From NCBI RefSeq assembly GCF_029433335.1, contig NZ_JAQTHX010000001.1, positions 1,364,001 to 1,428,000 on the forward strand: a stretch of DNA of 64,000 nucleotides, given 5' to 3'. Origin of the DNA: Bifidobacterium sp. ESL0745 (GTDB lineage Bacteria; Actinomycetota; Actinomycetes; Actinomycetales; Bifidobacteriaceae). Under the pieces are notes generated by a model. The model made no database searches. It was not told the origin of the DNA and saw only the letters and a list, made by a program, of their open reading frames with translations. Every line of letters starts with the position of its first letter. Position 1 is the first letter of the stretch. A program made the position numbers and the translations under genes. This document shows, in pieces, positions 1 to 64,000 of the stretch.

Positions 1-1
1 G

Positions 2-694
2 CAATTCGGGCGCGCCTTGCAGCAGGTGCAGAAAGATTGTGGATTCAACACAACTCCTCTGATAGCCGAAGGCCGCTCGCGATTCCCGACACATCATCAA
101 TTGCCACATTCACAGCGGCAAATCAGAGTGCAAAGCGCACCCATGCACCAGCACAAACAGTCGGAAAAGCCTCTGATCATAGCTCTGGCAACGGTAATCG
201 TGGCGGCAATCATCGTGGCTGTCTTTGCGCTCGTCATCATTCCGCGCACGGATACCGGCAAATCCGGCGAGCGCATCCATATCGACACCACGGTAGCAGC
301 GAATCCCAAAAGCCCGTCAAACATCAGGAGCGAAGGGAACAAACAGGAAGATGACAACAATCAGGACAATCAAAAGGATGGCGTCACTCGGCAGGATGCG
401 AACCTCGCGGTACCACAGGCCGTGAATCTCATCGGAACATCCGATGGTCGGAACGTGACGTTCACCTGGGACAACCCGAAGCCGGAAGAGGGCGACGCTT
501 ATGCATGGGCCGAAATCGAAAACGAATCGACGGCACCCGGTACGCACATGACCGTCGTCCATGACACCAAAGTCTTAGTAAAATCCGAGGAGACCAAGCC
601 CCAGACATGCATTCAGGTGAGCATCATAAGGCCTGACGGACGCATGTCCGATTCACCAACGACAGCCTGCGCCATCACGAAACAAAGCCCATAA
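2..694 (+). CDS. Membrane Ser/Thr protein kinase, C-terminal part (partial)
   Basis: The frame is open from base 2, so the gene begins left of the window. The first residues (FGRALQQVQ) look like the linker that follows a eukaryotic-like kinase catalytic domain. A single membrane segment follows (LIIALATVIVAAIIVAVFAL, about residues 57-78), then roughly 150 extracytoplasmic residues. These include an Asn/Gln/Asp-rich spacer and a short beta-rich module with two cysteines near the end. No PASTA repeats are visible. In bifidobacteria the kinase Pkb2 precedes an Fn3 protein and a MoxR ATPase, which is the order seen here, so I infer this is that kinase. The catalytic domain is outside the window, so kinase identity is inferred from context and topology. 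Confidence 0.7.
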   Translation, partial: QFGRALQQVQKDCGFNTTPLIAEGRSRFPTHHQLPHSQRQIRVQSAPMHQHKQSEKPLIIALATVIVAAIIVAVFALVIIPRTDTGKSGERIHIDTTVAANPKSPSNIRSEGNKQEDDNNQDNQKDGVTRQDANLAVPQAVNLIGTSDGRNVTFTWDNPKPEEGDAYAWAEIENESTAPGTHMTVVHDTKVLVKSEETKPQTCIQVSIIRPDGRMSDSPTTACAITKQSP

Positions 695-774
695 AAGAAG
701 CCATAAATGCAATACAGCAACGGGTTCGGTTGAGACCCTGCCATAGAGAACAAATGACGAGAAAGAGGCATCCA

Positions 775-3700
775 ATGACGGTACCACATAATGATCGAGA
801 CAATAGACCCATCCGCCTGACTTTGCGATGCCTGAATTCAGGGAAAAACCGACGCTGGCTTACTCCGGCGCTCGTCCTGCTTATGCTGCTCGGCATCGTC
901 GCCGGGGCCATCATCATCAACACCTTGACCCGCACTCACGTTCATCTTGACGACGGAACGGTCTGGGTCACCTCTTTGAAAGACCGCAAGGCCGCACGCT
1001 TCAACGTCAAGCTTCAGCAGGCCAACGGAGCCGTCTCGCCAAACACCGCAACCTTCGACATAAGCCAGTACGATGACGACGTGGTGCTTTCCGGCACAGC
1101 CAAGGCACAGGGTATCCGCGCTTCGAACCTCACCATCCACGGCGAAAGCGAAATCAACGATTCCATCCTGACATTCACCAACGGAGGCACCACTGCGTTC
1201 GCAAACCCAAAAACCGGCAGCGTCTGGATCGGTAATTCCGCCAACCTAGACTCCATAACGCCAAAGACTTCTTCACCCCAAATGCGGCTTGGGGCCCATG
1301 GGCTTGTCACAATCGACCGCAACGGCACGGTCTACGGATACCGCCCTGCAGACGGGACCGTTCTGAAAATGAAAAACATCCGCGGCACCATAACAACACT
1401 CGAATCGCTCACCGGCGGCAAACGGGTCAACGCCGAAAGCTTCACCGTGATCGAGAACCGACCGGTCATTGCAGCGAAACAACACATCATGTGGCCAGGC
1501 GGCAGCGCAAAGATTGATTCGCAAGGACCGGTCAGTCTGCAAGCTCCCGCCAGCGACAACGCCCAAGGAGACTGGGTGGAAGCGAGCGCATGCAACGGCG
1601 TTTTCACTGTGGATTTCAGGCACGGCGGCAAATCCTCCGCATTCATGAACGCAGGCACCTCAGACCCTGCACAGCCCGTATCTTCCAACGGTTGCGTCTA
1701 TGCCGCATTCTCACAGGAGGCGCACAACTATATCCGCCTGTGTTCACCGAGTAGCGCCTCCGGGAAATCCCAAGAAAAAGACTCCGGCAAAGCCCAATGG
1801 CAGACGCTGCAGTCCATCAGCCCAACTTCCCAGCTCGTTTTCCGCACCAACCACCGGCTTGTGGTCCTCAACGACGTGACCAACGGCAACGTGTGGAACC
1901 CCGACGAATCCAACAAAGTCATCAGACTTCAGTGGCGTCAGATCAAAACCAAGAAGACCACGGATCAAGAGAAGAATTCCGATTCCGCCGACAACCAGGC
2001 GCAATTTAGACCTACCTGCTCGACCAAATCCGGCGAGATCAAGGCACAGGACGATGATCTCGGCACACGCGTGGGCGCCCAGCAAATCCTTGACGTGCTG
2101 CGAAACGACGAGCAAAGCGACTGCTCAGTGCTGCATATCACCAAAATCGGCCCCGTTTCAGGCACGTCAATCATCGTCTCGCCGATCTATTCGGGCCGTT
2201 ATCTGCAGCTAGACACCACCGGCGCCAGTATCGGCAAGGCAAGCTTCACCTACGAAATCAACGATGGACGGGGACAGAGCAGCGCCGCGACCGTGAATCT
2301 GAACATCACCGGCGGCACTTCGAACCTCGCACCATTGCAGAGCGATACCCCTCCCGAATACGAGGTGGAGCAAGGCGCCACATTCACGTTCAACGCCTTG
2401 GGAAGCTTCACCGACCCTGAAGGCGACCCGATGACCCTTGTTTCGGCCGCGGCACAAAACAACAACCAAGTCATCGTCTCCACGCGCGCCGACGGACAGC
2501 TCATCTTCAACACCGGTTCACTGACGGGCGGCCGTGTAGGCGTGGAGGTCTTCGTTTCCGACGGAACGCATGTCGGCAAAGGAGTGGTCTACTTCTCGGT
2601 ACGACCGGCGAACACCTTGCCGGCACTGATCGATGCAGTGAGCAGGAACACCATGCCGGACACCTCCACAACCGTTGACCTTAAACCCTACGTGCATCGA
2701 ACCAGCATCCAACCACCAACGCTTTCGGCGGTAAATACGCCAACCGGCACAACCACCTCAACGAATCCGGCAGATTGCTCCTTCACCTTCAAGGCGAGCA
2801 ACCCGGGCACCTACTATGTACCGTATACCGTCAGCCAAGGCAGCATCGAAACTCAAGGGCTAGCGCGCTTGGAAGTAGCGCCGGTGGCCGGCCAGTCCGC
2901 AAAACCTGTGGCCGCCAACGACGTGGGGCTTCTGGGAGCCGATCGTACGGCCATTGTCGAGCCGCTGGATAACGACACCGACCCCATGGGCGGCGTGCTT
3001 TCCATCTCTTCGGTGAACGTCGATCCGAAGTTGGGAATCAAAACCGGTCTGGTGGCACACAAGCGCATTTATATGACCGCCCATCAAATCCCCACCAAAC
3101 CGGTCAAACTCACCTATACGGTGACCAATGCCGCAGGCTCGTCACGGGGCACCATCGTACTTCAGCCGCCCGCCCTGACAACCGCCAACGCCACGCCGAA
3201 AGCGGCCAACGTCAATGTCAATGTGCGCACCGGCGGCATCGTCGGCGTCGACGCAATCGATCACGTCTCGCATCCCGACGGCACCACCATAAAGCTGCAG
3301 AACACACTGCAATTCGACAAGAAGACTTTCAAAGGACTGGTTTTCGTCTCAGGCGACAGCGTACGCTACCAGGCTTCTGATATCCCCGGCGTCTATCCGG
3401 TGATCTATACCGTGCACGACAACATCGGCAATGTGGCCTCCGGCGTCATCACCATCACCGTGCATGAAAAGAATGTCGACAACAAGGCGGCCCCGACCCC
3501 GCAGGATACGCAGGCGCAGGTAGCCGCCGGACAGAAGGTCCGCATCCCCATCACCTTGACGGGCATCGACGCCGATGGCGATGACGACACCCTGCTCGGT
3601 CTGGGCGACAAATACCCGAAACTAGGACGTATCAACGAAGTCGGCGCCAACTACATGGTTTATGAGGCCTACGCCGATTCGTCGGGCACCGACACTTTCT

Positions 3701-6700
3701 CCTACGCCGTCGAGGATTGGACCGGTCAGCGAGCCCAAGCCCAGATTCGCATGGGCGTCTACAAAGGCACCTCCGATTCAGGGGTATACGCACGAGACGA
3801 CCAGGTGATGCTGCGGCCAAATACCGAAGCCAACGTGCCGGTGACCCAGAATGACATCTCTGGCAACAACACCGACCTTGCAATCCGGAAAAATCTGCAG
3901 ACCCAAGGCGTCGATGCTATCGCCAGTGACAACATGATCTCATTCAGGACCCCATCCCAGGCAGGAACGTCATACATCATCTATACCGTCGAAGACAAGG
4001 CAGGCCTGACCGATACCGCAACCCTGACCATTGTCGCCAACCCGAACGCACCGATCGAACCGCCGACGGCCTACGATTACCGGGTGCCCCCAGCAGCCAC
4101 GCTTGACAAGAAATCCGTGGACATCAACCTTTCCCAGTGGATCGCGAACCCCTCCGGCACCGCCGAAGAACTCAAGGTCGGCATCGATTCCACAGCTTCC
4201 GACCATGCGAGACTCAAGGATGGGGCCAAATCCACCACGGTGAGCATCGACCTGACCGACGAGGCCAGAAGCGTGCCTTACACGGTGACGAACACCACCT
4301 ACCACACCACCTCAATGGCATTCGTACAAGTTCCGCAGTATGGCGTCTTCCCGCCGATGCTGCGGCCCAAAGCACCGCCGATCAAGGTCAACGCCAAAAA
4401 CAGCGTCACCATCGACCTCGCAGACTACGTGCGTGTCGGCCCAGGCAAAACCCCTTACGTCGACAAGAGTTCGATCAGCGCCACCAAAAGCGGCAACATG
4501 GATTATTACATCAACGATCAGACCTTGAAGTTCACCGCTCCGCGTGATTACGCCGGCCCGGCCTCCATCACGTTCACGGTTTCCGACGCCAAACGCGACG
4601 ACCACAGCAAGGATAAGAACGGTTCCAAACAAGCCAAAATCATCAATTCGTCCGTGCTGACCTTGCCCATTACCGTCATCGGCCGTAAGGTGCCGGCGCC
4701 GACGTTTTCCTCTCCTACCATCAGCGTCGCAGCCGGCGAGGACGCCAAGACGATCGATCTGAAAGTCCTTACCCATGCCCCGAGCAGCCTTGACGAAGAC
4801 GAAAAGGACTATTCATATTCCGGCGGTCAGGCCTCGGGGCCGGTTGAATCACACCTGAATAGCGACGGCAGACTCACCATCAAGGCCCCGGCCGACGCCA
4901 CCGTGGGATCGATTGTGAGCATCCCGATCACCATCAAATACTCCGACGGCACCGTTTCGGCAGGGCTTACAGCACAGGTGGTGCAATCCACACGGCCACT
5001 GGCTCAGATCCCCGGAACGCACAAACGTATGAACGCCGGAGATGATGCTTCCATCGACATTCTCTCCGGAGCATTCAATCCGTTCCCCGGCACGCCGCTT
5101 ACTGTAGTCGGCTGCCAGGCCGACGACACCGCAAAACTTAAAGTCGGCTGCGGGGCCAAGGGCACCATCTCAATCCACGCCGCCACAGATATCGGTGCTT
5201 CGTCGAATACGGTGGTGGTCAATGTGCAGGACGCCACACACACCAAGGAGCGCGAAGCCAGCACCACCATCACCATCTCAGTGATCGACAAGCCAGACCC
5301 GCCACTGCTCTCTGCAGTCGCCGGCCTGCCAGCCGATGGTGCCGTCAACCTGAGCTGGACGCCGGGAGCGGCCAACGGCAGCCCCATCAGCGAGTATGAG
5401 GTCGATTATGACGGGCAAAGCCAATCCTGCGGGTCCGTGACCACATGCACCATCACCGGGTTGACGAACGGCAAGACCTATTCGTTCAGCGTCAAGGCAA
5501 GGAATGAAGCAGGCTGGTCGAACCCTTCGAACGCCGTCGACTCGATTCCCGATAAAGTGCCCGATGCACCAGACGGCATCGTGGTCACCGGCGGCTACCA
5601 CAAAATCACGGTCAGTTGGAATGCGCCCAGCTACACCGGAAGCCAACCCGACGACTATACCGTGAGCATGAACGGGAAAATCAAGCATACGAGTGGGCTG
5701 AGCCAGACCTTCGAGCTCGGAAATGGAGAGATCAACGACGGTTCCACTTTCATCGCCACCGTACGCGGCCACAACCGCGCCGGAGACGGACCGATAAGCC
5801 CAGTGGCGTCTGCAGGTGGCATTGCGGCCTGGGGCGACCCGGATGCCCCAGAAGTCGCCCTCAGTCAACCGGACGAGAATCGCATGAAAGTGGTCGTCAA
5901 ACCCGGCAATATGCATAACGCCGGCTGCCAGGCAATCACAGTCGCCGGACACGGCACGCTCGACTGCAACGAATCAAACACCACATTCGGTCTGTCGACC
6001 GACGACTATGACAAGCCGATGAGCGTGAACGCGACAATCGTCCCGAAAAGGAACGCCCATCAGTCCAGCGCCGACAGCAACACCTACACTCCGCATTACA
6101 ATATCAAAACGCCCTCAAACGCAACCTTGAGGCTCAACGACGGCATATGCACGCTGAGTTGGGACGGCAACGGTCAACGCACCGGTTACCGGATCTCAGG
6201 AACACACCAAGGCTCGGTGGGTGACGCCGAACATACAAGCTTCAGCTACCCCATCAGTCCGTGGGCAGGCTGCGGCAACGAGTCCGTGGCCCAAATGCTG
6301 CATGAAGCCATCGGACCGACTGCCGACGCCAACGCCGTAGGCGAGCAGATTTACAAAAAGCAGGCGAAAATCAATACCGCTGGTCTGAATTTGACCTGGT
6401 CAAGTACCGATCGCAATATCCTGAACATTTCCGGCGGATCCGTTGAGGACTATGGTCATGGCCAGGTCGTATTCGCCCTCCACGCCAAAGGCAAGGATGA
6501 TGTGGCATGCCATGGATGGCCCGGCACTCCGGCCACTTGCGTCATCCCGGAACCTGCAAGTCCATCAGCGTCACAGAAATACCCTGATGACAATGCCGCC
6601 TATTCCTGGACCATCAATGTCATCGGCGACGGCGGGGTCGATCCCAATGCCTTCAACGCCAGCAAAGACGGCGGCAACAGCGCCTTCGCAAACACGCGCA

Positions 6701-6960
6701 AGATCCTGCCCCAATTGCCTTCCCCACCCAGCGAGACAACGCCGCCGGACACAACACCGCCCGAAGAAGGTACAACACCACCCGACGAAACCACACCACC
6801 CGACGAAACAGTACCGACTACACCGTCGGACAACACTGAACCCGTCATTCCCGCAACGCCGCAATCGCTCAATCTCGCCGACGCCTTCCCCACCCTTCAA
6901 CGACGCCTGGTGAGCATGAGCATCGCCAAGGATCCCAACCAACGTAGAGCTCCAACATGA
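775..6960 (+). CDS. fn3: Giant anchored surface protein with tandem Ig-like and fibronectin III domains
   Basis: This 2061-residue protein starts at the ATG at 775, which has AAAGAGG six bases upstream; in-frame starts further upstream (730, 754) lack as good a site. A short cytoplasmic tail is followed by one membrane segment (about 30-51), so most of the protein lies outside the cell. Residues about 55-430 are beta-rich and may form a propeller. Residues about 450-1490 are tandem cadherin/Big_9-like modules with DPEGDPM and DNDTDPMGG type motifs. Two clear fibronectin III domains follow (about 1504-1587 and 1592-1682), with a weaker third. The C-terminus has a Pro/Thr-rich stretch with repeated TTPPDE (about 1981-2032). 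No LPXTG signal is present, so the N-terminal helix is the anchor. It lies 80 bp after the kinase gene and is probably co-transcribed with it. It corresponds to the Fn3 component of the PFNA cluster. An adhesin or receptor role is inference. Confidence 0.85.
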   Translation: MTVPHNDRDNRPIRLTLRCLNSGKNRRWLTPALVLLMLLGIVAGAIIINTLTRTHVHLDDGTVWVTSLKDRKAARFNVKLQQANGAVSPNTATFDISQYDDDVVLSGTAKAQGIRASNLTIHGESEINDSILTFTNGGTTAFANPKTGSVWIGNSANLDSITPKTSSPQMRLGAHGLVTIDRNGTVYGYRPADGTVLKMKNIRGTITTLESLTGGKRVNAESFTVIENRPVIAAKQHIMWPGGSAKIDSQGPVSLQAPASDNAQGDWVEASACNGVFTVDFRHGGKSSAFMNAGTSDPAQPVSSNGCVYAAFSQEAHNYIRLCSPSSASGKSQEKDSGKAQWQTLQSISPTSQLVFRTNHRLVVLNDVTNGNVWNPDESNKVIRLQWRQIKTKKTTDQEKNSDSADNQAQFRPTCSTKSGEIKAQDDDLGTRVGAQQILDVLRNDEQSDCSVLHITKIGPVSGTSIIVSPIYSGRYLQLDTTGASIGKASFTYEINDGRGQSSAATVNLNITGGTSNLAPLQSDTPPEYEVEQGATFTFNALGSFTDPEGDPMTLVSAAAQNNNQVIVSTRADGQLIFNTGSLTGGRVGVEVFVSDGTHVGKGVVYFSVRPANTLPALIDAVSRNTMPDTSTTVDLKPYVHRTSIQPPTLSAVNTPTGTTTSTNPADCSFTFKASNPGTYYVPYTVSQGSIETQGLARLEVAPVAGQSAKPVAANDVGLLGADRTAIVEPLDNDTDPMGGVLSISSVNVDPKLGIKTGLVAHKRIYMTAHQIPTKPVKLTYTVTNAAGSSRGTIVLQPPALTTANATPKAANVNVNVRTGGIVGVDAIDHVSHPDGTTIKLQNTLQFDKKTFKGLVFVSGDSVRYQASDIPGVYPVIYTVHDNIGNVASGVITITVHEKNVDNKAAPTPQDTQAQVAAGQKVRIPITLTGIDADGDDDTLLGLGDKYPKLGRINEVGANYMVYEAYADSSGTDTFSYAVEDWTGQRAQAQIRMGVYKGTSDSGVYARDDQVMLRPNTEANVPVTQNDISGNNTDLAIRKNLQTQGVDAIASDNMISFRTPSQAGTSYIIYTVEDKAGLTDTATLTIVANPNAPIEPPTAYDYRVPPAATLDKKSVDINLSQWIANPSGTAEELKVGIDSTASDHARLKDGAKSTTVSIDLTDEARSVPYTVTNTTYHTTSMAFVQVPQYGVFPPMLRPKAPPIKVNAKNSVTIDLADYVRVGPGKTPYVDKSSISATKSGNMDYYINDQTLKFTAPRDYAGPASITFTVSDAKRDDHSKDKNGSKQAKIINSSVLTLPITVIGRKVPAPTFSSPTISVAAGEDAKTIDLKVLTHAPSSLDEDEKDYSYSGGQASGPVESHLNSDGRLTIKAPADATVGSIVSIPITIKYSDGTVSAGLTAQVVQSTRPLAQIPGTHKRMNAGDDASIDILSGAFNPFPGTPLTVVGCQADDTAKLKVGCGAKGTISIHAATDIGASSNTVVVNVQDATHTKEREASTTITISVIDKPDPPLLSAVAGLPADGAVNLSWTPGAANGSPISEYEVDYDGQSQSCGSVTTCTITGLTNGKTYSFSVKARNEAGWSNPSNAVDSIPDKVPDAPDGIVVTGGYHKITVSWNAPSYTGSQPDDYTVSMNGKIKHTSGLSQTFELGNGEINDGSTFIATVRGHNRAGDGPISPVASAGGIAAWGDPDAPEVALSQPDENRMKVVVKPGNMHNAGCQAITVAGHGTLDCNESNTTFGLSTDDYDKPMSVNATIVPKRNAHQSSADSNTYTPHYNIKTPSNATLRLNDGICTLSWDGNGQRTGYRISGTHQGSVGDAEHTSFSYPISPWAGCGNESVAQMLHEAIGPTADANAVGEQIYKKQAKINTAGLNLTWSSTDRNILNISGGSVEDYGHGQVVFALHAKGKDDVACHGWPGTPATCVIPEPASPSASQKYPDDNAAYSWTINVIGDGGVDPNAFNASKDGGNSAFANTRKILPQLPSPPSETTPPDTTPPEEGTTPPDETTPPDETVPTTPSDNTEPVIPATPQSLNLADAFPTLQRRLVSMSIAKDPNQRRAPT

Positions 6961-7005
6961 ACGGCAATACGAACGGCACAACGCGCAACAGGAAAGCAAA
7001 ACCTT

Positions 7006-7032
7006 CACGCGTGTGCCCCCTACGCACGCGTG
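7006..7032. promoter_or_regulatory. Pair of CACGCGTG palindromes in the fn3-moxR gap
   Basis: The self-complementary octamer CACGCGTG occurs at 7006-7013 and again at 7025-7032, 19 bp apart, in the 143-bp gap between the Fn3 gene and the MoxR gene. It could be a double operator, or in RNA an imperfect hairpin that acts as an attenuator or processing site. Confidence 0.35.
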
Positions 7033-7103
7033 CATGTCCTCGAATCCGAAAGTAACGAAGAGCCTACACATCAAACAGTCACGACAAATGTAAAGGAGAA
7101 CCG

Positions 7104-8249
7104 ATGAGCACGAACCAGGCAGATCAGGCCAGCGAAGAGACAGAAATCTCGGATGCCACGCATCTGTCCGAAGCCACCCATTTTCCGCGTCTCGGTGAAG
7201 GTCCGAACGCAACGCACGAGCGCAAGGCAGCGACTTCGTCGGATACGTCCGCGTCGTCGAAAACCGCGACCGAATCGGCGATTATCGAGCCCTCGGATGC
7301 CTCCATTCTCGAATTCAAGCGTTCCTTCGACGCATTGGTCAGCAACGTCGGCAAAGTCGTGGTTGGTAAGCCCGATCCCATCAAACTGTGTGTCACAGCG
7401 CTGATGGTCGGCGGTCACGTCCTGCTGGAAGACAACCCCGGCACCGGCAAAACCCAGCTGGCACGCGGTCTCGCCAACTCCATCGACACCTCCTTCAAAC
7501 GCATCCAGTTCACCCCCGACCTGTTGCCCAGCGACGTGGTGGGCGTGACGTTCTACGGCCAGAAATCCGGTGAATTCGAATTCCGTCCCGGCCCGATCTT
7601 CGCCTCGATCGTGCTGGCCGACGAAATCAACCGCGCCTCGCCGAAAACCCAGTCCGCTTTGCTTGAGGTGATGGAAGAGCAAAAGACCACTGTGGATGGC
7701 AAGACCTATGCCATGCCACAGCCGTTCATCGTCATCGCCACCCAGAACCCGTTGGAACAATTGGGCACCTACAAGCTGCCCGAAGCGCAGATGGATCGTT
7801 TTCTTATCAGGACATCGATCGGCATTCCCGGCCACAACGTGTCGATCGGTATCCTCAAAGACCTCGACATCAGCGACCGAGCCGAAACCATTTCTCCGAT
7901 CCTCGCCGGCGAGGACATCGTGCGCCTGCGTAGGACGGCGAGCCTGGTACACGTCGACGACCGTATCCTCGAATACATCGAACGCATCATCGAGGCGACC
8001 AGATTGAACGAGAAGCTGCGGGTGGGTTCCTCCATGCGCGGGGCCTTGGCACTGACACGCTGTGCACGGATCTGGGCCGCCGCCGACAGTCGTGATTACG
8101 TGATCCCTGACGACGTGCAGGATCTGGCAGTTTCCGTGCTCGCCCACCGCATCATCCTGAATGCCGAGACCGCCTTCCGCGGAGAAAAAGCCGAAACGAT
8201 CGTACGTGAAATCGTCGAATCCATTCCGGCCCCGACCATGGCAGAGTGA
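7104..8249 (+). CDS. MoxR-family AAA+ ATPase
   Basis: A 381-residue cytoplasmic AAA+ ATPase of the MoxR family, whose members act as chaperones that mature or activate partner proteins. Visible motifs are Walker A (DNPGTGKT, about residues 111-118), Walker B (ADEINRASPKTQSALLEVME, about 172-190) and the sensor stretch IATQNPLEQ. The first 70 or so residues are an acidic, Ser/Thr-rich extension that MoxR proteins usually lack; it could be a target for the adjacent kinase (inference). The start at 7104 has a strong AAAGGAGA site. The DUF58 gene follows after 10 bp. MoxR-DUF58-transglutaminase is a widespread conserved trio; no VWA-domain gene is next to it here. It corresponds to the aaa-atp gene of PFNA. 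Confidence 0.93.
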   Translation: MSTNQADQASEETEISDATHLSEATHFPRLGEGPNATHERKAATSSDTSASSKTATESAIIEPSDASILEFKRSFDALVSNVGKVVVGKPDPIKLCVTALMVGGHVLLEDNPGTGKTQLARGLANSIDTSFKRIQFTPDLLPSDVVGVTFYGQKSGEFEFRPGPIFASIVLADEINRASPKTQSALLEVMEEQKTTVDGKTYAMPQPFIVIATQNPLEQLGTYKLPEAQMDRFLIRTSIGIPGHNVSIGILKDLDISDRAETISPILAGEDIVRLRRTASLVHVDDRILEYIERIIEATRLNEKLRVGSSMRGALALTRCARIWAAADSRDYVIPDDVQDLAVSVLAHRIILNAETAFRGEKAETIVREIVESIPAPTMAE

Positions 8250-8259
8250 AAGCAACACC

Positions 8260-9603
8260 ATGTACTCCTCTTCAGACCAACGCCAGATTCCGATTGCAGT
8301 GTCCGAATTTTCCGCCACTGCCCCAGGCTCCCATGAAAACCACCTTGAAGGCGGTCTGTCAGGAGCGGCGCAAGACGGCGACACCCGCTTTTTTCGCTTT
8401 TCACGCTTGCGGCTGAAGGCGCGTCGGGACATGGACAAATGGCGACAGACACTTCCAAAATGGCTGACCTCCTATATCTCACCGCTCGGCTGGTCGGTAA
8501 CAGGCATCACGGTGGTATGCCTGGCGGCATTCCCAGCCTTCGGATGGCATGAGCTATTGGCCTGTGGCGTCATCGGGCTTATCCTACTCGGCTGCGGCAT
8601 CCTGATGTCATTGGGCAATACAAGATTCCACGTGATGCTTTCCGTTTCCGAAAACCGGATCCAGGTCGGCGATACGGTCAGCGTGTATCTCAACGTCTCG
8701 AACCACACCAAAAGCCCGACCATGGCGGTACGCAGCGACCTGCCCATGGGCGGCAGAAGTGAGCATTCCCGCATTCCCATCCTTGCCCCCGGAAAATCTA
8801 AAGACCGGCAGGTCGCTTTTCGCGCCACCAAGCGCGCGGTGCTTCCGGTCGGCCCGCTGAAAATCAGCAAAGGCGACCCTTTCGGCATCGTTCGTCACGA
8901 GCAATCGCTCACCCAATCATCCACCGTCTTTATCCACCCGAAAACCGTCGTTCTCAACACGCTGGCTTCCGGAATGTTTCGCGATCTGGAAGGCAGCCTC
9001 TCCGGACAAGTGGTCGACGATGACCTTGACTTCTACGGATTGCGCGAATACCGCCCTGGAGATGACACCCGCAATATTCACTGGCTTTCTTCGGCCAAAA
9101 CCGGCACGATGATGGTCCGGCAATTTCAGGCGAGCAAACGCACCGACACCTCGATCACGCTCGGCGTCAACCCGATCGATTATTCCGGCGAGAACGAATT
9201 CGAACTGGCCGTCAGCGTTGCTGCGTCCATCGGTGCCGAATGCCTCATCGAAGACCGACCGTTGGCTATTCATGCTGTCTCGGAAACGCTGGTTGCGCAG
9301 TCGGTAACACGGTTCCTCGACTGGATGAGCGCCGTCAAACCGGATATGGACGAGAATCCGAACCTCGCGCTGACCACGTTGGCCGCAAGCCCCAGTGCCT
9401 CGTTCTATTTCTTCGTCATCGGCTCAGGGACCAACCTTGAACGCCTGCACCGAATCGCCTCGGCACTTGACAGACAATCAATCTGTGTCATGCTTCAAAC
9501 CGATCCCGCAGCCGAAAACACCATCCACCAATACGATGATTTCACCCTTGCCACGTTTTCGGCCCTCAATGACCTGCCGATGATCATGGAGGCACTGAAA
9601 TGA
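8260..9603 (+). CDS. DUF58 domain membrane protein
   Basis: A 447-residue protein with two adjacent membrane segments at about residues 77-116 and a C-terminal soluble DUF58 region. The family hallmark YRPGDDTRNIHW lies around residues 262-273. DUF58 proteins usually accompany MoxR ATPases and are thought to be their clients, but no enzymatic reaction is established. I prefer the ATG at 8260, just after the MoxR stop; an upstream in-frame ATG at 8161 would overlap moxR by 89 bp, and a later ATG at 8431 is also possible. The stop overlaps the next gene's start (ATGA), which indicates translational coupling. Confidence 0.88.
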   Translation: MYSSSDQRQIPIAVSEFSATAPGSHENHLEGGLSGAAQDGDTRFFRFSRLRLKARRDMDKWRQTLPKWLTSYISPLGWSVTGITVVCLAAFPAFGWHELLACGVIGLILLGCGILMSLGNTRFHVMLSVSENRIQVGDTVSVYLNVSNHTKSPTMAVRSDLPMGGRSEHSRIPILAPGKSKDRQVAFRATKRAVLPVGPLKISKGDPFGIVRHEQSLTQSSTVFIHPKTVVLNTLASGMFRDLEGSLSGQVVDDDLDFYGLREYRPGDDTRNIHWLSSAKTGTMMVRQFQASKRTDTSITLGVNPIDYSGENEFELAVSVAASIGAECLIEDRPLAIHAVSETLVAQSVTRFLDWMSAVKPDMDENPNLALTTLAASPSASFYFFVIGSGTNLERLHRIASALDRQSICVMLQTDPAAENTIHQYDDFTLATFSALNDLPMIMEALK

Positions 9604-12185
9604 GCAGCGAGAACGCCCGCAAAACGAACCTTCCGCCCACCTGGTCTGGCACAAGCACAAGCCCCATCATGCCGATATCCGGCGGAACCGACCTACATCA
9701 ACGTGCATTGGCCACCGTTCATCATTCTTGGGCCACCGCTGCCATCGGCGTTCTTTTCGTGTCAATCATCACCTGCCTTGATTCCGCCAATCTTATTGAT
9801 GTCTACGGCAGTATTCGCGTCTGGACCGTAGCCGCCATTCCATCCGCTGCATTGGGTGCTCTCATCGCGTTGGCCGGCGTGAATCCGGCTTTGAGACTTT
9901 GGTGGCAGATCGTCTTTCTTGCATTTGCGCAATTCATCGTCGGCCCGGTCTTCACCCTGAACGCCACTACCATTGCCCATATCATGCCGACCCTGACCAC
10001 CTTGAGTCAAGGGTTCACGCAGACGTTCGGCGCGTTCAAATATGTCATCGCCGTTTCCCCTCCGATCGGCAGCGCCAATGGGAGCCTGATGGCCTTATGG
10101 ACGCTCAATCTCTTCACAGCATTTCTAGCTGGAGTCTTCGCGGTTTCGACAAACAGCAAAATCAACCTGATCACTGTCTTTCCTCTGGCGCTGAATCTTG
10201 TCGCGAGCGCACTTTTGGGAACCTCCCACGGCGTCGCCCGCCAGGCATGCGGCATCGTAGCCATGCTTGCGCTTGCCGTCTGGCTGGCCTGGCGCTGGCA
10301 ATCTTTCGACATCCGTCGGCCGGTCAGCATCGTCGTCATCCTCGTCATCACCATTGCTCTTGCCTTCGGAGCCACCTTCGTGGCCCCTCAGCACCGCCTG
10401 ATACTGCGCGACCACTACAATCCGCCGCTCGACCCGCATCAATACACCAGTCCGCTAAGCGGCATGCGTTCCTATGTCAAGTACCACAAAAAGGAAACGT
10501 TGCTCACCGTCTCTGGCCTTCCAGCAGGCACGCCGGTCCGTCTTGCCGTCATGGACCGCTTCGATGGCAACGTCTGGAACTTCTCCGATTCCTCGGATGC
10601 CGACGATTCCTCCGACTATCGCAAGATCGGCGAGAACATTGCCAGTGGTAGCAATAATGGCAACAATAGCGCCAACACAAACGGCGACCGGTTCAAAGCC
10701 ACGTTCAAAGTCGGCAAAGGGTTTTCGGAACAATGGCTGCCACTGGCGGGCACCGCCTCGTCAATCAGGTTGGACGGAAGAAATCTTTACTACAACACCG
10801 GCACCCATTCCGCTATTGTGACGGGTAGCGATGCAAGCGGCATAATCTACACCGAATTCGGCACCATCGCCAATCCCCCAACCGAACAGCAGATCGCCCG
10901 ATCCCACGCCCAGCGCATCGGTCAGCCAGAAGCCAGGGACGTACCCGACAACGCCAGCAAATTCGCCACCGCGCTGACCGGCCGACAATCGAGCGACGGC
11001 ACCACCGCCCAATCCCTGGCCACTGCACTCAAAACCAAGGGCTGGTTCTCCCACGGCCTTGCCGGCGATTACCCGTCCCTGCCCGGCCATGGCAATTTCC
11101 GTATCGATTCGATGCTGGGCGAAGGTGCCATGGTCGGCGACAGCGAGCAATACGCCTCGCTGATGGCGATGATGGCGAGAAAACTGAACCTGCCCTCACG
11201 CGTGGTGCTGGGATTCGTCCCCAAAGACAAAGACGGCAATATCTCCAAGTCGCGCACCACACGCGACGCCACCGGCATCAGCGAAATGACCTTCACCGGC
11301 AACGACATCGAAGCCTGGGTCGAGATCAATTTCAAAGACTATGGCTGGGTGCCCTTCCACCCCACGCCCAAAGAGACGAAGACGCCCGACAAAAACCAGA
11401 ATCTGTCACTGCCCAAACCCAAAACCCTCGTACATCAACCGCCAGTGCCACTTGTCGATCCTCTTCACGACCAGGCCCAGGCGCGCGACCAGTCCTCGCT
11501 TGGCGGAACGGACGCGGGGAACGAAAACAGTAATGCTGTTTTGATGAAAATCATCGAAATCTCAAAGAAAGTCGCCATCTGCGGCAGCCCGCTATGGATT
11601 TTTCTGATTATCTGCACGCTGATCCTTGTGATCAAGGCGATTCAGTTGGCTGTCATGGCCCGGCGTGGCACTCCGGAACAACGCATCGCGTCGGGCTGGA
11701 CAGCGATCGACATGCTCGCCAAACAGAGCGGCATCGCGGTCCAAGGGACACGTCGGCATCGGCTGAAGCAAATCGAAACGGCTCTTGAAAGCGAGGAACA
11801 GACCATGACCGCCGGCAAATCAACAATTCGCAAGCCTGTTGATTTGCCGGAGCTGAAATTGCTCTCCCGCGAGGCCGATTGGGTGATCTTCTCAGGCAGA
11901 AAACCTGAAGACGACACTTCACAAGACTATTGGCAACGGGTGAAGTCGATGCGCAAATCCATGCTTGCCGCCCAACCACACCTGCGCCGCCTGCGTACCC
12001 GGCTTTCGCTTAAAGGAGTGTTACGCATGCCGCATCCGCACCTTAAAAAGTCAAGGAGATCAGCATCAACGACCGCCGGCGGCAACATCGAGGAAACCTT
12101 GGCAACAAATACGACAAAACGCACGTATATACTGGCAGATGTACATAGCGCAAAACGCAAACCAGCCGGGCGGAAAGGTCAATGA
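9600..12185 (+). CDS. Polytopic transglutaminase-like protein, catalytic triad replaced
   Basis: An 861-residue TgpA/DUF3488-type protein. Several N-terminal membrane segments (about residues 40-265) lead to an external transglutaminase-like domain (about 380-620), then a further membrane helix (about 663-685) and a basic cytoplasmic tail. The fold is clear from EQYASLMAMMARKLNLPSRV and AWVEINFKDYGWVPFHPTP. The three residues that normally form the Cys-His-Asp triad are Ser515, Glu571 and His587. The protein is therefore predicted to lack protease or transglutaminase activity and may instead bind peptide or act as a scaffold. It overlaps the neighbouring genes by 4 bp at both ends. It corresponds to the tgm gene of the cluster. 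Confidence 0.88.
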   Translation: MSSENARKTNLPPTWSGTSTSPIMPISGGTDLHQRALATVHHSWATAAIGVLFVSIITCLDSANLIDVYGSIRVWTVAAIPSAALGALIALAGVNPALRLWWQIVFLAFAQFIVGPVFTLNATTIAHIMPTLTTLSQGFTQTFGAFKYVIAVSPPIGSANGSLMALWTLNLFTAFLAGVFAVSTNSKINLITVFPLALNLVASALLGTSHGVARQACGIVAMLALAVWLAWRWQSFDIRRPVSIVVILVITIALAFGATFVAPQHRLILRDHYNPPLDPHQYTSPLSGMRSYVKYHKKETLLTVSGLPAGTPVRLAVMDRFDGNVWNFSDSSDADDSSDYRKIGENIASGSNNGNNSANTNGDRFKATFKVGKGFSEQWLPLAGTASSIRLDGRNLYYNTGTHSAIVTGSDASGIIYTEFGTIANPPTEQQIARSHAQRIGQPEARDVPDNASKFATALTGRQSSDGTTAQSLATALKTKGWFSHGLAGDYPSLPGHGNFRIDSMLGEGAMVGDSEQYASLMAMMARKLNLPSRVVLGFVPKDKDGNISKSRTTRDATGISEMTFTGNDIEAWVEINFKDYGWVPFHPTPKETKTPDKNQNLSLPKPKTLVHQPPVPLVDPLHDQAQARDQSSLGGTDAGNENSNAVLMKIIEISKKVAICGSPLWIFLIICTLILVIKAIQLAVMARRGTPEQRIASGWTAIDMLAKQSGIAVQGTRRHRLKQIETALESEEQTMTAGKSTIRKPVDLPELKLLSREADWVIFSGRKPEDDTSQDYWQRVKSMRKSMLAAQPHLRRLRTRLSLKGVLRMPHPHLKKSRRSASTTAGGNIEETLATNTTKRTYILADVHSAKRKPAGRKGQ

Positions 12186-13045
12186 CGATGACGGAACATC
12201 CACATATTCATGCGGCCTTGGGCACCGACACCGGCAAAAAGCGTAACAACAATCAGGACAGTGCCCTCAACGCACCGGGTGTCTACATCGTCTGTGACGG
12301 CATGGGCGGAGGCATTGGCGGCGAACACGCGAGCGCACTTGCCATCGAGCGTTTCAAGTCGGTCGCCAATGAACCGATACGCTCCAGGAAGATTATCGAA
12401 TCCGCACTTTTTGACGCCCAATACGACGTGTCACAATTGGGGCAGAAACTTGGGGGCGTGTCCGGCACCACCGCCACCGGCATCATTCTTCCCGCACACC
12501 CCACGGCGGACGGCAGTGAACAGGCTCCGCTTTGGTACGTGATCAATGTCGGTGATTCGCGCACCTATCATTTCGACTGCGACGAGCAGGGCAAGCCGAT
12601 AGCCGATTCGATAAGCCATATCACCAAGGACCATTCCCAGCGCCAACAGGCCATCGATTCCGGGCTCATGTCGCCGCAAATGGCCAATGCCGTCATTCCC
12701 CGTAACATCATCACCCAATGCATAGGCGCACCGCAAGGCATCAAGCCGGACTTCTATGCGGTCGTACCGCAAGGTCGCTTCCTTGTCTGCTCGGACGGTC
12801 TGTATTCGGAGGTCAGTGACAAACGGATCGCGGCGATCAACGCGGCGAATCCCGACCCCCAACAAGCCGTCGATACCCTTATCAAAGCCGCACTCAACGC
12901 CGGCGGCGACGACAACATCACCGTCATGGTCGTCGACGTGTGGCCAAACGAAGGGTGCGGCAGGCCTTGGCGCGCCAGCAAACTTGATGACGGAGAGGAA
13001 TTAGAGACCATCGGCGATGTCACACTGGACAGCCTCCACACGTAG
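12182..13045 (+). CDS. PP2C-family Ser/Thr protein phosphatase
   Basis: A 287-residue soluble PPM/PP2C phosphatase. All signature metal-binding blocks are present: RNNNQDS, VCDGMGGGIGGEHAS, NVGDSRTY, LVCSDGLYSEV and the closing GGDDNITVMVVDV. It has no membrane segment, unlike PstP/Stp-type phosphatases of many actinobacteria, so it should act on cytoplasmic phosphoproteins. The obvious candidates are substrates of the kinase at the head of the cluster (inference from context). Its start overlaps the transglutaminase-like gene's stop (ATGA), so kinase and phosphatase are probably made from one transcript. Confidence 0.93.
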   Translation: MTMTEHPHIHAALGTDTGKKRNNNQDSALNAPGVYIVCDGMGGGIGGEHASALAIERFKSVANEPIRSRKIIESALFDAQYDVSQLGQKLGGVSGTTATGIILPAHPTADGSEQAPLWYVINVGDSRTYHFDCDEQGKPIADSISHITKDHSQRQQAIDSGLMSPQMANAVIPRNIITQCIGAPQGIKPDFYAVVPQGRFLVCSDGLYSEVSDKRIAAINAANPDPQQAVDTLIKAALNAGGDDNITVMVVDVWPNEGCGRPWRASKLDDGEELETIGDVTLDSLHT

Positions 13046-13104
13046 GTCAGGTTGGCCTGGTTTCACGCTTCTGTACCCGATGACGAATTAGACAAACCAA
13101 CCGT

Positions 13105-13110
13105 TATAAT
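13105..13110 (+). promoter_or_regulatory. Consensus -10 element for the LRV gene
   Basis: A perfect TATAAT lies in the 107-bp gap after the PP2C gene, about 42 bp before the LRV start. No good -35 hexamer is visible. It suggests the LRV gene can be transcribed separately from the upstream cluster. Confidence 0.5.
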
Positions 13111-13152
13111 CATAAAGCGGATCAATACTGCCAACAAGAGCAGCAAAGCAGG

Positions 13153-14043
13153 ATGGCGCCAAGAAGTCCATCCGACAAGAAAAGAGCAATGAACGCCATG
13201 GTTGATTACGACACTGCCGTCGCAACGGTTCAGGATCCCAACGCCGACCCTGTCATGCTTGCGAAAATCGCCTATGAAAACCCGGATTTCGGCGCCAACG
13301 TGGCAGTGAACCCACGCGCCTATCTAGGACTCAAACGATGGCTGGCGCAGTTCGGGGACAACCGTGCCCGGCAGACCCTCAAGGCCATGGGGTTCGATGT
13401 GCCGCAACAAGGCGTCTCGCCGCGTGAGGCAGGTCCGCAAGCCACCACTCAGGAAGCATCTCAAAACTTGCATCAGGCCCAAACTCAAGATCCATATCAA
13501 ACCTCAGACCAATGCCAGACTCAGGCCGCATTTCAAGTCGCTGCTCAACGCCAATATCAGAACCAAGCCCAAGCGCATGCTCCGGGCCAAGCTTCACCGG
13601 CGGCCAACGCGTCGTATCCAGCCACAGGCGCGTCGTATCCAACTTCAGCTCAACAACAAAACCCCGGCATGGGCTATTACGCAGACCAGCGCGAGGCCCA
13701 AACCCAATACAGGGGCACCAATCAATATGATTTGCGATACGATCCCCAATCTGATTCCAAATTTGATTCCCAACCAGACACTTCAGCCGCCCCAGCCGCC
13801 TCAATTGCCCCCGCCGACAGTTACGCACACCAGACACCGGTGACCACGAATGCATACGGGTACACAGCCGAACAAGCGCTCGATCCGCACACCGATCAGA
13901 TGACCATCGCAAAAATCGCCCAATACGCCCCAGAGCTGCGCCCGTGCCTTGCCCGGAACCCCAACACCTATCCCGAACTTCTCGAATGGCTCGCCCAGCT
14001 GCACGACCCGGCCATAGACGCGGCACTGGCCATACGTCAGTGA
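13153..14043 (+). CDS. Variant leucine-rich-repeat protein with Gln-rich linker
   Basis: A 296-residue soluble protein with a domain-linker-domain build. An N-terminal helical module (about residues 17-78, with MLAKIAYENPDF and LKRWLAQFGD) and a C-terminal one (about 230-294, with IAKIAQYAPEL and LLEWLAQLHDP) are copies of the same unit. They resemble the variant leucine-rich repeat (LRV) found in actinobacterial proteins. About 150 Gln/Ala/Tyr/Pro-rich residues separate them. I know no biochemical function for the family. The start is uncertain: the ATG at 13189 is an alternative and neither has a good ribosome site. The gene lies between the phosphatase and the convergent FHA gene, so a link to phospho-signalling is plausible but inferred. 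Confidence 0.75.
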   Translation: MAPRSPSDKKRAMNAMVDYDTAVATVQDPNADPVMLAKIAYENPDFGANVAVNPRAYLGLKRWLAQFGDNRARQTLKAMGFDVPQQGVSPREAGPQATTQEASQNLHQAQTQDPYQTSDQCQTQAAFQVAAQRQYQNQAQAHAPGQASPAANASYPATGASYPTSAQQQNPGMGYYADQREAQTQYRGTNQYDLRYDPQSDSKFDSQPDTSAAPAASIAPADSYAHQTPVTTNAYGYTAEQALDPHTDQMTIAKIAQYAPELRPCLARNPNTYPELLEWLAQLHDPAIDAALAIRQ

Positions 14044-14133
14044 TCGGCAATATTGTTCTGAAATTGAACCATTATTATGGCCAACCAGCCCGCTGCCCCA
14101 ACAATATTCAAGTCAGTTCATAACCGTTAAGTA

Positions 14134-14183
14134 AATACATGTCCCGCTATCTTCCGAAAAGCCGAGATAACGGGACATGTATT
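14134..14183. terminator. Bidirectional terminator between the LRV and FHA genes
   Basis: Inverted repeat with 20-bp arms (14134-14153 and 14164-14183, AATACATGTCCCG core) around a 10-base loop, in the 198-bp gap between two convergent genes. It can serve both strands. Confidence 0.75.
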
Positions 14184-14241
14184 ATTCCATGCATCACTAA
14201 ATGCCAGAAGCAGTCCGCGCTCCGAAAATGCGACGGGCGAA

Positions 14242-15021
14242 TCAGTCTTTGTCTTCAGTCAACCTGAAGAACTGGTCGCCGAAACGCAAGACCATGGGAG
14301 CGGTGAGCCGGACAGGGCTGCCTTTGACCTGCTGCTCGCGATTGCCGTCAATGATATACGTGCCATTGAGCGAACCGTAATCTTCGACCCACAGCGCCCC
14401 GTCCTTGTCATAGCTCAAAGCGGCATGATTGCGCGAAACCGTGCGGGTGGGATCGGCGATCTTCACGGACATCGCACCTTGTGGCACCGTGGCCGAAACG
14501 TGGCGGCCGAGCAACGCACTTTTGTCGAGAAGAATATCCTGACCGGTGACGTCGTTGTGCAAACGGTACCTCTTCTGGGGCTTTTGCGACATAAAGGACG
14601 CCGAGAGCACCGTCCCGTCCCAATCCTTGATACCACCATTGCTGTTGATTGTCGGAACAGACAAAGTCTGCGGGCCATCCGATGCAGATTTCTGACGAAC
14701 CGCCACGACCTCACTTTCCAATGTCTGCGGAGGCTGTGTGGAAACCGAACCATAGACAGATTCGGCAGGCTGCTCCTGACCTTGCAAGAATTCTGTGTCC
14801 GGTTCTCGGTCAAACGATCTGTATTGCGTAGACTCCCCGAACTGGGCTTGGTCGGACGATCCCTGAGAAAGCTGCCCCTGTGCAGTCGGTGCGGTCGGCT
14901 CAAACTGCCCCTGTACAGACCGAACGGTTACACGCTCACTCGTGTATGCATCAGCAACATCATCGTCGCACCATCCGAATTCCGGAGGCGGCGGAAAAGG
15001 CAAAGCGCTCATATTTGTCAT
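14242..15021 (-). CDS. FHA-domain phosphothreonine-binding protein
   Basis: A protein of about 259 residues. The first 150 residues are Pro-, Gln- and Ser-rich. The C-terminal third is a forkhead-associated domain with the conserved core LLGRH, SRNHAAL and DYGSLNGTYI, in which Arg, Ser, His and Asn are the usual phosphothreonine contacts. FHA proteins read kinase output, and this gene is convergent with the kinase cluster, so it is a likely effector of that kinase (inference). Several starts are possible: GTG 15066, ATG 15042, 15021 and 15012. I use 15021 because it precedes MTNMSALP without extending into the rpoC terminator region, but no clear ribosome site decides it. Confidence 0.85.
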   Translation of the reverse strand: MTNMSALPFPPPPEFGWCDDDVADAYTSERVTVRSVQGQFEPTAPTAQGQLSQGSSDQAQFGESTQYRSFDREPDTEFLQGQEQPAESVYGSVSTQPPQTLESEVVAVRQKSASDGPQTLSVPTINSNGGIKDWDGTVLSASFMSQKPQKRYRLHNDVTGQDILLDKSALLGRHVSATVPQGAMSVKIADPTRTVSRNHAALSYDKDGALWVEDYGSLNGTYIIDGNREQQVKGSPVRLTAPMVLRFGDQFFRLTEDKD

Positions 15022-15086
15022 ATTATCGTAGAACCACAACATCCCCAGCCGCAATGACGGAAGCACCGGCGCATTTCAGCACATAT

Positions 15087-15127
15087 GAATTTACCCCGGT
15101 GCACCAAAAGCACATCGGGGCAAATTC
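15087..15127 (-). terminator. rpoC transcription terminator
   Basis: Imperfect inverted repeat 53 bp past the rpoC stop. The arms at 15087-15102 and 15110-15127 share GAATTT and CCCCG blocks, with a G-U pair and a two-base bulge on the rpoC strand. Confidence 0.65.
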
Positions 15128-15179
15128 AGACGTTTAACCGGTCCGGTCTTTCAGCCGAACCGAGCACCCGCCCTACAAA

Positions 15180-18100
15180 TCAGGCCTGCGAACCGGAGTT
15201 GTCCGCACCACCATCGGAACCAGCGTCAGAACCGGAACCTGCGCCGAAATCGGTGTCGCCACCGAGTTCACCAGCCCCGCCCTGATCATTGAGGAAGTCA
15301 TCAGGGTTGAAGTCGTCGCCGAGCTTCAGGTCGCCGAAGTCGATATTGGAGAAGTCCATATCGTCCATGCCACCCTCGCCGAAGTCCGTGGCCGCCGTGT
15401 CGCCGCCCAAACCGAAGTTCGGGTAGATGGTGTCGCGGATGGCCTTGTCGGGCTCGACCGTCGCGTTGCGATAACGCGCCAGTCCGGTGCCGGCAGGGAT
15501 GAGCTTGCCGATGATGACGTTCTCCTTCAAGCCCTTGAGCTCGTCGGACTTCTGCTCCAAAGCGGCCTCCGTAAGCACACGGGTGGTCTCCTGGAACGAC
15601 GCGGCGGAAAGCCAGGAATCGGTGGCCAGCGAAGCCTTGGTGATGCCCAAGAGCTCCGGACGACCGGCGGCGGGCTTGCCACCCTCCTTGACGGCCTTCA
15701 TATTGGCGTCGCGGAACTTGGCCTGATCGACTAGTTCGCCGGGCAGGAGGCTCGTCGTGCCGGAATCGATCACCGTGATGCGGCGAAGCATCTGGTGGAC
15801 GATGACCTCGATGTGCTTGTCGTGGATATCCACACCCTGGGAGCGGTACACGTCATGCACGCCCTCGACGATATTGACCTGCGCGGCACGGGGGCCAAGA
15901 ATGCGAAGGATCTTCTTCGGATCGACGGAGCCTTCGATCAGCTGGGTGCCGGTGTCAACGTGGTCGCCGTCCTTGACCAAGAGCGGTGCGCGGCGCGTCA
16001 CCGGATAGGTGATCGGCTCGACGGTCGAATCGTCCGGGGTCAGCGTCACGGTGCGGCCATGGTCGGAATCCTCGACCTTGACGGTGCCGGGATACTCCGT
16101 GATCGGCGCCTCGCCCTTAGGCGTACGCGCCTCGAAGAGCTCGGTGACACGGGGAAGACCCTGGGTGATATCGGAAGCGGAAGCGACGCCGCCGGAGTGG
16201 AAGGAACGAAGCGTGAGCTGCGTACCAGGCTCGCCGATGGACTGAGCCGCGACGACGCCGACGGCCTCGCCGACATCGACCAGGCGATTGGTGGCCAGCG
16301 ACCAGCCATAGCACTTCGCGCACACGCCGCGCTTGGATTCGCAGGTCAGCACGCTGCGTGCCTTGACCTCTTCGACGCCATGGGCGACCATATCGCGCAG
16401 CACGTCCATGGACATCGCATCGCCACGCTTGTAGAGCACGGTCTTGCCGTCCTTGGGGTCAATGACATCTTCGGAAAGCAGACGGGAATAAGGACCACCG
16501 TCAGCGTCCTTGACGAGCACGAGATTGCCGTCCTCATCGCGGTCGGCGATCTTCATCGTCAGGCCCTTCTTGGTGCCGCAATCCTCCTCGCGAACGATGA
16601 CCTCCTGGGCCACGTCGACGAGACGACGGGTCAAATAGCCGGATTCCGCAGTACGAAGTGCGGTATCGGCCAGACCCTTGCGGGCGCCGTGCTGGGAGAT
16701 GAAGTACTCCAGGACGGAGAGGCCTTCGCGGTAGTTGGACTTGACAGGACGGGAGATGATCTCGCCCTTCGGGTTCGCCACCAGGCCTCGCATACCGGAA
16801 ATCTGACGAATCTGCATCCAGTTGCCACGGGCTCCGGACTGGACCATGATGTTGACGTTGTTGTCGTCCTTGAAGTTCTCACGCATGGCGTCCGCGACCT
16901 TGTCGGTGCATTCGGTCCACAGGTTGATAAGCTCCTGGCGGCGTTCCTCTTCGGTCAACAGACCCATTTCGTACTGGTCGTTGACCTTGTCGGCCTGGCC
17001 TTCGTAGTCGTGGATGATCGAGAGGCGTTCCGGCGGCTCGACGATGTCGGAGAAGGACATGGTGACGCCCGACCACGGGGCGCGGGTGAAGCCGAGATCC
17101 TTCAGGGCGTCCAGCGTCGCGGCCACCTGGGCGGTGGAGTAACGCGTGGCGATGTCGTCGACGATCGTGGAGAGCTTGCCCTTGGCGACCTGTTCGTTGA
17201 TGAACGGGTAGTCGACGGGCAGTGTCTCATTGAACTTCAAACGGCCATAGGAAGTGGCGAAGAGAACGGAACCGTCCTTGAAACGCTCCTCCTTGACCAC
17301 GTCGGGGCTGCCTGGCTCGGGATTGACGACCTTGAGTTCGCCCGGCTCCCAATCCTTGGGGAGCACGAAATCCTTGGGCAGGCGCACCAGCACTTTGGCC
17401 TGCACGTCGACGTCATGACGGTCAACGGCCATGCGCAGTTCCTCAGGGGAACCGAGCACGCGGCCCTGGCCCTTGGCGCCTTCCACAACGGTGGAAAGGA
17501 AGTAAAGACCCAAAATCATATCCTGAGAAGGCATCGTGACGGTGTGGCCGTCTGCCGGCTTCAGGATATTGTCGGAAGCCATCATCAGGGAACGGGCCTC
17601 GGCCTGTGCCTCGACACTCAGCGGAAGATGGACGGCCATCTGATCGCCATCGAAGTCCGCGTTGAATGCGGCGCACGCAAGCGGCGGCAGGTGAATGGCC
17701 TTGCCCTCGACCAGAATCGGCTCGAAGGCCTGGATGCCGAGCCTGTGCAGCGTAGGCGCACGGTTCAGGAGCACCGGGTGCTCGGAAATGACATCCTCAA
17801 GCACGTCCCAGACGGACGAGTCCTGACGGTCGACCAAACGCTTCGCGCTCTTCATGTTCTGCGCGTAGTTCTGATCCACGAGCTTCTTGATGACGAAGGG
17901 CTTGAACAGCTCCAAGGCCATCGGCTTCGGCAGACCGCACTGGTGCATACGCAGCGACGGACCGACGACAATCACGGAACGGCCGGAATAATCCACGCGC
18001 TTGCCCAAGAGGTTCTGACGGAAACGGCCCTGCTTGCCCTTGAGCATGTCGGAAAGCGACTTCAGCGGGCGGTTGGAAGCGCCGGTGACCGGACGGCCAC

Positions 18101-19262
18101 GACGGCCGTTATCGAACAGGGAGTCGACGGCTTCCTGCAGCATGCGCTTTTCGTTGTTGAGCATGATCTCGGGGGCGCCGAGCTCAATGAGCCTCTTCAA
18201 GCGGTTGTTACGGTTGATGACGCGGCGATAGAGATCGTTCAGATCGGAGGTGGCGAAACGGCCGCCGTCGAGCTGGACCATCGGGCGCAGATCCGGAGGG
18301 ATAACCGGAATGGCGTCAAGCACCATCGCCTCAGGCTTGTTGTCCGTGGTGAGGAAGGCGTTGACGACCTTGAGCCTCTTCAGGGCACGGGCCTTGCGCT
18401 GGCCGGAGCCGGTGTCGATCTCCTCGCGAAGCTGCTTGGCGGCACCTTCGAGGTCGAAGTCCTGCAGGCGCTTCTTGATGGCCTCGGCACCCATGCAGCC
18501 TTCGAAATAGTCGCCATAGCGATCGACCATTTCCTGCCACAGGTCGACGTCGCCTTCCATGTCGCCCGGCTTCAAGGTCTTGAAGCGGTCGAACACGGCG
18601 GCCAGCCTCTGGGCCTGGTCGTCGTAACGCTGGCGGATGGCCGCCATCTCGCGCTCGGCGGAGTTGCGCATCTTGGACTTGGCGCTGCCCTTGGCCTCGC
18701 CGCTCGCCTCGAGCTCGGCCATATCGGCCTCAAGCTTCTTGGCGCGCTCTTCGATCTCATTGTCGCGACGCTTGTTGAGCTGCGCGATCTCGGTGTCGAA
18801 TTCGTCTTGCAGATCCGGCAGATCCTGCTGACGCTGGGCGTCATCGACACTCGTGACCATGTAGGCCGCGAAGTAGATGACCTTCTCCAAATCCTTCGGT
18901 GCGATGTCGAGCAAGTAGCCCAAACGGCTCGGCACACCCTTGAAGAACCAGATGTGCGTTACCGGTGCGGCCAACTCGATGTGGCCCATGCGCTCACGAC
19001 GGACGCGGGATTTGGTGACCTCCACGCCGCAGCGTTCGCAGACGATGCCCTTGAAACGGACGCGCTTGTATTTGCCGCAGGCGCACTCCCAGTCGCGGGT
19101 CGGTCCGAAGATCTGCTCTCCGAACAGGCCGTCCTTCTCAGGCTTCAAAGTCCTATAGTTAATGGTTTCCGGCTTCTTGACTTCGCCGTAGCTCCACTTG
19201 TGGATGTCCTCGGTAGTGGCGAGTCCGATCCTCAGTTTGTCAAATGCGTTGACGTCCAGCAC
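15180..19262 (-). CDS. rpoC: RNA polymerase beta' subunit
   Basis: A 1360-residue largest subunit of RNA polymerase. Recognisable parts are the N-terminal zinc site (CACGKY and CERCGV, about residues 60-78), the catalytic Mg motif NADFDGDQ (near 534), the bridge-helix/trigger-loop region ([16 protein letters not shown]) and a second zinc cluster ([13 protein letters not shown]). The C-terminus carries an acidic Asp/Gly-rich tail. The start is the GTG at 19262, giving [12 protein letters not shown] as in actinobacteria, with AGGA upstream; starts before that are not needed. It follows rpoB by 125 bp on the same strand and is presumably co-transcribed. A 1164-codon open frame on the opposite strand is a composition artefact. 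Confidence 0.99.
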
Positions 19263-19313
19263 TATGTTGTCCTGTCTTCCAATTGGTAACAATTACGATT
19301 TTCGGCCGGCTTG

Positions 19314-19360
19314 CCGGGGCTGGTTATTTGTAATATTTATTATTACTTACCAAGCCCCGG
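19314..19360 (-). promoter_or_regulatory. Hairpin in the rpoB-rpoC spacer
   Basis: An 8-bp perfect GC stem (CCGGGGCT / AGCCCCGG) closes an AT-rich, partly complementary loop within the 125-bp rpoB-rpoC gap. There is no T-run after the stem on the coding strand. It could be an RNA-processing or attenuation element that sets the beta to beta' ratio. Confidence 0.5.
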
Positions 19361-19387
19361 GCCAAGCCGTATGTTTAAGCGTTGCCT

Positions 19388-22954
<3,567 letters not shown>

Positions 22955-23085
22955 TGGACGTTCCTTATCGCTCGCTAGATCTTTGAATATTCATTTCGAG
23001 GAAACGCGCCGCAAACGGCTACACTACGCGGGCGCTTCGTCGTTAGAGCATGCCCGCAATATGACACACCTTATGCAAAATATTC

Positions 23086-23094
23086 ATTATAGCA
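23086..23094 (-). promoter_or_regulatory. Extended -10 promoter of rpoB-rpoC
   Basis: On the minus strand TGCTATAAT gives a perfect extended -10 (TGnTATAAT), placing the transcript start near 23080 and leaving a leader of about 125 nt before rpoB. No strong -35 is visible, which fits an extended -10 promoter. The remainder of 22955-23221 shows no gene. Confidence 0.6.
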
Positions 23095-23221
23095 TACAGT
23101 TCGACATTCCGCCATACAACCACGGAAAACATAGAGCATAACCGCATTGAACAGCTGATGGTCTTATCTATAATGTCCAAGCCGTCTCGAGAACTCTCAA
23201 ATGGCGAAATGAACTTAGCAT

Positions 23222-24058
23222 CTACCTGACGACGACGGGGACCTTTTCGCTTTTTATGCTTGGATGGTCCTTCAGACTCAGCTGGGCCATATAGGTGCCA
23301 CGTTTGACGCGCGGGAGCTGCTGGTCTGGAACACAGGTCGCGCCGGTTCTGTCGGCCGGCCAGGTGATTTTCTGCACGTCCTTGTCACCCTTGGCCAGCA
23401 GGAGGTTGCGCGTATCGGCCGGGCAGGCGGCAGAGCTCCAGACGGTCTCACCACTGGAAATCGCATTCGATTCTGGATTGTCATCTGCATCAGAGTTCGA
23501 CTTTGCATTGGCATCGGAACCGGACTTTGCTCCAGAGCCCGAACCTTGTTTGGAATCCGAACCCTGATTGGAGCCGGAGTCCGAATCGGGAATCGAGGAA
23601 ATCGTAAGGATGCGGGAAGCGTTCGAGCCATCGACCAGGCAGGAACCGGTTCCCTGATATCGGATCGTCGCTTGGAAATCGAGCGAACCGCCGACTGCGA
23701 CACTTTGCGAGGCGGAACTCAGCTCGAGCTTCACGTCCTTTGCACCGCATTTTTTGACGGTGCTCTGATTGCCTTTGCTGCCCTGATTGTTTGTACCGGA
23801 TTTTCCAGCATCGGAACCATTCGATTTTTTCGGCGCCGAAGCTTTTTTGCGGGCCTTGGCGACGGACGAACTCGATACCATATGCCCGACCTGCGGCACA
23901 ATGACTTTGCTGACCAGCGCATACACTCCGAAACCGATCAGCGCCACAAGCGCAAGCGCCACGACACCCACGATGACGCGGCGACGCAGATAGACACGCT
24001 GCATCTCCTTGCTGGGCTTGCGCTTGGTCGGGCGCTTCTTGGGCTGCTGAGAGGTCAT
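23222..24058 (-). CDS. Single-pass membrane protein with Ig-like external domain, function unknown
   Basis: A 278-residue protein. A basic N-terminus (MTSQQPKKRPTKRKPSKEM) is followed by one membrane helix (about residues 29-52), a Lys/Ser/Gly linker and a beta-rich external domain with conserved-looking cysteines. The domain is interrupted by about 45 low-complexity residues rich in Ser, Asp, Gly and Asn (around residues 155-200). I do not recognise a named family. The closing part (YMAQLSLKDHPSIKS) is Ig-like. It is encoded upstream of rpoB on the same strand and downstream of mutY. Confidence 0.8.
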   Translation of the reverse strand: MTSQQPKKRPTKRKPSKEMQRVYLRRRVIVGVVALALVALIGFGVYALVSKVIVPQVGHMVSSSSVAKARKKASAPKKSNGSDAGKSGTNNQGSKGNQSTVKKCGAKDVKLELSSASQSVAVGGSLDFQATIRYQGTGSCLVDGSNASRILTISSIPDSDSGSNQGSDSKQGSGSGAKSGSDANAKSNSDADDNPESNAISSGETVWSSAACPADTRNLLLAKGDKDVQKITWPADRTGATCVPDQQLPRVKRGTYMAQLSLKDHPSIKSEKVPVVVR

Positions 24059-24119
24059 AACTCCAAGTGTAAACGACCTTCCTGAATTCGCTTACCTTCC
24101 TATCGTCGAAAATGCAGAT

Positions 24120-25133
24120 TCAAACAGGCAGCTTCAGCGATCTATCCGGATTGATTTCGATGAAGCCATCCTCATCAAGACTGGCGATGCAGGCATCCAG
24201 CTGAATTTGGTCATCCCAGAGCTTTTCGACCTCGGGGCGCGACAGAATCGTTCGACCTTCTTTTCCGGCCTCGCGCAGGGCGTTCAGGATAATGCCGCGC
24301 ACCTGACGGTTCGTGCCTTTGTAACTCTGGCGCGGTCGGGTGCGTTTCTGCCCTATGCCGGGGCAACCAGCGGCGTAAAAACGACTGTACGCAGCCCACG
24401 GATCCTCGTCTATCTTCGGTTTTTTGGCGGTGCAGACCAGCGCACCCAGCTCGATCAGCGCCTCGTTCCAAACCACGCTTTCCTTTGGATTTTGCGGCAA
24501 CACGTCGTTGGCAAGTCGACGTTCGGCGGGCTTGGTGGCACCGCCGAAGGATTCCTCGCCTTTGAACGTGCGCCAGAGCACACGGCGGACGTTGGTGTCA
24601 ATGACAGCGATGCGCTCGCCGAACGCGAAGCTCATCACCGCGCTGGAGGTGTAATCGCCGATACCGGGAAGCGCGATAAGCTCATCATACGTTTTCGGCA
24701 ATTCGTTGTGATATTGCTCGGCGACCACCTTGGCACATTCCTGAAGCCGCAACGCACGCCGAGGATAGCCGAGCCGGCCCCACGCGGTGACGACCTCGGC
24801 CGTACTTGCCTTGGCTAGGCTCGCGGCATCGGGCCAGAGATCCATCCAATCGGTCCAATATTGAACGACGCGGCTCATCTGCGTCTGCTGGCTCATGACC
24901 TCGGAAATAAGGATGCCCCATGGCGTCGTACGGCCGAAGCGCCACGGCAGATCGCGTGCGTTCTCATCCCACCACGAAAAAAGCTCATGCTTCATCTGAT
25001 CAAGTTCGTCCGCGCTGAAGCCCTCGACCAACTCGCGCGAATCATCAGACTGGTTATACAAATTCTCACCCGCTTTTAAGAGTTTTGGCCCTTTATCTAA
25101 AGCAATACCCATATCACGTTTACTGCCGAACAA
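24120..25133 (-). CDS. mutY: Adenine DNA glycosylase MutY lacking the Fe-S cluster ligands
   Basis: A protein of 337 residues from the TTG at 25133 (an ATG at 25112 is an alternative; SD signals are weak for both). It removes adenine mispaired with 8-oxoguanine. Visible are the catalytic-Glu segment SEVMSQQTQMSRV, the helix-hairpin-helix LPGIGDYTSSAV and the catalytic Asp in VIDTNVRR. The normal cluster motif C-x6-C-x2-C-x5-C is reduced to its first Cys: in VCTAKKPKIDEDPWAAYSR the other three positions are Ile, Asp and Ser. The C-terminal Nudix-like 8-oxoG domain is replaced by a short helical tail, as in several actinobacterial MutYs. Clusterless MutYs are known in other bacteria, so activity may be retained. 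Confidence 0.92.
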   Translation of the reverse strand: MFGSKRDMGIALDKGPKLLKAGENLYNQSDDSRELVEGFSADELDQMKHELFSWWDENARDLPWRFGRTTPWGILISEVMSQQTQMSRVVQYWTDWMDLWPDAASLAKASTAEVVTAWGRLGYPRRALRLQECAKVVAEQYHNELPKTYDELIALPGIGDYTSSAVMSFAFGERIAVIDTNVRRVLWRTFKGEESFGGATKPAERRLANDVLPQNPKESVVWNEALIELGALVCTAKKPKIDEDPWAAYSRFYAAGCPGIGQKRTRPRQSYKGTNRQVRGIILNALREAGKEGRTILSRPEVEKLWDDQIQLDACIASLDEDGFIEINPDRSLKLPV

Positions 25134-25263
25134 TCCGGTCGATTTTCCTCTGCAACCTGCAAGTTCCCGGCTTCACCACGAACGCAAGCGTTTATCTACG
25201 TTGTGTGAGGCCTCTCCAAGTTTCACCATATCCATATCTTTTCGATCATCCGACCATTCTGCC

Positions 25264-25293
25264 TTGATGCCACTACAGCCGTGAAAATAGGAT
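25264..25293 (+). promoter_or_regulatory. Candidate fucO promoter P1
   Basis: TTGATG (25264-25269) and TAGGAT (25288-25293) are 18 bp apart. The predicted start point, about 25300, falls inside the 12-bp palindrome immediately downstream. Confidence 0.45.
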
Positions 25294-25296
25294 ACT

Positions 25297-25308
25297 GTTA
25301 GCGCTAAC
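25297..25308. promoter_or_regulatory. Perfect 12-bp palindrome GTTAGCGCTAAC (LacI-type operator)
   Basis: A fully self-complementary site with a central CG, the usual look of LacI-family operators. It sits just after promoter P1 and about 75 bp before the fucO start, so a bound repressor would block initiation. No LacI-family gene is in the window. Confidence 0.6.
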
Positions 25309-25330
25309 GTACTAAATAAGGTCTTACCGT

Positions 25331-25336
25331 TATAAT
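25331..25336 (+). promoter_or_regulatory. Consensus -10 of candidate fucO promoter P2
   Basis: Perfect TATAAT; the -35 position (around 25308) is poor. The predicted start near 25343 abuts the Crp-type box that follows. Confidence 0.5.
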
Positions 25337-25345
25337 GGTTTTCGA

Positions 25346-25361
25346 TGTGAGCTACATCACA
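25346..25361. promoter_or_regulatory. Perfect Crp/GlxR box TGTGA-N6-TCACA
   Basis: TGTGAGCTACATCACA matches the consensus of Crp and actinobacterial GlxR sites at all ten fixed positions. It lies 22 bp before the fucO start, downstream of both candidate promoters, a position that favours repression or roadblock over activation. A Crp/Fnr-family gene lies at 40000-40713. Confidence 0.7.
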
Positions 25362-25383
25362 GAAACCATACAAGGAGTGAACA

Positions 25384-26541
25384 ATGGTGTATCGCATGAT
25401 CTTCAACCAGGAAGCCTATTTCGGGCGCGGCGCAATCAAGGAGATCCCGAACGTCGCCAAGGCACACGGCTTCACCAAAGCCTTCATCGTCACCGATCCG
25501 GTACTACTGAAGACGGGGACAGTAAACAAGGTCACCGACGTCCTCGACGCGGCCGGAATGCCTTATGAAATCTTCGACAATGTCAAGCCCAATCCGCCTG
25601 TGGAATGCATCCAGGACGGCGTTGAGAAGTTCAAGAGCGCCGGCGCCGATTTCCTGATCGGTCTGGGTGGCGGTTCGCCGCAGGACACCTGCAAGGGCAT
25701 CGGCATCATCACCGCGAACCCCGAGTTCGCCGACGTGCTTTCGCTGGAAGGCACCGCAGCCACCAAGAACCCGTCCATCCCGATCTTCGGTGTGCCAACC
25801 ACCGCCGGAACAGCTTCGGAAACGACCATCAACTATGTGGTCACCGACACCGCCAAGAAGCGCAAGTTCGTGGCCGTCGATCCGCACGATATCCCGCTGG
25901 TCGCCTTCGTTGATCCGGATATGACCGACTCGATGCCACGCAGCCTCAAGGTGGCCACCGGCCTCGACGCGCTGACCCATGCCATCGAGGGCTTCGTCAC
26001 CCCGGGCGCCTGGGAGCTTTCCGATTGCCTCTCGCTGCAGACGATTCGCATGATCGCCGCAAACCTCGCCAAGTCCGCTGACGGCGACGTCAAGGCCGGC
26101 GAGCAGATGGCCTACGCCTCCTACATCACCGGCATGGCGTATTCCAACGTCGGCCTCGGCCTCGTTCACGGCATGGCCCACGCCCTCGGTGGCCTGCTCG
26201 GCGTCGCGCACGGCGTGGCGAACGGCATCCTGCTCGCCCCCGTGATGGAATACAACAAGGATTACACCGGTGAGAAGTACCGCGCCATCGCCCATGCATT
26301 CGGCGACCAGGATTCCTACAATCCCGACCGCTCGATCGAAGAGGTGCGCGAAGAGGCCGTGCAGAAGATCCACCAGCTCACCGTCGACCTCGGCAACCCG
26401 ACCACCATCAGCGAGGTCGGCGCCAAGGAAAGCGACATCGACGGCCTGACCGAGAACGCCTTCGTGGACGTCTGCACCGGCGGCAACCCGCGCAAGCCTA
26501 CCAAGGACGACATTCGTGCCATCTATGAGAGCCTGATGTAA
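25384..26541 (+). CDS. fucO: Lactaldehyde reductase (iron-dependent alcohol dehydrogenase)
   Basis: A 385-residue group III alcohol dehydrogenase. It reduces L-lactaldehyde, a product of fucose or rhamnose breakdown, to 1,2-propanediol with NADH. The nucleotide-binding GGGSPQDTCKG and the metal-binding DALTHAIEGF and HGMAHALGGLLGVAHGVANG (Asp and three His) are all present, and the length is normal. ACAAGGAGTGAACA precedes the ATG. It is a single-gene unit, with an elaborate promoter region upstream (palindrome and Crp-type box) and a strong terminator downstream, so it is probably regulated by both sugar and cyclic-nucleotide-type signals. Confidence 0.93.
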   Translation: MVYRMIFNQEAYFGRGAIKEIPNVAKAHGFTKAFIVTDPVLLKTGTVNKVTDVLDAAGMPYEIFDNVKPNPPVECIQDGVEKFKSAGADFLIGLGGGSPQDTCKGIGIITANPEFADVLSLEGTAATKNPSIPIFGVPTTAGTASETTINYVVTDTAKKRKFVAVDPHDIPLVAFVDPDMTDSMPRSLKVATGLDALTHAIEGFVTPGAWELSDCLSLQTIRMIAANLAKSADGDVKAGEQMAYASYITGMAYSNVGLGLVHGMAHALGGLLGVAHGVANGILLAPVMEYNKDYTGEKYRAIAHAFGDQDSYNPDRSIEEVREEAVQKIHQLTVDLGNPTTISEVGAKESDIDGLTENAFVDVCTGGNPRKPTKDDIRAIYESLM

Positions 26542-26611
26542 GACTCCTCCAAAAGACAGTCATTCCGCCTCTGTGAATGCGTGAACACACGCAAATAAAT
26601 TGATTATTGCC

Positions 26612-26642
26612 AAAGGCCCGCCGATATTTTCGGCGGGCCTTT
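26612..26642 (+). terminator. fucO terminator
   Basis: Perfect 13-bp stem (AAAGGCCCGCCGA and its complement) with a 5-base loop, ending in TTT, 70 bp after the fucO stop. Confidence 0.9.
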
Positions 26643-26699
26643 GTTATGCCGGATTGACGACGGCGTTTTCGTGTCTGTTCGCGGGATTAGTTTTGAACT

Positions 26700-27359
26700 A
26701 TGACAGACGCAGTGCAGACGGCGGGAAACGCCACAAATCCCGAAAACAAAGTCACCGATATGTATGAATACGGCTATCGCAAGTCCAATTACGGGCCGGA
26801 CGAGCTCGTAACCGACGCGCATGGCAACCCGATCAGCGTGGTCGACGCGATGATGAGCGCCAAGGATGCCAGCGAGGCCAAAACGGTGACACCGCACCTA
26901 TGCTATTATTCCCCGCGCATCCCCGGCAATACCGGCTCCGCGATTCGCCTGTGTGCGGTGACCGGGACGATCCTGCACCTGATCGAACCGCTCGGCTTCA
27001 ACCTCAAAGACACGAAGCTGCGTCGTGCCGGCCTTGATTATCACGATATGGCCCACGTCGTGCTCCACCCGGATTTCGACGACCTGGTGAAGTCCATGCC
27101 CAACTCGCGCATCATCGCCTTCACCGCGCACGCGACCAAGCTGTACACCGATGTGCGGTACCGCCCAACCGACATCCTGCTGTTCGGCCCGGAGCCGGGC
27201 AACATCCCCGATCCGATGGACATTATGGAAGGCCCCCACGTCGCCGAGCAGGTGCGTCTGCCGATGCGACCGAGCTTGCGCTCACTAAATCTCACGAACT
27301 GCGCCTCCATCGCCATCTACGAGGCCTGGCGCCAGCTCGGATTCAAGGGCGGGGAATAA
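26700..27359 (+). CDS. trmL: tRNA (cytidine(34)-2'-O)-methyltransferase, TrmL type
   Basis: A 219-residue SPOUT/SpoU-family methyltransferase that modifies the wobble base of tRNA-Leu in characterised homologues. The minimal catalytic domain starts near residue 65 (YYSPRIPGNTGSAIRLCA) and includes the knot motifs LLFGPEPGNIPD and RSLNLTNCASIAIYE. The first 65 residues are an extension not present in the short TrmL of E. coli. The ATG at 26700 has no ribosome site; a TAGTTT six bases before it would allow a leaderless message, but this is weak. If the extension is not translated, the ATG at 26760 is the next candidate. Confidence 0.88.
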   Translation: MTDAVQTAGNATNPENKVTDMYEYGYRKSNYGPDELVTDAHGNPISVVDAMMSAKDASEAKTVTPHLCYYSPRIPGNTGSAIRLCAVTGTILHLIEPLGFNLKDTKLRRAGLDYHDMAHVVLHPDFDDLVKSMPNSRIIAFTAHATKLYTDVRYRPTDILLFGPEPGNIPDPMDIMEGPHVAEQVRLPMRPSLRSLNLTNCASIAIYEAWRQLGFKGGE

Positions 27360-27504
27360 TTGAAAACCGGCCTTTAGCCTGATATATTGGAAATGTCGGT
27401 TGGAGCCGGTTCGCTTCAGGGCATCAGCCCGGATCTCCAAAGCTTCGCTCCGTTGGGCTTCATCGGTAGGGCGTTTTTATTATTTTTCGTCCTCTATCAT
27501 TACG

Positions 27505-27540
27505 AATTGGGTCGCTGGTTATTCCATCAGCGGCCCAATT
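27505..27540. terminator. Bidirectional terminator between trmL and the UPF0210 gene
   Basis: Inverted repeat AATTGGGTCGCTG / CAGCGGCCCAATT (13-bp arms, one G-T pair, 10-base loop) in the 236-bp convergent gap. An open frame crossing this gap (27387-27692) runs into the neighbouring gene and is not credible. Confidence 0.75.
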
Positions 27541-27595
27541 ACTTATCGGTTAAGATCTCCGATACTTATACGAGTTATACACCCATTCGCAACCT

Positions 27596-28960
27596 TCAGT
27601 TCTTGAAGCTGTGGATCGGGGCGGGAATGCGGCCGCCACGGGTGACGAAGGCCTCGCACGAGGTCTGGTTGACCGGAATAATCGGAGCATAACCCATGAG
27701 GCCGCCGAAATTCGCAACCGCTCCAACACCCTTGCCATAAACCGGGATAACGCGCACGGCGGTGGTCTTTTGGTTGACCATGCCGATGGCGGCCTCATCG
27801 GCGATCATGCCGGAAATCGTGAAGGCCGTGGTGACGCCCGGAATGGCGATCATGTCAAGACCGACCGAGCAGACGCAGGTCATCGCCTCGAGCTTTTCGA
27901 TGGTCAGGCAGCCGGACGCAGCCGCGTCAATCATGTTCTTGTCTTCGGAGACCGGGATGAACGCACCGGAAAGTCCACCAACGTATGAGGAGGCCATGAT
28001 GCCGCCCTTCTTGACCTGGTCGTTCAGCATCGCGAGCGCCGCGGTGGTGCCGGGGGCGCCGACCTGGTCAAGGCCGATCTTCTCCAAGACCTCGCCCACC
28101 GAATCGCCGACGGCTGCTGTGGGAGCCAACGACAGGTCGATGATGCCAAAGGGCACGCCAAGCCGCTTCGAGGCCTCCTGCGCGACGAGCTGGCCGACAC
28201 GGGTGATCTTGAAAGCGGTGCGTTTGATGGTCTCACACAGGAATTCGAAATCCTTGCCCTTGGCTTGGTCGAGCGCGCGCGAAACCACGCCGGGACCGGA
28301 GACGCCGACGTTGACGACCACATCGCCCTCGGTGACCCCATGGAAGCCGCCGGCCATAAATGGGTTGTCGTCGGGGGCATTGCAGAAGGCGACGAATTTC
28401 ACACAGCCGTAGCTGTCGTTGTCGCGCGTGACGTAGGCGGTGTCTTTGATGACGTGGCCCAGAAGCTCGACGGCGTCCATATCGATACCGGTTTTGGTGG
28501 AGCCGACGTTGACCGACGAGCAGACGATATCGGTTTGCGATAGTGCTTGCGGAATGGATTCGATAAGCATGCGTTCGGCCGGCGTCATCGATTTGGAGAC
28601 CAACGCCGTATAGCCGCCGATCAGGTCGACACCGACCTTCTTGGCCGCGCGGTCGAGCGCATGCGCGATCTTGACGAAGTCGTCCGGCGACTTGCAGGAA
28701 CTCGCCCCTACCAGCGCGATCGGGGTGACGGTGATGCGCTTGTTGACAATCGGAATGCCGAAGTCGCGTTCGATGGCCTTGCCGACCTTCACGAGATCAC
28801 GCGCCTTGTCGGTGATCTTGTGGTAGATGTTGTCGCAGACCGTGTCCACGTCCGAGGCAGCGCAGTCAAGCAGCGAAATACCCATGGTAATGGTGCGTAC
28901 GTCGAGCTTTTCCTGCTCGATCATCTGATTGGTCTCGTGGACCTCCATAATGTTCAGCAT
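27596..28960 (-). CDS. UPF0210 / DUF711 family protein
   Basis: A 454-residue member of the UPF0210 (DUF711) family, recognisable from [30 protein letters not shown] and the Gly-rich closing region. The family is structurally related to the pyruvate formate-lyase fold, but its reaction is not established. The ATG at 28960 is chosen because AAAGGGG precedes it by five bases; the frame extends further only with no better signal. A UPF0237 ACT-domain gene lies upstream on the same strand. The two families are frequently adjacent, which suggests the ACT protein regulates this one. Confidence 0.9.
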
Positions 28961-29009
28961 TGCTACCCCTTTCATAAAATTCTGACGCAAATCTCTCTAT
29001 ACGGCACCT

Positions 29010-29147
29010 CTTGGTGCGCCAAGTAGGCCATTTTTTACAGAATCATACTCAATTCATCAATTTTTGACCCTCTTGGTGCACCAAGAACCCCGAAAAATAC
29101 CACAATTGCCTTCATTTACACTTTATAGGGCCACTTGGCGCGCCAAG
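29010..29147. repeat. 62-bp palindromic tandem repeat, array A (three palindromes)
   Basis: Palindromes CTTGGTGCGCCAAG (29010-29023), CTTGGTGCACCAAG (29072-29085) and CTTGGCGCGCCAAG (29134-29147) are spaced exactly 62 bp start to start. The 48-bp intervals resemble those of arrays B and C in the same orientation (for example CAATT and ATTTTTGACCCT blocks). The array fills the 253-bp gap between the UPF0237 and UPF0210 genes. Confidence 0.93.
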
Positions 29148-29213
29148 AAGACTTAAAAAGAGAGATTGCTTAGCGGACAAAAACAATTATTAGGAAACGA
29201 ACGTCGTTTTTAC

Positions 29214-29486
29214 TCAGACGCGGTGCATCTTGGTGAAGATTTCCTCACGCTGGCAGCGGATGCGCACGCCGATCTTCTCGCCAAGCGCTTCGAGGCCGTC
29301 GACCAGCGTCGAAAATTCCTCGTCGGACTTGGAGTGATCGACGATCATCATCATGTTGAAGAACCCGTCGATGATAGTCTGCGAAATGTCGAGGACGTTG
29401 ACTTTATGCTGCGAAAGGTAAGTGCAGACCTGCGCGATGATGCCGACCGTGTCCTGCCCGACCACCGTAATGACCGCTTTATCCAT
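29214..29486 (-). CDS. UPF0237 ACT-domain protein
   Basis: A 90-residue protein made of a single ACT domain (MDKAVITVVGQDTVGIIAQV and so on, with FNMMMIVDHS), a small-molecule-sensing fold related to GcvR. It lies upstream of the UPF0210 gene on the same strand, a common pairing; its ligand is unknown. The ATG at 29486 has a short AAGGGG-like site. The 253-bp gap to UPF0210 is long for an operon and holds repeat array A. Confidence 0.92.
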   Translation of the reverse strand: MDKAVITVVGQDTVGIIAQVCTYLSQHKVNVLDISQTIIDGFFNMMMIVDHSKSDEEFSTLVDGLEALGEKIGVRIRCQREEIFTKMHRV

Positions 29487-29528
29487 GGGAACCCCTTAAA
29501 CCGATGCTTTTTGAAACCGCCGATGGCA

Positions 29529-29573
29529 AACGCCCGCCATACCGAATCCAAGTATAAATGAAGGTCGGGCGTC
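29529..29573 (-). terminator. Possible mvaS terminator
   Basis: Complementary arms ACGCCCGCC and GGTCGGGCGT separated by about 24 bases, 50-90 bp past the mvaS stop. The long loop makes it a weak candidate. Confidence 0.35.
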
Positions 29574-29621
29574 GGAGGCAATTGTGTCCGGAATATTAAA
29601 AATGAACAGGACATAACAACC

Positions 29622-30857
29622 TCAGCGATACTGACGCTCGTGGTTCTTGACACCGGCCAGATAGTGCGGGGCGGCGACGCTGTGATCGCTGCGGCCGAGA
29701 TCCTGCTCGGAACCGTCCGTCACCAAGGCGGCGCTGAACATCGCCTCGTATTCGCGCATGTCCAGCCGCTCGCGGTTGTCGAGTAAAGTGCGGTGAGCCT
29801 GCACATCCAAACGTTGACGGTAGTTGGGCTGCAACGTACCGAAATAGAGCTCTGCCACGGAACCGGAGCCGTAGGAATAGAAGCCGATGCGATCGCCGGC
29901 CCTGAGGCTTTCGTCATTCTCAAGCAACGAAAGCAACGCGAGATAAATCGAACCGGTATAGATGTTGCCCACCTCTTTGCCGTAGACGATGCTTTGCTCG
30001 AAACGCTCGGTCAAGCGCACATAATCGGCCTCGGCGATCTTGCCACCTCCCAGCGTTCGCAGGCCCTTGCGCCCCATTTTCGAGAACGGGATATGGAAAA
30101 GCAGCGCCTGTAAATGTTCCGGATTTGCCATCTCCTGATCCTGCGCTTTGGCCCAGAGTTCCTCGAACATCCCGATGTAGACTTCCTCCGAGAATTTGCC
30201 GCGTGCGAAGGCGAGCGTGGAATAGTTCGGCCTCCAGAAGTCGCCGGTGCTGCGGCTTTCGTACAGCGATTCCGGTTCGATGGCGAGGATGGCGGGATCA
30301 CTCGCGACAAGCATCGCCACCGCGCCTGCACCCTGCGTCACTTCGCCGGGCGTATCGAGGCCGTAACGCGCGATGTCGGAAGCGATGACCAGTGCCTTGC
30401 GGCCGGGGTGGCTGCGCACGTAATCGCACGCCAACTGGATGCCGGCGGTCGCGCCGTAGCAGGCTTCCTTGATTTCGATGGCACGCAGATTGCCGGTGAG
30501 TTCCAGCAAGTCCTGCACGAACAGTGCGGCGGCCTTGGACTGGTCGATGCTGCTTTCCGTGGCGACGATCAGCAGACCGATTTTCTGCCTGTCATCGGCA
30601 GAAAGCATGGGCTCGGCGGCGTTGGCGGCCATGGCGACGATGTCCTGGTCGAGCGCTGCGACCGACATTTTGCTCTGCCCGATGCCGATGAGGAATTTGT
30701 TCGGATCTACACCGCGTGCCTGCGCCAAATCAACCAGATCGAGATAGTGGTTGGGCGTGTAGAAGTTGATTTTGTCGATGCCGACGGTGGCATTGACGGT
30801 TACGTTGGTTCCTTGCATCATATTCGTCCGTTTCTTGTTTGTCCTTACTGGAATCAT
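29622..30857 (-). CDS. mvaS: Hydroxymethylglutaryl-CoA synthase
   Basis: A 411-residue enzyme that condenses acetyl-CoA and acetoacetyl-CoA to HMG-CoA, the second step of the mevalonate pathway. The active-site Cys lies in EIKEACYGATAGIQ, and GIDKINFYTPNHYLDL marks the N-terminus. The ATG at 30857 overlaps the mvaA stop (ATGA). The ATG at 30821 (GGACGA upstream) gives a more usual N-terminus and is equally possible. It is the last gene of a thiolase-mvaA-mvaS operon. Confidence 0.94.
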   Translation of the reverse strand: MIPVRTNKKRTNMMQGTNVTVNATVGIDKINFYTPNHYLDLVDLAQARGVDPNKFLIGIGQSKMSVAALDQDIVAMAANAAEPMLSADDRQKIGLLIVATESSIDQSKAAALFVQDLLELTGNLRAIEIKEACYGATAGIQLACDYVRSHPGRKALVIASDIARYGLDTPGEVTQGAGAVAMLVASDPAILAIEPESLYESRSTGDFWRPNYSTLAFARGKFSEEVYIGMFEELWAKAQDQEMANPEHLQALLFHIPFSKMGRKGLRTLGGGKIAEADYVRLTERFEQSIVYGKEVGNIYTGSIYLALLSLLENDESLRAGDRIGFYSYGSGSVAELYFGTLQPNYRQRLDVQAHRTLLDNRERLDMREYEAMFSAALVTDGSEQDLGRSDHSVAAPHYLAGVKNHERQYR

Positions 30858-32248
30858 TTCAATGTATTACGCAGTTGATTGACCAAGTTTGTCGCAGTTT
30901 TTAAACTGGCTTTTGCAGGATCGGCACGGAGTCCGGCGACGATTTGTTGCAGTTCATCCGGCCTGGCTCCAGCCGACATTGCAAGGCTTTTGTATTGCAG
31001 ATTCATGTGGCCGTCCTGGATGCCGCGCGTCACCAGCGCCCGCATCGCCGCAAGGTTGGAGGCGAGACCGACGCTGGCGACGATGCCCATAAGCCGCGAG
31101 GCATCAGGGTTATGGAGGAATTTCAAGCTGAGTTTGGCCATCGGCAATGTCGACATCGCACCACCGACACTGCCCAACGGCAGCGGAATATCGATATTGC
31201 CGACCAGTTGGCGATGTTTTTTATCGATGGTCCAGTTCGTCCACGTCCGACGCTGCTCATTGAGGTCGGCATAAGCGGCGGCGTTGATGTTTCTGGTATC
31301 GTTGCCGGTCGCCAGCACCACGGCACCGATGCCGTTCATGATGCCCTTGTTGTGCGTAGCCGCGCGCAATGGTGAAATCTGCGCGAATCGGGCAGCCGCC
31401 ACAATACGCCGCGCGACCTGTTCCCCATCCATATCGCGGGTAGGCAGATTATCGAAATCAATACGCGCCTCGGACTGCGCCCGTTGGTCACGCGCATCGT
31501 TGGAGAGTATCGCCATCAGCAGGTCGAGTCCGCCAAGCCGCTCGGCACAATATCTGGCAACCGCTTCAGCGATGGTATTGACGACGTTGGCGCCCATCGC
31601 GTGGCCCGGGTCGACCAACAGGTCGATTTCGGAGAATCCCTCAGCCGACGCGGAAACACCGATCTTGCGCAACCCGCCTCCATGCGTCTGAAGACTGGGG
31701 TGTGCGTCGTGCGCGACCTTGCGGATTTGTGCCTCATGCTCACGCACAAATGTCATAAGGCCACCGTTATCAGATTGTAAGGAATCGTGATTTTGCTGAT
31801 TATTTATCGCAAAACCATCGGCATTTTTATTAACCTGACGAACTTGACTTGGCATTTGCACAGATACATTCTCGTCACCGTTATCCGAACGCGATGAGGA
31901 ATCATCTTTCATAAACACAATCTGCGCGGTGATGCCGTCACGTCGAACAGACGTACGGAAACCACCTGCACGAGCGATGCGGTGGGCGGCGTTGCTGGCG
32001 GCGGCAATCACCGACGGTTCCTCGACGGCCATTGGTACCCGTAAAGCCTCACCATCTACCACAAAATGATCGGCCAGGCCAAGCGGTACCGGAAAATTAC
32101 CGATCTGGTTCTCCACCATATTGGTGGCCACGGCGGTCGGCAGCGCCGGTTCGTCGCTCAGCACACGCAGATCATCGTCACCGATCGCGCCTTCGGTGTG
32201 CAATTGCGCAATCCGCTCGGCCGTGGAAAGCTCATAGAATTTTGTCAT
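30854..32248 (-). CDS. mvaA: HMG-CoA reductase (class II) with polar insertion
   Basis: A 464-residue enzyme that reduces HMG-CoA to mevalonate. Visible are the catalytic Glu region MVENQIGNFPVPLG, the catalytic Lys/Asp regions DARDQRAQSEARIDFDNLP and NKGIMNGIGAVVLATGND, and the C-terminal His-bearing GHMNLQYKSLA. About 48 extra residues (114-162), rich in Ser, Asp, Asn and Gln, interrupt the small domain. They are encoded by visibly AT-richer DNA than the rest of the gene. The start at 32248 has GGTGGAGA upstream and overlaps the thiolase stop by 4 bp (ATGA). Confidence 0.94.
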   Translation of the reverse strand: MTKFYELSTAERIAQLHTEGAIGDDDLRVLSDEPALPTAVATNMVENQIGNFPVPLGLADHFVVDGEALRVPMAVEEPSVIAAASNAAHRIARAGGFRTSVRRDGITAQIVFMKDDSSSRSDNGDENVSVQMPSQVRQVNKNADGFAINNQQNHDSLQSDNGGLMTFVREHEAQIRKVAHDAHPSLQTHGGGLRKIGVSASAEGFSEIDLLVDPGHAMGANVVNTIAEAVARYCAERLGGLDLLMAILSNDARDQRAQSEARIDFDNLPTRDMDGEQVARRIVAAARFAQISPLRAATHNKGIMNGIGAVVLATGNDTRNINAAAYADLNEQRRTWTNWTIDKKHRQLVGNIDIPLPLGSVGGAMSTLPMAKLSLKFLHNPDASRLMGIVASVGLASNLAAMRALVTRGIQDGHMNLQYKSLAMSAGARPDELQQIVAGLRADPAKASLKTATNLVNQLRNTLK

Positions 32249-33420
32249 CGTATGTTCTCCACCTCCATGGCCACGCCCTGCCCGCCGCCGACGCACAGCG
32301 CCGCGACACCGAGCGCTTTGCCGGTTCGCCGCAGGTTATGGACCAGCGTGGTCAATATCCTCGCGCCGGAAGCCCCCAACGCGTGCCCCAGCGCAAGTGC
32401 CCCGCCGCAAATGTTGTAGCGTTCCGGGTCAATACCCAACTGTTCGCGAGTCAGCCACGCCTGCGTGGCGAAGGCCTCGTTGACTTCGTACAGATCGATA
32501 TCGGCAACCTTCTGGCCACAGCGTTCCAGCACTTTTTTGATAGCCGGAATCGTGGCATACCCCATCTGGTCGGGCCGATACCCCACCTCGGCATACCCGC
32601 GAATTACGGCCTGCGCCTTAAGGCCAAGTTCGCGCGCCTTGCCAGCAGTGGTGACCACCATCACGGCCGCCCCGTCACTCAACGGCGAGGTGTTGCCAGC
32701 GGTGACAATACCGTCGGAGTCAAAGACCGGTTTGAGCTTGGCAAGTCCTTCAATGGTCGTCCTTGGCCGCATCGTTTCGTCTCGTTTCAGACCGGCGACC
32801 GGCAGCACCTCGTCATCGAAATAGCCGGCCTCCCAAGCCGCGGCGGCCTTACGCTGCGAATCGACGGCGTAACGGTCCAGCTTGTCGCGACTGACCTTGA
32901 ACCGTTGCGCAAGATTTTCGGCGGTGACCCCCATGGCGTAGCCGCCGAACGCATCATTGAGCGCGTCGTGATGCAAGGTGTCATGCCAGTGATCGACGTC
33001 GAATTCGTTCTTGCCGGTACGGCGTGCGAAAGCGGTCGCGTTCGACATGCTTTCCGATCCGCCCGCCAGCACCACGTTGGCGTCACCCATTGAAATGGCG
33101 CTTTGGGCCAGACGAATCGCCTTCAAGCCGGAGCCGCAGACCTGATTGATACTCATCGCCGTGCCGGTCATCGGCATACCGGCGCCGAGCTGGACCTGCC
33201 GTGCCACATTCTGTTTGGAACCGGTGGCCAATACATTGCCCAGAATGACCTGGTCGAATATTCCGGCATCGATGCCGGAACGCTCGAGCCCGCGCCTGAC
33301 CAGTTCAGTCGCCATATCCACCGCACTCATGCCGCTTAGCGCACCACGGAACTTGCCGGTAGCCGTACGCCACGAAGCGGCGATGACCACATCATTCTCG
33401 CGAATTCGCACCCCGCTCAT
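32245..33420 (-). CDS. Acetyl-CoA acetyltransferase (thiolase)
   Basis: A 391-residue thiolase making acetoacetyl-CoA, the entry step of the mevalonate pathway. The nucleophile lies in QVCGSGLKAI; NICGGALALGHALGASGARI and CVGGGQGVAM complete the active site. The ATG at 33420 has TGGAG upstream and gives the normal thiolase length; the open frame extends 61 codons further, but that sequence has no thiolase character. It is the first gene of the three-gene upper mevalonate operon. The gene name atoB or mvaB-like usage varies, so I leave the symbol blank. Confidence 0.94.
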   Translation of the reverse strand: MSGVRIRENDVVIAASWRTATGKFRGALSGMSAVDMATELVRRGLERSGIDAGIFDQVILGNVLATGSKQNVARQVQLGAGMPMTGTAMSINQVCGSGLKAIRLAQSAISMGDANVVLAGGSESMSNATAFARRTGKNEFDVDHWHDTLHHDALNDAFGGYAMGVTAENLAQRFKVSRDKLDRYAVDSQRKAAAAWEAGYFDDEVLPVAGLKRDETMRPRTTIEGLAKLKPVFDSDGIVTAGNTSPLSDGAAVMVVTTAGKARELGLKAQAVIRGYAEVGYRPDQMGYATIPAIKKVLERCGQKVADIDLYEVNEAFATQAWLTREQLGIDPERYNICGGALALGHALGASGARILTTLVHNLRRTGKALGVAALCVGGGQGVAMEVENIR

Positions 33421-33553
33421 CGGGCGGCTCCAGCTACTCCGTCGGCACCAAGGTCCACGAAAACGCCGAGCCTCATCAAATCCGTATCTCGCAAGCACAT
33501 AAGCACAATCCTTCCTAGCGTCTGTCAGGTTAAGCGGAGAGGCCATAGACGTG

Positions 33554-33597
33554 AAAGGGGCGGTGACGCTATCTCCACCAGCGTTCACAGCCCCTTT
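33554..33597 (-). terminator. Possible galK terminator
   Basis: AAAGGGGCGGTGACGCT (33554-33570) pairs with 33580-33597 apart from one bulge. The stem is GC-rich and ends in CCCCTTT on the galK strand, 120 bp past the galK stop and upstream of the thiolase gene. Confidence 0.55.
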
Positions 33598-33671
33598 ACG
33601 CATATCGCAAGTTCATCACAACTTCAACGGCATTACCACGAATTTGTATGGCAACCAGTGTTCCGTGCTTG

Positions 33672-33685
33672 CAATATCGTCACAA
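33672..33685. promoter_or_regulatory. Inverted repeat TCACAATTTTGTGA upstream of the mevalonate operon
   Basis: A perfect 14-bp inverted repeat in the 297-bp gap between galK and the thiolase gene. It contains the Crp half-sites TCACA and TGTGA in inverted order, so it is not a standard Crp box. It could be an operator for the mevalonate operon. The rest of the gap contains only the hairpin noted at 33554. Confidence 0.4.
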
Positions 33686-33717
33686 TTTTGTGATGTTTAT
33701 TGATTTATCAGCTTCAC

Positions 33718-34995
33718 TTACGCCTCTCGATGTGCCGAATCCGAGGCAACCGCCGCCAACGCGCGCGGGGCATGGAAGCCTTGATTCGCAAATTCGTCGG
33801 CGACCGCCTGCGCTACGGCACGGCCCTGACCTTTATCGACAAGCGCAATGATGGAACCGCCGAAACCGCCACCGGTCATGCGGGCACCGTACGCACCGTG
33901 CTTGCGGGCGACATCAACTGCCACATCCAGCTCGGGGACCGTGACCTCATAGTCCTTGGCCAACGAATCGTGTGAAGCGTTGAACAGACGCCCCGCCCTC
34001 TCGACATCCCCGGCCGCGAACGCCTTCACAAATTCCGGCACACGCCAAATCTCCGTGACGACGTGACGTACGCGCTTCTTCGTCGTCTCGTCCGGCAGCT
34101 TGTCGAGCACGCCCTGCAACGCGACTTGGGCGGCATCCGCATCGTCGCCCGCGCTCTGCGAAATCCGATCGGCGATGACGCGCAGGTTTTCGACACCGAG
34201 CATCTTCGCGGCTTCCTCACACATGCTGCGGCGAGCCTCGTATTGACCGTCGTTGAGCTGGTGATTGGCCTGAGTGTCGACCACGAGCAGCTCAAGTCCG
34301 AGTGAATCGAGATCAAAAGGCTGCTGCGAGACGCTGTGCAGTGCATCGAGTTCCGGACGGCAATCCAGAAGCAGGGCATGGTTCGGCGTGCAGCGCATCG
34401 AGGCGTTCTGGTCAAGACCGCCGGTGGACGCTCCGGCCATGTCGTTTTCGGCCTTCATTGCGGCTTGGATCAGCGTGAAGCGGCCTTCATCGCTTCCGCC
34501 GAAACCAAGCTTGTAGATGTCATCGAGCGCGAGCGCCGTGGAGCAGGTCATCGCCGCCGACGAGCTCAGCCCGCCGCCGACCGGCACACACGAGACGAAT
34601 GCCGCGTCGAAGCCCTTCACCGCGTCGTACCCGGCCTCGCGCAAAGCCCAAGCTACGCCGATCGGATAGGCGGCCCAACCGTCAACATCCCCGGCCTTGA
34701 GCCCGTCAAGATCGACGGTTACCGGATTTTTGTCGCCGAAGCTGGAGACGACGCGAGCCACGCCACTGTCCTTCGGGGCAACCGCGACGAACGTGCGGTA
34801 TGGCAGCGCGATGGGCAGGCAAAGCCCGGCGTTGTAATCGGTATGTTCACCGATGAGGTTGACGCGGCCCGGCGCGGACCATACGCCAGCGGGGGCCTCG
34901 CCGAATGTATCTACGAACAGTTCGGCAACTTCGCCGACAGCCTCCTTGGCACTCAATGGCTCAAGATATTGAACGTCTCTGATGCTTTTGCTCAT
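33718..34995 (-). CDS. galK: Galactokinase
   Basis: A 425-residue GHMP kinase that phosphorylates galactose at C1 in the Leloir pathway. The substrate signature GRVNLIGEHTDYNAG (about residues 43-57), the ATP loop PVGGGLSSSAAM and the C-terminal GARMTGGGFGGSII are intact. GGAGGAAATCAA precedes the ATG. It follows galT by 48 bp in the same direction and is presumably in the DeoR-galT-galK unit. The downstream hairpin at 33554-33597 may terminate it. Confidence 0.97.
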   Translation of the reverse strand: MSKSIRDVQYLEPLSAKEAVGEVAELFVDTFGEAPAGVWSAPGRVNLIGEHTDYNAGLCLPIALPYRTFVAVAPKDSGVARVVSSFGDKNPVTVDLDGLKAGDVDGWAAYPIGVAWALREAGYDAVKGFDAAFVSCVPVGGGLSSSAAMTCSTALALDDIYKLGFGGSDEGRFTLIQAAMKAENDMAGASTGGLDQNASMRCTPNHALLLDCRPELDALHSVSQQPFDLDSLGLELLVVDTQANHQLNDGQYEARRSMCEEAAKMLGVENLRVIADRISQSAGDDADAAQVALQGVLDKLPDETTKKRVRHVVTEIWRVPEFVKAFAAGDVERAGRLFNASHDSLAKDYEVTVPELDVAVDVARKHGAYGARMTGGGFGGSIIALVDKGQGRAVAQAVADEFANQGFHAPRALAAVASDSAHREA

Positions 34996-35043
34996 TTGAT
35001 TTCCTCCATGAAATACGTGTGTTGATGATGCGGCGGTGAAAAG

Positions 35044-36297
35044 TCAATCGATGTCGATCGGGCCGAGCTCCTGGAAGCGGGCGGCGATGCGCTCCGGCGT
35101 CGTGTCAGAAACCCAAGCGGCCATGCCCGACTCGGAACCGGCCAGATACTTGATTTTGTTGGTGGCGCGACGGAAGGAGAAGAACTGGAGGTTGAGCCGG
35201 TAGTTCTCGCGGCGCTTGTCGTGGATAGGGGCCTGATGCCAGGCCGAGATGTATGGCAGATCCATACCCTTGCCGTCGCCCTTGTCGAAGAAGGCGTTGC
35301 CGCGGCGCAGCAGATGCGAATACATCGAGGCCAGATCCCAGCGTTCCTGATCGTTCAGTTCGTCAATCGTGAGCACGTCACGCACCGGAGCGACATGAAC
35401 CTCCAACGGCCAGCGTGCGGCGGCCGGAACGTAGGCTATCCAGCTGGAATTGCGCATCACCACGCGCGTTCCGGCCTCAAGTTCGCCGTTCATGATGTCG
35501 CGCAGCAGGTTGCCGCCGTTCTTTTCGTGGTAGGCCTGCGTGTGCTGAAGTTCGGTTTCCATCTTCGGCGGGATGAACGGGTAGCAATAGACCTGGCCGT
35601 GCGGATGGGCCAGTGAAACGCCGATTTCCGCGCCGTGGTTCTCGAAGGGGAAGATCTGCTCGATGCCGTCCATATGCGAGATTTCAGCGGTGCGGAAGGC
35701 CCACGCCTCCACCACCGTACGCAGGCGAGAAACCGGTAGATCGGCAGGCAGCCCGTTTTCGTTCGGGTCGAAGCAGATGACCTCGCAGCGTCCGGACGCA
35801 GGCCGCTGCTCCCAGAGCGGATTGCCGTCAACGTCGGTGACCACATTCGGCACGCCGGGTACCTGAACCATCGAGGGGAACCGGTTTTCGAAAATGACCA
35901 CGTCGTAATCGGTATCAGGCACTTCCCCGTCCTGATACGGGTCGCCGGGCTTGCGGGCGGCGAGCGGATTGCCTTTGGCTGTGGCTCCTGGGCCGGCGGT
36001 GATCGGCCGGTTCATGCGGGCCGCCGCCATCGGGATCCATTCGCCCGTCAACGGATCACGGCGCATGATCGGCTCGGCGTACGGCACCTCATGCCCGTCG
36101 GCGGCAAGGTGCGGGGCGAACCGATCGGCCAGCGGGCGCGGGTCTTTGAGCTCACGGGTTTTGGCGCCAGAAACGTATTCGGGATCGTCGTCCAGATAGA
36201 AAAAGTCACGCCCGTCCGCCAGTGTCGTCGGCGTGATACGAATATGCTTCGACGCATAGTCCGAAGGATGGTAATACTTGAATTCCTGCTGCTTCAT
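35044..36297 (-). CDS. galT: Galactose-1-phosphate uridylyltransferase
   Basis: A 417-residue enzyme that exchanges galactose-1-phosphate and UDP-glucose. The active-site HPH is in SLAHPHGQVYCYPFIPP, and the metal- and substrate-binding partner region is HDKRRENYRLNLQFF. The ATG at 36297 has AAAGGAAA five bases upstream; the 25 codons before it look non-coding. galK follows 48 bp downstream, and the DeoR-type regulator ends 123 bp upstream on the same strand. Confidence 0.95.
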   Translation of the reverse strand: MKQQEFKYYHPSDYASKHIRITPTTLADGRDFFYLDDDPEYVSGAKTRELKDPRPLADRFAPHLAADGHEVPYAEPIMRRDPLTGEWIPMAAARMNRPITAGPGATAKGNPLAARKPGDPYQDGEVPDTDYDVVIFENRFPSMVQVPGVPNVVTDVDGNPLWEQRPASGRCEVICFDPNENGLPADLPVSRLRTVVEAWAFRTAEISHMDGIEQIFPFENHGAEIGVSLAHPHGQVYCYPFIPPKMETELQHTQAYHEKNGGNLLRDIMNGELEAGTRVVMRNSSWIAYVPAAARWPLEVHVAPVRDVLTIDELNDQERWDLASMYSHLLRRGNAFFDKGDGKGMDLPYISAWHQAPIHDKRRENYRLNLQFFSFRRATNKIKYLAGSESGMAAWVSDTTPERIAARFQELGPIDID

Positions 36298-36420
36298 TGC
36301 TGTTTCCTTTGTAGTGGGTATGCCACCCGTCCCTTTACACTCCGGTTTTTCGTTGTGTTTGGCCGCTGGCACTTGATTATTGGTAATTGTTTGTCAGATC
36401 ATTGCCGCGCGTTCTGCCGT

Positions 36421-37218
36421 TCAGTCCTCGATCTGGCCGGGACCTTTGGTCAGCACCAGGTGATTGACCAGTTTGCGCGTCTGTTCGGCCGAGGTCGGGT
36501 CGAGCCCGCTGTCGGTGATGAGGGTGTCGACCTGGTCGAATCGTGCAAAAAGCGAAAGCGAGGTGCAGCTCCACTTGGTGTGGTCCGTGAGGATCACCGT
36601 CTTGTCGGCGATGTCCATCATCGCCATGTCCGTGGCGGCCTCAAGCGAGTTGGGCATGAGGAAGCCGCGCGGTATGGAGACCGAATGGGTGCCGAGAAAC
36701 ACGGTGTTGACACGCAGGGATTCGATGACCTTGTCGGAAATCGGGCCGACCAGCGAGTTCGAACGGGTGATCACGCCGCCGGTGACGATGACCTCGACGT
36801 CCTTCGATTCGAGGGCCTGTACCAGTTCGGCCACGGGAATCGAGTTGGTGAGGATGGTGATATTGCTCGCGCGCTGGCTTTCCAGCAGATGCTGGGCGAA
36901 GATATAGGCCGTGGTGCCGCCGCCGATGGCGATGACATCGCCGGGTGAAACGTATTTGACGGCTTCCTGGGCGATCGAATCCTTGAGCCCGATGTCCATC
37001 TGCGATTTGACGGAGAACAACGGTTCGCTCAAAAGCGTGCTCGTCGTCACCGCGCCGCCGTGGACGCGCTTGAGCAGACCTTTGTCGGCGAGGTCGGCGA
37101 TATCGCGGCGCACCGTCATGGCAGAGACGCCGAGCTCCTTGGAAAGCGCGGTGATGCGCACCGCGCCTCGGGTACGCAACCGGCTCAAAATCAGATGCTG
37201 ACGCTGTGAAGAAATCAT
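36421..37218 (-). CDS. DeoR/GlpR-family transcriptional regulator
   Basis: A 265-residue repressor-type protein. The winged helix is at about residues 5-58 (LSKELGVSAMTVRRDIADL), followed by VHGGA and a C-terminal sugar-phosphate isomerase-like sensor domain (GGGTTAYIFAQHLL, ILTNS, VTGGVITRSNSLVGP). Such proteins sense phosphorylated sugars. Its position directly ahead of galT and galK suggests it controls galactose use (inference). The ATG at 37218 lies exactly six bases after a GATAAT -10 element, which suggests leaderless translation; no ribosome site is present. An upstream ATG at 37272 also lacks one. Confidence 0.9.
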   Translation of the reverse strand: MISSQRQHLILSRLRTRGAVRITALSKELGVSAMTVRRDIADLADKGLLKRVHGGAVTTSTLLSEPLFSVKSQMDIGLKDSIAQEAVKYVSPGDVIAIGGGTTAYIFAQHLLESQRASNITILTNSIPVAELVQALESKDVEVIVTGGVITRSNSLVGPISDKVIESLRVNTVFLGTHSVSIPRGFLMPNSLEAATDMAMMDIADKTVILTDHTKWSCTSLSLFARFDQVDTLITDSGLDPTSAEQTRKLVNHLVLTKGPGQIED

Positions 37219-37224
37219 ACGAAC

Positions 37225-37230
37225 ATTATC
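37225..37230 (-). promoter_or_regulatory. -10 element giving a leaderless DeoR-type mRNA
   Basis: GATAAT on the minus strand; TTGTTT lies 17 bp further upstream as a weak -35. The start codon begins at the expected transcription start, seven bases on. Confidence 0.5.
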
Positions 37231-37298
37231 GCACAAATAAGAGCACAAAACAAACTCTCGTGAGCGTTTCATTCGGTGTACTTATCAAAACCTAACAA

Positions 37299-37326
37299 AA
37301 ACCCGACGACCGAAGTCGCCGGGTTT
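37299..37326 (-). terminator. Terminator of the PBP gene
   Basis: Stem AAACCCGGCGAC / GTCGTCGGGTTT with a TTCG tetraloop on the minus strand (one G-T pair), followed by a T-rich tract, 120 bp past the PBP stop. Confidence 0.85.
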
Positions 37327-37448
37327 CATGTCCAGTACAACGCAGATTCACGAACGAATCACAAGCAAACAGCACTGCTTTTCATCAGCCAAAACAACTG
37401 GAAATTCAGACTTACAAGATTTGCAAAGGTCCAGGCTTTTTACTTTTC

Positions 37449-39815
37449 TCACTGCCCCCCAGTGGTCGGAGCCTGTGGCTGAACGCTGCTGGTTGTTCCC
37501 TGTTGGCTCTGCGGCTGCGTCTGGCCCTGCGGCTCAGCTTGTGTTTGCGGCTGAGCCTGTGTCTGTCCTTGGGCTTGTGTTTGCTCCTGCTCGAAGCCCT
37601 GCGTGCTGTTATTGCTGCGGTTGCCTCCCGTGCTCGCCTGGTTGGCGTCATCGGTGGAAGTGGAAGCACTGGCTCCGCCCATGTACTTCGGGTCGGGGGT
37701 GCCGTAGTTGTTGTCGATGGGGATGTTCGCATCGGCAAGATACTTGTTCATGAACTCCTTCCACGCCGGAGTGGCGATGTAGGAGCCATACCAATAGTTG
37801 TGGTACTGACCGTTGAGGGTCTTGTTGTCGAAGTACACATCGTGTTCCGCGTTGCCCACCGAAACGAACGCCGCCACCTGGTTGGGCACGAATCCGGAGG
37901 TGAGCATACGTGTCTGCTCGTTGGTGCCTGTTTTGGCGAACGTCTTGCGACCGTTGTCGAGCTGCGCAAGCTTGGCCTGGCCGTCGGAACGCACCACACC
38001 CTGATTCATCGCGTAGGCCGTGGTCTGGGCGATGGCGGGGTCGATGGCCTGATGGCAGTTGGCGCTGGGTACCTTCAAGGACTTGCCTTGCTTGGAGACG
38101 ACCTTCTTCAGGGCAATCGGCGTGCATTCGACACCATTGGCGGCGATGGTGGCGTAGACGTTGGCCATCGTCAGCGGCGAAGCCGCGACAGAGCCGATGA
38201 TGATAGGGCCTGCCCAGGTTTTGGAAGCGAGCGTATTGTCATTGATCGGAGAATTGTGATAGCCCATGGTCTTGGCCGCATCGATGATTGGGCACATCCC
38301 GATCTGTTCGGCCATGGCCGCCTGCGTGGTGTTGTGGGAGTGAACAAGGCCGTCAAGCACAGATTCCGCGCCTCCCGGGCCACCTTCCGAGTTGTGCACC
38401 GGCCAACCGCTGTCCGTACCGGTATACCCCGGGCAGGCGAACGAGTGCTTCGGGTAGAATCCCCTGGGATGCATGATATCGGTGATGGAACGCCCCTGCT
38501 GCATCCACGCCACCATGTTGATGGGCTTCCACGTCGAACCGACGCCCCAGCCCCCGCCGCCGCCGTCCTTCTCGTCAACTGCGTAATTGATGGCCGTGTG
38601 CGTCGAATCGTTTTTCGCGTCAGCGGTCGGGTCATACGTACGGTTGATGCCGAAACCAAGTACCTCGCCGGTGCCGGGCTTGATGGCCGCTATCGTCACC
38701 TCGAACCCGCTCGGGTCATTGACGGGGATCGTGTCACGCGCGGTCTGCATGGCATCGGCGTTGGCGTGCACGTCCATCGTGGTGTAGATGTTGAGGCCGC
38801 CCTCGTTGAGCAACTTGGTACGGTCTCTGGCGGTCTTGCCGAATTCCTTGGAATTGAGGATCTGCTTGGTGGCATAGTCGCAGAAGAATCCGGCGTCGCC
38901 GGCGACCTGGCAACCCACCTGTGTGGAATTTGCCTGGAGGTTGAGCGTCTGCGCGATGGGCTGGGTGCGGAACTTGTCGTGGTCGGCCTGCGAGATGAAA
39001 TGCTGCTGCAGCATCAGGTCGAGCACGATGTTGCGTTGGTTCTGTGCCTCCGGTTGGTTCTCCGGCACCGAAGGATCATAACGCGAAGGGTTCTTGGTGA
39101 TGGCCGCGATGGTGGCCGCCTGCCCGATGTTGAGGTCGGCAGCGGAAACGTTGAAGTATCGCTTTGCGGCGGTCTCCACACCATAAAGATTGTTGCGCCC
39201 GAACTGAGCGATGTTGAGATAGCCCTGCAGAATCTCAGGCTTCGAATATTGCTTCTCCATCTGCACCGCGATCAGCATCTCACGTATCTTTCGGGCGATG
39301 GTGTCTTCCGAGGCGTGGTATTCGGCGATCGGATCGTTCTTTTCCTTGGCCTGGATAAGCAGCACGTTCTTGACATACTGCTGGGTCAACGACGAACCGC
39401 CCTGGGTATCGCCGTGCTTGATGAAGGTCTGCACGAAGGCTCGGAGCACACCCTGCATGTCGACGCCGGAATGTTCGAAGAATCGGCGGTCTTCACGGGC
39501 GACCACAGCCTGCTGCATCGGCTGCGAGACCTCACGCAACGGCACCACCGTACGGTTCTGCGCATAGAAGGAAGCGATGACGGTTTTGCCGTCAGAAGCG
39601 TAGATGGTGGATTTCTGCGGAAGGCTGGTGACGTCGAAATCGATGTCTTCCACCTTAAGCGACGGCGCCACGGTACGGGCGACGCCATTGAGACCGAGCA
39701 CGCCGGGGATGAAGAACATGCCACCAACCACGCCGCCGGCGATGCAGAGGGTCACGTAGGTCAGCAACAGAGCGATGACACGTCGCGCAGTAAGGTTGTT
39801 CTTCATTTGAGGCAT
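37449..39815 (-). CDS. Class A penicillin-binding protein
   Basis: A 788-residue bifunctional peptidoglycan synthase. After a cytoplasmic tail and one membrane helix (about residues 10-38) comes a GT51 glycosyltransferase domain (EDRRFFEHSGVDMQG, GGSSLTQQYVKN). The transpeptidase domain carries all three motifs: STWK (SxxK), SHN (SxN) and KTGT. The last 65 or so residues are a Gln/Pro/Ala-rich tail of degenerate QTQAQ-type repeats, probably wall-spanning. The ATG at 39815 lies six bases after a TAGAAT element and has no ribosome site, suggesting a leaderless message. ATG 39806 is an alternative. Confidence 0.95.
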   Translation of the reverse strand: MPQMKNNLTARRVIALLLTYVTLCIAGGVVGGMFFIPGVLGLNGVARTVAPSLKVEDIDFDVTSLPQKSTIYASDGKTVIASFYAQNRTVVPLREVSQPMQQAVVAREDRRFFEHSGVDMQGVLRAFVQTFIKHGDTQGGSSLTQQYVKNVLLIQAKEKNDPIAEYHASEDTIARKIREMLIAVQMEKQYSKPEILQGYLNIAQFGRNNLYGVETAAKRYFNVSAADLNIGQAATIAAITKNPSRYDPSVPENQPEAQNQRNIVLDLMLQQHFISQADHDKFRTQPIAQTLNLQANSTQVGCQVAGDAGFFCDYATKQILNSKEFGKTARDRTKLLNEGGLNIYTTMDVHANADAMQTARDTIPVNDPSGFEVTIAAIKPGTGEVLGFGINRTYDPTADAKNDSTHTAINYAVDEKDGGGGGWGVGSTWKPINMVAWMQQGRSITDIMHPRGFYPKHSFACPGYTGTDSGWPVHNSEGGPGGAESVLDGLVHSHNTTQAAMAEQIGMCPIIDAAKTMGYHNSPINDNTLASKTWAGPIIIGSVAASPLTMANVYATIAANGVECTPIALKKVVSKQGKSLKVPSANCHQAIDPAIAQTTAYAMNQGVVRSDGQAKLAQLDNGRKTFAKTGTNEQTRMLTSGFVPNQVAAFVSVGNAEHDVYFDNKTLNGQYHNYWYGSYIATPAWKEFMNKYLADANIPIDNNYGTPDPKYMGGASASTSTDDANQASTGGNRSNNSTQGFEQEQTQAQGQTQAQPQTQAEPQGQTQPQSQQGTTSSVQPQAPTTGGQ

Positions 39816-39821
39816 GGTGTC

Positions 39822-39827
39822 ATTCTA
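39822..39827 (-). promoter_or_regulatory. -10 element directly before the PBP start codon
   Basis: TAGAAT on the minus strand with exactly six bases before the ATG at 39815; the -35 region is poor. Confidence 0.45.
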
Positions 39828-39909
39828 GGATATCGCCTCTACCGAAACGGCCAATTGCGTAGGGTTATCGCCCACTGCGTACACGCCCCGGAGAGTCTGA
39901 AAGGATGCG

Positions 39910-39937
39910 GGGAACAATCCGAAAATGATATGTTCCC
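39910..39937. promoter_or_regulatory. Inverted repeat GGGAACA-N14-TGTTCCC
   Basis: Two 7-bp arms (39910-39916 and 39931-39937) about 85 bp upstream of the PBP promoter and just past the crp-type gene's terminator. Possible operator for the PBP gene. Confidence 0.35.
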
Positions 39938-39945
39938 ATAACAAT

Positions 39946-39979
39946 TTGCGGTCCGGAGCCACAAAGCCCCGAACCGCAA
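39946..39979 (-). terminator. Terminator of the Crp/Fnr-type gene
   Basis: 14-bp arms (TTGCGGTTCGGGGC on the minus strand) that pair with two G-T pairs around a 6-base loop, 21 bp after the stop codon; the T tract is short. Confidence 0.65.
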
Positions 39980-39999
39980 CAATTAATACGGTGTGATAA

Positions 40000-40713
40000 T
40001 CAGTGACGCGAGCGACGAATCAACGCCCCCGGCTGGTAGATGATGATCGAACGTCCCTCACGGGCGATCCAACCGCGGTTGGCGAAGTCCATCAGCGCCT
40101 TGTTCACAGTCTCGCGCGAAGAACCGACCAGCTGGGCCATCTCCTCTTGCGTCAAGTCGTGCGGCACCTTCACCCCGGATTCGACGGGCTCGCCGAAACG
40201 TGATGCAAGGTCGAGCAGCGTCTTGGCCAGACGCGCGGGAACATCCATAAACACCAAATCGGAAATCTGCTCGTTGTTGGCACGCATGCGGTTGGCCATC
40301 ACCTGCAGCATGTCCACAGCCACGCGCGGATGCTTGTTGAGCCATGAAAAGAGGACGTCGTGCTCAAGCCAGCCGACCTGCGTTCCGTTGTTCATCGCAA
40401 TGGCCGAGGCCGTGCGCGGCCCACCTGCCGGGTCGAAAACAGGAATCTCGCCCAAAATCTCGCCACGGGTATGGATGCTCAGAAGCTGCACCCGATTGTC
40501 GCTGGCCTCACGCGTGAGCTTCACCTTGCCGCGTTCGAGCAGATACATGCGCTGATCGGTGGAACCTTCGTGGAAGATGTAGTCACCCTTCTCGAATTCC
40601 GCGCGCTTCATGTAAGGCATGAGCTCCTCTGCATCGGCGTGGGAGACATGCTTGAACAATGCCGTCTGCAGAAGTTCATTGTCCGCTTCACTTACCCCAT
40701 TCGGACTAGCCAC
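40000..40713 (-). CDS. Crp/Fnr-family regulator, GlxR-like
   Basis: A 237-residue regulator with an N-terminal cyclic-nucleotide-binding beta-barrel (EFEKGDYIFHEGSTDQRMYL, GEILGEIPVFDPAGGPRTAS) and a C-terminal winged helix (LTQEEMAQLVGSSRETVNKA). The layout and length match actinobacterial Crp/GlxR global regulators, whose sites are TGTGA-N6-TCACA. A perfect copy of that site precedes fucO in this window. There is no Fe-S cysteine set, so it is not a classical Fnr. The start is GTG at 40713, with TTTGGAGG upstream. It is a monocistronic gene with its own terminator. Confidence 0.93.
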   Translation of the reverse strand: MASPNGVSEADNELLQTALFKHVSHADAEELMPYMKRAEFEKGDYIFHEGSTDQRMYLLERGKVKLTREASDNRVQLLSIHTRGEILGEIPVFDPAGGPRTASAIAMNNGTQVGWLEHDVLFSWLNKHPRVAVDMLQVMANRMRANNEQISDLVFMDVPARLAKTLLDLASRFGEPVESGVKVPHDLTQEEMAQLVGSSRETVNKALMDFANRGWIAREGRSIIIYQPGALIRRSRH

Positions 40714-40798
40714 GAGATCGCACCTCCAAATATTGACTGTGTCGCCACCAGAAATTCATTGCCCTTTAACTGGCCGACCCTTAAAAAAACTCGCTTTC

Positions 40799-41872
40799 CT
40801 AATTGTAGCTCAGCTCGACTTGGGTTTCGAGGTAGGCACAAAGCGCTTCAAACCCCATTTGCGTTTGCCGTTTGAGGGGTGCGACACGTTTGACGGCCGA
40901 TTTGACGGACTTGTCCCGCATCTTTTCCGAAGAGGTCTTGAGTATTCTCGCCATCTTTTCCTGGTCGATGTCATAGGCCATGGTGACATGGTGCAAAAGG
41001 GCTCCAGGACCGCCGTTTTCCGGCGAAAAATAGCGCTGTGCCGCCCCGGCGATCTTGCCTTGCGCACAGGAGACATCGTTCGTCCCGCTGAAGAACGCGT
41101 CTATGCCCAATCCGCGCAACGCATCGAGCAGCCACTGGTCGCAAAGACGGAACGATTCATCGACGCTGAGCCCTTTGACAAAGCCCTTCGTCGCATAGAG
41201 CGAGTAGGTGATCGCCTTACCTGGTTCGACGAACATCGCGCCCCCGCCGGTGCTGCGGCGGACGACGTCAAAGCCCTCGCGCCGCGCGGTTTCAACATTC
41301 ACTTCACTTGCGATCGACTGAAATCTGCCGACTACCACGGCCGGCCCGCCCCATCGCCAGAACCGCAGTGTCGCAGACCTCTTGCCGGAGGCGACCTGTC
41401 TGCCCCAACGATCGTCGACATCCATTTGCTCGGCTGGATTACGGGCGATGTCACGCACCACGACCGGGCGCAACAGACTCCAACGCTTTCGACAGCGTTG
41501 ATGAAAAGCGTCATTATTTGACGTCAATATGTCTGAAACGTCAAGCGCCCCAACATTTGCGGAAATTGAACGGCCCGTTTCGTTTGAAGAACCGTTCGTT
41601 CCCTGCCGCAGCGCACGCTTAAAGGCCGTGGATATCGCAACGCCATCGACACCCACCAATTGCACCGTGGGGTACGCCCGAAACACCGGTGCCAATGGAT
41701 TGCCGCCAATCAAGGCACGACCGATATCCGCGAGCATGACGTGAGCGGCATCATCCTCGCCAAGAACGAAGAAATCGCCGTCAATGGCGCAGGACACGGG
41801 GTTGCCGCCTGCGTCGACCACCACGTCGACTCCGACCAATTTGCCGCCGGGGGTCTTGTATTCGCCACGCAT
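40799..41872 (-). CDS. Lipoate-protein ligase with accessory domain at the N-terminus
   Basis: A 357-residue biotin/lipoate ligase-family protein. Residues about 131-345 are the catalytic domain, with RRSTGGGAMFVEPGKAITYS and GKIAGAAQRYF, the latter holding the lipoyl-AMP Lys. The first 75 residues (YKTPGGKLVGVDVVVDAGG, IDGDFF) resemble the small accessory domain that in E. coli LplA sits at the C-terminus, so the order is reversed here. A polar Asn/Ser-rich linker separates the two. Its expected substrate is the GcvH-like protein encoded at 50884-51360, the only lipoyl-domain gene in the window. Confidence 0.88.
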   Translation of the reverse strand: MRGEYKTPGGKLVGVDVVVDAGGNPVSCAIDGDFFVLGEDDAAHVMLADIGRALIGGNPLAPVFRAYPTVQLVGVDGVAISTAFKRALRQGTNGSSNETGRSISANVGALDVSDILTSNNDAFHQRCRKRWSLLRPVVVRDIARNPAEQMDVDDRWGRQVASGKRSATLRFWRWGGPAVVVGRFQSIASEVNVETARREGFDVVRRSTGGGAMFVEPGKAITYSLYATKGFVKGLSVDESFRLCDQWLLDALRGLGIDAFFSGTNDVSCAQGKIAGAAQRYFSPENGGPGALLHHVTMAYDIDQEKMARILKTSSEKMRDKSVKSAVKRVAPLKRQTQMGFEALCAYLETQVELSYN

Positions 41873-41991
41873 AACATCACCATATCAAAACGCGGTGCGA
41901 ACAGCGTCACAAAACGTTGCGGGCACCGCAATCAAAACATCATGGGTATCCGCCTACCCGACCAGAGCGGGCAGGCGGATGATGAACGGCG

Positions 41992-42711
41992 TCATTCGCG
42001 CAGTTCGACGCCTTTGGCATCCCGGTGCCAAGGCGAACCATAGTTCGAGCTCAAAATGAGCACGCCTTCGATAAGACCCCAGATGAAGGACGCGATGGGT
42101 CCCAACCCCAGGAAAGGCCATCCGAGCAAGGTAAGCAACAGCTGAGCCACGGCTTTACCATAAAAACCGAGGTAGAAATTGTGGACGCCGAGGCATCCCA
42201 GGAAAATCCCCAAAAACCCTGCCGCGATCTTGTTGCGGGGCTGATAGCCATACGGCAGGAACCGGGACTGGCCATATTGCGGAGCATACGGCTGGCCCTG
42301 CGGATAGCCGGGCTGACCGGAATATGGCTGGTAGTAGTTGGACCAATACTCATACCCCGTCTGGCCGGGCTGACCATACTGAGACTGGGCGTAACCGGAT
42401 TGGCGATAACTCGACTGTTCAGATTCCTGTTGGGAGTAACCCGATTGGCTGTAATTGGGCTGACCATACTGGGACTGACCATAAGCCGGCTGCTGCTGGG
42501 ACTGGCCGAACTGGCCATAATCAGGCTGCACATGGTGCTGCTCGGCACCGTTTTGACCGTAATCTGGCTGTCCACCACTGCCTGAGCCATAGCCCTGACC
42601 CTGCTCCTGGTACTGTCCGTAAGACGCCTGGTACTGCCCCTGCGGGTTGTAGGAACCCTGCGAAGATTGCGACTCGGACGGCCTGCCTTGGGGATCTGAT
42701 GCATTGTTCAT
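41992..42711 (-). CDS. TM2-domain protein with Gln/Tyr-rich N-terminus
   Basis: A 239-residue protein. Residues 1-155 are almost entirely Gln, Tyr, Ser, Gly and Pro (SQYGQPNYSQSGYSQQ and similar degenerate repeats), a composition called prion-like in other organisms. The rest is a TM2 domain: NKIAAGFLGIFLGCLGVHNF, then a second hydrophobic segment (ASFIWGLIEGVLIL) joined by a turn. The TM2 function is unknown; the family is widespread in bifidobacteria. The ATG at 42711 has AAGAG upstream. Confidence 0.9.
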   Translation of the reverse strand: MNNASDPQGRPSESQSSQGSYNPQGQYQASYGQYQEQGQGYGSGSGGQPDYGQNGAEQHHVQPDYGQFGQSQQQPAYGQSQYGQPNYSQSGYSQQESEQSSYRQSGYAQSQYGQPGQTGYEYWSNYYQPYSGQPGYPQGQPYAPQYGQSRFLPYGYQPRNKIAAGFLGIFLGCLGVHNFYLGFYGKAVAQLLLTLLGWPFLGLGPIASFIWGLIEGVLILSSNYGSPWHRDAKGVELRE

Positions 42712-42805
42712 GCTCTTAAGCGTAGTCCAAACGATTGATTCGGCTATGCAAAAATGCTGAAAATTGACTGAAAATAAATGAGCAGCAGTGCAGGCGGAAA
42801 TATGG

Positions 42806-42838
42806 ATCGGGTGTCTTCCGTCATGGAGGACACCCGAT
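42806..42838 (-). terminator. leuB terminator
   Basis: 14-bp stem (ATCGGGTGTCCTCC on the minus strand, one G-T pair) with a 5-base loop, 74 bp past the leuB stop. Between it and leuB is a 13-bp direct duplication (ACACCTACTAATG, 42856-42881) of no evident function. Confidence 0.75.
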
Positions 42839-42911
42839 TCATGAAGCAGGCTTAAACACCTACTAATGACACCTACTAATGGCTTAAGTCAGTTCACGAT
42901 GGTCCCGAGAC

Positions 42912-43955
42912 CTACAGCCTTGCCAGAATGCCGCGTCCGACTTCGGCCGTGGTGCGCTGCTTCTGCGCGTTTTCGGCGATATCGGACTCGACGACATCTT
43001 CGATATGTTTGGCCGGCTCGTCCATGCCGAGGTGACGCAGCAGCATCGCGGTGGAGAGGATGGTGGCGGTCGGATTGGCGATGCCCTTGCCCGCGATGTC
43101 GGGAGCAGAGCCGTGGATGGGCTCGAACATCGAGGGGTATTCATTGCTCGCGTTGATGCAGCCTGACGCGGAATAGCCGACGCCGCCGACCACGGCACCA
43201 GCCTCGTCGGTGATGATGTCGCCGAAGAGGTTGTCGGTCAGGATGACGTCAAAGCGGCTCGGATCGGTGACCATGAAGATGGTGGTCGCGTCGATGTGCA
43301 GGTAGTCGTGGCTGACCTCGGGGTATTCCCTGCCCACTTCGTCGACGATGCGCTGCCACATGTCGCCCGCGTTGATCAGCACGTTCTTCTTGTGAACGAG
43401 GGTGACGTGCTTCTTGCGCTTCATCGCCAGGTCGAAGGCGTAGCGTACCACGCGCCCGACGCCGTAAGCGGTGTTGAGGCTGACCTCGGTGGCCACCTCA
43501 TGCTTGGTGCCCTTGCGGATGTCGCCGCCGGCGCCACAGTAGAGGCCTTCAGTGCCTTCGCGTACCACGACGAAATCGATATCACCGGGATTCTTCAGCG
43601 GGGATTCGACGCCCTTGTACAGCTTGGACGGGCGCAGGTTGACGTATTGGTCGAGATCGAAACGCAGCTTCAACAACAAACCGCGCTCAAGCAAGCCGGC
43701 CGGTACATCGAGCCGAGGGTCGCCGATGGCCCCCAGCAGAATGGCGTCGGTCTTCTTGATTCGCTCGAGATCCTCGTCGGGCAGCACCGCCCCATCACGC
43801 ACATAACGTTGGGAGCCAAGATCGAATTCCTCGTACTCGAAGTCGGCCACGCCTTGCGTAGCCTTCTCCATGACCTCTTGTGCCGGCGGAATGATTTCCT
43901 TGCCGATGCCGTCACCGGGGATGACGGCGATATGATATGTCTTTTTAGTGTTCAT
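42912..43955 (-). CDS. leuB: 3-isopropylmalate dehydrogenase
   Basis: A 347-residue beta-decarboxylating dehydrogenase of leucine biosynthesis. Landmarks are IAVIPGDGIGKEI at the N-terminus, the substrate loop with Arg residues, VHKKNVL and the metal-binding LTDNLFGDIITDEAGAVVGG. It is the short actinobacterial/LeuB2-like type; tartrate dehydrogenase relatives are similar, so the substrate is inferred from family and length. The ATG at 43955 is chosen for the MNTKKTYHIAVIPGDG start; the frame's 35 earlier codons lack family similarity. Repeat array B lies in the divergent gap upstream. Confidence 0.9.
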   Translation of the reverse strand: MNTKKTYHIAVIPGDGIGKEIIPPAQEVMEKATQGVADFEYEEFDLGSQRYVRDGAVLPDEDLERIKKTDAILLGAIGDPRLDVPAGLLERGLLLKLRFDLDQYVNLRPSKLYKGVESPLKNPGDIDFVVVREGTEGLYCGAGGDIRKGTKHEVATEVSLNTAYGVGRVVRYAFDLAMKRKKHVTLVHKKNVLINAGDMWQRIVDEVGREYPEVSHDYLHIDATTIFMVTDPSRFDVILTDNLFGDIITDEAGAVVGGVGYSASGCINASNEYPSMFEPIHGSAPDIAGKGIANPTATILSTAMLLRHLGMDEPAKHIEDVVESDIAENAQKQRTTAEVGRGILARL

Positions 43956-44047
43956 AGCCGCGAGATTAGTCCCGAATTCGGCACTGTCCACTATTCGGTC
44001 CGGTAAATGGACATTCTTCCCGTCTTCATTCCTCCATTTATAGACCT

Positions 44048-44185
44048 CTTGGCGCACCAAGAACCCCTTTTAACGACAATTGACCCCTCAATCTCATTAT
44101 TTTGGCCTACTTGGCGCGCCAAGAGGGCCATTTTTGCAACAATCCCCACCCAATCTTGCGATTTTGACCCTCTTGGCGCACCAAG
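44048..44185. repeat. 62-bp palindromic tandem repeat, array B (three palindromes)
   Basis: CTTGGCGCACCAAG (44048-44061), CTTGGCGCGCCAAG (44110-44123) and CTTGGCGCACCAAG (44172-44185), exactly 62 bp apart. The conserved 48-bp interval recurs once more after the third palindrome (to about 44233). It occupies the 419-bp divergent gap between leuB and the ABC ATPase gene. The rest of that gap shows only the ATPase ribosome site. Confidence 0.95.
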
Positions 44186-44374
44186 AACCCCTGATTTCGC
44201 AACAATTGACACTCGATCTCGCGATTTTCGCACCGCTAAAAGCATCCGCATACATTCCCTTTCAAACCAACTCCGAAAGCATGAACTGCCTGTCTACGTA
44301 TATACGAAACGTTGGTATGCTTGGGGCAGGTTTGGGTCGGCACGAAACCGACAAGGGTGAAGGGCGGAGGAATC

Positions 44375-45100
44375 ATGGAATTCGAAGCCAGTGATTTGGC
44401 TTGCGCAGTGCCGGATGCGCACGACACCGGTGGTGAAAAACAAATCTTTTCCGGCTTGTCAATCAGCCTAAACACCGGCGAGATCGTGGATCTCGTAGGT
44501 CCTTCCGGTTCCGGCAAAAGCATGCTGCTCACCACTCTGGCCGCATTGAACCCTTACGGCCACGGGAAAATGAGCATTGACGACGAAAAATACAGCCAGA
44601 CGACACCGCAATTGTGGAGACGGAAGGTGATGTATCTGCCGCAACGGCCCACGCTCGGTTCGGGTTCGGTACGTGATGCGATTTATTTCCCGTTCACGCT
44701 GCTGGTATTCAAAAAAGCCACGGCACAAAGCGGAAACGTTACGGCACCGGCCGATGCCGACATCCGCAAAAGCCTTGACGAACTGGGACTTCGCGATGTG
44801 GAGCTCGACCGGCCGGCGCAGGACCTTTCGGTAGGCCAGCAGGCGCGGGTCTGCCTGTTGCGAAGCGTGCTGACCAACCCCGAAGTACTGCTTTGCGACG
44901 AGGTGGACGCCGGCTTGGATGAGGCGAGCGCGGAGCTTGTCTCGTACATGCTGCATCAGTGCTCTCAAAACGGGATGATTATCCTTCGTGTTCGCCACCA
45001 CGGTTCCGACGGTCTGGCCGTGCGCACTCTGCAACTCGCAGACGGGGTGTTGAGCGAGATCACGGCACCGCAAGGCAACGACGGAGAGAGGCAGAAATAA
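44375..45100 (+). CDS. ABC transporter ATP-binding protein (YbbL/FetA-like)
   Basis: A 241-residue ATPase with Walker A GPSGSGKS, signature LSVGQQARV and Walker B VLLCDEVDAGLD. The partner permease downstream is of the UPF0014 (YbbM/FetB) type, whose E. coli counterparts export iron, so metal export is a reasonable guess only. The ATG at 44375 has GGGCGGAGGAATC upstream, clearly better than earlier in-frame starts. The stop overlaps a short open frame by one base (TAATG). Confidence 0.9.
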   Translation: MEFEASDLACAVPDAHDTGGEKQIFSGLSISLNTGEIVDLVGPSGSGKSMLLTTLAALNPYGHGKMSIDDEKYSQTTPQLWRRKVMYLPQRPTLGSGSVRDAIYFPFTLLVFKKATAQSGNVTAPADADIRKSLDELGLRDVELDRPAQDLSVGQQARVCLLRSVLTNPEVLLCDEVDAGLDEASAELVSYMLHQCSQNGMIILRVRHHGSDGLAVRTLQLADGVLSEITAPQGNDGERQK

Positions 45101-45294
45101 TGACGATGATTTCTGCAAGCCACATTATTGACGGACGGCAAACCCTTCAAAGGCGTTTCACCACAAAACAGCAGACGGAGAAAGCAGCCATGACGGCAAT
45201 TCTTTCCGGCCACACGCTCAGCGGACAACGAGCTCGGCAGAATTGTCTTGACACAAAACCTTGCCAAACTTGCCAAGGAGGAGAGACACAATGA
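45100..45294 (+). CDS. Possible coupled small protein between ATPase and permease
   Basis: A 64-codon frame whose ATG overlaps the ATPase stop (TAATG) with AGAGG upstream, and whose TGA overlaps the permease start. This nested arrangement is typical of translational coupling. The product is basic and polar, has three cysteines near its end (CLDTKPCQTC) and shows no family I recognise. It may equally be untranslated spacer. Confidence 0.35.
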   Translation: MTMISASHIIDGRQTLQRRFTTKQQTEKAAMTAILSGHTLSGQRARQNCLDTKPCQTCQGGETQ

Positions 45295-46214
45295 TGATTC
45301 CAACATTCCCCACGGCTTCAATCACTTCCGGCACCATCACCACGGCCGTCACCGCACATCAGGGCGTTTATACCATCGACGCGCTCGGGCTTACGGTCAC
45401 GCTGGTTCTGGTGGCGGTTTCCGCGCTGGTCGCCTATCTGCTCAAGTTGGACGTCGGCGGCAAGCTCATCTGGGCCGCTATACGCTCGTTCGTTCAGTTG
45501 ATGGTGATGGGTTTCATCATTACGTATATCATCACCGCCAACAACCCATGGTTCGTGATCGCCGTGATCGCCGTAATGATTCTCGCCGCCGTCGAAATCA
45601 CCCTGACCCGCACGTCGAACATCCCCCACGGGCTTGCGTTGCCGGTGCTCCTGACACTCGCCGTCACCGCGACCTTCATGGTCTCCGTGGCCACCGAACT
45701 CATCATCAAGCCGGACACCTGGTATTCGCCGCAGGTGCTGGTACCGATGGCCGGCATGCTTCTGGGCAACCTCGTTTCCGCCGTGGCGGTGGCGATGAGC
45801 CGTTTCTTCTCCGACATGGAGAACCGGCGTTACGAGGTCGAAGCCTACCTGAGCCTCGGCGCCACCCCGTTCGAGGCCGCGCGCCCGTCGATTATGGAAG
45901 CGATACGTTTGGGTCTGGTGCCCACAATCTCAAGCCTCGCCTCAAGCGGCATCGTGCTGATTCCCGGAATGATGTCCGGGCAGATCATGGCCGGCGGCAA
46001 TCCGCTGGAAGCCGCGAAATATCAGTTCGTGATACTTGCCATTATCAGCGCGCTGACCTTGCTTGGCGACACGATGATCATGCTGTTGATCTACCACCGC
46101 TGCTTCACCAAGGACGGCCAATACTTCCAGCCGAAGCCGCGCGGCGAAAGCCATCTCTTCGAATGGTTGAAGGTCCACGTCCATCATCACGAAAACAAAG
46201 TCAACGCAAAATAA
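45291..46214 (+). CDS. UPF0014 ABC transporter permease (YbbM/FetB-like)
   Basis: A 307-residue polytopic membrane protein with about seven helices. Family motifs include AAIRSFVQLMVMGFIITYI, LSLGATPFEA with the following EAIRLGLVPTI, and LIPGMMSGQIMAGGNP. It pairs with the ATPase encoded just upstream. The start at 45291 has a strong AAGGAGGAG site; the ten codons before it in frame are not needed. Family members export iron or related substrates in E. coli, and the substrate here is unknown. Confidence 0.92.
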   Translation: MMIPTFPTASITSGTITTAVTAHQGVYTIDALGLTVTLVLVAVSALVAYLLKLDVGGKLIWAAIRSFVQLMVMGFIITYIITANNPWFVIAVIAVMILAAVEITLTRTSNIPHGLALPVLLTLAVTATFMVSVATELIIKPDTWYSPQVLVPMAGMLLGNLVSAVAVAMSRFFSDMENRRYEVEAYLSLGATPFEAARPSIMEAIRLGLVPTISSLASSGIVLIPGMMSGQIMAGGNPLEAAKYQFVILAIISALTLLGDTMIMLLIYHRCFTKDGQYFQPKPRGESHLFEWLKVHVHHHENKVNAK

Positions 46215-46326
46215 CAGTCTCGCAACATGGCTGTGACGATAATTCCGGATTAGACGCTATCCATTATTTTGATTTCGATCTGGAAAATGAACGTCCTTTC
46301 TCGCCCTTCTCGCTTATTCGACGGTT

Positions 46327-46464
46327 CTTGGCGCGCCAAGACCCTCATTTCACGACGATTGACCACCCAATCTCATCATTTCGGGCGTCTTGGTGCACCA
46401 AGAAAGCCATTTTCGCAACAATTAACGCTCAATCTCATTATTTTGGCTCTCTTGGTGCACCAAG
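46327..46464. repeat. 62-bp palindromic tandem repeat, array C (three palindromes)
   Basis: CTTGGCGCGCCAAG (46327-46340), CTTGGTGCACCAAG (46389-46402) and CTTGGTGCACCAAG (46451-46464), again exactly 62 bp apart with the conserved 48-bp interval in the same orientation as arrays A and B. It fills most of the 330-bp convergent gap between the permease gene and the oligopeptidase gene. Confidence 0.95.
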
Positions 46465-46473
46465 AGAGCCAAA
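46442..46473. terminator. 32-bp perfect palindrome, probable bidirectional terminator
   Basis: The last array C palindrome is extended by perfectly complementary TTTGGCTCT and AGAGCCAAA flanks to 32 bp. In RNA it would form a long stem between two convergent genes, about 70 bp from the oligopeptidase stop. Confidence 0.5.
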
Positions 46474-46544
46474 TATTCAACTTTTATCATGAAGTGCAGC
46501 GTCGAGAACCATGGGCAGGACTCTGGACCACTCTGAAAAACAAC

Positions 46545-49409
46545 TCAGCGGTCAATTCCCATCACGTTGAGACACCAGGCGTTTTCGTCGCTGACTTCCT
46601 GCCACTGCTTGTAACGGCCGGATGTCCCGCCATGGCCGGCTTCGACCTCGATGCGAGCGATGGCGTCCACGCCCTGCGATTGCAGACGCGCAATCCATTT
46701 GAGCGGTTCCACATAGAGCACGCGGGTGTCGTTGAGCGAGGTGGTGGCGAAAATCTTCGGGTACCACACGGCAGCATTATCAGAAGCATGATTGTCAGAG
46801 ACATGGTCATCAGAAACATGGTCACCGGCGTCTCGGTTTTCGGTTTTCTGATTTGCCGCGCTCTGATTCTGCAACGGCTGCTGAGGTTGCTCATCTCCCT
46901 GCCAATGCCCGAACGGCGCGTTTTCGTAGGGAGAATACGATTTCATATACTCGTAAACGGTCTTGTCGTGAAGAGGGTCGCCCCACTCGTCCCATTCCGT
47001 GACCGTCAACGGCAGCGACGGGTCGAGGATCGAGGTGAGCGCGTCCACGAATGGCACATCGGCTTCAATTCCCGCGTAACATTGCGGAGCTATATTCGCC
47101 ACAGCCCCCATCAACAGGCCGCCGGCCGAACCGCCATTGGCAACCGTACGTTCGGGGTCGGCCAGTCCGACCTGCTGCAAGGCTTTGGTGGCATCGACAA
47201 AATCCTCAAACGTATGACGTTTGTTGAGCCTTCGCCCCTGTTCGTACCACGCGCGGCCCATCTCGCCACCACCACGCACGTGCACCACGGCATAGAGCAC
47301 GCCACGGTCGAGCATGCTCACGCGCGCCACCGAGAAGCCAGGATCGTTGTTGGACTCGTAGGCGCCGTAACCGGTAATGAACATCGGGCCACCGGCGCAA
47401 AGCCCACCATTGCCTTGTTGTGAAGCATTGCCCAATGCCGGGGCGAGTACGTCGCCCACTACACCCGTCTCAGTGACGTTGCCCAGGGCCGGGTTCCGCG
47501 CATCGGCAATCGCGGCGCTCGCCTCAGTTGCGTCGCCTCGCACATCACCGTTTCGATTCGATACGCCATTGCCAGCCGAAACAGAATCAGACGGCATCGG
47601 TGAGGGCATAGGATCATCCGCAGCATCCAGCATATCGAGGCCGCTCAAATCGTCATCCAGAGCCGTCATGGACTCGCAACGATCCGGCCTCCAGACCAGC
47701 GAAACCGGCACCAGCTCGCCGTCGCGAACCCGCACCCAGATGCGCCGCTCGCGGTAATCGACAGCATTGAACCCGCCATGCACCTTCGCACGCTTCAGCA
47801 ACCTGCTTGCACCGGTGGCCACGTCAAGCTCGCGCAGCTGGCCAGGTTGTGTATAGCTCGAGAACGAATAGCGCATGCGCGGCACGTCGTAGGACGGGTT
47901 GCCGCCCGCCCCGATAGAGTACAGATGTTCGTCATCAGACGTGCTGCCATCATGGATGTCCCGCATGGACTTCACATTGTCATACGAACTGCTATTCCCG
48001 GAATCTTCGGCTTCTTGCGAATTCGTTTCATTGTCAAGTCCATTTCGCCGTTCGTCTGTGCCGCCGATGTCCGGTTTCAGCTCACGAAACCGCCAAGGCC
48101 GGTGTGCCAGGAAGTCCTCCAACGCTTCGTTCTTGGTCATCACCGCAACATGCGGCAGGCTGTCCTTGCGATAGCTCAGCACCACAAAGTTGCGATACAT
48201 TGCGATACCTTCGATACCAAGCCCACGGGAGCCTTGCAATATGGTCGGGTTCGCTATACTCCAATAAGGAGTATCCACACGCTTGCCGGAAGCTCCCGTT
48301 TCCACAAGATTGCCGTGTTCGCAGCCATAAGGCGACCCTTGCGCGACAACCACTCCTTCGCCAAGTTGATATGGTGGCTCATGCAACTTAAGATCGAGCA
48401 CATCCACTTCGAAATTGGGGTTTCTCGCGTTGTGATAGACCAAAGCCAATGGAACATCGCCCCCGCCGACGCCACCGCCCTCGAACCGCGCGAAACTGAC
48501 ATCGTATTCAACGCCTTCCCGCCGCGGGATGAAGGCGCGGAATTCACCTTCCGGCTGGTCCACCGGCAGCATCAGCACTTCGCTGGTGGTTTTGGACGAG
48601 GAACCGATGACCACGTTACGCTCATCAAAGCTCATCCCCACACCGACCCAGAACCGCTCATCGTCATCACGGAAGACTTCGACGTCATCGTCAACCGGCG
48701 TACCGACCTGGTGCCGGCGAACCGCATACGGCCGCCATGAAGGGTCAAGCACGGTATAGAACACCCACTTGCCGTCAGGGGTGAAACACGCTTCCGAAAT
48801 GCCCTTGAACACTTCAGGCAGTTCATGGCCGTCTTCAAGGCTGCGGATGCGGTAATCATAACGTTCGCTGCCGGCAGTGTCGACACCGTAGAGCAACCAG
48901 CGCCCGTCACGGGTCAGGTCAAGCCCGCCCAGACGGAAGAAGTCATGACCTTTCGCCTCAATGTTCGGGTCAAAGACGACCTGCTCCCCCGGCATCGAGC
49001 CAGGTGCATCGTCCGCGCTGATTTGCGGCGGATCCCAATCATCGGGACCGGCAATCGGCAGGCGGCATTGCACGCCATATTGCAGGCCTTCCTGGGTCCT
49101 TACGAAATACCAATACCCATCCATTCGTGTCGGCAATGACATATCCGTCTCGTCGACGCGCGACTTGAGCTCTTCGAAAAGCTTGTGCTTCAAGCCGTCG
49201 AAACCGGCCGCACGCGCCTTGTAATACTCATTTTCCTCACGCACGAACCGCTGCAGCTCCGGTGAGTTCTTGTCACGCATCCACTCGTAGGGGTCGACGA
49301 AGGTGTCGCCGTGCGCCGTGCGTGCGTGCGGCTCGCACTTGGCCTGCGGAACAGGCGGAATTGCACTGGTTTGCGGGGACGTCGTCATGGGGTTCGTTTC
49401 GTCAATCAT
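46545..49409 (-). CDS. Oligopeptidase B-like serine peptidase with large linkers
   Basis: A peptidase of about 954 residues in the prolyl oligopeptidase family (S9A), closest in layout to PtrB, which cleaves after basic residues. The N-terminal propeller begins at DPYEWMRDKNSPELQRFVREEN. The catalytic Ser is in NGGSAGG, the Asp in NDTRVLYVEPLKW and the His in EAGHGGTSGRY. It exceeds the usual 690-720 residues because of three polar insertions (near 47925-48060, 47410-47610 and 46780-46890), the last with DHVSD-type repeats. I use ATG 49409, which lies just after a TATAGT element (49420-49425); ATG 49388 is an alternative and neither has a ribosome site. Confidence 0.9.
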   Translation of the reverse strand: MIDETNPMTTSPQTSAIPPVPQAKCEPHARTAHGDTFVDPYEWMRDKNSPELQRFVREENEYYKARAAGFDGLKHKLFEELKSRVDETDMSLPTRMDGYWYFVRTQEGLQYGVQCRLPIAGPDDWDPPQISADDAPGSMPGEQVVFDPNIEAKGHDFFRLGGLDLTRDGRWLLYGVDTAGSERYDYRIRSLEDGHELPEVFKGISEACFTPDGKWVFYTVLDPSWRPYAVRRHQVGTPVDDDVEVFRDDDERFWVGVGMSFDERNVVIGSSSKTTSEVLMLPVDQPEGEFRAFIPRREGVEYDVSFARFEGGGVGGGDVPLALVYHNARNPNFEVDVLDLKLHEPPYQLGEGVVVAQGSPYGCEHGNLVETGASGKRVDTPYWSIANPTILQGSRGLGIEGIAMYRNFVVLSYRKDSLPHVAVMTKNEALEDFLAHRPWRFRELKPDIGGTDERRNGLDNETNSQEAEDSGNSSSYDNVKSMRDIHDGSTSDDEHLYSIGAGGNPSYDVPRMRYSFSSYTQPGQLRELDVATGASRLLKRAKVHGGFNAVDYRERRIWVRVRDGELVPVSLVWRPDRCESMTALDDDLSGLDMLDAADDPMPSPMPSDSVSAGNGVSNRNGDVRGDATEASAAIADARNPALGNVTETGVVGDVLAPALGNASQQGNGGLCAGGPMFITGYGAYESNNDPGFSVARVSMLDRGVLYAVVHVRGGGEMGRAWYEQGRRLNKRHTFEDFVDATKALQQVGLADPERTVANGGSAGGLLMGAVANIAPQCYAGIEADVPFVDALTSILDPSLPLTVTEWDEWGDPLHDKTVYEYMKSYSPYENAPFGHWQGDEQPQQPLQNQSAANQKTENRDAGDHVSDDHVSDNHASDNAAVWYPKIFATTSLNDTRVLYVEPLKWIARLQSQGVDAIARIEVEAGHGGTSGRYKQWQEVSDENAWCLNVMGIDR

Positions 49410-49467
49410 AAGCATCAAGACTATACTCAGCGAGCGAATTACGGCAAGTGCCGACTGTCGTATCGAC

Positions 49468-50700
49468 CTATTTGATCCCCAGCTCGTTGCGCAGATACGG
49501 CAGCATCGTTTTCATGATGTTCGCGCCCGTGGTACCGGTGAAGACAGGCACATCGGTGACCGGCATCGGCTGGGTGGCCGTCAGCCCCGCGACCTCGGCC
49601 AAAGCCGAAGACTCGTGCGGGCTCAACTCGCGGATGGCGATGGCCAGCACACGACCGGGATGACGACGTGCGATGGTGGCGTAGGTCACCGGATCTTTCT
49701 GCCCGTCATCGCCGATGAGGATGAACTTCATATCCGGGAAATCCTCCATCAGCTGCTCGGCGAACTCGAGTTTGTGCTCGACTCCGGAAGGAATGAAGGT
49801 TTTTGGCCGTGGGTCAAGGTCACGCAACAGCAGCGGACCGGCAGGATAGCCTTGTTCGGCGATGAAATTACGGATCGAGCTTTCGACGTTCCACGGCGAG
49901 GTCGACAGATAGAAGAACGGCGCATCCGGCATCATATCGGCCAGCCTGGTGAACAGGGCGCTCATTCCGGGCACGGTGCTGCGTTTTTTGGGGTTGAGCA
50001 GCAGCAGGTTGTAGGCGGCCTTCACCGGGCTTGGCGCCTGCGTGACCATGATGGTGTCGTCGACGTCGGTGATGATGCCCACTTTCGCGCCGGCAGGCAC
50101 CACGAACAGTTCGGAAGTCACCCTCCTGCGTCTGGCCACCTGATACGAGACCAGATGGATGCCCGGCGTATTCCCCCGTTCGGCAACAAGGTCGAGGTAG
50201 CCGGCGCTGTCGGACATGGCATATTGGGAACTGGTTTTCCTTGATGAATCGTACGGATCATAGACTTCGGAGACCCCGATCTGCACCTGGTTGACCGGCA
50301 CCCCATCAATCTCGATTTTGACCCGTACTCCGGCCGCCGGTACCGCAAGCATGCCACGGATGCCACGCATCAGTTCGCCGGAACGGGAGCCGCCCGGCGC
50401 CATCACTGTTCGACAGACCAGCCGCGCATAATCGTCGGTGCCATAACCCGCGTATGGTTCGACCTTCGGGTACCAGCCCCACTTGCGCACCAACTTGGTC
50501 GAGAATCGGGTCCACGCGCCGAATCCCTGGGTAATCGCCCTTCTCGTGCCTTGGACCCAAGGACCGCTTACCCTCGGCTGTCTGATTTCGGTGGAAGGAG
50601 AATCAAACGAGGTGGAGGCGCGGTGTACCTGAATCGGCACGGTGGGCATGTCGCCGGCCCGTGGCGGTGCCTCGCGCTGGTTCATCCGTCTGCGTGCCAT
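49468..50700 (-). CDS. App1-like (DUF2183) phosphatase
   Basis: A 410-residue protein with the DUF2183 domain of yeast phosphatidate phosphatase App1. The HAD-like motif DVDDTI (in GIITDVDDTIMV), YLSTSPWNV and FILIGDDGQKDP mark the catalytic half (about residues 215-400). The N-terminal half is beta-rich. A lipid phosphatase role is inferred from the family, and the substrate in bacteria is unknown. No signal peptide is evident. The ATG at 50700 has CGGAGACAG upstream. Confidence 0.88.
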   Translation of the reverse strand: MARRRMNQREAPPRAGDMPTVPIQVHRASTSFDSPSTEIRQPRVSGPWVQGTRRAITQGFGAWTRFSTKLVRKWGWYPKVEPYAGYGTDDYARLVCRTVMAPGGSRSGELMRGIRGMLAVPAAGVRVKIEIDGVPVNQVQIGVSEVYDPYDSSRKTSSQYAMSDSAGYLDLVAERGNTPGIHLVSYQVARRRRVTSELFVVPAGAKVGIITDVDDTIMVTQAPSPVKAAYNLLLLNPKKRSTVPGMSALFTRLADMMPDAPFFYLSTSPWNVESSIRNFIAEQGYPAGPLLLRDLDPRPKTFIPSGVEHKLEFAEQLMEDFPDMKFILIGDDGQKDPVTYATIARRHPGRVLAIAIRELSPHESSALAEVAGLTATQPMPVTDVPVFTGTTGANIMKTMLPYLRNELGIK

Positions 50701-50883
50701 CTGTCTCCGTTCGCTCGTAGTTAATTATGCCTATGCGTTCTTATAAACGTACATCTGTCGTCTGCTGATGGTGCGTTCATCGGAATGCCACGCCCTATTG
50801 CGTTTCGTGTTCCGTCCACAGAGGATTTGTCACCAGCGCTTTCATGCATCCCGACTGGCGCAAATCCCTATCCTCGAAAGCTT

Positions 50884-51360
50884 TCATTGCGCATGCTTGA
50901 CCATCGCGGCGTACTGTTCGGCGTCCATCAGCTCGGGTTCGTCGTCATCCATTTCGATTTTGAGAATCCAGCCTTCGCCGTACGGGTCATTGTTGATGAC
51001 CTGCGGATCGTCGGCAACCGCTTGGTTGACGTATTTGACGGTGCCTTCAACCGGTGCGATAAGGTTCTGCACGGTTTTGGCGCTTTCCATTTCGACGATC
51101 TCGTCTCCGGCACGCACCGGGGTGTCCGTCTCGGGCAGGTCGACGTAGACGATTTCACCCATTTGCGAGGTGGCGTACTCGGTGATGCCGATGACGGCCA
51201 GTCCCTCCTCGTCATCGACCCACACGTGGTCACCCGAATATTGCAGATGATCCGGCACATCCAAGGAAGCCGGTTTGCCGCTTACCGTGCCCGCCTCAAC
51301 GGAATCGTCGACTACGTTCTCGTCGGTCTGGTCAAAATTATTGCTATTGTTTTCGCTCAT
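50884..51360 (-). CDS. gcvH: Glycine cleavage system H-like lipoyl protein
   Basis: A 158-residue lipoyl-domain protein. The lipoyl-accepting Lys lies in VEMESAKTVQNLIAP, and HVWVDDEEGLAVIGITEYA starts the domain at about residue 45. An acidic N-terminal extension of about 35 residues and an acidic C-terminus are present. No gcvT or gcvP is in the window, so its role in glycine cleavage is not supported here. A lipoate ligase is encoded at 40799-41872. The 183 bp downstream and 260 bp upstream contain no other gene. Confidence 0.9.
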   Translation of the reverse strand: MSENNSNNFDQTDENVVDDSVEAGTVSGKPASLDVPDHLQYSGDHVWVDDEEGLAVIGITEYATSQMGEIVYVDLPETDTPVRAGDEIVEMESAKTVQNLIAPVEGTVKYVNQAVADDPQVINNDPYGEGWILKIEMDDDEPELMDAEQYAAMVKHAQ

Positions 51361-51554
51361 ACTGCCAGATTACAGCATCGCGTGCTCGTTTGTCTTGCTT
51401 GCCGCGAAACCGATTTCAGACAAGCCAAAATCCTTCAAATCCGATATCTTCCGGTAGCCGTCATTGCCATCGTCTTCTGACACCTGCCGCTTGTTCCAGT
51501 ACGATTACCTCCGAATAAAATCCCGTATTTACGCAAGCCCTACAGTCAACATAA

Positions 51555-51591
51555 AAGACACCTTGCTCGAAAGAACCGAACAAAGTGCCTT
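51555..51591 (-). terminator. L,D-transpeptidase gene terminator
   Basis: 15-bp stem on the minus strand (AAGGCACTTTGTTCG with its partner, three G-T pairs), 7-base loop and a following TTTT, 30 bp past the stop. The remainder of the 51361-51620 gap shows no other feature. Confidence 0.85.
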
Positions 51592-51620
51592 AATAAAAAC
51601 CGCTTATCGAATACGGATAC

Positions 51621-53150
51621 TCACCGTACCGGCGCACTGGGCTGATTGCCGACCACCTGCACCAGCGATCCGCGTGGGCAATTGTCGTAGATCCATTTCG
51701 CGTCGTTGACGTTCATGTTGACGCAACCATGCGATCCGTGACCGGCCGGGTCACCGGTGCCGATGCCGGTCGGGTTCCAAGGAGCGCCGTGGAAGCCCTG
51801 TCCGCCGTTGAAATAGCTGACCCATTGCACGCCCGGGGTCACATAGCCCGGCCCACGCATGGTCTGTGTGTCGTAACGGATGTTGATGACGTAGGTTCCC
51901 GGCGTCGTCTCGTATCCGGGTTTGCCGGTGCACACCGGGAAGGACTGCACCTGCTGGTCGTTCTTGAAGACCGTGGCGGTCTGTGTCGACCTGTCGACGA
52001 CGATGCGCATTTCCGGCTTCTGTTGCTGCACGTCAAATTTGGTGACATCCGCCGCGGCCTGAATGGTGGCGGGTTGCGAGTTGGAAAGGGCGCTGTAGAC
52101 CTGATCGGCCACTGCACTGCCGTCCTTGACCTTGACGCCGTTGACGCCCTTGGTCATGGTGAGCAACACCTTGCCCGTACTGTCAACGATGTCCTGCTGG
52201 CTGACCATGTCCTGATTGAGCTCTTTGGGCATTTCGGCGTTGAGGTAATTGATGATGGCGGTTTTGTCGATGTCGAGCTTGATGGTTCCCTTTTCGAGGT
52301 CGACATTCGGCTTGATCCAGGAAGCCAGTTGCGTAGCGGACACCTCGAACTTGCTGGCGTCGCCGTTGTTGATGACGATCTTATTGGCCAACAGCTTGTT
52401 GGCGGCATCGGCTGCGGACTGCGCGTTGCTTTGCGAGACGGGAGCATCGATGGTTTTGTAGCTGATCTGGACGGACTTGACCTGGCCCGGATCGGCAATC
52501 AGGGTATTCACGGAATTCTTGACCCCGCTCATTTCCGGTGAACGGCCGCCGTGCCCGGCATTGGCGACGAATTTTTTTGCGTTGCCATCATACGCCACAC
52601 TCGAAGGAACGGCCTTATCGCCGTCCTGCACGAATGTGTTGGTCAGGTAGGTGTCAATAGGCAGATCGGTGACGCTCGCGACCAGTTTGACATCGGTCTT
52701 CGAGAATGGCGAAACGCGAGACGCGCCATTACCCTTGGCGGCCAACAGATCCTGCACCGTCTTGTCGGTATCGACGTTCACGCCCAGGTCCTTGAATCCG
52801 GCAGTGGCTTTCTTGCCTTGCCCGTCGGTGATGATGACCTTCGAGTTCTGGACTTCGTGGTCAACAGTCTGCTTGAGCTGAGCCGCATTCTGACCTGCCA
52901 CGGCAACATTTCCCAGACGCACTCCAGGTGCAGCCTTGTCTTTGTAGTACATACGGGCACCAAAGAACGACGCCACAAGCGCGACGATAAGCACTGCGAG
53001 CACCACAGCGGCGATGATAACACCAAGATGGCGCTTTGCATGCCGCTTAGGTTTTGCATGGGCGCCAACACCGAGCGCCGCCATATCGGCTTGACTGAAC
53101 TCGCCCGTCAACGCCTCCGGCTCAGTACCGCTACTGATCATGTTGTCCAT
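51621..53150 (-). CDS. L,D-transpeptidase (YkuD) with peptidoglycan-binding domains
   Basis: A 509-residue membrane-anchored cell-wall crosslinking enzyme. A cytoplasmic tail and one membrane helix (about residues 43-66) precede two PG_binding_4-like modules (about 75-360). The C-terminal YkuD domain has HGSHGCVNMNVNDAKWIYD, with the nucleophilic Cys and its His. It forms 3-3 peptidoglycan bonds or attaches proteins, according to family. GGAGGAAGTA precedes the ATG. It has its own terminator. Confidence 0.94.
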   Translation of the reverse strand: MDNMISSGTEPEALTGEFSQADMAALGVGAHAKPKRHAKRHLGVIIAAVVLAVLIVALVASFFGARMYYKDKAAPGVRLGNVAVAGQNAAQLKQTVDHEVQNSKVIITDGQGKKATAGFKDLGVNVDTDKTVQDLLAAKGNGASRVSPFSKTDVKLVASVTDLPIDTYLTNTFVQDGDKAVPSSVAYDGNAKKFVANAGHGGRSPEMSGVKNSVNTLIADPGQVKSVQISYKTIDAPVSQSNAQSAADAANKLLANKIVINNGDASKFEVSATQLASWIKPNVDLEKGTIKLDIDKTAIINYLNAEMPKELNQDMVSQQDIVDSTGKVLLTMTKGVNGVKVKDGSAVADQVYSALSNSQPATIQAAADVTKFDVQQQKPEMRIVVDRSTQTATVFKNDQQVQSFPVCTGKPGYETTPGTYVINIRYDTQTMRGPGYVTPGVQWVSYFNGGQGFHGAPWNPTGIGTGDPAGHGSHGCVNMNVNDAKWIYDNCPRGSLVQVVGNQPSAPVR

Positions 53151-53332
53151 TACTTCCTCCAGATACCCTTCTCAGCGTACTGAATTAATAGAATATCCCA
53201 AAGATATGACGTGCGGTAATGCCCAAAGCGATAAACGAAGGCCATCTTCCATATAGCGAAAAACGAAACGCCCATACAGTTAATCGATGCCTATCTAAAT
53301 ATTTTTCTTGGCAGACGCGCCGATTCTTCGCA

Positions 53333-54613
53333 TTACAGCTTCTGTCCGTACCACTCTTCGATCATGTACCGCGCGATGGTCGCCTTACCGGGTTGCACTA
53401 CCTGCCCTTTGGTCAGGGCATCAGCAAATTCATCACGGGTGAAGAATCTGGCATCGACGGTTTCACTCCTGTCGACGTCGACATCGATGCTGAGCGCACG
53501 GGCCTTGAACGCGACCATCAGTGAAGCTGGGAATGGCCAAGGTTGGGAGCCAAGGTACTTGATTTCTCCCAAGTCAAGCCCATCCTCTTCGCTCGCCTCG
53601 CGTCTGCAGGCATGTTCGAGGTTTTCTCCCGCTTCGACGAACCCTGCGCACACCGAGTACAATCCCGGATTGGCCCAGGCCTTGTTGTGCTGGAGTAGCA
53701 GCCGGTCCTGTCCGTCGACAATCGAGGTGATGACGGCCGGTTCGATGCGCGGGAAAAGCAGTGAATGATGGACCTTGCAACGTTCGTTGCCACACTGCTG
53801 GGCCCATCCCGACATGGCCAGGCGCACCGGCGACCCGCAGCACGGGCAGTATTTCTGGTTGGCATGCCAGTTGCTCAATGCCACCGCCGTGGTCGCCTGA
53901 CCTGTCTCACGGGCCGAAGCATGGGGCGCAAATCCCAAAAGCGACACCCAATCGAAACGTTCGAGGGCCCGTTCAAGCACATGGTTTTGCATGGGCTTAT
54001 TGTTTGGAATCGACGCGGAACCAGGCCGACGTTCAGTATTTTTTTCGGTGGTTTCACGGGCACCGCCGCCTGTAACCGATTCCCGTCCTTCATCAACGGT
54101 TTCAGCCGTGATATCAGATTTGCCATTGGCTACATCAGCCCCCACACCGTTCGCAAATCCTGAGACATCCAGAGCCACGACGGCCTGAGGATGGTCGCTG
54201 CCGACGCCGTAGCTGCCGAGGAACATGGGAATAAGACCAAGCTTGCCTGCAATTTGGTTCACGGATTCATAATCGTCTTGATAATTGCCTTTCGAGGAAC
54301 TCTCGTTCGTCGGCCTTGGTGAACCATCCAACTCGCCACCAGACTCCCCCGCAAGCGCACGCAAGACATATTCCCCCGGCACACCGGCCAAGCGTATTTT
54401 CGCGGTTTCATAATCGACCCGCGCCGCCTGTCCGTCGGGTACCGCCACAAGTCCGTCACGCACGAAAACAACCGTCGTACCCGGCTGCCCCAGTACCTCG
54501 GCAATCAGATTCGGATTGCTTCTGCGCTCGGTCTGATAGTCGATGTCACCCTGTGCCAACGGCAGAAACGGCAAGACCTGCGTCAATGCCAACGATGAAA
54601 ACGAAGCGACCAT
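53333..54613 (-). CDS. nudC: NAD(H) pyrophosphatase / RNA decapping hydrolase NudC
   Basis: A 426-residue Nudix hydrolase that splits NADH and, in characterised homologues, removes NAD caps from RNA. A zinc ribbon (CPCCG and a second pair ending NERC) precedes the Nudix box GFVEAGENLEHACRREASEE and the NudC-specific SQPWPFPAS. It is longer than the 257-residue E. coli protein because of a long N-terminal domain containing polar spacer (about residues 95-215). AAGAGG precedes the ATG at 54613. Confidence 0.93.
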   Translation of the reverse strand: MVASFSSLALTQVLPFLPLAQGDIDYQTERRSNPNLIAEVLGQPGTTVVFVRDGLVAVPDGQAARVDYETAKIRLAGVPGEYVLRALAGESGGELDGSPRPTNESSSKGNYQDDYESVNQIAGKLGLIPMFLGSYGVGSDHPQAVVALDVSGFANGVGADVANGKSDITAETVDEGRESVTGGGARETTEKNTERRPGSASIPNNKPMQNHVLERALERFDWVSLLGFAPHASARETGQATTAVALSNWHANQKYCPCCGSPVRLAMSGWAQQCGNERCKVHHSLLFPRIEPAVITSIVDGQDRLLLQHNKAWANPGLYSVCAGFVEAGENLEHACRREASEEDGLDLGEIKYLGSQPWPFPASLMVAFKARALSIDVDVDRSETVDARFFTRDEFADALTKGQVVQPGKATIARYMIEEWYGQKL

Positions 54614-54752
54614 ATTGAACCTCTTTATATACGCTCAGCTTCTTGCAATCCCTACGTTACGCCGATACATCAAGGCAGGATTTCCTGAAAAACGAGCAGA
54701 TGCAATGATTGATACCTTATTTATTATTCGATATTAATTATCTTACGATAAT

Positions 54753-55607
54753 TCAGACAGCCTGTACACGTTCGACCAAGTCGAGCAATGCATTCGCGAC
54801 GATATCGGGATGTTCGACGGCACTGAAATGGCCGCAATCCGGAATCGCAGTAAACGCCACGTCCGTAGCGGTCATCGCCTCGGCAATCGGCCGCATCTTT
54901 TCGGGCGGACTCGAAGGATCGTTTTCCCCGCTGACAATCGCCGCTGGAACGCTAATGTGCGCCAACTGATCGGTGGTGTCCACGCGGCCGGCGGCCATGC
55001 GCTCGCGCCAAGCCAGACCTTCGGGGCGCTGGTCATGAATCCATCCGGTTAGCAGGTCTTGGAATTGCTGGCTTTGCTTCACGGTCGAATCACCGGATTG
55101 TGGACGCGCAAAATGCATCACCGGTTCGACGGTGTTGTCCTCCTCGCAGGTTTTCGCGATATTGAGCCGATTCGCGCGGGCCTCATGGCTATCCGCGATA
55201 GTAGTGGTGTCGCACAAGGCCAGACCTGCAACGGTTTGCGCAAACAGCCGCTGAATATCCATCGCTATGTAGCCGCCCATCGAAAGCCCTACCCAAACGG
55301 CCTTTTCATGGCCAGTTATATGCAGCATGGAAACGTAGGCTTCGGCCAGTTTGTCCATCGCCTCGGCATAGGCGCCGTCATCGGCAACCGCTCCAGTGGT
55401 CTGCTCGTCAGGAATCGAGGCATCGCCGGCACCCGGCGTATCCGGTGCCCAAATCGGGAACGGCGCCACCCCGCGCTCATCGCCCAGCCTGATCAGGCTC
55501 GCGGCGCACTCGTTCCACATCCTTGCGTCCACCGGAAAGGCATGCAGCAGAATCAGCGGAACGCCTGCCCCGGAACGATAGACCTTGTTATTAATGCGAA
55601 TATTCAT
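54753..55607 (-). CDS. Alpha/beta hydrolase
   Basis: A 284-residue alpha/beta-hydrolase. The oxyanion region is LILLHAFPVDARMW, the nucleophile elbow GLSMGGYIAM and the catalytic His DCGHFSAVEHP. The substrate is unknown; 3-oxoadipate enol-lactonase-like and BioH-like relatives have the same layout. The ATG at 55607 has AGGAAAGAA upstream, and 27 earlier in-frame codons appear non-coding. It is followed by nudC on the same strand, 139 bp apart. Confidence 0.9.
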   Translation of the reverse strand: MNIRINNKVYRSGAGVPLILLHAFPVDARMWNECAASLIRLGDERGVAPFPIWAPDTPGAGDASIPDEQTTGAVADDGAYAEAMDKLAEAYVSMLHITGHEKAVWVGLSMGGYIAMDIQRLFAQTVAGLALCDTTTIADSHEARANRLNIAKTCEEDNTVEPVMHFARPQSGDSTVKQSQQFQDLLTGWIHDQRPEGLAWRERMAAGRVDTTDQLAHISVPAAIVSGENDPSSPPEKMRPIAEAMTATDVAFTAIPDCGHFSAVEHPDIVANALLDLVERVQAV

Positions 55608-55758
55608 GCTGTTCTTTCCTGCCGAACCCCGGAATCGGAGTCGCAAGTTTTTTACTTTGCAATATTTTCTGCTTAAATCAACAAACACAAGCCAGCAAAG
55701 ACGTCATCCAAAAATGTCGGACGCCAACAACGTCGCCGGCTGCCGCTTTATCAGACGT

Positions 55759-56391
55759 CTATTCGCCTACACCGGCCCATGCCAGCGCACGGCGTACGAT
55801 CTGGCCGTGTCCGCCGGACATCTGGGCGATGAACGTGTCAAGCTGCTTGCTATCCACATCACACCACTCCACGTCCAACGCCGGGTCGAGCGGCTTGCAA
55901 TCGCCGGAAATCTGGACCACGTAGCACAGCGCGATGGCGTGCTGGCGCGGGTCGTAGAATTCGGAGATGCCGGGCGTCGGGAAGAATTCCGCCACCGTGA
56001 AGGGCTGCAGGCTCGCCGGCAGGATCGGCAAGGCGAGGTCGCCCAGATCCTTGGCAATATTGCGCGCGATGGCCTCGCGGATGGTCTCATGGAAAAGGAT
56101 ACGGCCGGTAATCAGCGTACGTTCCACGGAACCGCTGTCACGCACGCGCAGAAGCGAGCCAACCTCGGCAACGCGGCCCATCTCGTCGGTGCGCACCGGC
56201 ACCACTTCGGCGTAGACGATAGGCAACTTGGCGCGTGCCTCGTCGATATCATGCGGCGAAAGCCAACCCGGAGGATTGCCATTGCTGCCTCCGCGCACGA
56301 AGTCCTCCGGCGTGATGCCGTCGAACTCGCCACGACGACGCCCAGCATCGAAATCGCCCTCGTCGGGCACTTCATCATTTAAGACTGCCAT
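55759..56391 (-). CDS. DUF4916 (Nudix-fold) protein
   Basis: A 210-residue actinobacterial DUF4916 protein. GWLSPHDIDEARAKLPIVYAE begins the conserved domain, and TVAEFFPTPG with DPRQHAIALCYVV follows. The fold is Nudix-like, but I do not see a complete Nudix box, so hydrolase activity is doubtful. It is divergent from trxA; the 170-bp gap holds a 9-bp inverted repeat that could regulate both. GGAG lies rather close (two bases) to the ATG. Confidence 0.82.
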   Translation of the reverse strand: MAVLNDEVPDEGDFDAGRRRGEFDGITPEDFVRGGSNGNPPGWLSPHDIDEARAKLPIVYAEVVPVRTDEMGRVAEVGSLLRVRDSGSVERTLITGRILFHETIREAIARNIAKDLGDLALPILPASLQPFTVAEFFPTPGISEFYDPRQHAIALCYVVQISGDCKPLDPALDVEWCDVDSKQLDTFIAQMSGGHGQIVRRALAWAGVGE

Positions 56392-56412
56392 GGCTCCATT
56401 ATCGTGTTACTG

Positions 56413-56450
56413 GGTGACGAATGCGCGAAACGACCGGCCTTTTCGTCACC
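56413..56450. promoter_or_regulatory. Inverted repeat GGTGACGAA-N20-TTCGTCACC
   Basis: Perfect 9-bp arms in the divergent DUF4916-trxA gap, 22 bp upstream of the DUF4916 start. Candidate operator or hairpin. Confidence 0.45.
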
Positions 56451-56561
56451 GGCTTACCAATGTTGGGGTTTACTGCGAGACTTGATATTACATCGGATTC
56501 GCGGGCGTCAGACAATCGCAGCCGGATTCGATACAGCGGACAAACGAAAGGAGCCATGATT

Positions 56562-56912
56562 ATGGCAACGCAGACTTTGACGGCAAAGAACTTTGAAGAG
56601 ACCATCACCAACAACGACCTTGTGTTCGTTGACTTCTGGGCCACCTGGTGCGGCCCGTGCAAGGCGTTCGGACCTGTGTACGAAAAGGCCAGCGAGGCCA
56701 ACCCCGACATCGTCTTCGGCAAAGTCGATATCGACCAGAACCAGGATCTTGCCACGGCGGCCGAGATCCAGGCCGTTCCCACGCTGATGATCGCCAAGAA
56801 GGGACAGATCATCTTCAAGCAGGCGGGTGCACTGCGCGCCTCCGACCTTGACGAGGTCATCAAGCAGGCCCGCGCCCTTGATGTCAACGCCAAGGAAAGT
56901 GCCAACGCCTGA
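56562..56912 (+). CDS. trxA: Thioredoxin
   Basis: A 116-residue thioredoxin with the redox site WCGPC in VDFWATWCGPCKAF (about residues 27-31) and the cis-Pro loop AVPTLMIAKKG. It serves cytoplasmic disulphide exchange. The ATG at 56562 is eight bases after AAAGGAG; ATG 56556 would be only two bases away, and the long upstream frame is not coding. A strong terminator follows. Confidence 0.96.
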   Translation: MATQTLTAKNFEETITNNDLVFVDFWATWCGPCKAFGPVYEKASEANPDIVFGKVDIDQNQDLATAAEIQAVPTLMIAKKGQIIFKQAGALRASDLDEVIKQARALDVNAKESANA

Positions 56913-56996
56913 GACCTGAACTAGGGAAATGCTTAAGCCTTTGAGGACTTCGGTCTGACCGCTTAGGCAATTTCCAAACCTCGTTCTTACAAAGCG

Positions 56997-57034
56997 ATAT
57001 GCCGATAGCCGACAGTGTTTGGCTATCGGCATAT
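56997..57034 (+). terminator. trxA terminator
   Basis: Perfect 14-bp stem (ATATGCCGATAGCC and complement) with a 10-base loop. A second weaker hairpin (56925-56976) and a short GGCCG-ATAC-CGGCC-TTTTT hairpin (57093-57111) lie on either side. Confidence 0.85.
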
Positions 57035-57145
57035 TCATTGCCTGAGCGCCGGAATAGTGGGATTCCAAGACGTCATACAAAAATGGCATGTGGCCGATAC
57101 CGGCCTTTTTGTCACCGATTCGGAAGATTTTTCATACCAATGCGT

Positions 57146-57325
57146 TATAATTATGGTTGTTTTGTGATGTAGTGATGTACCCGCCACGGCGGATAGAGAA
57201 AGTTGCGGCGTTGCATCCCGCACGCAAGAGACGTGCGAAAGAGATTTGAAGAGTTGAGAGTTGAACGGCGCGTATGTTGTTGACGCGCCAGGAACTGTAG
57301 GACTACCTAGGAGCATTTAAGGCAA
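57146..57325 (+). promoter_or_regulatory. Promoter and long structured leader of the Rpf-like gene
   Basis: TATAAT at 57146-57151 would give a leader of about 170 nt. It contains three compact hairpins: CCGCCACGGCGG (57181-57192), CGCACG/CGTGCG (57219-57237) and GGCGCGT/ACGCGCC (57267-57289). I could not match it to a riboswitch family I know, including the c-di-AMP class found before rpf genes elsewhere. Confidence 0.5.
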
Positions 57326-58327
57326 ATGGCTAAGGCTAACCACCGTAAGCAAACCAAGACCTTGAGGTCGCTGAGCAAACGCCAGTGGCTGAAGATCGCG
57401 GCCGGCGCAGCAGCGGTTGTGGCATTAGTGGGCGGCAGCGCAATCGCCGTCCATTCCCATGATGCACGGCAGGATTCCCTCACCCGTGTCACTTCGTATT
57501 CGGCCACCGACAGCAACGCGCTCAGCGTCTCCCGTGGTACGGATCGTGAAGACCTGCGCGGCGGCAAGAGCGGCGACACCTACGTCACCGTCAAGATCAA
57601 CGGCAAGAACCGCGCCGTGGTCGGCTCACACTTCACCGACGTCAAGTCCGTCCTCGATCAGGGTGACATCACCTTGGAGACCGGCGACGTCGTCAAGCCC
57701 GACCTCAAGGCAAAGGTCAACGAATCCACCGTCATCACCATCGAACGTGCCGACGCGAATCTCGAAACTTCCGACGCTCCCATTGGTTTCAACGTCGTAA
57801 CCAAGGAAACGTCCGATCTGCCCAAGGGCCAGCAGAAGGTTCAGTCCGAGGGCCAGGAAGGTGTGATGGAGACCACGAGCCTCGTCACCAAGGCCGGCGA
57901 CAAGACCATCTCATCCAACGTGTTTACTTCATTCGTCAAGCAAGCTCCTGTCGACAAGGTCATCCTTGTAGGCACCGGCTCCAATTCGACCGTTTCCAGC
58001 GCTGCTGCGAATATCGGTTCCACCGTCCCTGTCGGCGAGATGCAGCAGTGGGCGCATGACTATCTGCTTTCCACCGGCGGCTCCGAAGCCGACTTCACCG
58101 CCACCGTCTACATCATCAGCCACGAATCCGGCTGGCGCGTCAACGCACAGAATCCTTCTGGCGCCTATGGCCTGCCACAGGCATTGCCCGGCAGCAAGAT
58201 GGCGAGCGCCGGCGGCGACTGGGCCACCAACTACCAGACGCAGCTCAAGTGGTTCTGGGGTTATTGTGCCCGCTACGGCGGCGTGCAGGGCGCCTACGCC
58301 CATTGGCAAAGTGCTCACAGCTACTAA
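57326..58327 (+). CDS. Secreted G5-domain protein with Rpf/lysozyme-like catalytic domain
   Basis: A 333-residue exported protein with the RpfB type of layout. A basic start and signal-anchor (about residues 20-46) precede a DUF348-like repeat (VKINGKNRAVVGSHFTDVKS), a G5-type region (GFNVVTKETSDLPKGQQKVQ) and a C-terminal lytic-transglycosylase-like domain. There, Glu in YIISHESGW is the likely catalytic residue, and NPSGAYGLPQALPGSKMA resembles soluble lytic enzymes. It probably trims peptidoglycan during growth or revival. It has a long structured leader and a strong terminator, so it is expressed alone. Confidence 0.92.
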   Translation: MAKANHRKQTKTLRSLSKRQWLKIAAGAAAVVALVGGSAIAVHSHDARQDSLTRVTSYSATDSNALSVSRGTDREDLRGGKSGDTYVTVKINGKNRAVVGSHFTDVKSVLDQGDITLETGDVVKPDLKAKVNESTVITIERADANLETSDAPIGFNVVTKETSDLPKGQQKVQSEGQEGVMETTSLVTKAGDKTISSNVFTSFVKQAPVDKVILVGTGSNSTVSSAAANIGSTVPVGEMQQWAHDYLLSTGGSEADFTATVYIISHESGWRVNAQNPSGAYGLPQALPGSKMASAGGDWATNYQTQLKWFWGYCARYGGVQGAYAHWQSAHSY

Positions 58328-58345
58328 ATCGTCTTATTAGAAACG

Positions 58346-58385
58346 ATGAATGGGGCCACACCTTAACCGATGTGGCCCCATTCAT
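58346..58385 (+). terminator. Terminator of the Rpf-like gene
   Basis: Perfect 15-bp stem (ATGAATGGGGCCACA and complement), 10-base loop, then TTTT, 19 bp after the stop. Confidence 0.92.
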
Positions 58386-58472
58386 TTTCGAACTAGATAT
58401 TCAAGGCAAAGCGCTGTTACAGGATCTCAGTTGATATTGTCACTGCCTTGTACTTGTTTTAATTCTTGTCTG

Positions 58473-59759
58473 CTACATCGAATCATCTGAAGAGATCCTT
58501 GCCCTCAAATCAGGTGATGCCAACAAACGCAATGGTTTCTTACTGACACGAACAATCAGGCCTTCCTTTTCCAATTCCCGACAGTAACGCCGAGCACTCT
58601 GTTTCGATAGATTCAGCATCTCGGCTGCATCATCGAGGGTAAAGCCTTTCTCATTATCAAACAACTCTTCCTGCATGACTTTAAAGAGCAGATTATCGGC
58701 GTGAGAGCTGAGATGCCGCTCCTTGGTAATAATCTGGCAAATTTTGTCTGCATGACTGACGTGGTTGAGTTCAACGGTCAATGCATCATTAAGATTATGC
58801 TGAGCTTGCGAAATAAAGTCCAGCATCGTGAGGACGAATGATGTCAGCTCGCCCGCATTGAGCGTATCCTCTGCCTCGGAGAACGCCTTATAATAGACGT
58901 TTTTATTCTCGGCAATGATCCTTGCAAGAGACAATACAGTAGGTAATTCCAATGCCTTGCACAAATACAAGGCAAGCAGATATCTTCCTGTTCTGCCATT
59001 ACCGTCATAGAACGGATGAACATATTCGAAAACGAAATGCGAGACAATGGCGCTCAGAACCCGCGGGAACTCATCCGAATTCGTAAGATACAGCATGCTG
59101 GTAAGCATTGAGCTTATCCTTGCCTCACCTGCCACACCACGATGCACAACGCCATGCGGACCAGTGATTTCAACGTCCTCTTTACGGAATATCTCACCGT
59201 CTGGCAAATTTTTATCGTCTATCTCGCCTTGCACAGCCTGATCATAAATCATCCGCAAATCCTGAAGCGTCTGTGGCAAATCAGTTTTCTCGTCAGTCAG
59301 ATTCATATAGAGCTTCGCAAACTCACCAAAACGAACGTTGTTATCTTTCTTATATCCCGACCCACGCGAATCCTCAGAAGCATTCACCATTGCCTTGGCA
59401 GACTTCACGGCAAGATCTGCTTCCTTCTTTGTAGAGTGGACTCCTTCCATTTCATTAGTAGCCACCAGCTCTTCAGCGATGAAATTATAGATATAGTTCC
59501 ACCGCATCACGCCAGGAAGTCTTGACCACAATAATGCGATATCCCGCTCTTCATCCAAAATGGATTCGAGTTTGACGCTCATTTGTCTGGGCACAGCTAC
59601 AAACAACTCACCTGAATCAGCCATGATTCCAGTGCGAAATGTCGAATCAGCCTCAAGCCTTTGCCTTACTGCCCGCTCATGATTGGATTTAATGTTGGCC
59701 GAGCTGTCGGCATGGTACATGCTGGCCAATGTTGGATAACGCTGAGACATATCGACCAT
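58473..59759 (-). CDS. Fic-domain protein, self-inhibited class
   Basis: A 428-residue Fic protein; this family mostly transfers AMP from ATP to target proteins. The catalytic motif HPFYDGNGRTGR is intact (58984-59019). An inhibitory-helix motif TNEMEG, matching [S/T]xxxE[G/N], lies N-terminal to it (about 59445-59462), which places it among Fic proteins inhibited by their own N-terminus. A winged helix (LDDAAEMLNLSKQSARRYCR) ends the protein. The gene is visibly AT-richer than its neighbours, as is its upstream gap, suggesting horizontal acquisition. A TATAAA six bases before the likely start point and no ribosome site suggest near-leaderless translation. No antitoxin gene is adjacent. Confidence 0.92.
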   Translation of the reverse strand: MVDMSQRYPTLASMYHADSSANIKSNHERAVRQRLEADSTFRTGIMADSGELFVAVPRQMSVKLESILDEERDIALLWSRLPGVMRWNYIYNFIAEELVATNEMEGVHSTKKEADLAVKSAKAMVNASEDSRGSGYKKDNNVRFGEFAKLYMNLTDEKTDLPQTLQDLRMIYDQAVQGEIDDKNLPDGEIFRKEDVEITGPHGVVHRGVAGEARISSMLTSMLYLTNSDEFPRVLSAIVSHFVFEYVHPFYDGNGRTGRYLLALYLCKALELPTVLSLARIIAENKNVYYKAFSEAEDTLNAGELTSFVLTMLDFISQAQHNLNDALTVELNHVSHADKICQIITKERHLSSHADNLLFKVMQEELFDNEKGFTLDDAAEMLNLSKQSARRYCRELEKEGLIVRVSKKPLRLLASPDLRARISSDDSM

Positions 59760-59771
59760 GATACACGCTTA

Positions 59772-59788
59772 TTTATAGTTTCTATAAA
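59772..59788. promoter_or_regulatory. Inverted repeat TTTATAG-TTT-CTATAAA over the fic promoter
   Basis: 7-bp perfect arms whose left arm is the fic -10 element. A protein bound here, possibly the Fic protein's own winged helix, would block the promoter. The rest of 59760-59930 is AT-rich with no credible gene. Confidence 0.5.
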
Positions 59789-59933
59789 ATAGAGGTGAAA
59801 TATTTTCATTTACTTCCTATAATTACTATATAAATTATAGTTCCTACCAGTAAACTTCAATTTCTGATTTACCGTTCCTGTCAAAAGTGTAAATTCTCTT
59901 AATTCATATCTAATAGCAACACAATAAATACAA

Positions 59934-59968
59934 ATAGGCGGCCAGTACTCACGATACTGGCCGCCTAT
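59934..59968 (-). terminator. galE terminator
   Basis: Perfect 14-bp stem (ATAGGCGGCCAGTA and complement), 7-base loop, followed by TTTGTATTT on the galE strand, 80 bp past the stop. Confidence 0.9.
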
Positions 59969-60047
59969 AGTATTGTATTTATCTTTTAGCGATGGCTTGA
60001 ACATCCCGCAGAAACGGACAGCTCAAAACATCCCACCGAAGTGAGTA

Positions 60048-61067
60048 TCAGTCCTTGCGGAAGCCCTTCGGGTTCTTGGTCTGCCAGTTCAGCGAGGAGG
60101 CAGCCATCTCGTCGATGCCCAGCTCGGCCTTCCAACCCAGCTCGCGCTCGGCCTTGGAGGAATCCGCGTAGCAGGCCGCAATGTCGCCAGGGCGACGGGG
60201 CTTGATGACGTAGGGGATCTTGTGGCCGGCGGCCTTCTCATAGGCCTTGATGACCTCGAGAACGGAGTAGCCGTGGCCGGTACCGAGATTGTAGGTGTAG
60301 ACGCCGGGCTTGGTGATCTTGTCGATCACCGCGACGTGCCCCTTGGCCAGGTCGACCACGTGGATGTAGTCGCGCACGCCGGTGCCGTCCGGGGTCGGAT
60401 AATCGTCGCCGTAGACCTGGACTTCCTTGAGCTCGCCCAGCGCCACCTTGGCGATGTACGGGGTGAGGTTGGCGGGAATGCCCTTCGGGTCCTCGCCCAA
60501 AAGGCCGGAAGCGTGGGCGCCGACCGGGTTGAAGTAACGCAGCAGCACGATCGTCCAGGTATCGTCGGCGACGTAGACATCGCGCAGGATCTGCTCCTGG
60601 AAGAGCTTGGAGGTGCCATACGGGTTGGTAGTACCGCCGACAGGGCTCTCCTCGGTGAGCGGCAGGTGCTCGGCCTTGCCGTAAACAGTGGCGGACGAGG
60701 AGAAGATGATCTTCTTGACGTTGTGATCACGCATGGTCTTCAGCAGCACCATCGTACCGGTGAGGTTGTTGTCGTAGTACTCGATCGGCTTCGCGACGGA
60801 CTCGCCCACCGCCTTGAGGCCGGCGAAATGGATGACCCAGTCAACGTCGTTCTCCTCGAAGATGCGGTTCATCAGCTCCTCGTCGCGCACGTCGCCGTCG
60901 TAACGCTTGACCTCCTTGCCAGTGATCGTCTTGACGCGATCGAGCGCTTCCGGCACCGAATTAACGTAGTTGTCGACGCTGATGACGTCGTACCCTTTGT
61001 TCAACAGCTCAACATCGGTGTGGGTGCCGATATATCCGGCTCCTCCGGTAACCAACACAGTTGTCAT
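60048..61067 (-). CDS. galE: UDP-glucose 4-epimerase
   Basis: A 339-residue short-chain dehydrogenase-type epimerase that interconverts UDP-glucose and UDP-galactose. The NAD site VTGGAGYIGTH is at the N-terminus, and SSATVYG with the catalytic Tyr-Lys in NPYGTSK follows. It completes the Leloir pathway with galK and galT, which are 24 kb away. ATAAGGAGCAAAA precedes the ATG. It is a single-gene unit with its own terminator. Confidence 0.97.
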   Translation of the reverse strand: MTTVLVTGGAGYIGTHTDVELLNKGYDVISVDNYVNSVPEALDRVKTITGKEVKRYDGDVRDEELMNRIFEENDVDWVIHFAGLKAVGESVAKPIEYYDNNLTGTMVLLKTMRDHNVKKIIFSSSATVYGKAEHLPLTEESPVGGTTNPYGTSKLFQEQILRDVYVADDTWTIVLLRYFNPVGAHASGLLGEDPKGIPANLTPYIAKVALGELKEVQVYGDDYPTPDGTGVRDYIHVVDLAKGHVAVIDKITKPGVYTYNLGTGHGYSVLEVIKAYEKAAGHKIPYVIKPRRPGDIAACYADSSKAERELGWKAELGIDEMAASSLNWQTKNPKGFRKD

Positions 61068-61171
61068 TTTTGCTCCTTATTGTGCCGTAACCTAACAAAA
61101 CATAACATTAGCACACATATAGTACACAGATTTTGTAACAATCTGCAACTTTTCTTTTACCCATACGTTGT

Positions 61172-61209
61172 CGATGTGGGCTGCAAAGGCCCAACAACAA
61201 AGCCCATCG
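61172..61209 (-). terminator. Possible terminator of the deacetylase gene
   Basis: CGATGTGGGCT (61172-61182) pairs with AGCCCATCG (61201-61209) around a bulge; T-rich sequence follows on the minus strand. Confidence 0.5.
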
Positions 61210-61297
61210 TAGCATTATCAATACCGAACGAATCAAAGTCCAATAGAAAACACCAATCCGTAATCTTCCACCGCGACGCATCAACGACCGATAGCCG

Positions 61298-63022
61298 TCA
61301 TTGACCATTCATCGCCATGAGTTGGTCGATGGTGACGAACTCGTAGCCCTGTGCCTTAAGGCCGTCGATGATCCCCGGCAGTGCCGCGATATCCTCGGTA
61401 CGGTCGCCGCCGCCGTCGTGCATGAGTATCACGGCACCATTGTATGCCTTCGAAAGCGCGGCATTGGAGATCGCCGGGGCACCAGGCATTTTCCAGTCTT
61501 TGGTATCAATCGTCCAAATCACGTTGGAATCAATCAACCCATTGGTATAGCGCCACTGATCCGCACCGAAATTGCCGTATGGCGCCCGCAGCATTTTGGT
61601 ACTGACCCCGGAGGCCGCCTTGATATTCGCGAACCCTTGGGTGATGTCCGCGCGTAGCTGGTCGGGATTCAGCTTCTTCATATCGGGATGCGTATTGCTA
61701 TGGCTGGCCACCTGATGCCCCTCGGCCACCATACGCTGCTCGAATTGCGGGTATGCAGCCGCACCGGTGCCGATATCGAAGAACGTGGCCTTGACACCTT
61801 CCTGTTTCAATATGTCAAGAATCGGTCCGCTGTATTGGCTGGGACCGTCATCGAACGTCAGCGCGATGACCTTGCGGTTCGCGGGCTTGGGCGAGAACGT
61901 ATCGACGATAAGGTCCTGCGGCTTTTCAACGACGTTTTTGTCCACCTTTTCGCCGGAAGTCTGTCCGGTCCAAATTTCGCTTGCGCCCTCTTTGCCGACC
62001 TGCCTGAGCTTCTGGATGACGCCGTGACCGTTGATGACGACATTGAACGGGATCATCGTGCGTTTGGCGGTGTGCTTCTCAGTCACGTCCTTGCCGCTTT
62101 TCACGGTTATTTTCGCGTTTGCCGGCAACTTGATCGACTCAAGATTGGCGGGGACTTCGGTTGCGTCCGCCTCGTCATCGTTTTCGTCCTCACCGGCCGC
62201 CGCATTGTCTGACTTGTCGGCAGAGCTATCTCCTTTGATTTTTTGGCCATTGAGCGTATACACCACCGGCTTGCCGCCGGTTTCCTTAAGCACCTTGCCC
62301 GACAGCGAGAGCAACCTGCCCGGTTTCGCTTCGAAATTGTCGTTGTTCCTCATTAATTCGCCGAGCGTCGTTTCGGAATGCACCTGCTGCTCGACACCAT
62401 TGACACTCACCGTGATGCGGCCCCAACGCTCGTAGCTCCACACTCCCACGCCGACGGCGGCAAGCACGACGGCCAGCACCACAGCGACGATGATCGAGAT
62501 GCGGGCCCATTTGGGCAGCTTATGCGGCTTAGCGGTCTTGATGTTCAGCTCTTCAATGACTGGCGCTGCAGACGCGGCATTTTGCTCGGCCGAATCACCG
62601 GCCTTTTCGGTCTTGGCGCCGTCGGTAATGCCAGCTTTTTCATCGTCAGAATGGGCGCCGCCATTGGTTTTGGAAACCGTGTCGATATCGACCTTGTTAT
62701 TCGATTCTTTTACGCCTTCGTCGTGGGGTTCCGGAATGCCCTCATCATCTGTGTCGGCGTCGAGCTGATCGTTATCGTGGACACTGGCTTCTTCATTATG
62801 GCAGGTGTCGGTTTTGTCGGCGTGATTTTGATCAGTGTCCACATCACCGTGGCGCTCGGCGCTTCCGTTGTCAACCACACCACCGTGGCTGGCACCATGC
62901 TTGGTATCCGGTTTGTCGCCGGGCACAGAATTGGGTTCGGCATTACGCTGAATATCAGCGTTATTAGCCGCCGCAGGCTTCCCGCTTTTCCTGCGCTTCC
63001 TGCTTTTACCTTTACGGCTCAT
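61298..63022 (-). CDS. Membrane-anchored polysaccharide deacetylase
   Basis: A 574-residue NodB-fold carbohydrate esterase. The motifs are TFDDGP (first Asp and metal Asp), HSNTHPD (metal His residues), RAPYGN, DTKDW and ILMHDGG. Ahead of it are an acidic, Asp/Asn/Lys-rich cytoplasmic tail of about 170 residues with no predicted fold, one membrane helix (about 176-200) and a DUF348-like module (SVNGVEQQVHSETTLGELM). It probably removes acetyl groups from peptidoglycan or another wall glycan. The ATG at 63022 has GAGAGGAAAA upstream; the ATG at 63034 lies before that site. Confidence 0.93.
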   Translation of the reverse strand: MSRKGKSRKRRKSGKPAAANNADIQRNAEPNSVPGDKPDTKHGASHGGVVDNGSAERHGDVDTDQNHADKTDTCHNEEASVHDNDQLDADTDDEGIPEPHDEGVKESNNKVDIDTVSKTNGGAHSDDEKAGITDGAKTEKAGDSAEQNAASAAPVIEELNIKTAKPHKLPKWARISIIVAVVLAVVLAAVGVGVWSYERWGRITVSVNGVEQQVHSETTLGELMRNNDNFEAKPGRLLSLSGKVLKETGGKPVVYTLNGQKIKGDSSADKSDNAAAGEDENDDEADATEVPANLESIKLPANAKITVKSGKDVTEKHTAKRTMIPFNVVINGHGVIQKLRQVGKEGASEIWTGQTSGEKVDKNVVEKPQDLIVDTFSPKPANRKVIALTFDDGPSQYSGPILDILKQEGVKATFFDIGTGAAAYPQFEQRMVAEGHQVASHSNTHPDMKKLNPDQLRADITQGFANIKAASGVSTKMLRAPYGNFGADQWRYTNGLIDSNVIWTIDTKDWKMPGAPAISNAALSKAYNGAVILMHDGGGDRTEDIAALPGIIDGLKAQGYEFVTIDQLMAMNGQ

Positions 63023-63216
63023 TTTTCCTCTCATAACTATAATTATGCACTGCCCTACATACGCTACGATAATCGCAACCCGCCGGAAACGCTACCTACA
63101 AATCGGCAGAAACAAAACGATTCGCGGCAATTTTCGGCAACGCCAGTAGCGTTTGTTCCTACTCTTATTGGGACCCGTTTTCATCCATCAATTCCGGAGT
63201 ATCAAAGTACGTCGAA

Positions 63217-64000
<784 letters not shown>

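Follow-up and report, generated by a model that had tools for sequence, protein, structure and literature searches.

Dispersed, helically phased palindrome arrays in Bifidobacterium and a candidate nuclease-like partner gene

Described palindrome systems and the arrays of the analysed window

Plasmid centromeres, e.g. sopC of F, consist of tandem units of fixed length that each contain one palindrome and are cooperatively bound. The arrays described here are also built of tandem fixed-length units with one palindrome each, and cooperative binding would be a further likeness, but they are dispersed in the chromosome and their spacers are free to diverge. The Noc sites of Bacillus subtilis are, in the partial account available, sequence-specific palindromes scattered round the chromosome, and their distribution is poor in the terminus, a trait that our arrays may share; our sites, however, come as phased triplets, and the four genomes with a full set of arrays (G000, G121, G029 and G118) have no Noc/ParB paralogue.

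REPIN/RAYT systems are presented, in the available parts of the two papers, as dispersed extragenic palindromic repeats flanking a single-copy, vertically inherited gene of nuclease type (PMC8049555, PMC3116915). To that extent, and by analogy only, our arrays resemble them, i.e. dispersed extragenic palindromes together with a single-copy associated gene flanked by the repeat. They differ in being 14-15 bp near-perfect inverted half-sites instead of imperfect palindromes of ~20-60 bp, in their fixed 62-bp helical phasing and sets of at least three, in lacking a covarying stem, in occupying about two dozen places per genome where REPINs occupy hundreds, and in their candidate gene, whose product has a Vsr/homing-endonuclease-like and apparently an AbiEi-like fold whereas RAYT is a tyrosine transposase. 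The array system would thus be REPIN/RAYT-like by its logic and unlike it by its parts. The BIMEs of enterobacteria are described, in the accessible part of the source, as regularly spaced extragenic palindromes for which protein binding was proposed (PMC2817692). Our arrays likewise lie between genes at regular spacing as far as that description goes, but they differ from BIMEs in the kind of palindrome, in spacing and in A/T phasing, and an alternating orientation is meaningless for a symmetric unit. Finally, positive cooperativity is reported for the binding of AbiEi to inverted repeats, and Rv2827c is reported to bind two sets of repeats (PMC7319586). Our candidate protein appears to have an AbiEi-like fold, but also a nuclease-like domain, and its putative targets are genome-wide arrays, not one operator. 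The preliminary description of this DNA knew of no described element with such a build; consistently, five spellings of the palindrome were absent from the literature searched, and a search on repeats of this kind gave none on these arrays among the matches listed.

The window, i.e. the whole stretch of 64,000 nucleotides that was analysed, contains nine exact sites arranged as three triplets (arrays A, B and C, Table 1), and two further chance-like sites, each with two mismatches. Allowing up to two mismatches, these 11 matches compare with a mean of 1.35 (largest 5) in shuffled sequences, and 11 was reached in 0 of 100 shuffles. Array A lies, as first reported, in the gap between the UPF0237 and UPF0210 genes, with spacings of exactly 62 and 62 bp. 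The relatedness claimed for its 48-bp intervals with those of the other arrays stood only in part: a loose pattern is common to all arrays, but close copies among the three of the window are B and C alone (spacer identity 0.75 and 0.71, for a within-genome mean of 0.46 and sd of 0.09).

Table 1. Coordinates of arrays, neighbouring genes and surveyed loci
Feature	Position	Strand	Remarks
Array A, palindromes	29010-29023, 29072-29085, 29134-29147 (overall 29010..29147)	.	exact sites, 62 + 62 bp apart
Array A with outer 21-nt half-patterns	28989..29168	.	inferred extent of putative protein-covered stretch
Array B	44048..44185	.	palindromes at 44048, 44110, 44172
Array C	46327..46464	.	palindromes at 46327, 46389, 46451; close copy of array B
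UPF0210 gene, one side of array A	27596..28960	-	454 aa; name from the preliminary description
UPF0237 gene, other side of array A	29214..29486	-	90 aa; name from the preliminary description
ORF between arrays B and C	44375..45100	+	presumably an ABC-transporter ATPase (our reading of the sequence); start codon by eye
ORF between arrays B and C	45261..46214	+	presumably a membrane permease (our reading of the sequence); from ORF list
Nuclease-like ORF loci in DnaA-box survey	L025:3405, L140:2158, L049:2470, L154:3234; L192, L193, L194, L195, L196, L197, L199		

Number, architecture and phasing of the arrays

The window's sites are not a few chance copies: in its source genome (G000; 2.36 Mb, 7 contigs), CTTGGYGCRCCAAG occurs exactly in 60 places, and a reversed-pattern control in none. 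At least 23 intergenic arrays were found there (those of the window, 16 further stretches and three from a profile search). All array numbers are lower bounds, since eight arrays, among them the UPF0210 array of G118, escaped the first scan. Arrays of six genomes were gathered under one single rule. Spacing was regular throughout, with 231 centre-to-centre distances between neighbours that all fall within 61-63.5 bp (62.0 in 153 cases, 62.5 in 55, 63.0 in 15, 61.0 in five and 63.5 in three), under a chaining rule that admitted only ~61-64 bp.

The palindrome is an inverted half-site, CTTGGYG/CRCCAAG, of 14 bp. A length of 15 bp is common in G029 and G118, where CTTGGTGSCACCAAG and similar variants carry one extra central base, which accounts for the half-integer distances. 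This variant is found mostly in the first and last sites of an array, and the outermost base is often altered at array ends (GTTGG... in first sites, ...CCAAC in last ones). Array ends therefore seem specialised, and the triplet as a whole has a rough symmetry around the middle site. In G029 and G118 (e.g. L149, L154, L049), the middle palindrome rarely has the extra central base or the outermost change.

Three sites are the usual minimum. Among 91 arrays of the four full carriers, 73 have three sites, 17 four and one five when end sites are permitted up to 3.5 mismatches; at a stricter threshold (up to 1.5 mismatches), 86 of the 91 retain at least three sites and five have two. In 3640 trials, a random window gave an admissible site six times. 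Past the array ends, the next expected position scores 4 or worse at 182 of 182 ends. Five arrays recovered outside the collection rule (L226, L227, L228, L232 and the G118 UPF0210 array) and left out of the 91 have three or four sites each, and one chance single site in L166 was dropped from the counts. No tRNA or tmRNA was detected near arrays in the 10 loci scanned.

Spacers have a common position-specific pattern, unlike the unrelated unique spacers of CRISPR arrays. The pattern was read from the 153 spacers that separate two 14-bp sites by exactly 48 bp. On both strands they show A/T at position 1, mainly GSCC at 3-6, a run of A/T at 8-12 (96-100 % A/T at 8-11, either letter) and GAWT at 17-20, with little pattern near the centre. 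Outside the outermost palindromes, the half-pattern extends in weaker form for ~21 nt before fading (218 flanks), hence the extent given for array A in Table 1. Relative to shuffled spacers, the power of A/T steps is 14.7-fold at 10.33 bp and 13.7-fold at 10.5 bp (98 arrays), which bears out the proposed strict phasing with all sites on one DNA face. Judged from sequence, such phasing is as would be expected for bent, protein-covered DNA. A-runs and T-runs are interchangeable and none of the six flanking position pairs tested covaries; the spacer pattern therefore looks like a DNA-shape signal rather than an RNA fold.

The suggestion that the C/T and G/A positions change together, symmetry itself being selected, did not survive the genome-wide counts. 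The two positions are independent both in G000 (CG 25, CA 14, TG 7, TA 4; Fisher p = 1.0) and in G121 (14, 19, 18 and 10 in the same order; p = 0.12), and three of the nine window sites are asymmetric at this pair. The pair is nearly always T..A in G029 and G118 and mostly C..G in G116, whereas G000 and G121 have mixtures. Given this independence and the flanking pairs, constraint appears to fall on each half-site and not on pairing; covarying symmetry or a hairpin is unsupported by either test. These data bear on a reading of the arrays as RNA elements (hairpins, terminators or attenuators), to which CTTGG-YGCR-CCAAG would lend a 5-bp stem. Besides the lack of covariation between Y and R, 75.9 % of cells pair over 63 aligned sites compared with 74.6 % after shuffling (observed value reached in 55 of 500 shuffles), one covariation score over these sites was matched by 32 of 500 shuffles, the pattern is strand-symmetric, and four array loci scanned gave no Rfam match at gathering score. 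We consider this reading very improbable.

The palindrome is conserved, as had been supposed: orthologous arrays retain palindromes while spacers diverge. Identical positions were 856/861 in palindromes and 1827/1956 in spacers for G029-G118 (19 array pairs), 435/476 and 788/1087 for G000-G121 (11 pairs), and 177/194 and 321/475 for G116-G121 (four pairs). This comparison covers array pairs with equal site numbers and, as arrays were located via their palindromes, is somewhat biased towards palindrome conservation.

Genomic context and distribution among species

None of 109 arrays lies inside a predicted gene, i.e. they are extragenic as are REPs and REPINs, and their flanking genes are in tandem in 80 cases, divergent in 17 and convergent in 12 (counts from a home-made gene finder that overlooked a protein gene in the gap between paired arrays, with one G116 array counted as two pieces). 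Grouping by flanking proteins gave 29 groups, of which 25 occur in at least two genomes; one common flank sufficed, and some groups merge neighbouring arrays. Among the flanking genes are some that we take to be dapB, leuB, MFS, ABC, rimM/trmD, murA and leuD. The UPF0237-UPF0210 gap measures 245-255 bp with an array in five carriers and 13-22 bp in nine other genomes. Palindromic, intergenic and cooperative-looking sites could serve as operators for a global regulator of transcription, one that requires three phased sites. However, no promoter of the flanking genes lies in the 12 convergent gaps, these genes have no evident theme, and sites have been lost wholesale in sister species, so that we regard such a regulator as quite improbable.

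Exact 62-bp-phased pairs occur in six of 112 Bifidobacterium genomes (34 in G121, 30 in G000, 21 in G029, 19 in G118, 10 in G116 and one in G117). A looser pattern gave 40-45 in each full carrier, 21-22 in G116 and 1-2 in G117 (one chance-like), plus single unphased-looking matches in five other genomes, with control matches of like order. A tree of UPF0210 alone did not resolve the inner clade and parAB plus UPF0210 (3242 columns) were therefore used: G000, G029+G118, G116+G121, G002+G117 and G119+G120 form one 100/100 clade, with G004, G015, G071, G025 and G024 outside it (one inner fork is open, and G004 was flagged for composition). A unit profile (150 candidates scored per genome, both strands counted) gave no match at E<=0.01 in G004, G015, G071, G025, G024, G119 and G120, eight in G117 and three in G002; at E<=1, G015 had one match of 12.4 bits. 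The remnants of G117 (366 kb) and G002 are palindromes with 1-3 mismatches at 61-62 bp spacing, and in G117 a further array retains two intact sites. The simplest reading is a single gain in the clade ancestor, followed by one or two losses. A phage or viral origin was rejected: the viral_contigs collection contains no exact phased palindrome pair, and tblastn of the nuclease-like protein gave no match in the phage collection.

Within chromosomes, the third opposite dnaA holds 2 of 22 arrays in G121, 2 of 25 in G118 and 4 of 25 in G029. Pooled over these three single-contig carriers, this makes 8 of 72 where 24 are expected, the terminus being assumed; as the arrays are orthologous, these genomes do not test the distribution independently of one another. 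The sparsity would suit chromosome-organising sites of the Noc/SlmA kind, through which another DNA-binding protein marks the origin-proximal part for segregation, compaction or division control, and so would the mixed flanks, presumably housekeeping genes, which form no single regulon. Against it, the terminus was placed opposite dnaA by assumption, housekeeping genes may be origin-biased themselves, and arrays are missing from most of the genus. A Noc-type ParB paralogue as binder was rejected for the full carriers, which have no ParB-family ORF beyond one each (matched in two pieces); an extra one is present in G116, G117 and G025. We hold this chromosome-organising role to be unlikely.

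A nuclease-like gene between two arrays and the proposed reading

One ORF, whose product has a Vsr/homing-endonuclease-like and apparently an AbiEi-like fold, is placed between two arrays in all four genomes that have an orthologue, the only four among the 112. Arrays and gene were lost together: among clade members without the orthologue, G116 has arrays of fewer sites, G002 and G117 have decayed remnants, and in G119 and G120 no arrays were found. The protein combines a Vsr/homing-endonuclease-like (PD-(D/E)XK) fold with conserved acidic residues. Scores against PF18741 (REase_MTES_1575; 22, 29.3 and 24.1 bits) and PF04480 (DUF559; 14, 17.3 and 15.5 bits) stay below the respective cut-offs of 38.2 and 20.6. 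No structural match reached E 0.001 in Foldseek, whose first seven rows, at E 1.2e-3 and weaker, are mitochondrial-ribosome proteins; we give more weight to the fold comparison that yields the AbiEi- and Vsr-like parts. PADLOC had no match for the G000 protein and two weak rows for that of G029 (E 6e-4 and 0.03), NCBIfam had none, and DUF559 together with Bifidobacterium was not found in the literature searched. Of eight loci with paralogous nuclease-like genes in other bifidobacteria, three have a few recurring palindromes, by eye none phased like the arrays.

The consensus of the DnaA box is TTWTNCACA. Of 12 ORFs of the nuclease-like family (12 bifidobacterial genomes; Table 1), 11 have a match to it on one or the other strand in the 220 bp upstream, and nine have the strict box TTATCCACA there. 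The background is 22 loose matches in 603.5 kb, i.e. ~0.008 per 220 bp with the family's own four boxes included; several of the 12 ORFs are near-identical, so independent cases are fewer. Clusters of strict boxes are also found in G116 (three, L175:41-109) and G118 (two, L150:4234-4284), a few kb from an array of one orthologous group. In G000 and G121, a 15-bp palindrome, CGACCACWGTGGTCG, closely precedes the nuclease-like ORF (L188:2587, L189:1444), beside a DnaA-box match, and has one arm altered in G029 and G118; it is possibly the gene's own operator. Taken with the apparently terminus-poor arrays, the upstream DnaA-box matches hint at a possible link to replication.

Array pairs also surround other genes. 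Arrays B and C (44048-46464) flank an ABC-transporter-like operon that is missing from 12 of 13 relatives compared, and the corresponding flank group has one array in other carriers; among 14 genomes compared, the permease-like ORF occurs only in G000 and the distant G024 (56 % identity). Arrays may trap or release cargo through recombination. They could be passive BIME-like repeats, kept by binding of gyrase, HU or IHF or by slipped recombination, with cargo caught between copies and no dedicated protein. The extragenic position, unit numbers that differ among orthologues, phased A/T steps suited to a wrapping protein, and the two array-cargo-array cases of G000, each pair being the genome's closest mutual copies, fit such repeats. 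Near-perfect palindromes in sets of at least three, decay only in genomes that lack the nuclease gene, and restriction to one clade when gyrase is universal do not, and we judge the passive explanation improbable.

We favour, at a probability of roughly 45 %, dispersed cooperative protein-docking arrays kept by a trans-acting protein, perhaps the nuclease-like one. One protein dimer would bind each palindrome, and neighbouring dimers, all on one DNA face, would act cooperatively through bending or wrapping of the spacer; three sites (~180 bp) would therefore be needed for a stable complex. Less surely, the binder may be the AbiEi-like and Vsr/homing-endonuclease-like protein encoded between two arrays; arrays may have spread with its gene in the clade ancestor, as REPINs with RAYT. 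Their upkeep would then reflect either a need to dock the protein or a chromosomal service of the docked complex, and they would thin out and decay once the gene is lost. Several points speak against this reading: G116, without an orthologue, still has at least 19 arrays, ten of them with three or four sites; the array pair round its gene is not unique and, the operon between B and C being found in none of 12 near relatives compared, arrays may merely capture cargo; other genes may have the same species profile; the Foldseek and Pfam scores fall short; and no target-site duplication was seen by eye at the one empty site read.

The fullest version of the docking reading, in which about two dozen nucleosome-like arrays of at least three 62-bp units and a domesticated AbiEi-/homing-endonuclease-like protein form a co-dependent system, a REPIN/RAYT analogue from unrelated parts that is possibly coupled to replication, seems doubtful to us. 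If the docking reading is right, a dispersed palindrome family linked to a single nuclease-type gene was invented independently here, and related species whose arrays are full, thinned, decayed or apparently absent offer a clean natural experiment. The binder should be retrievable by pull-down with one short oligonucleotide, which makes the question directly testable. Even without the nuclease, the arrays are a sequence-defined, helically phased DNA scaffold of at least three sites in Bifidobacterium.
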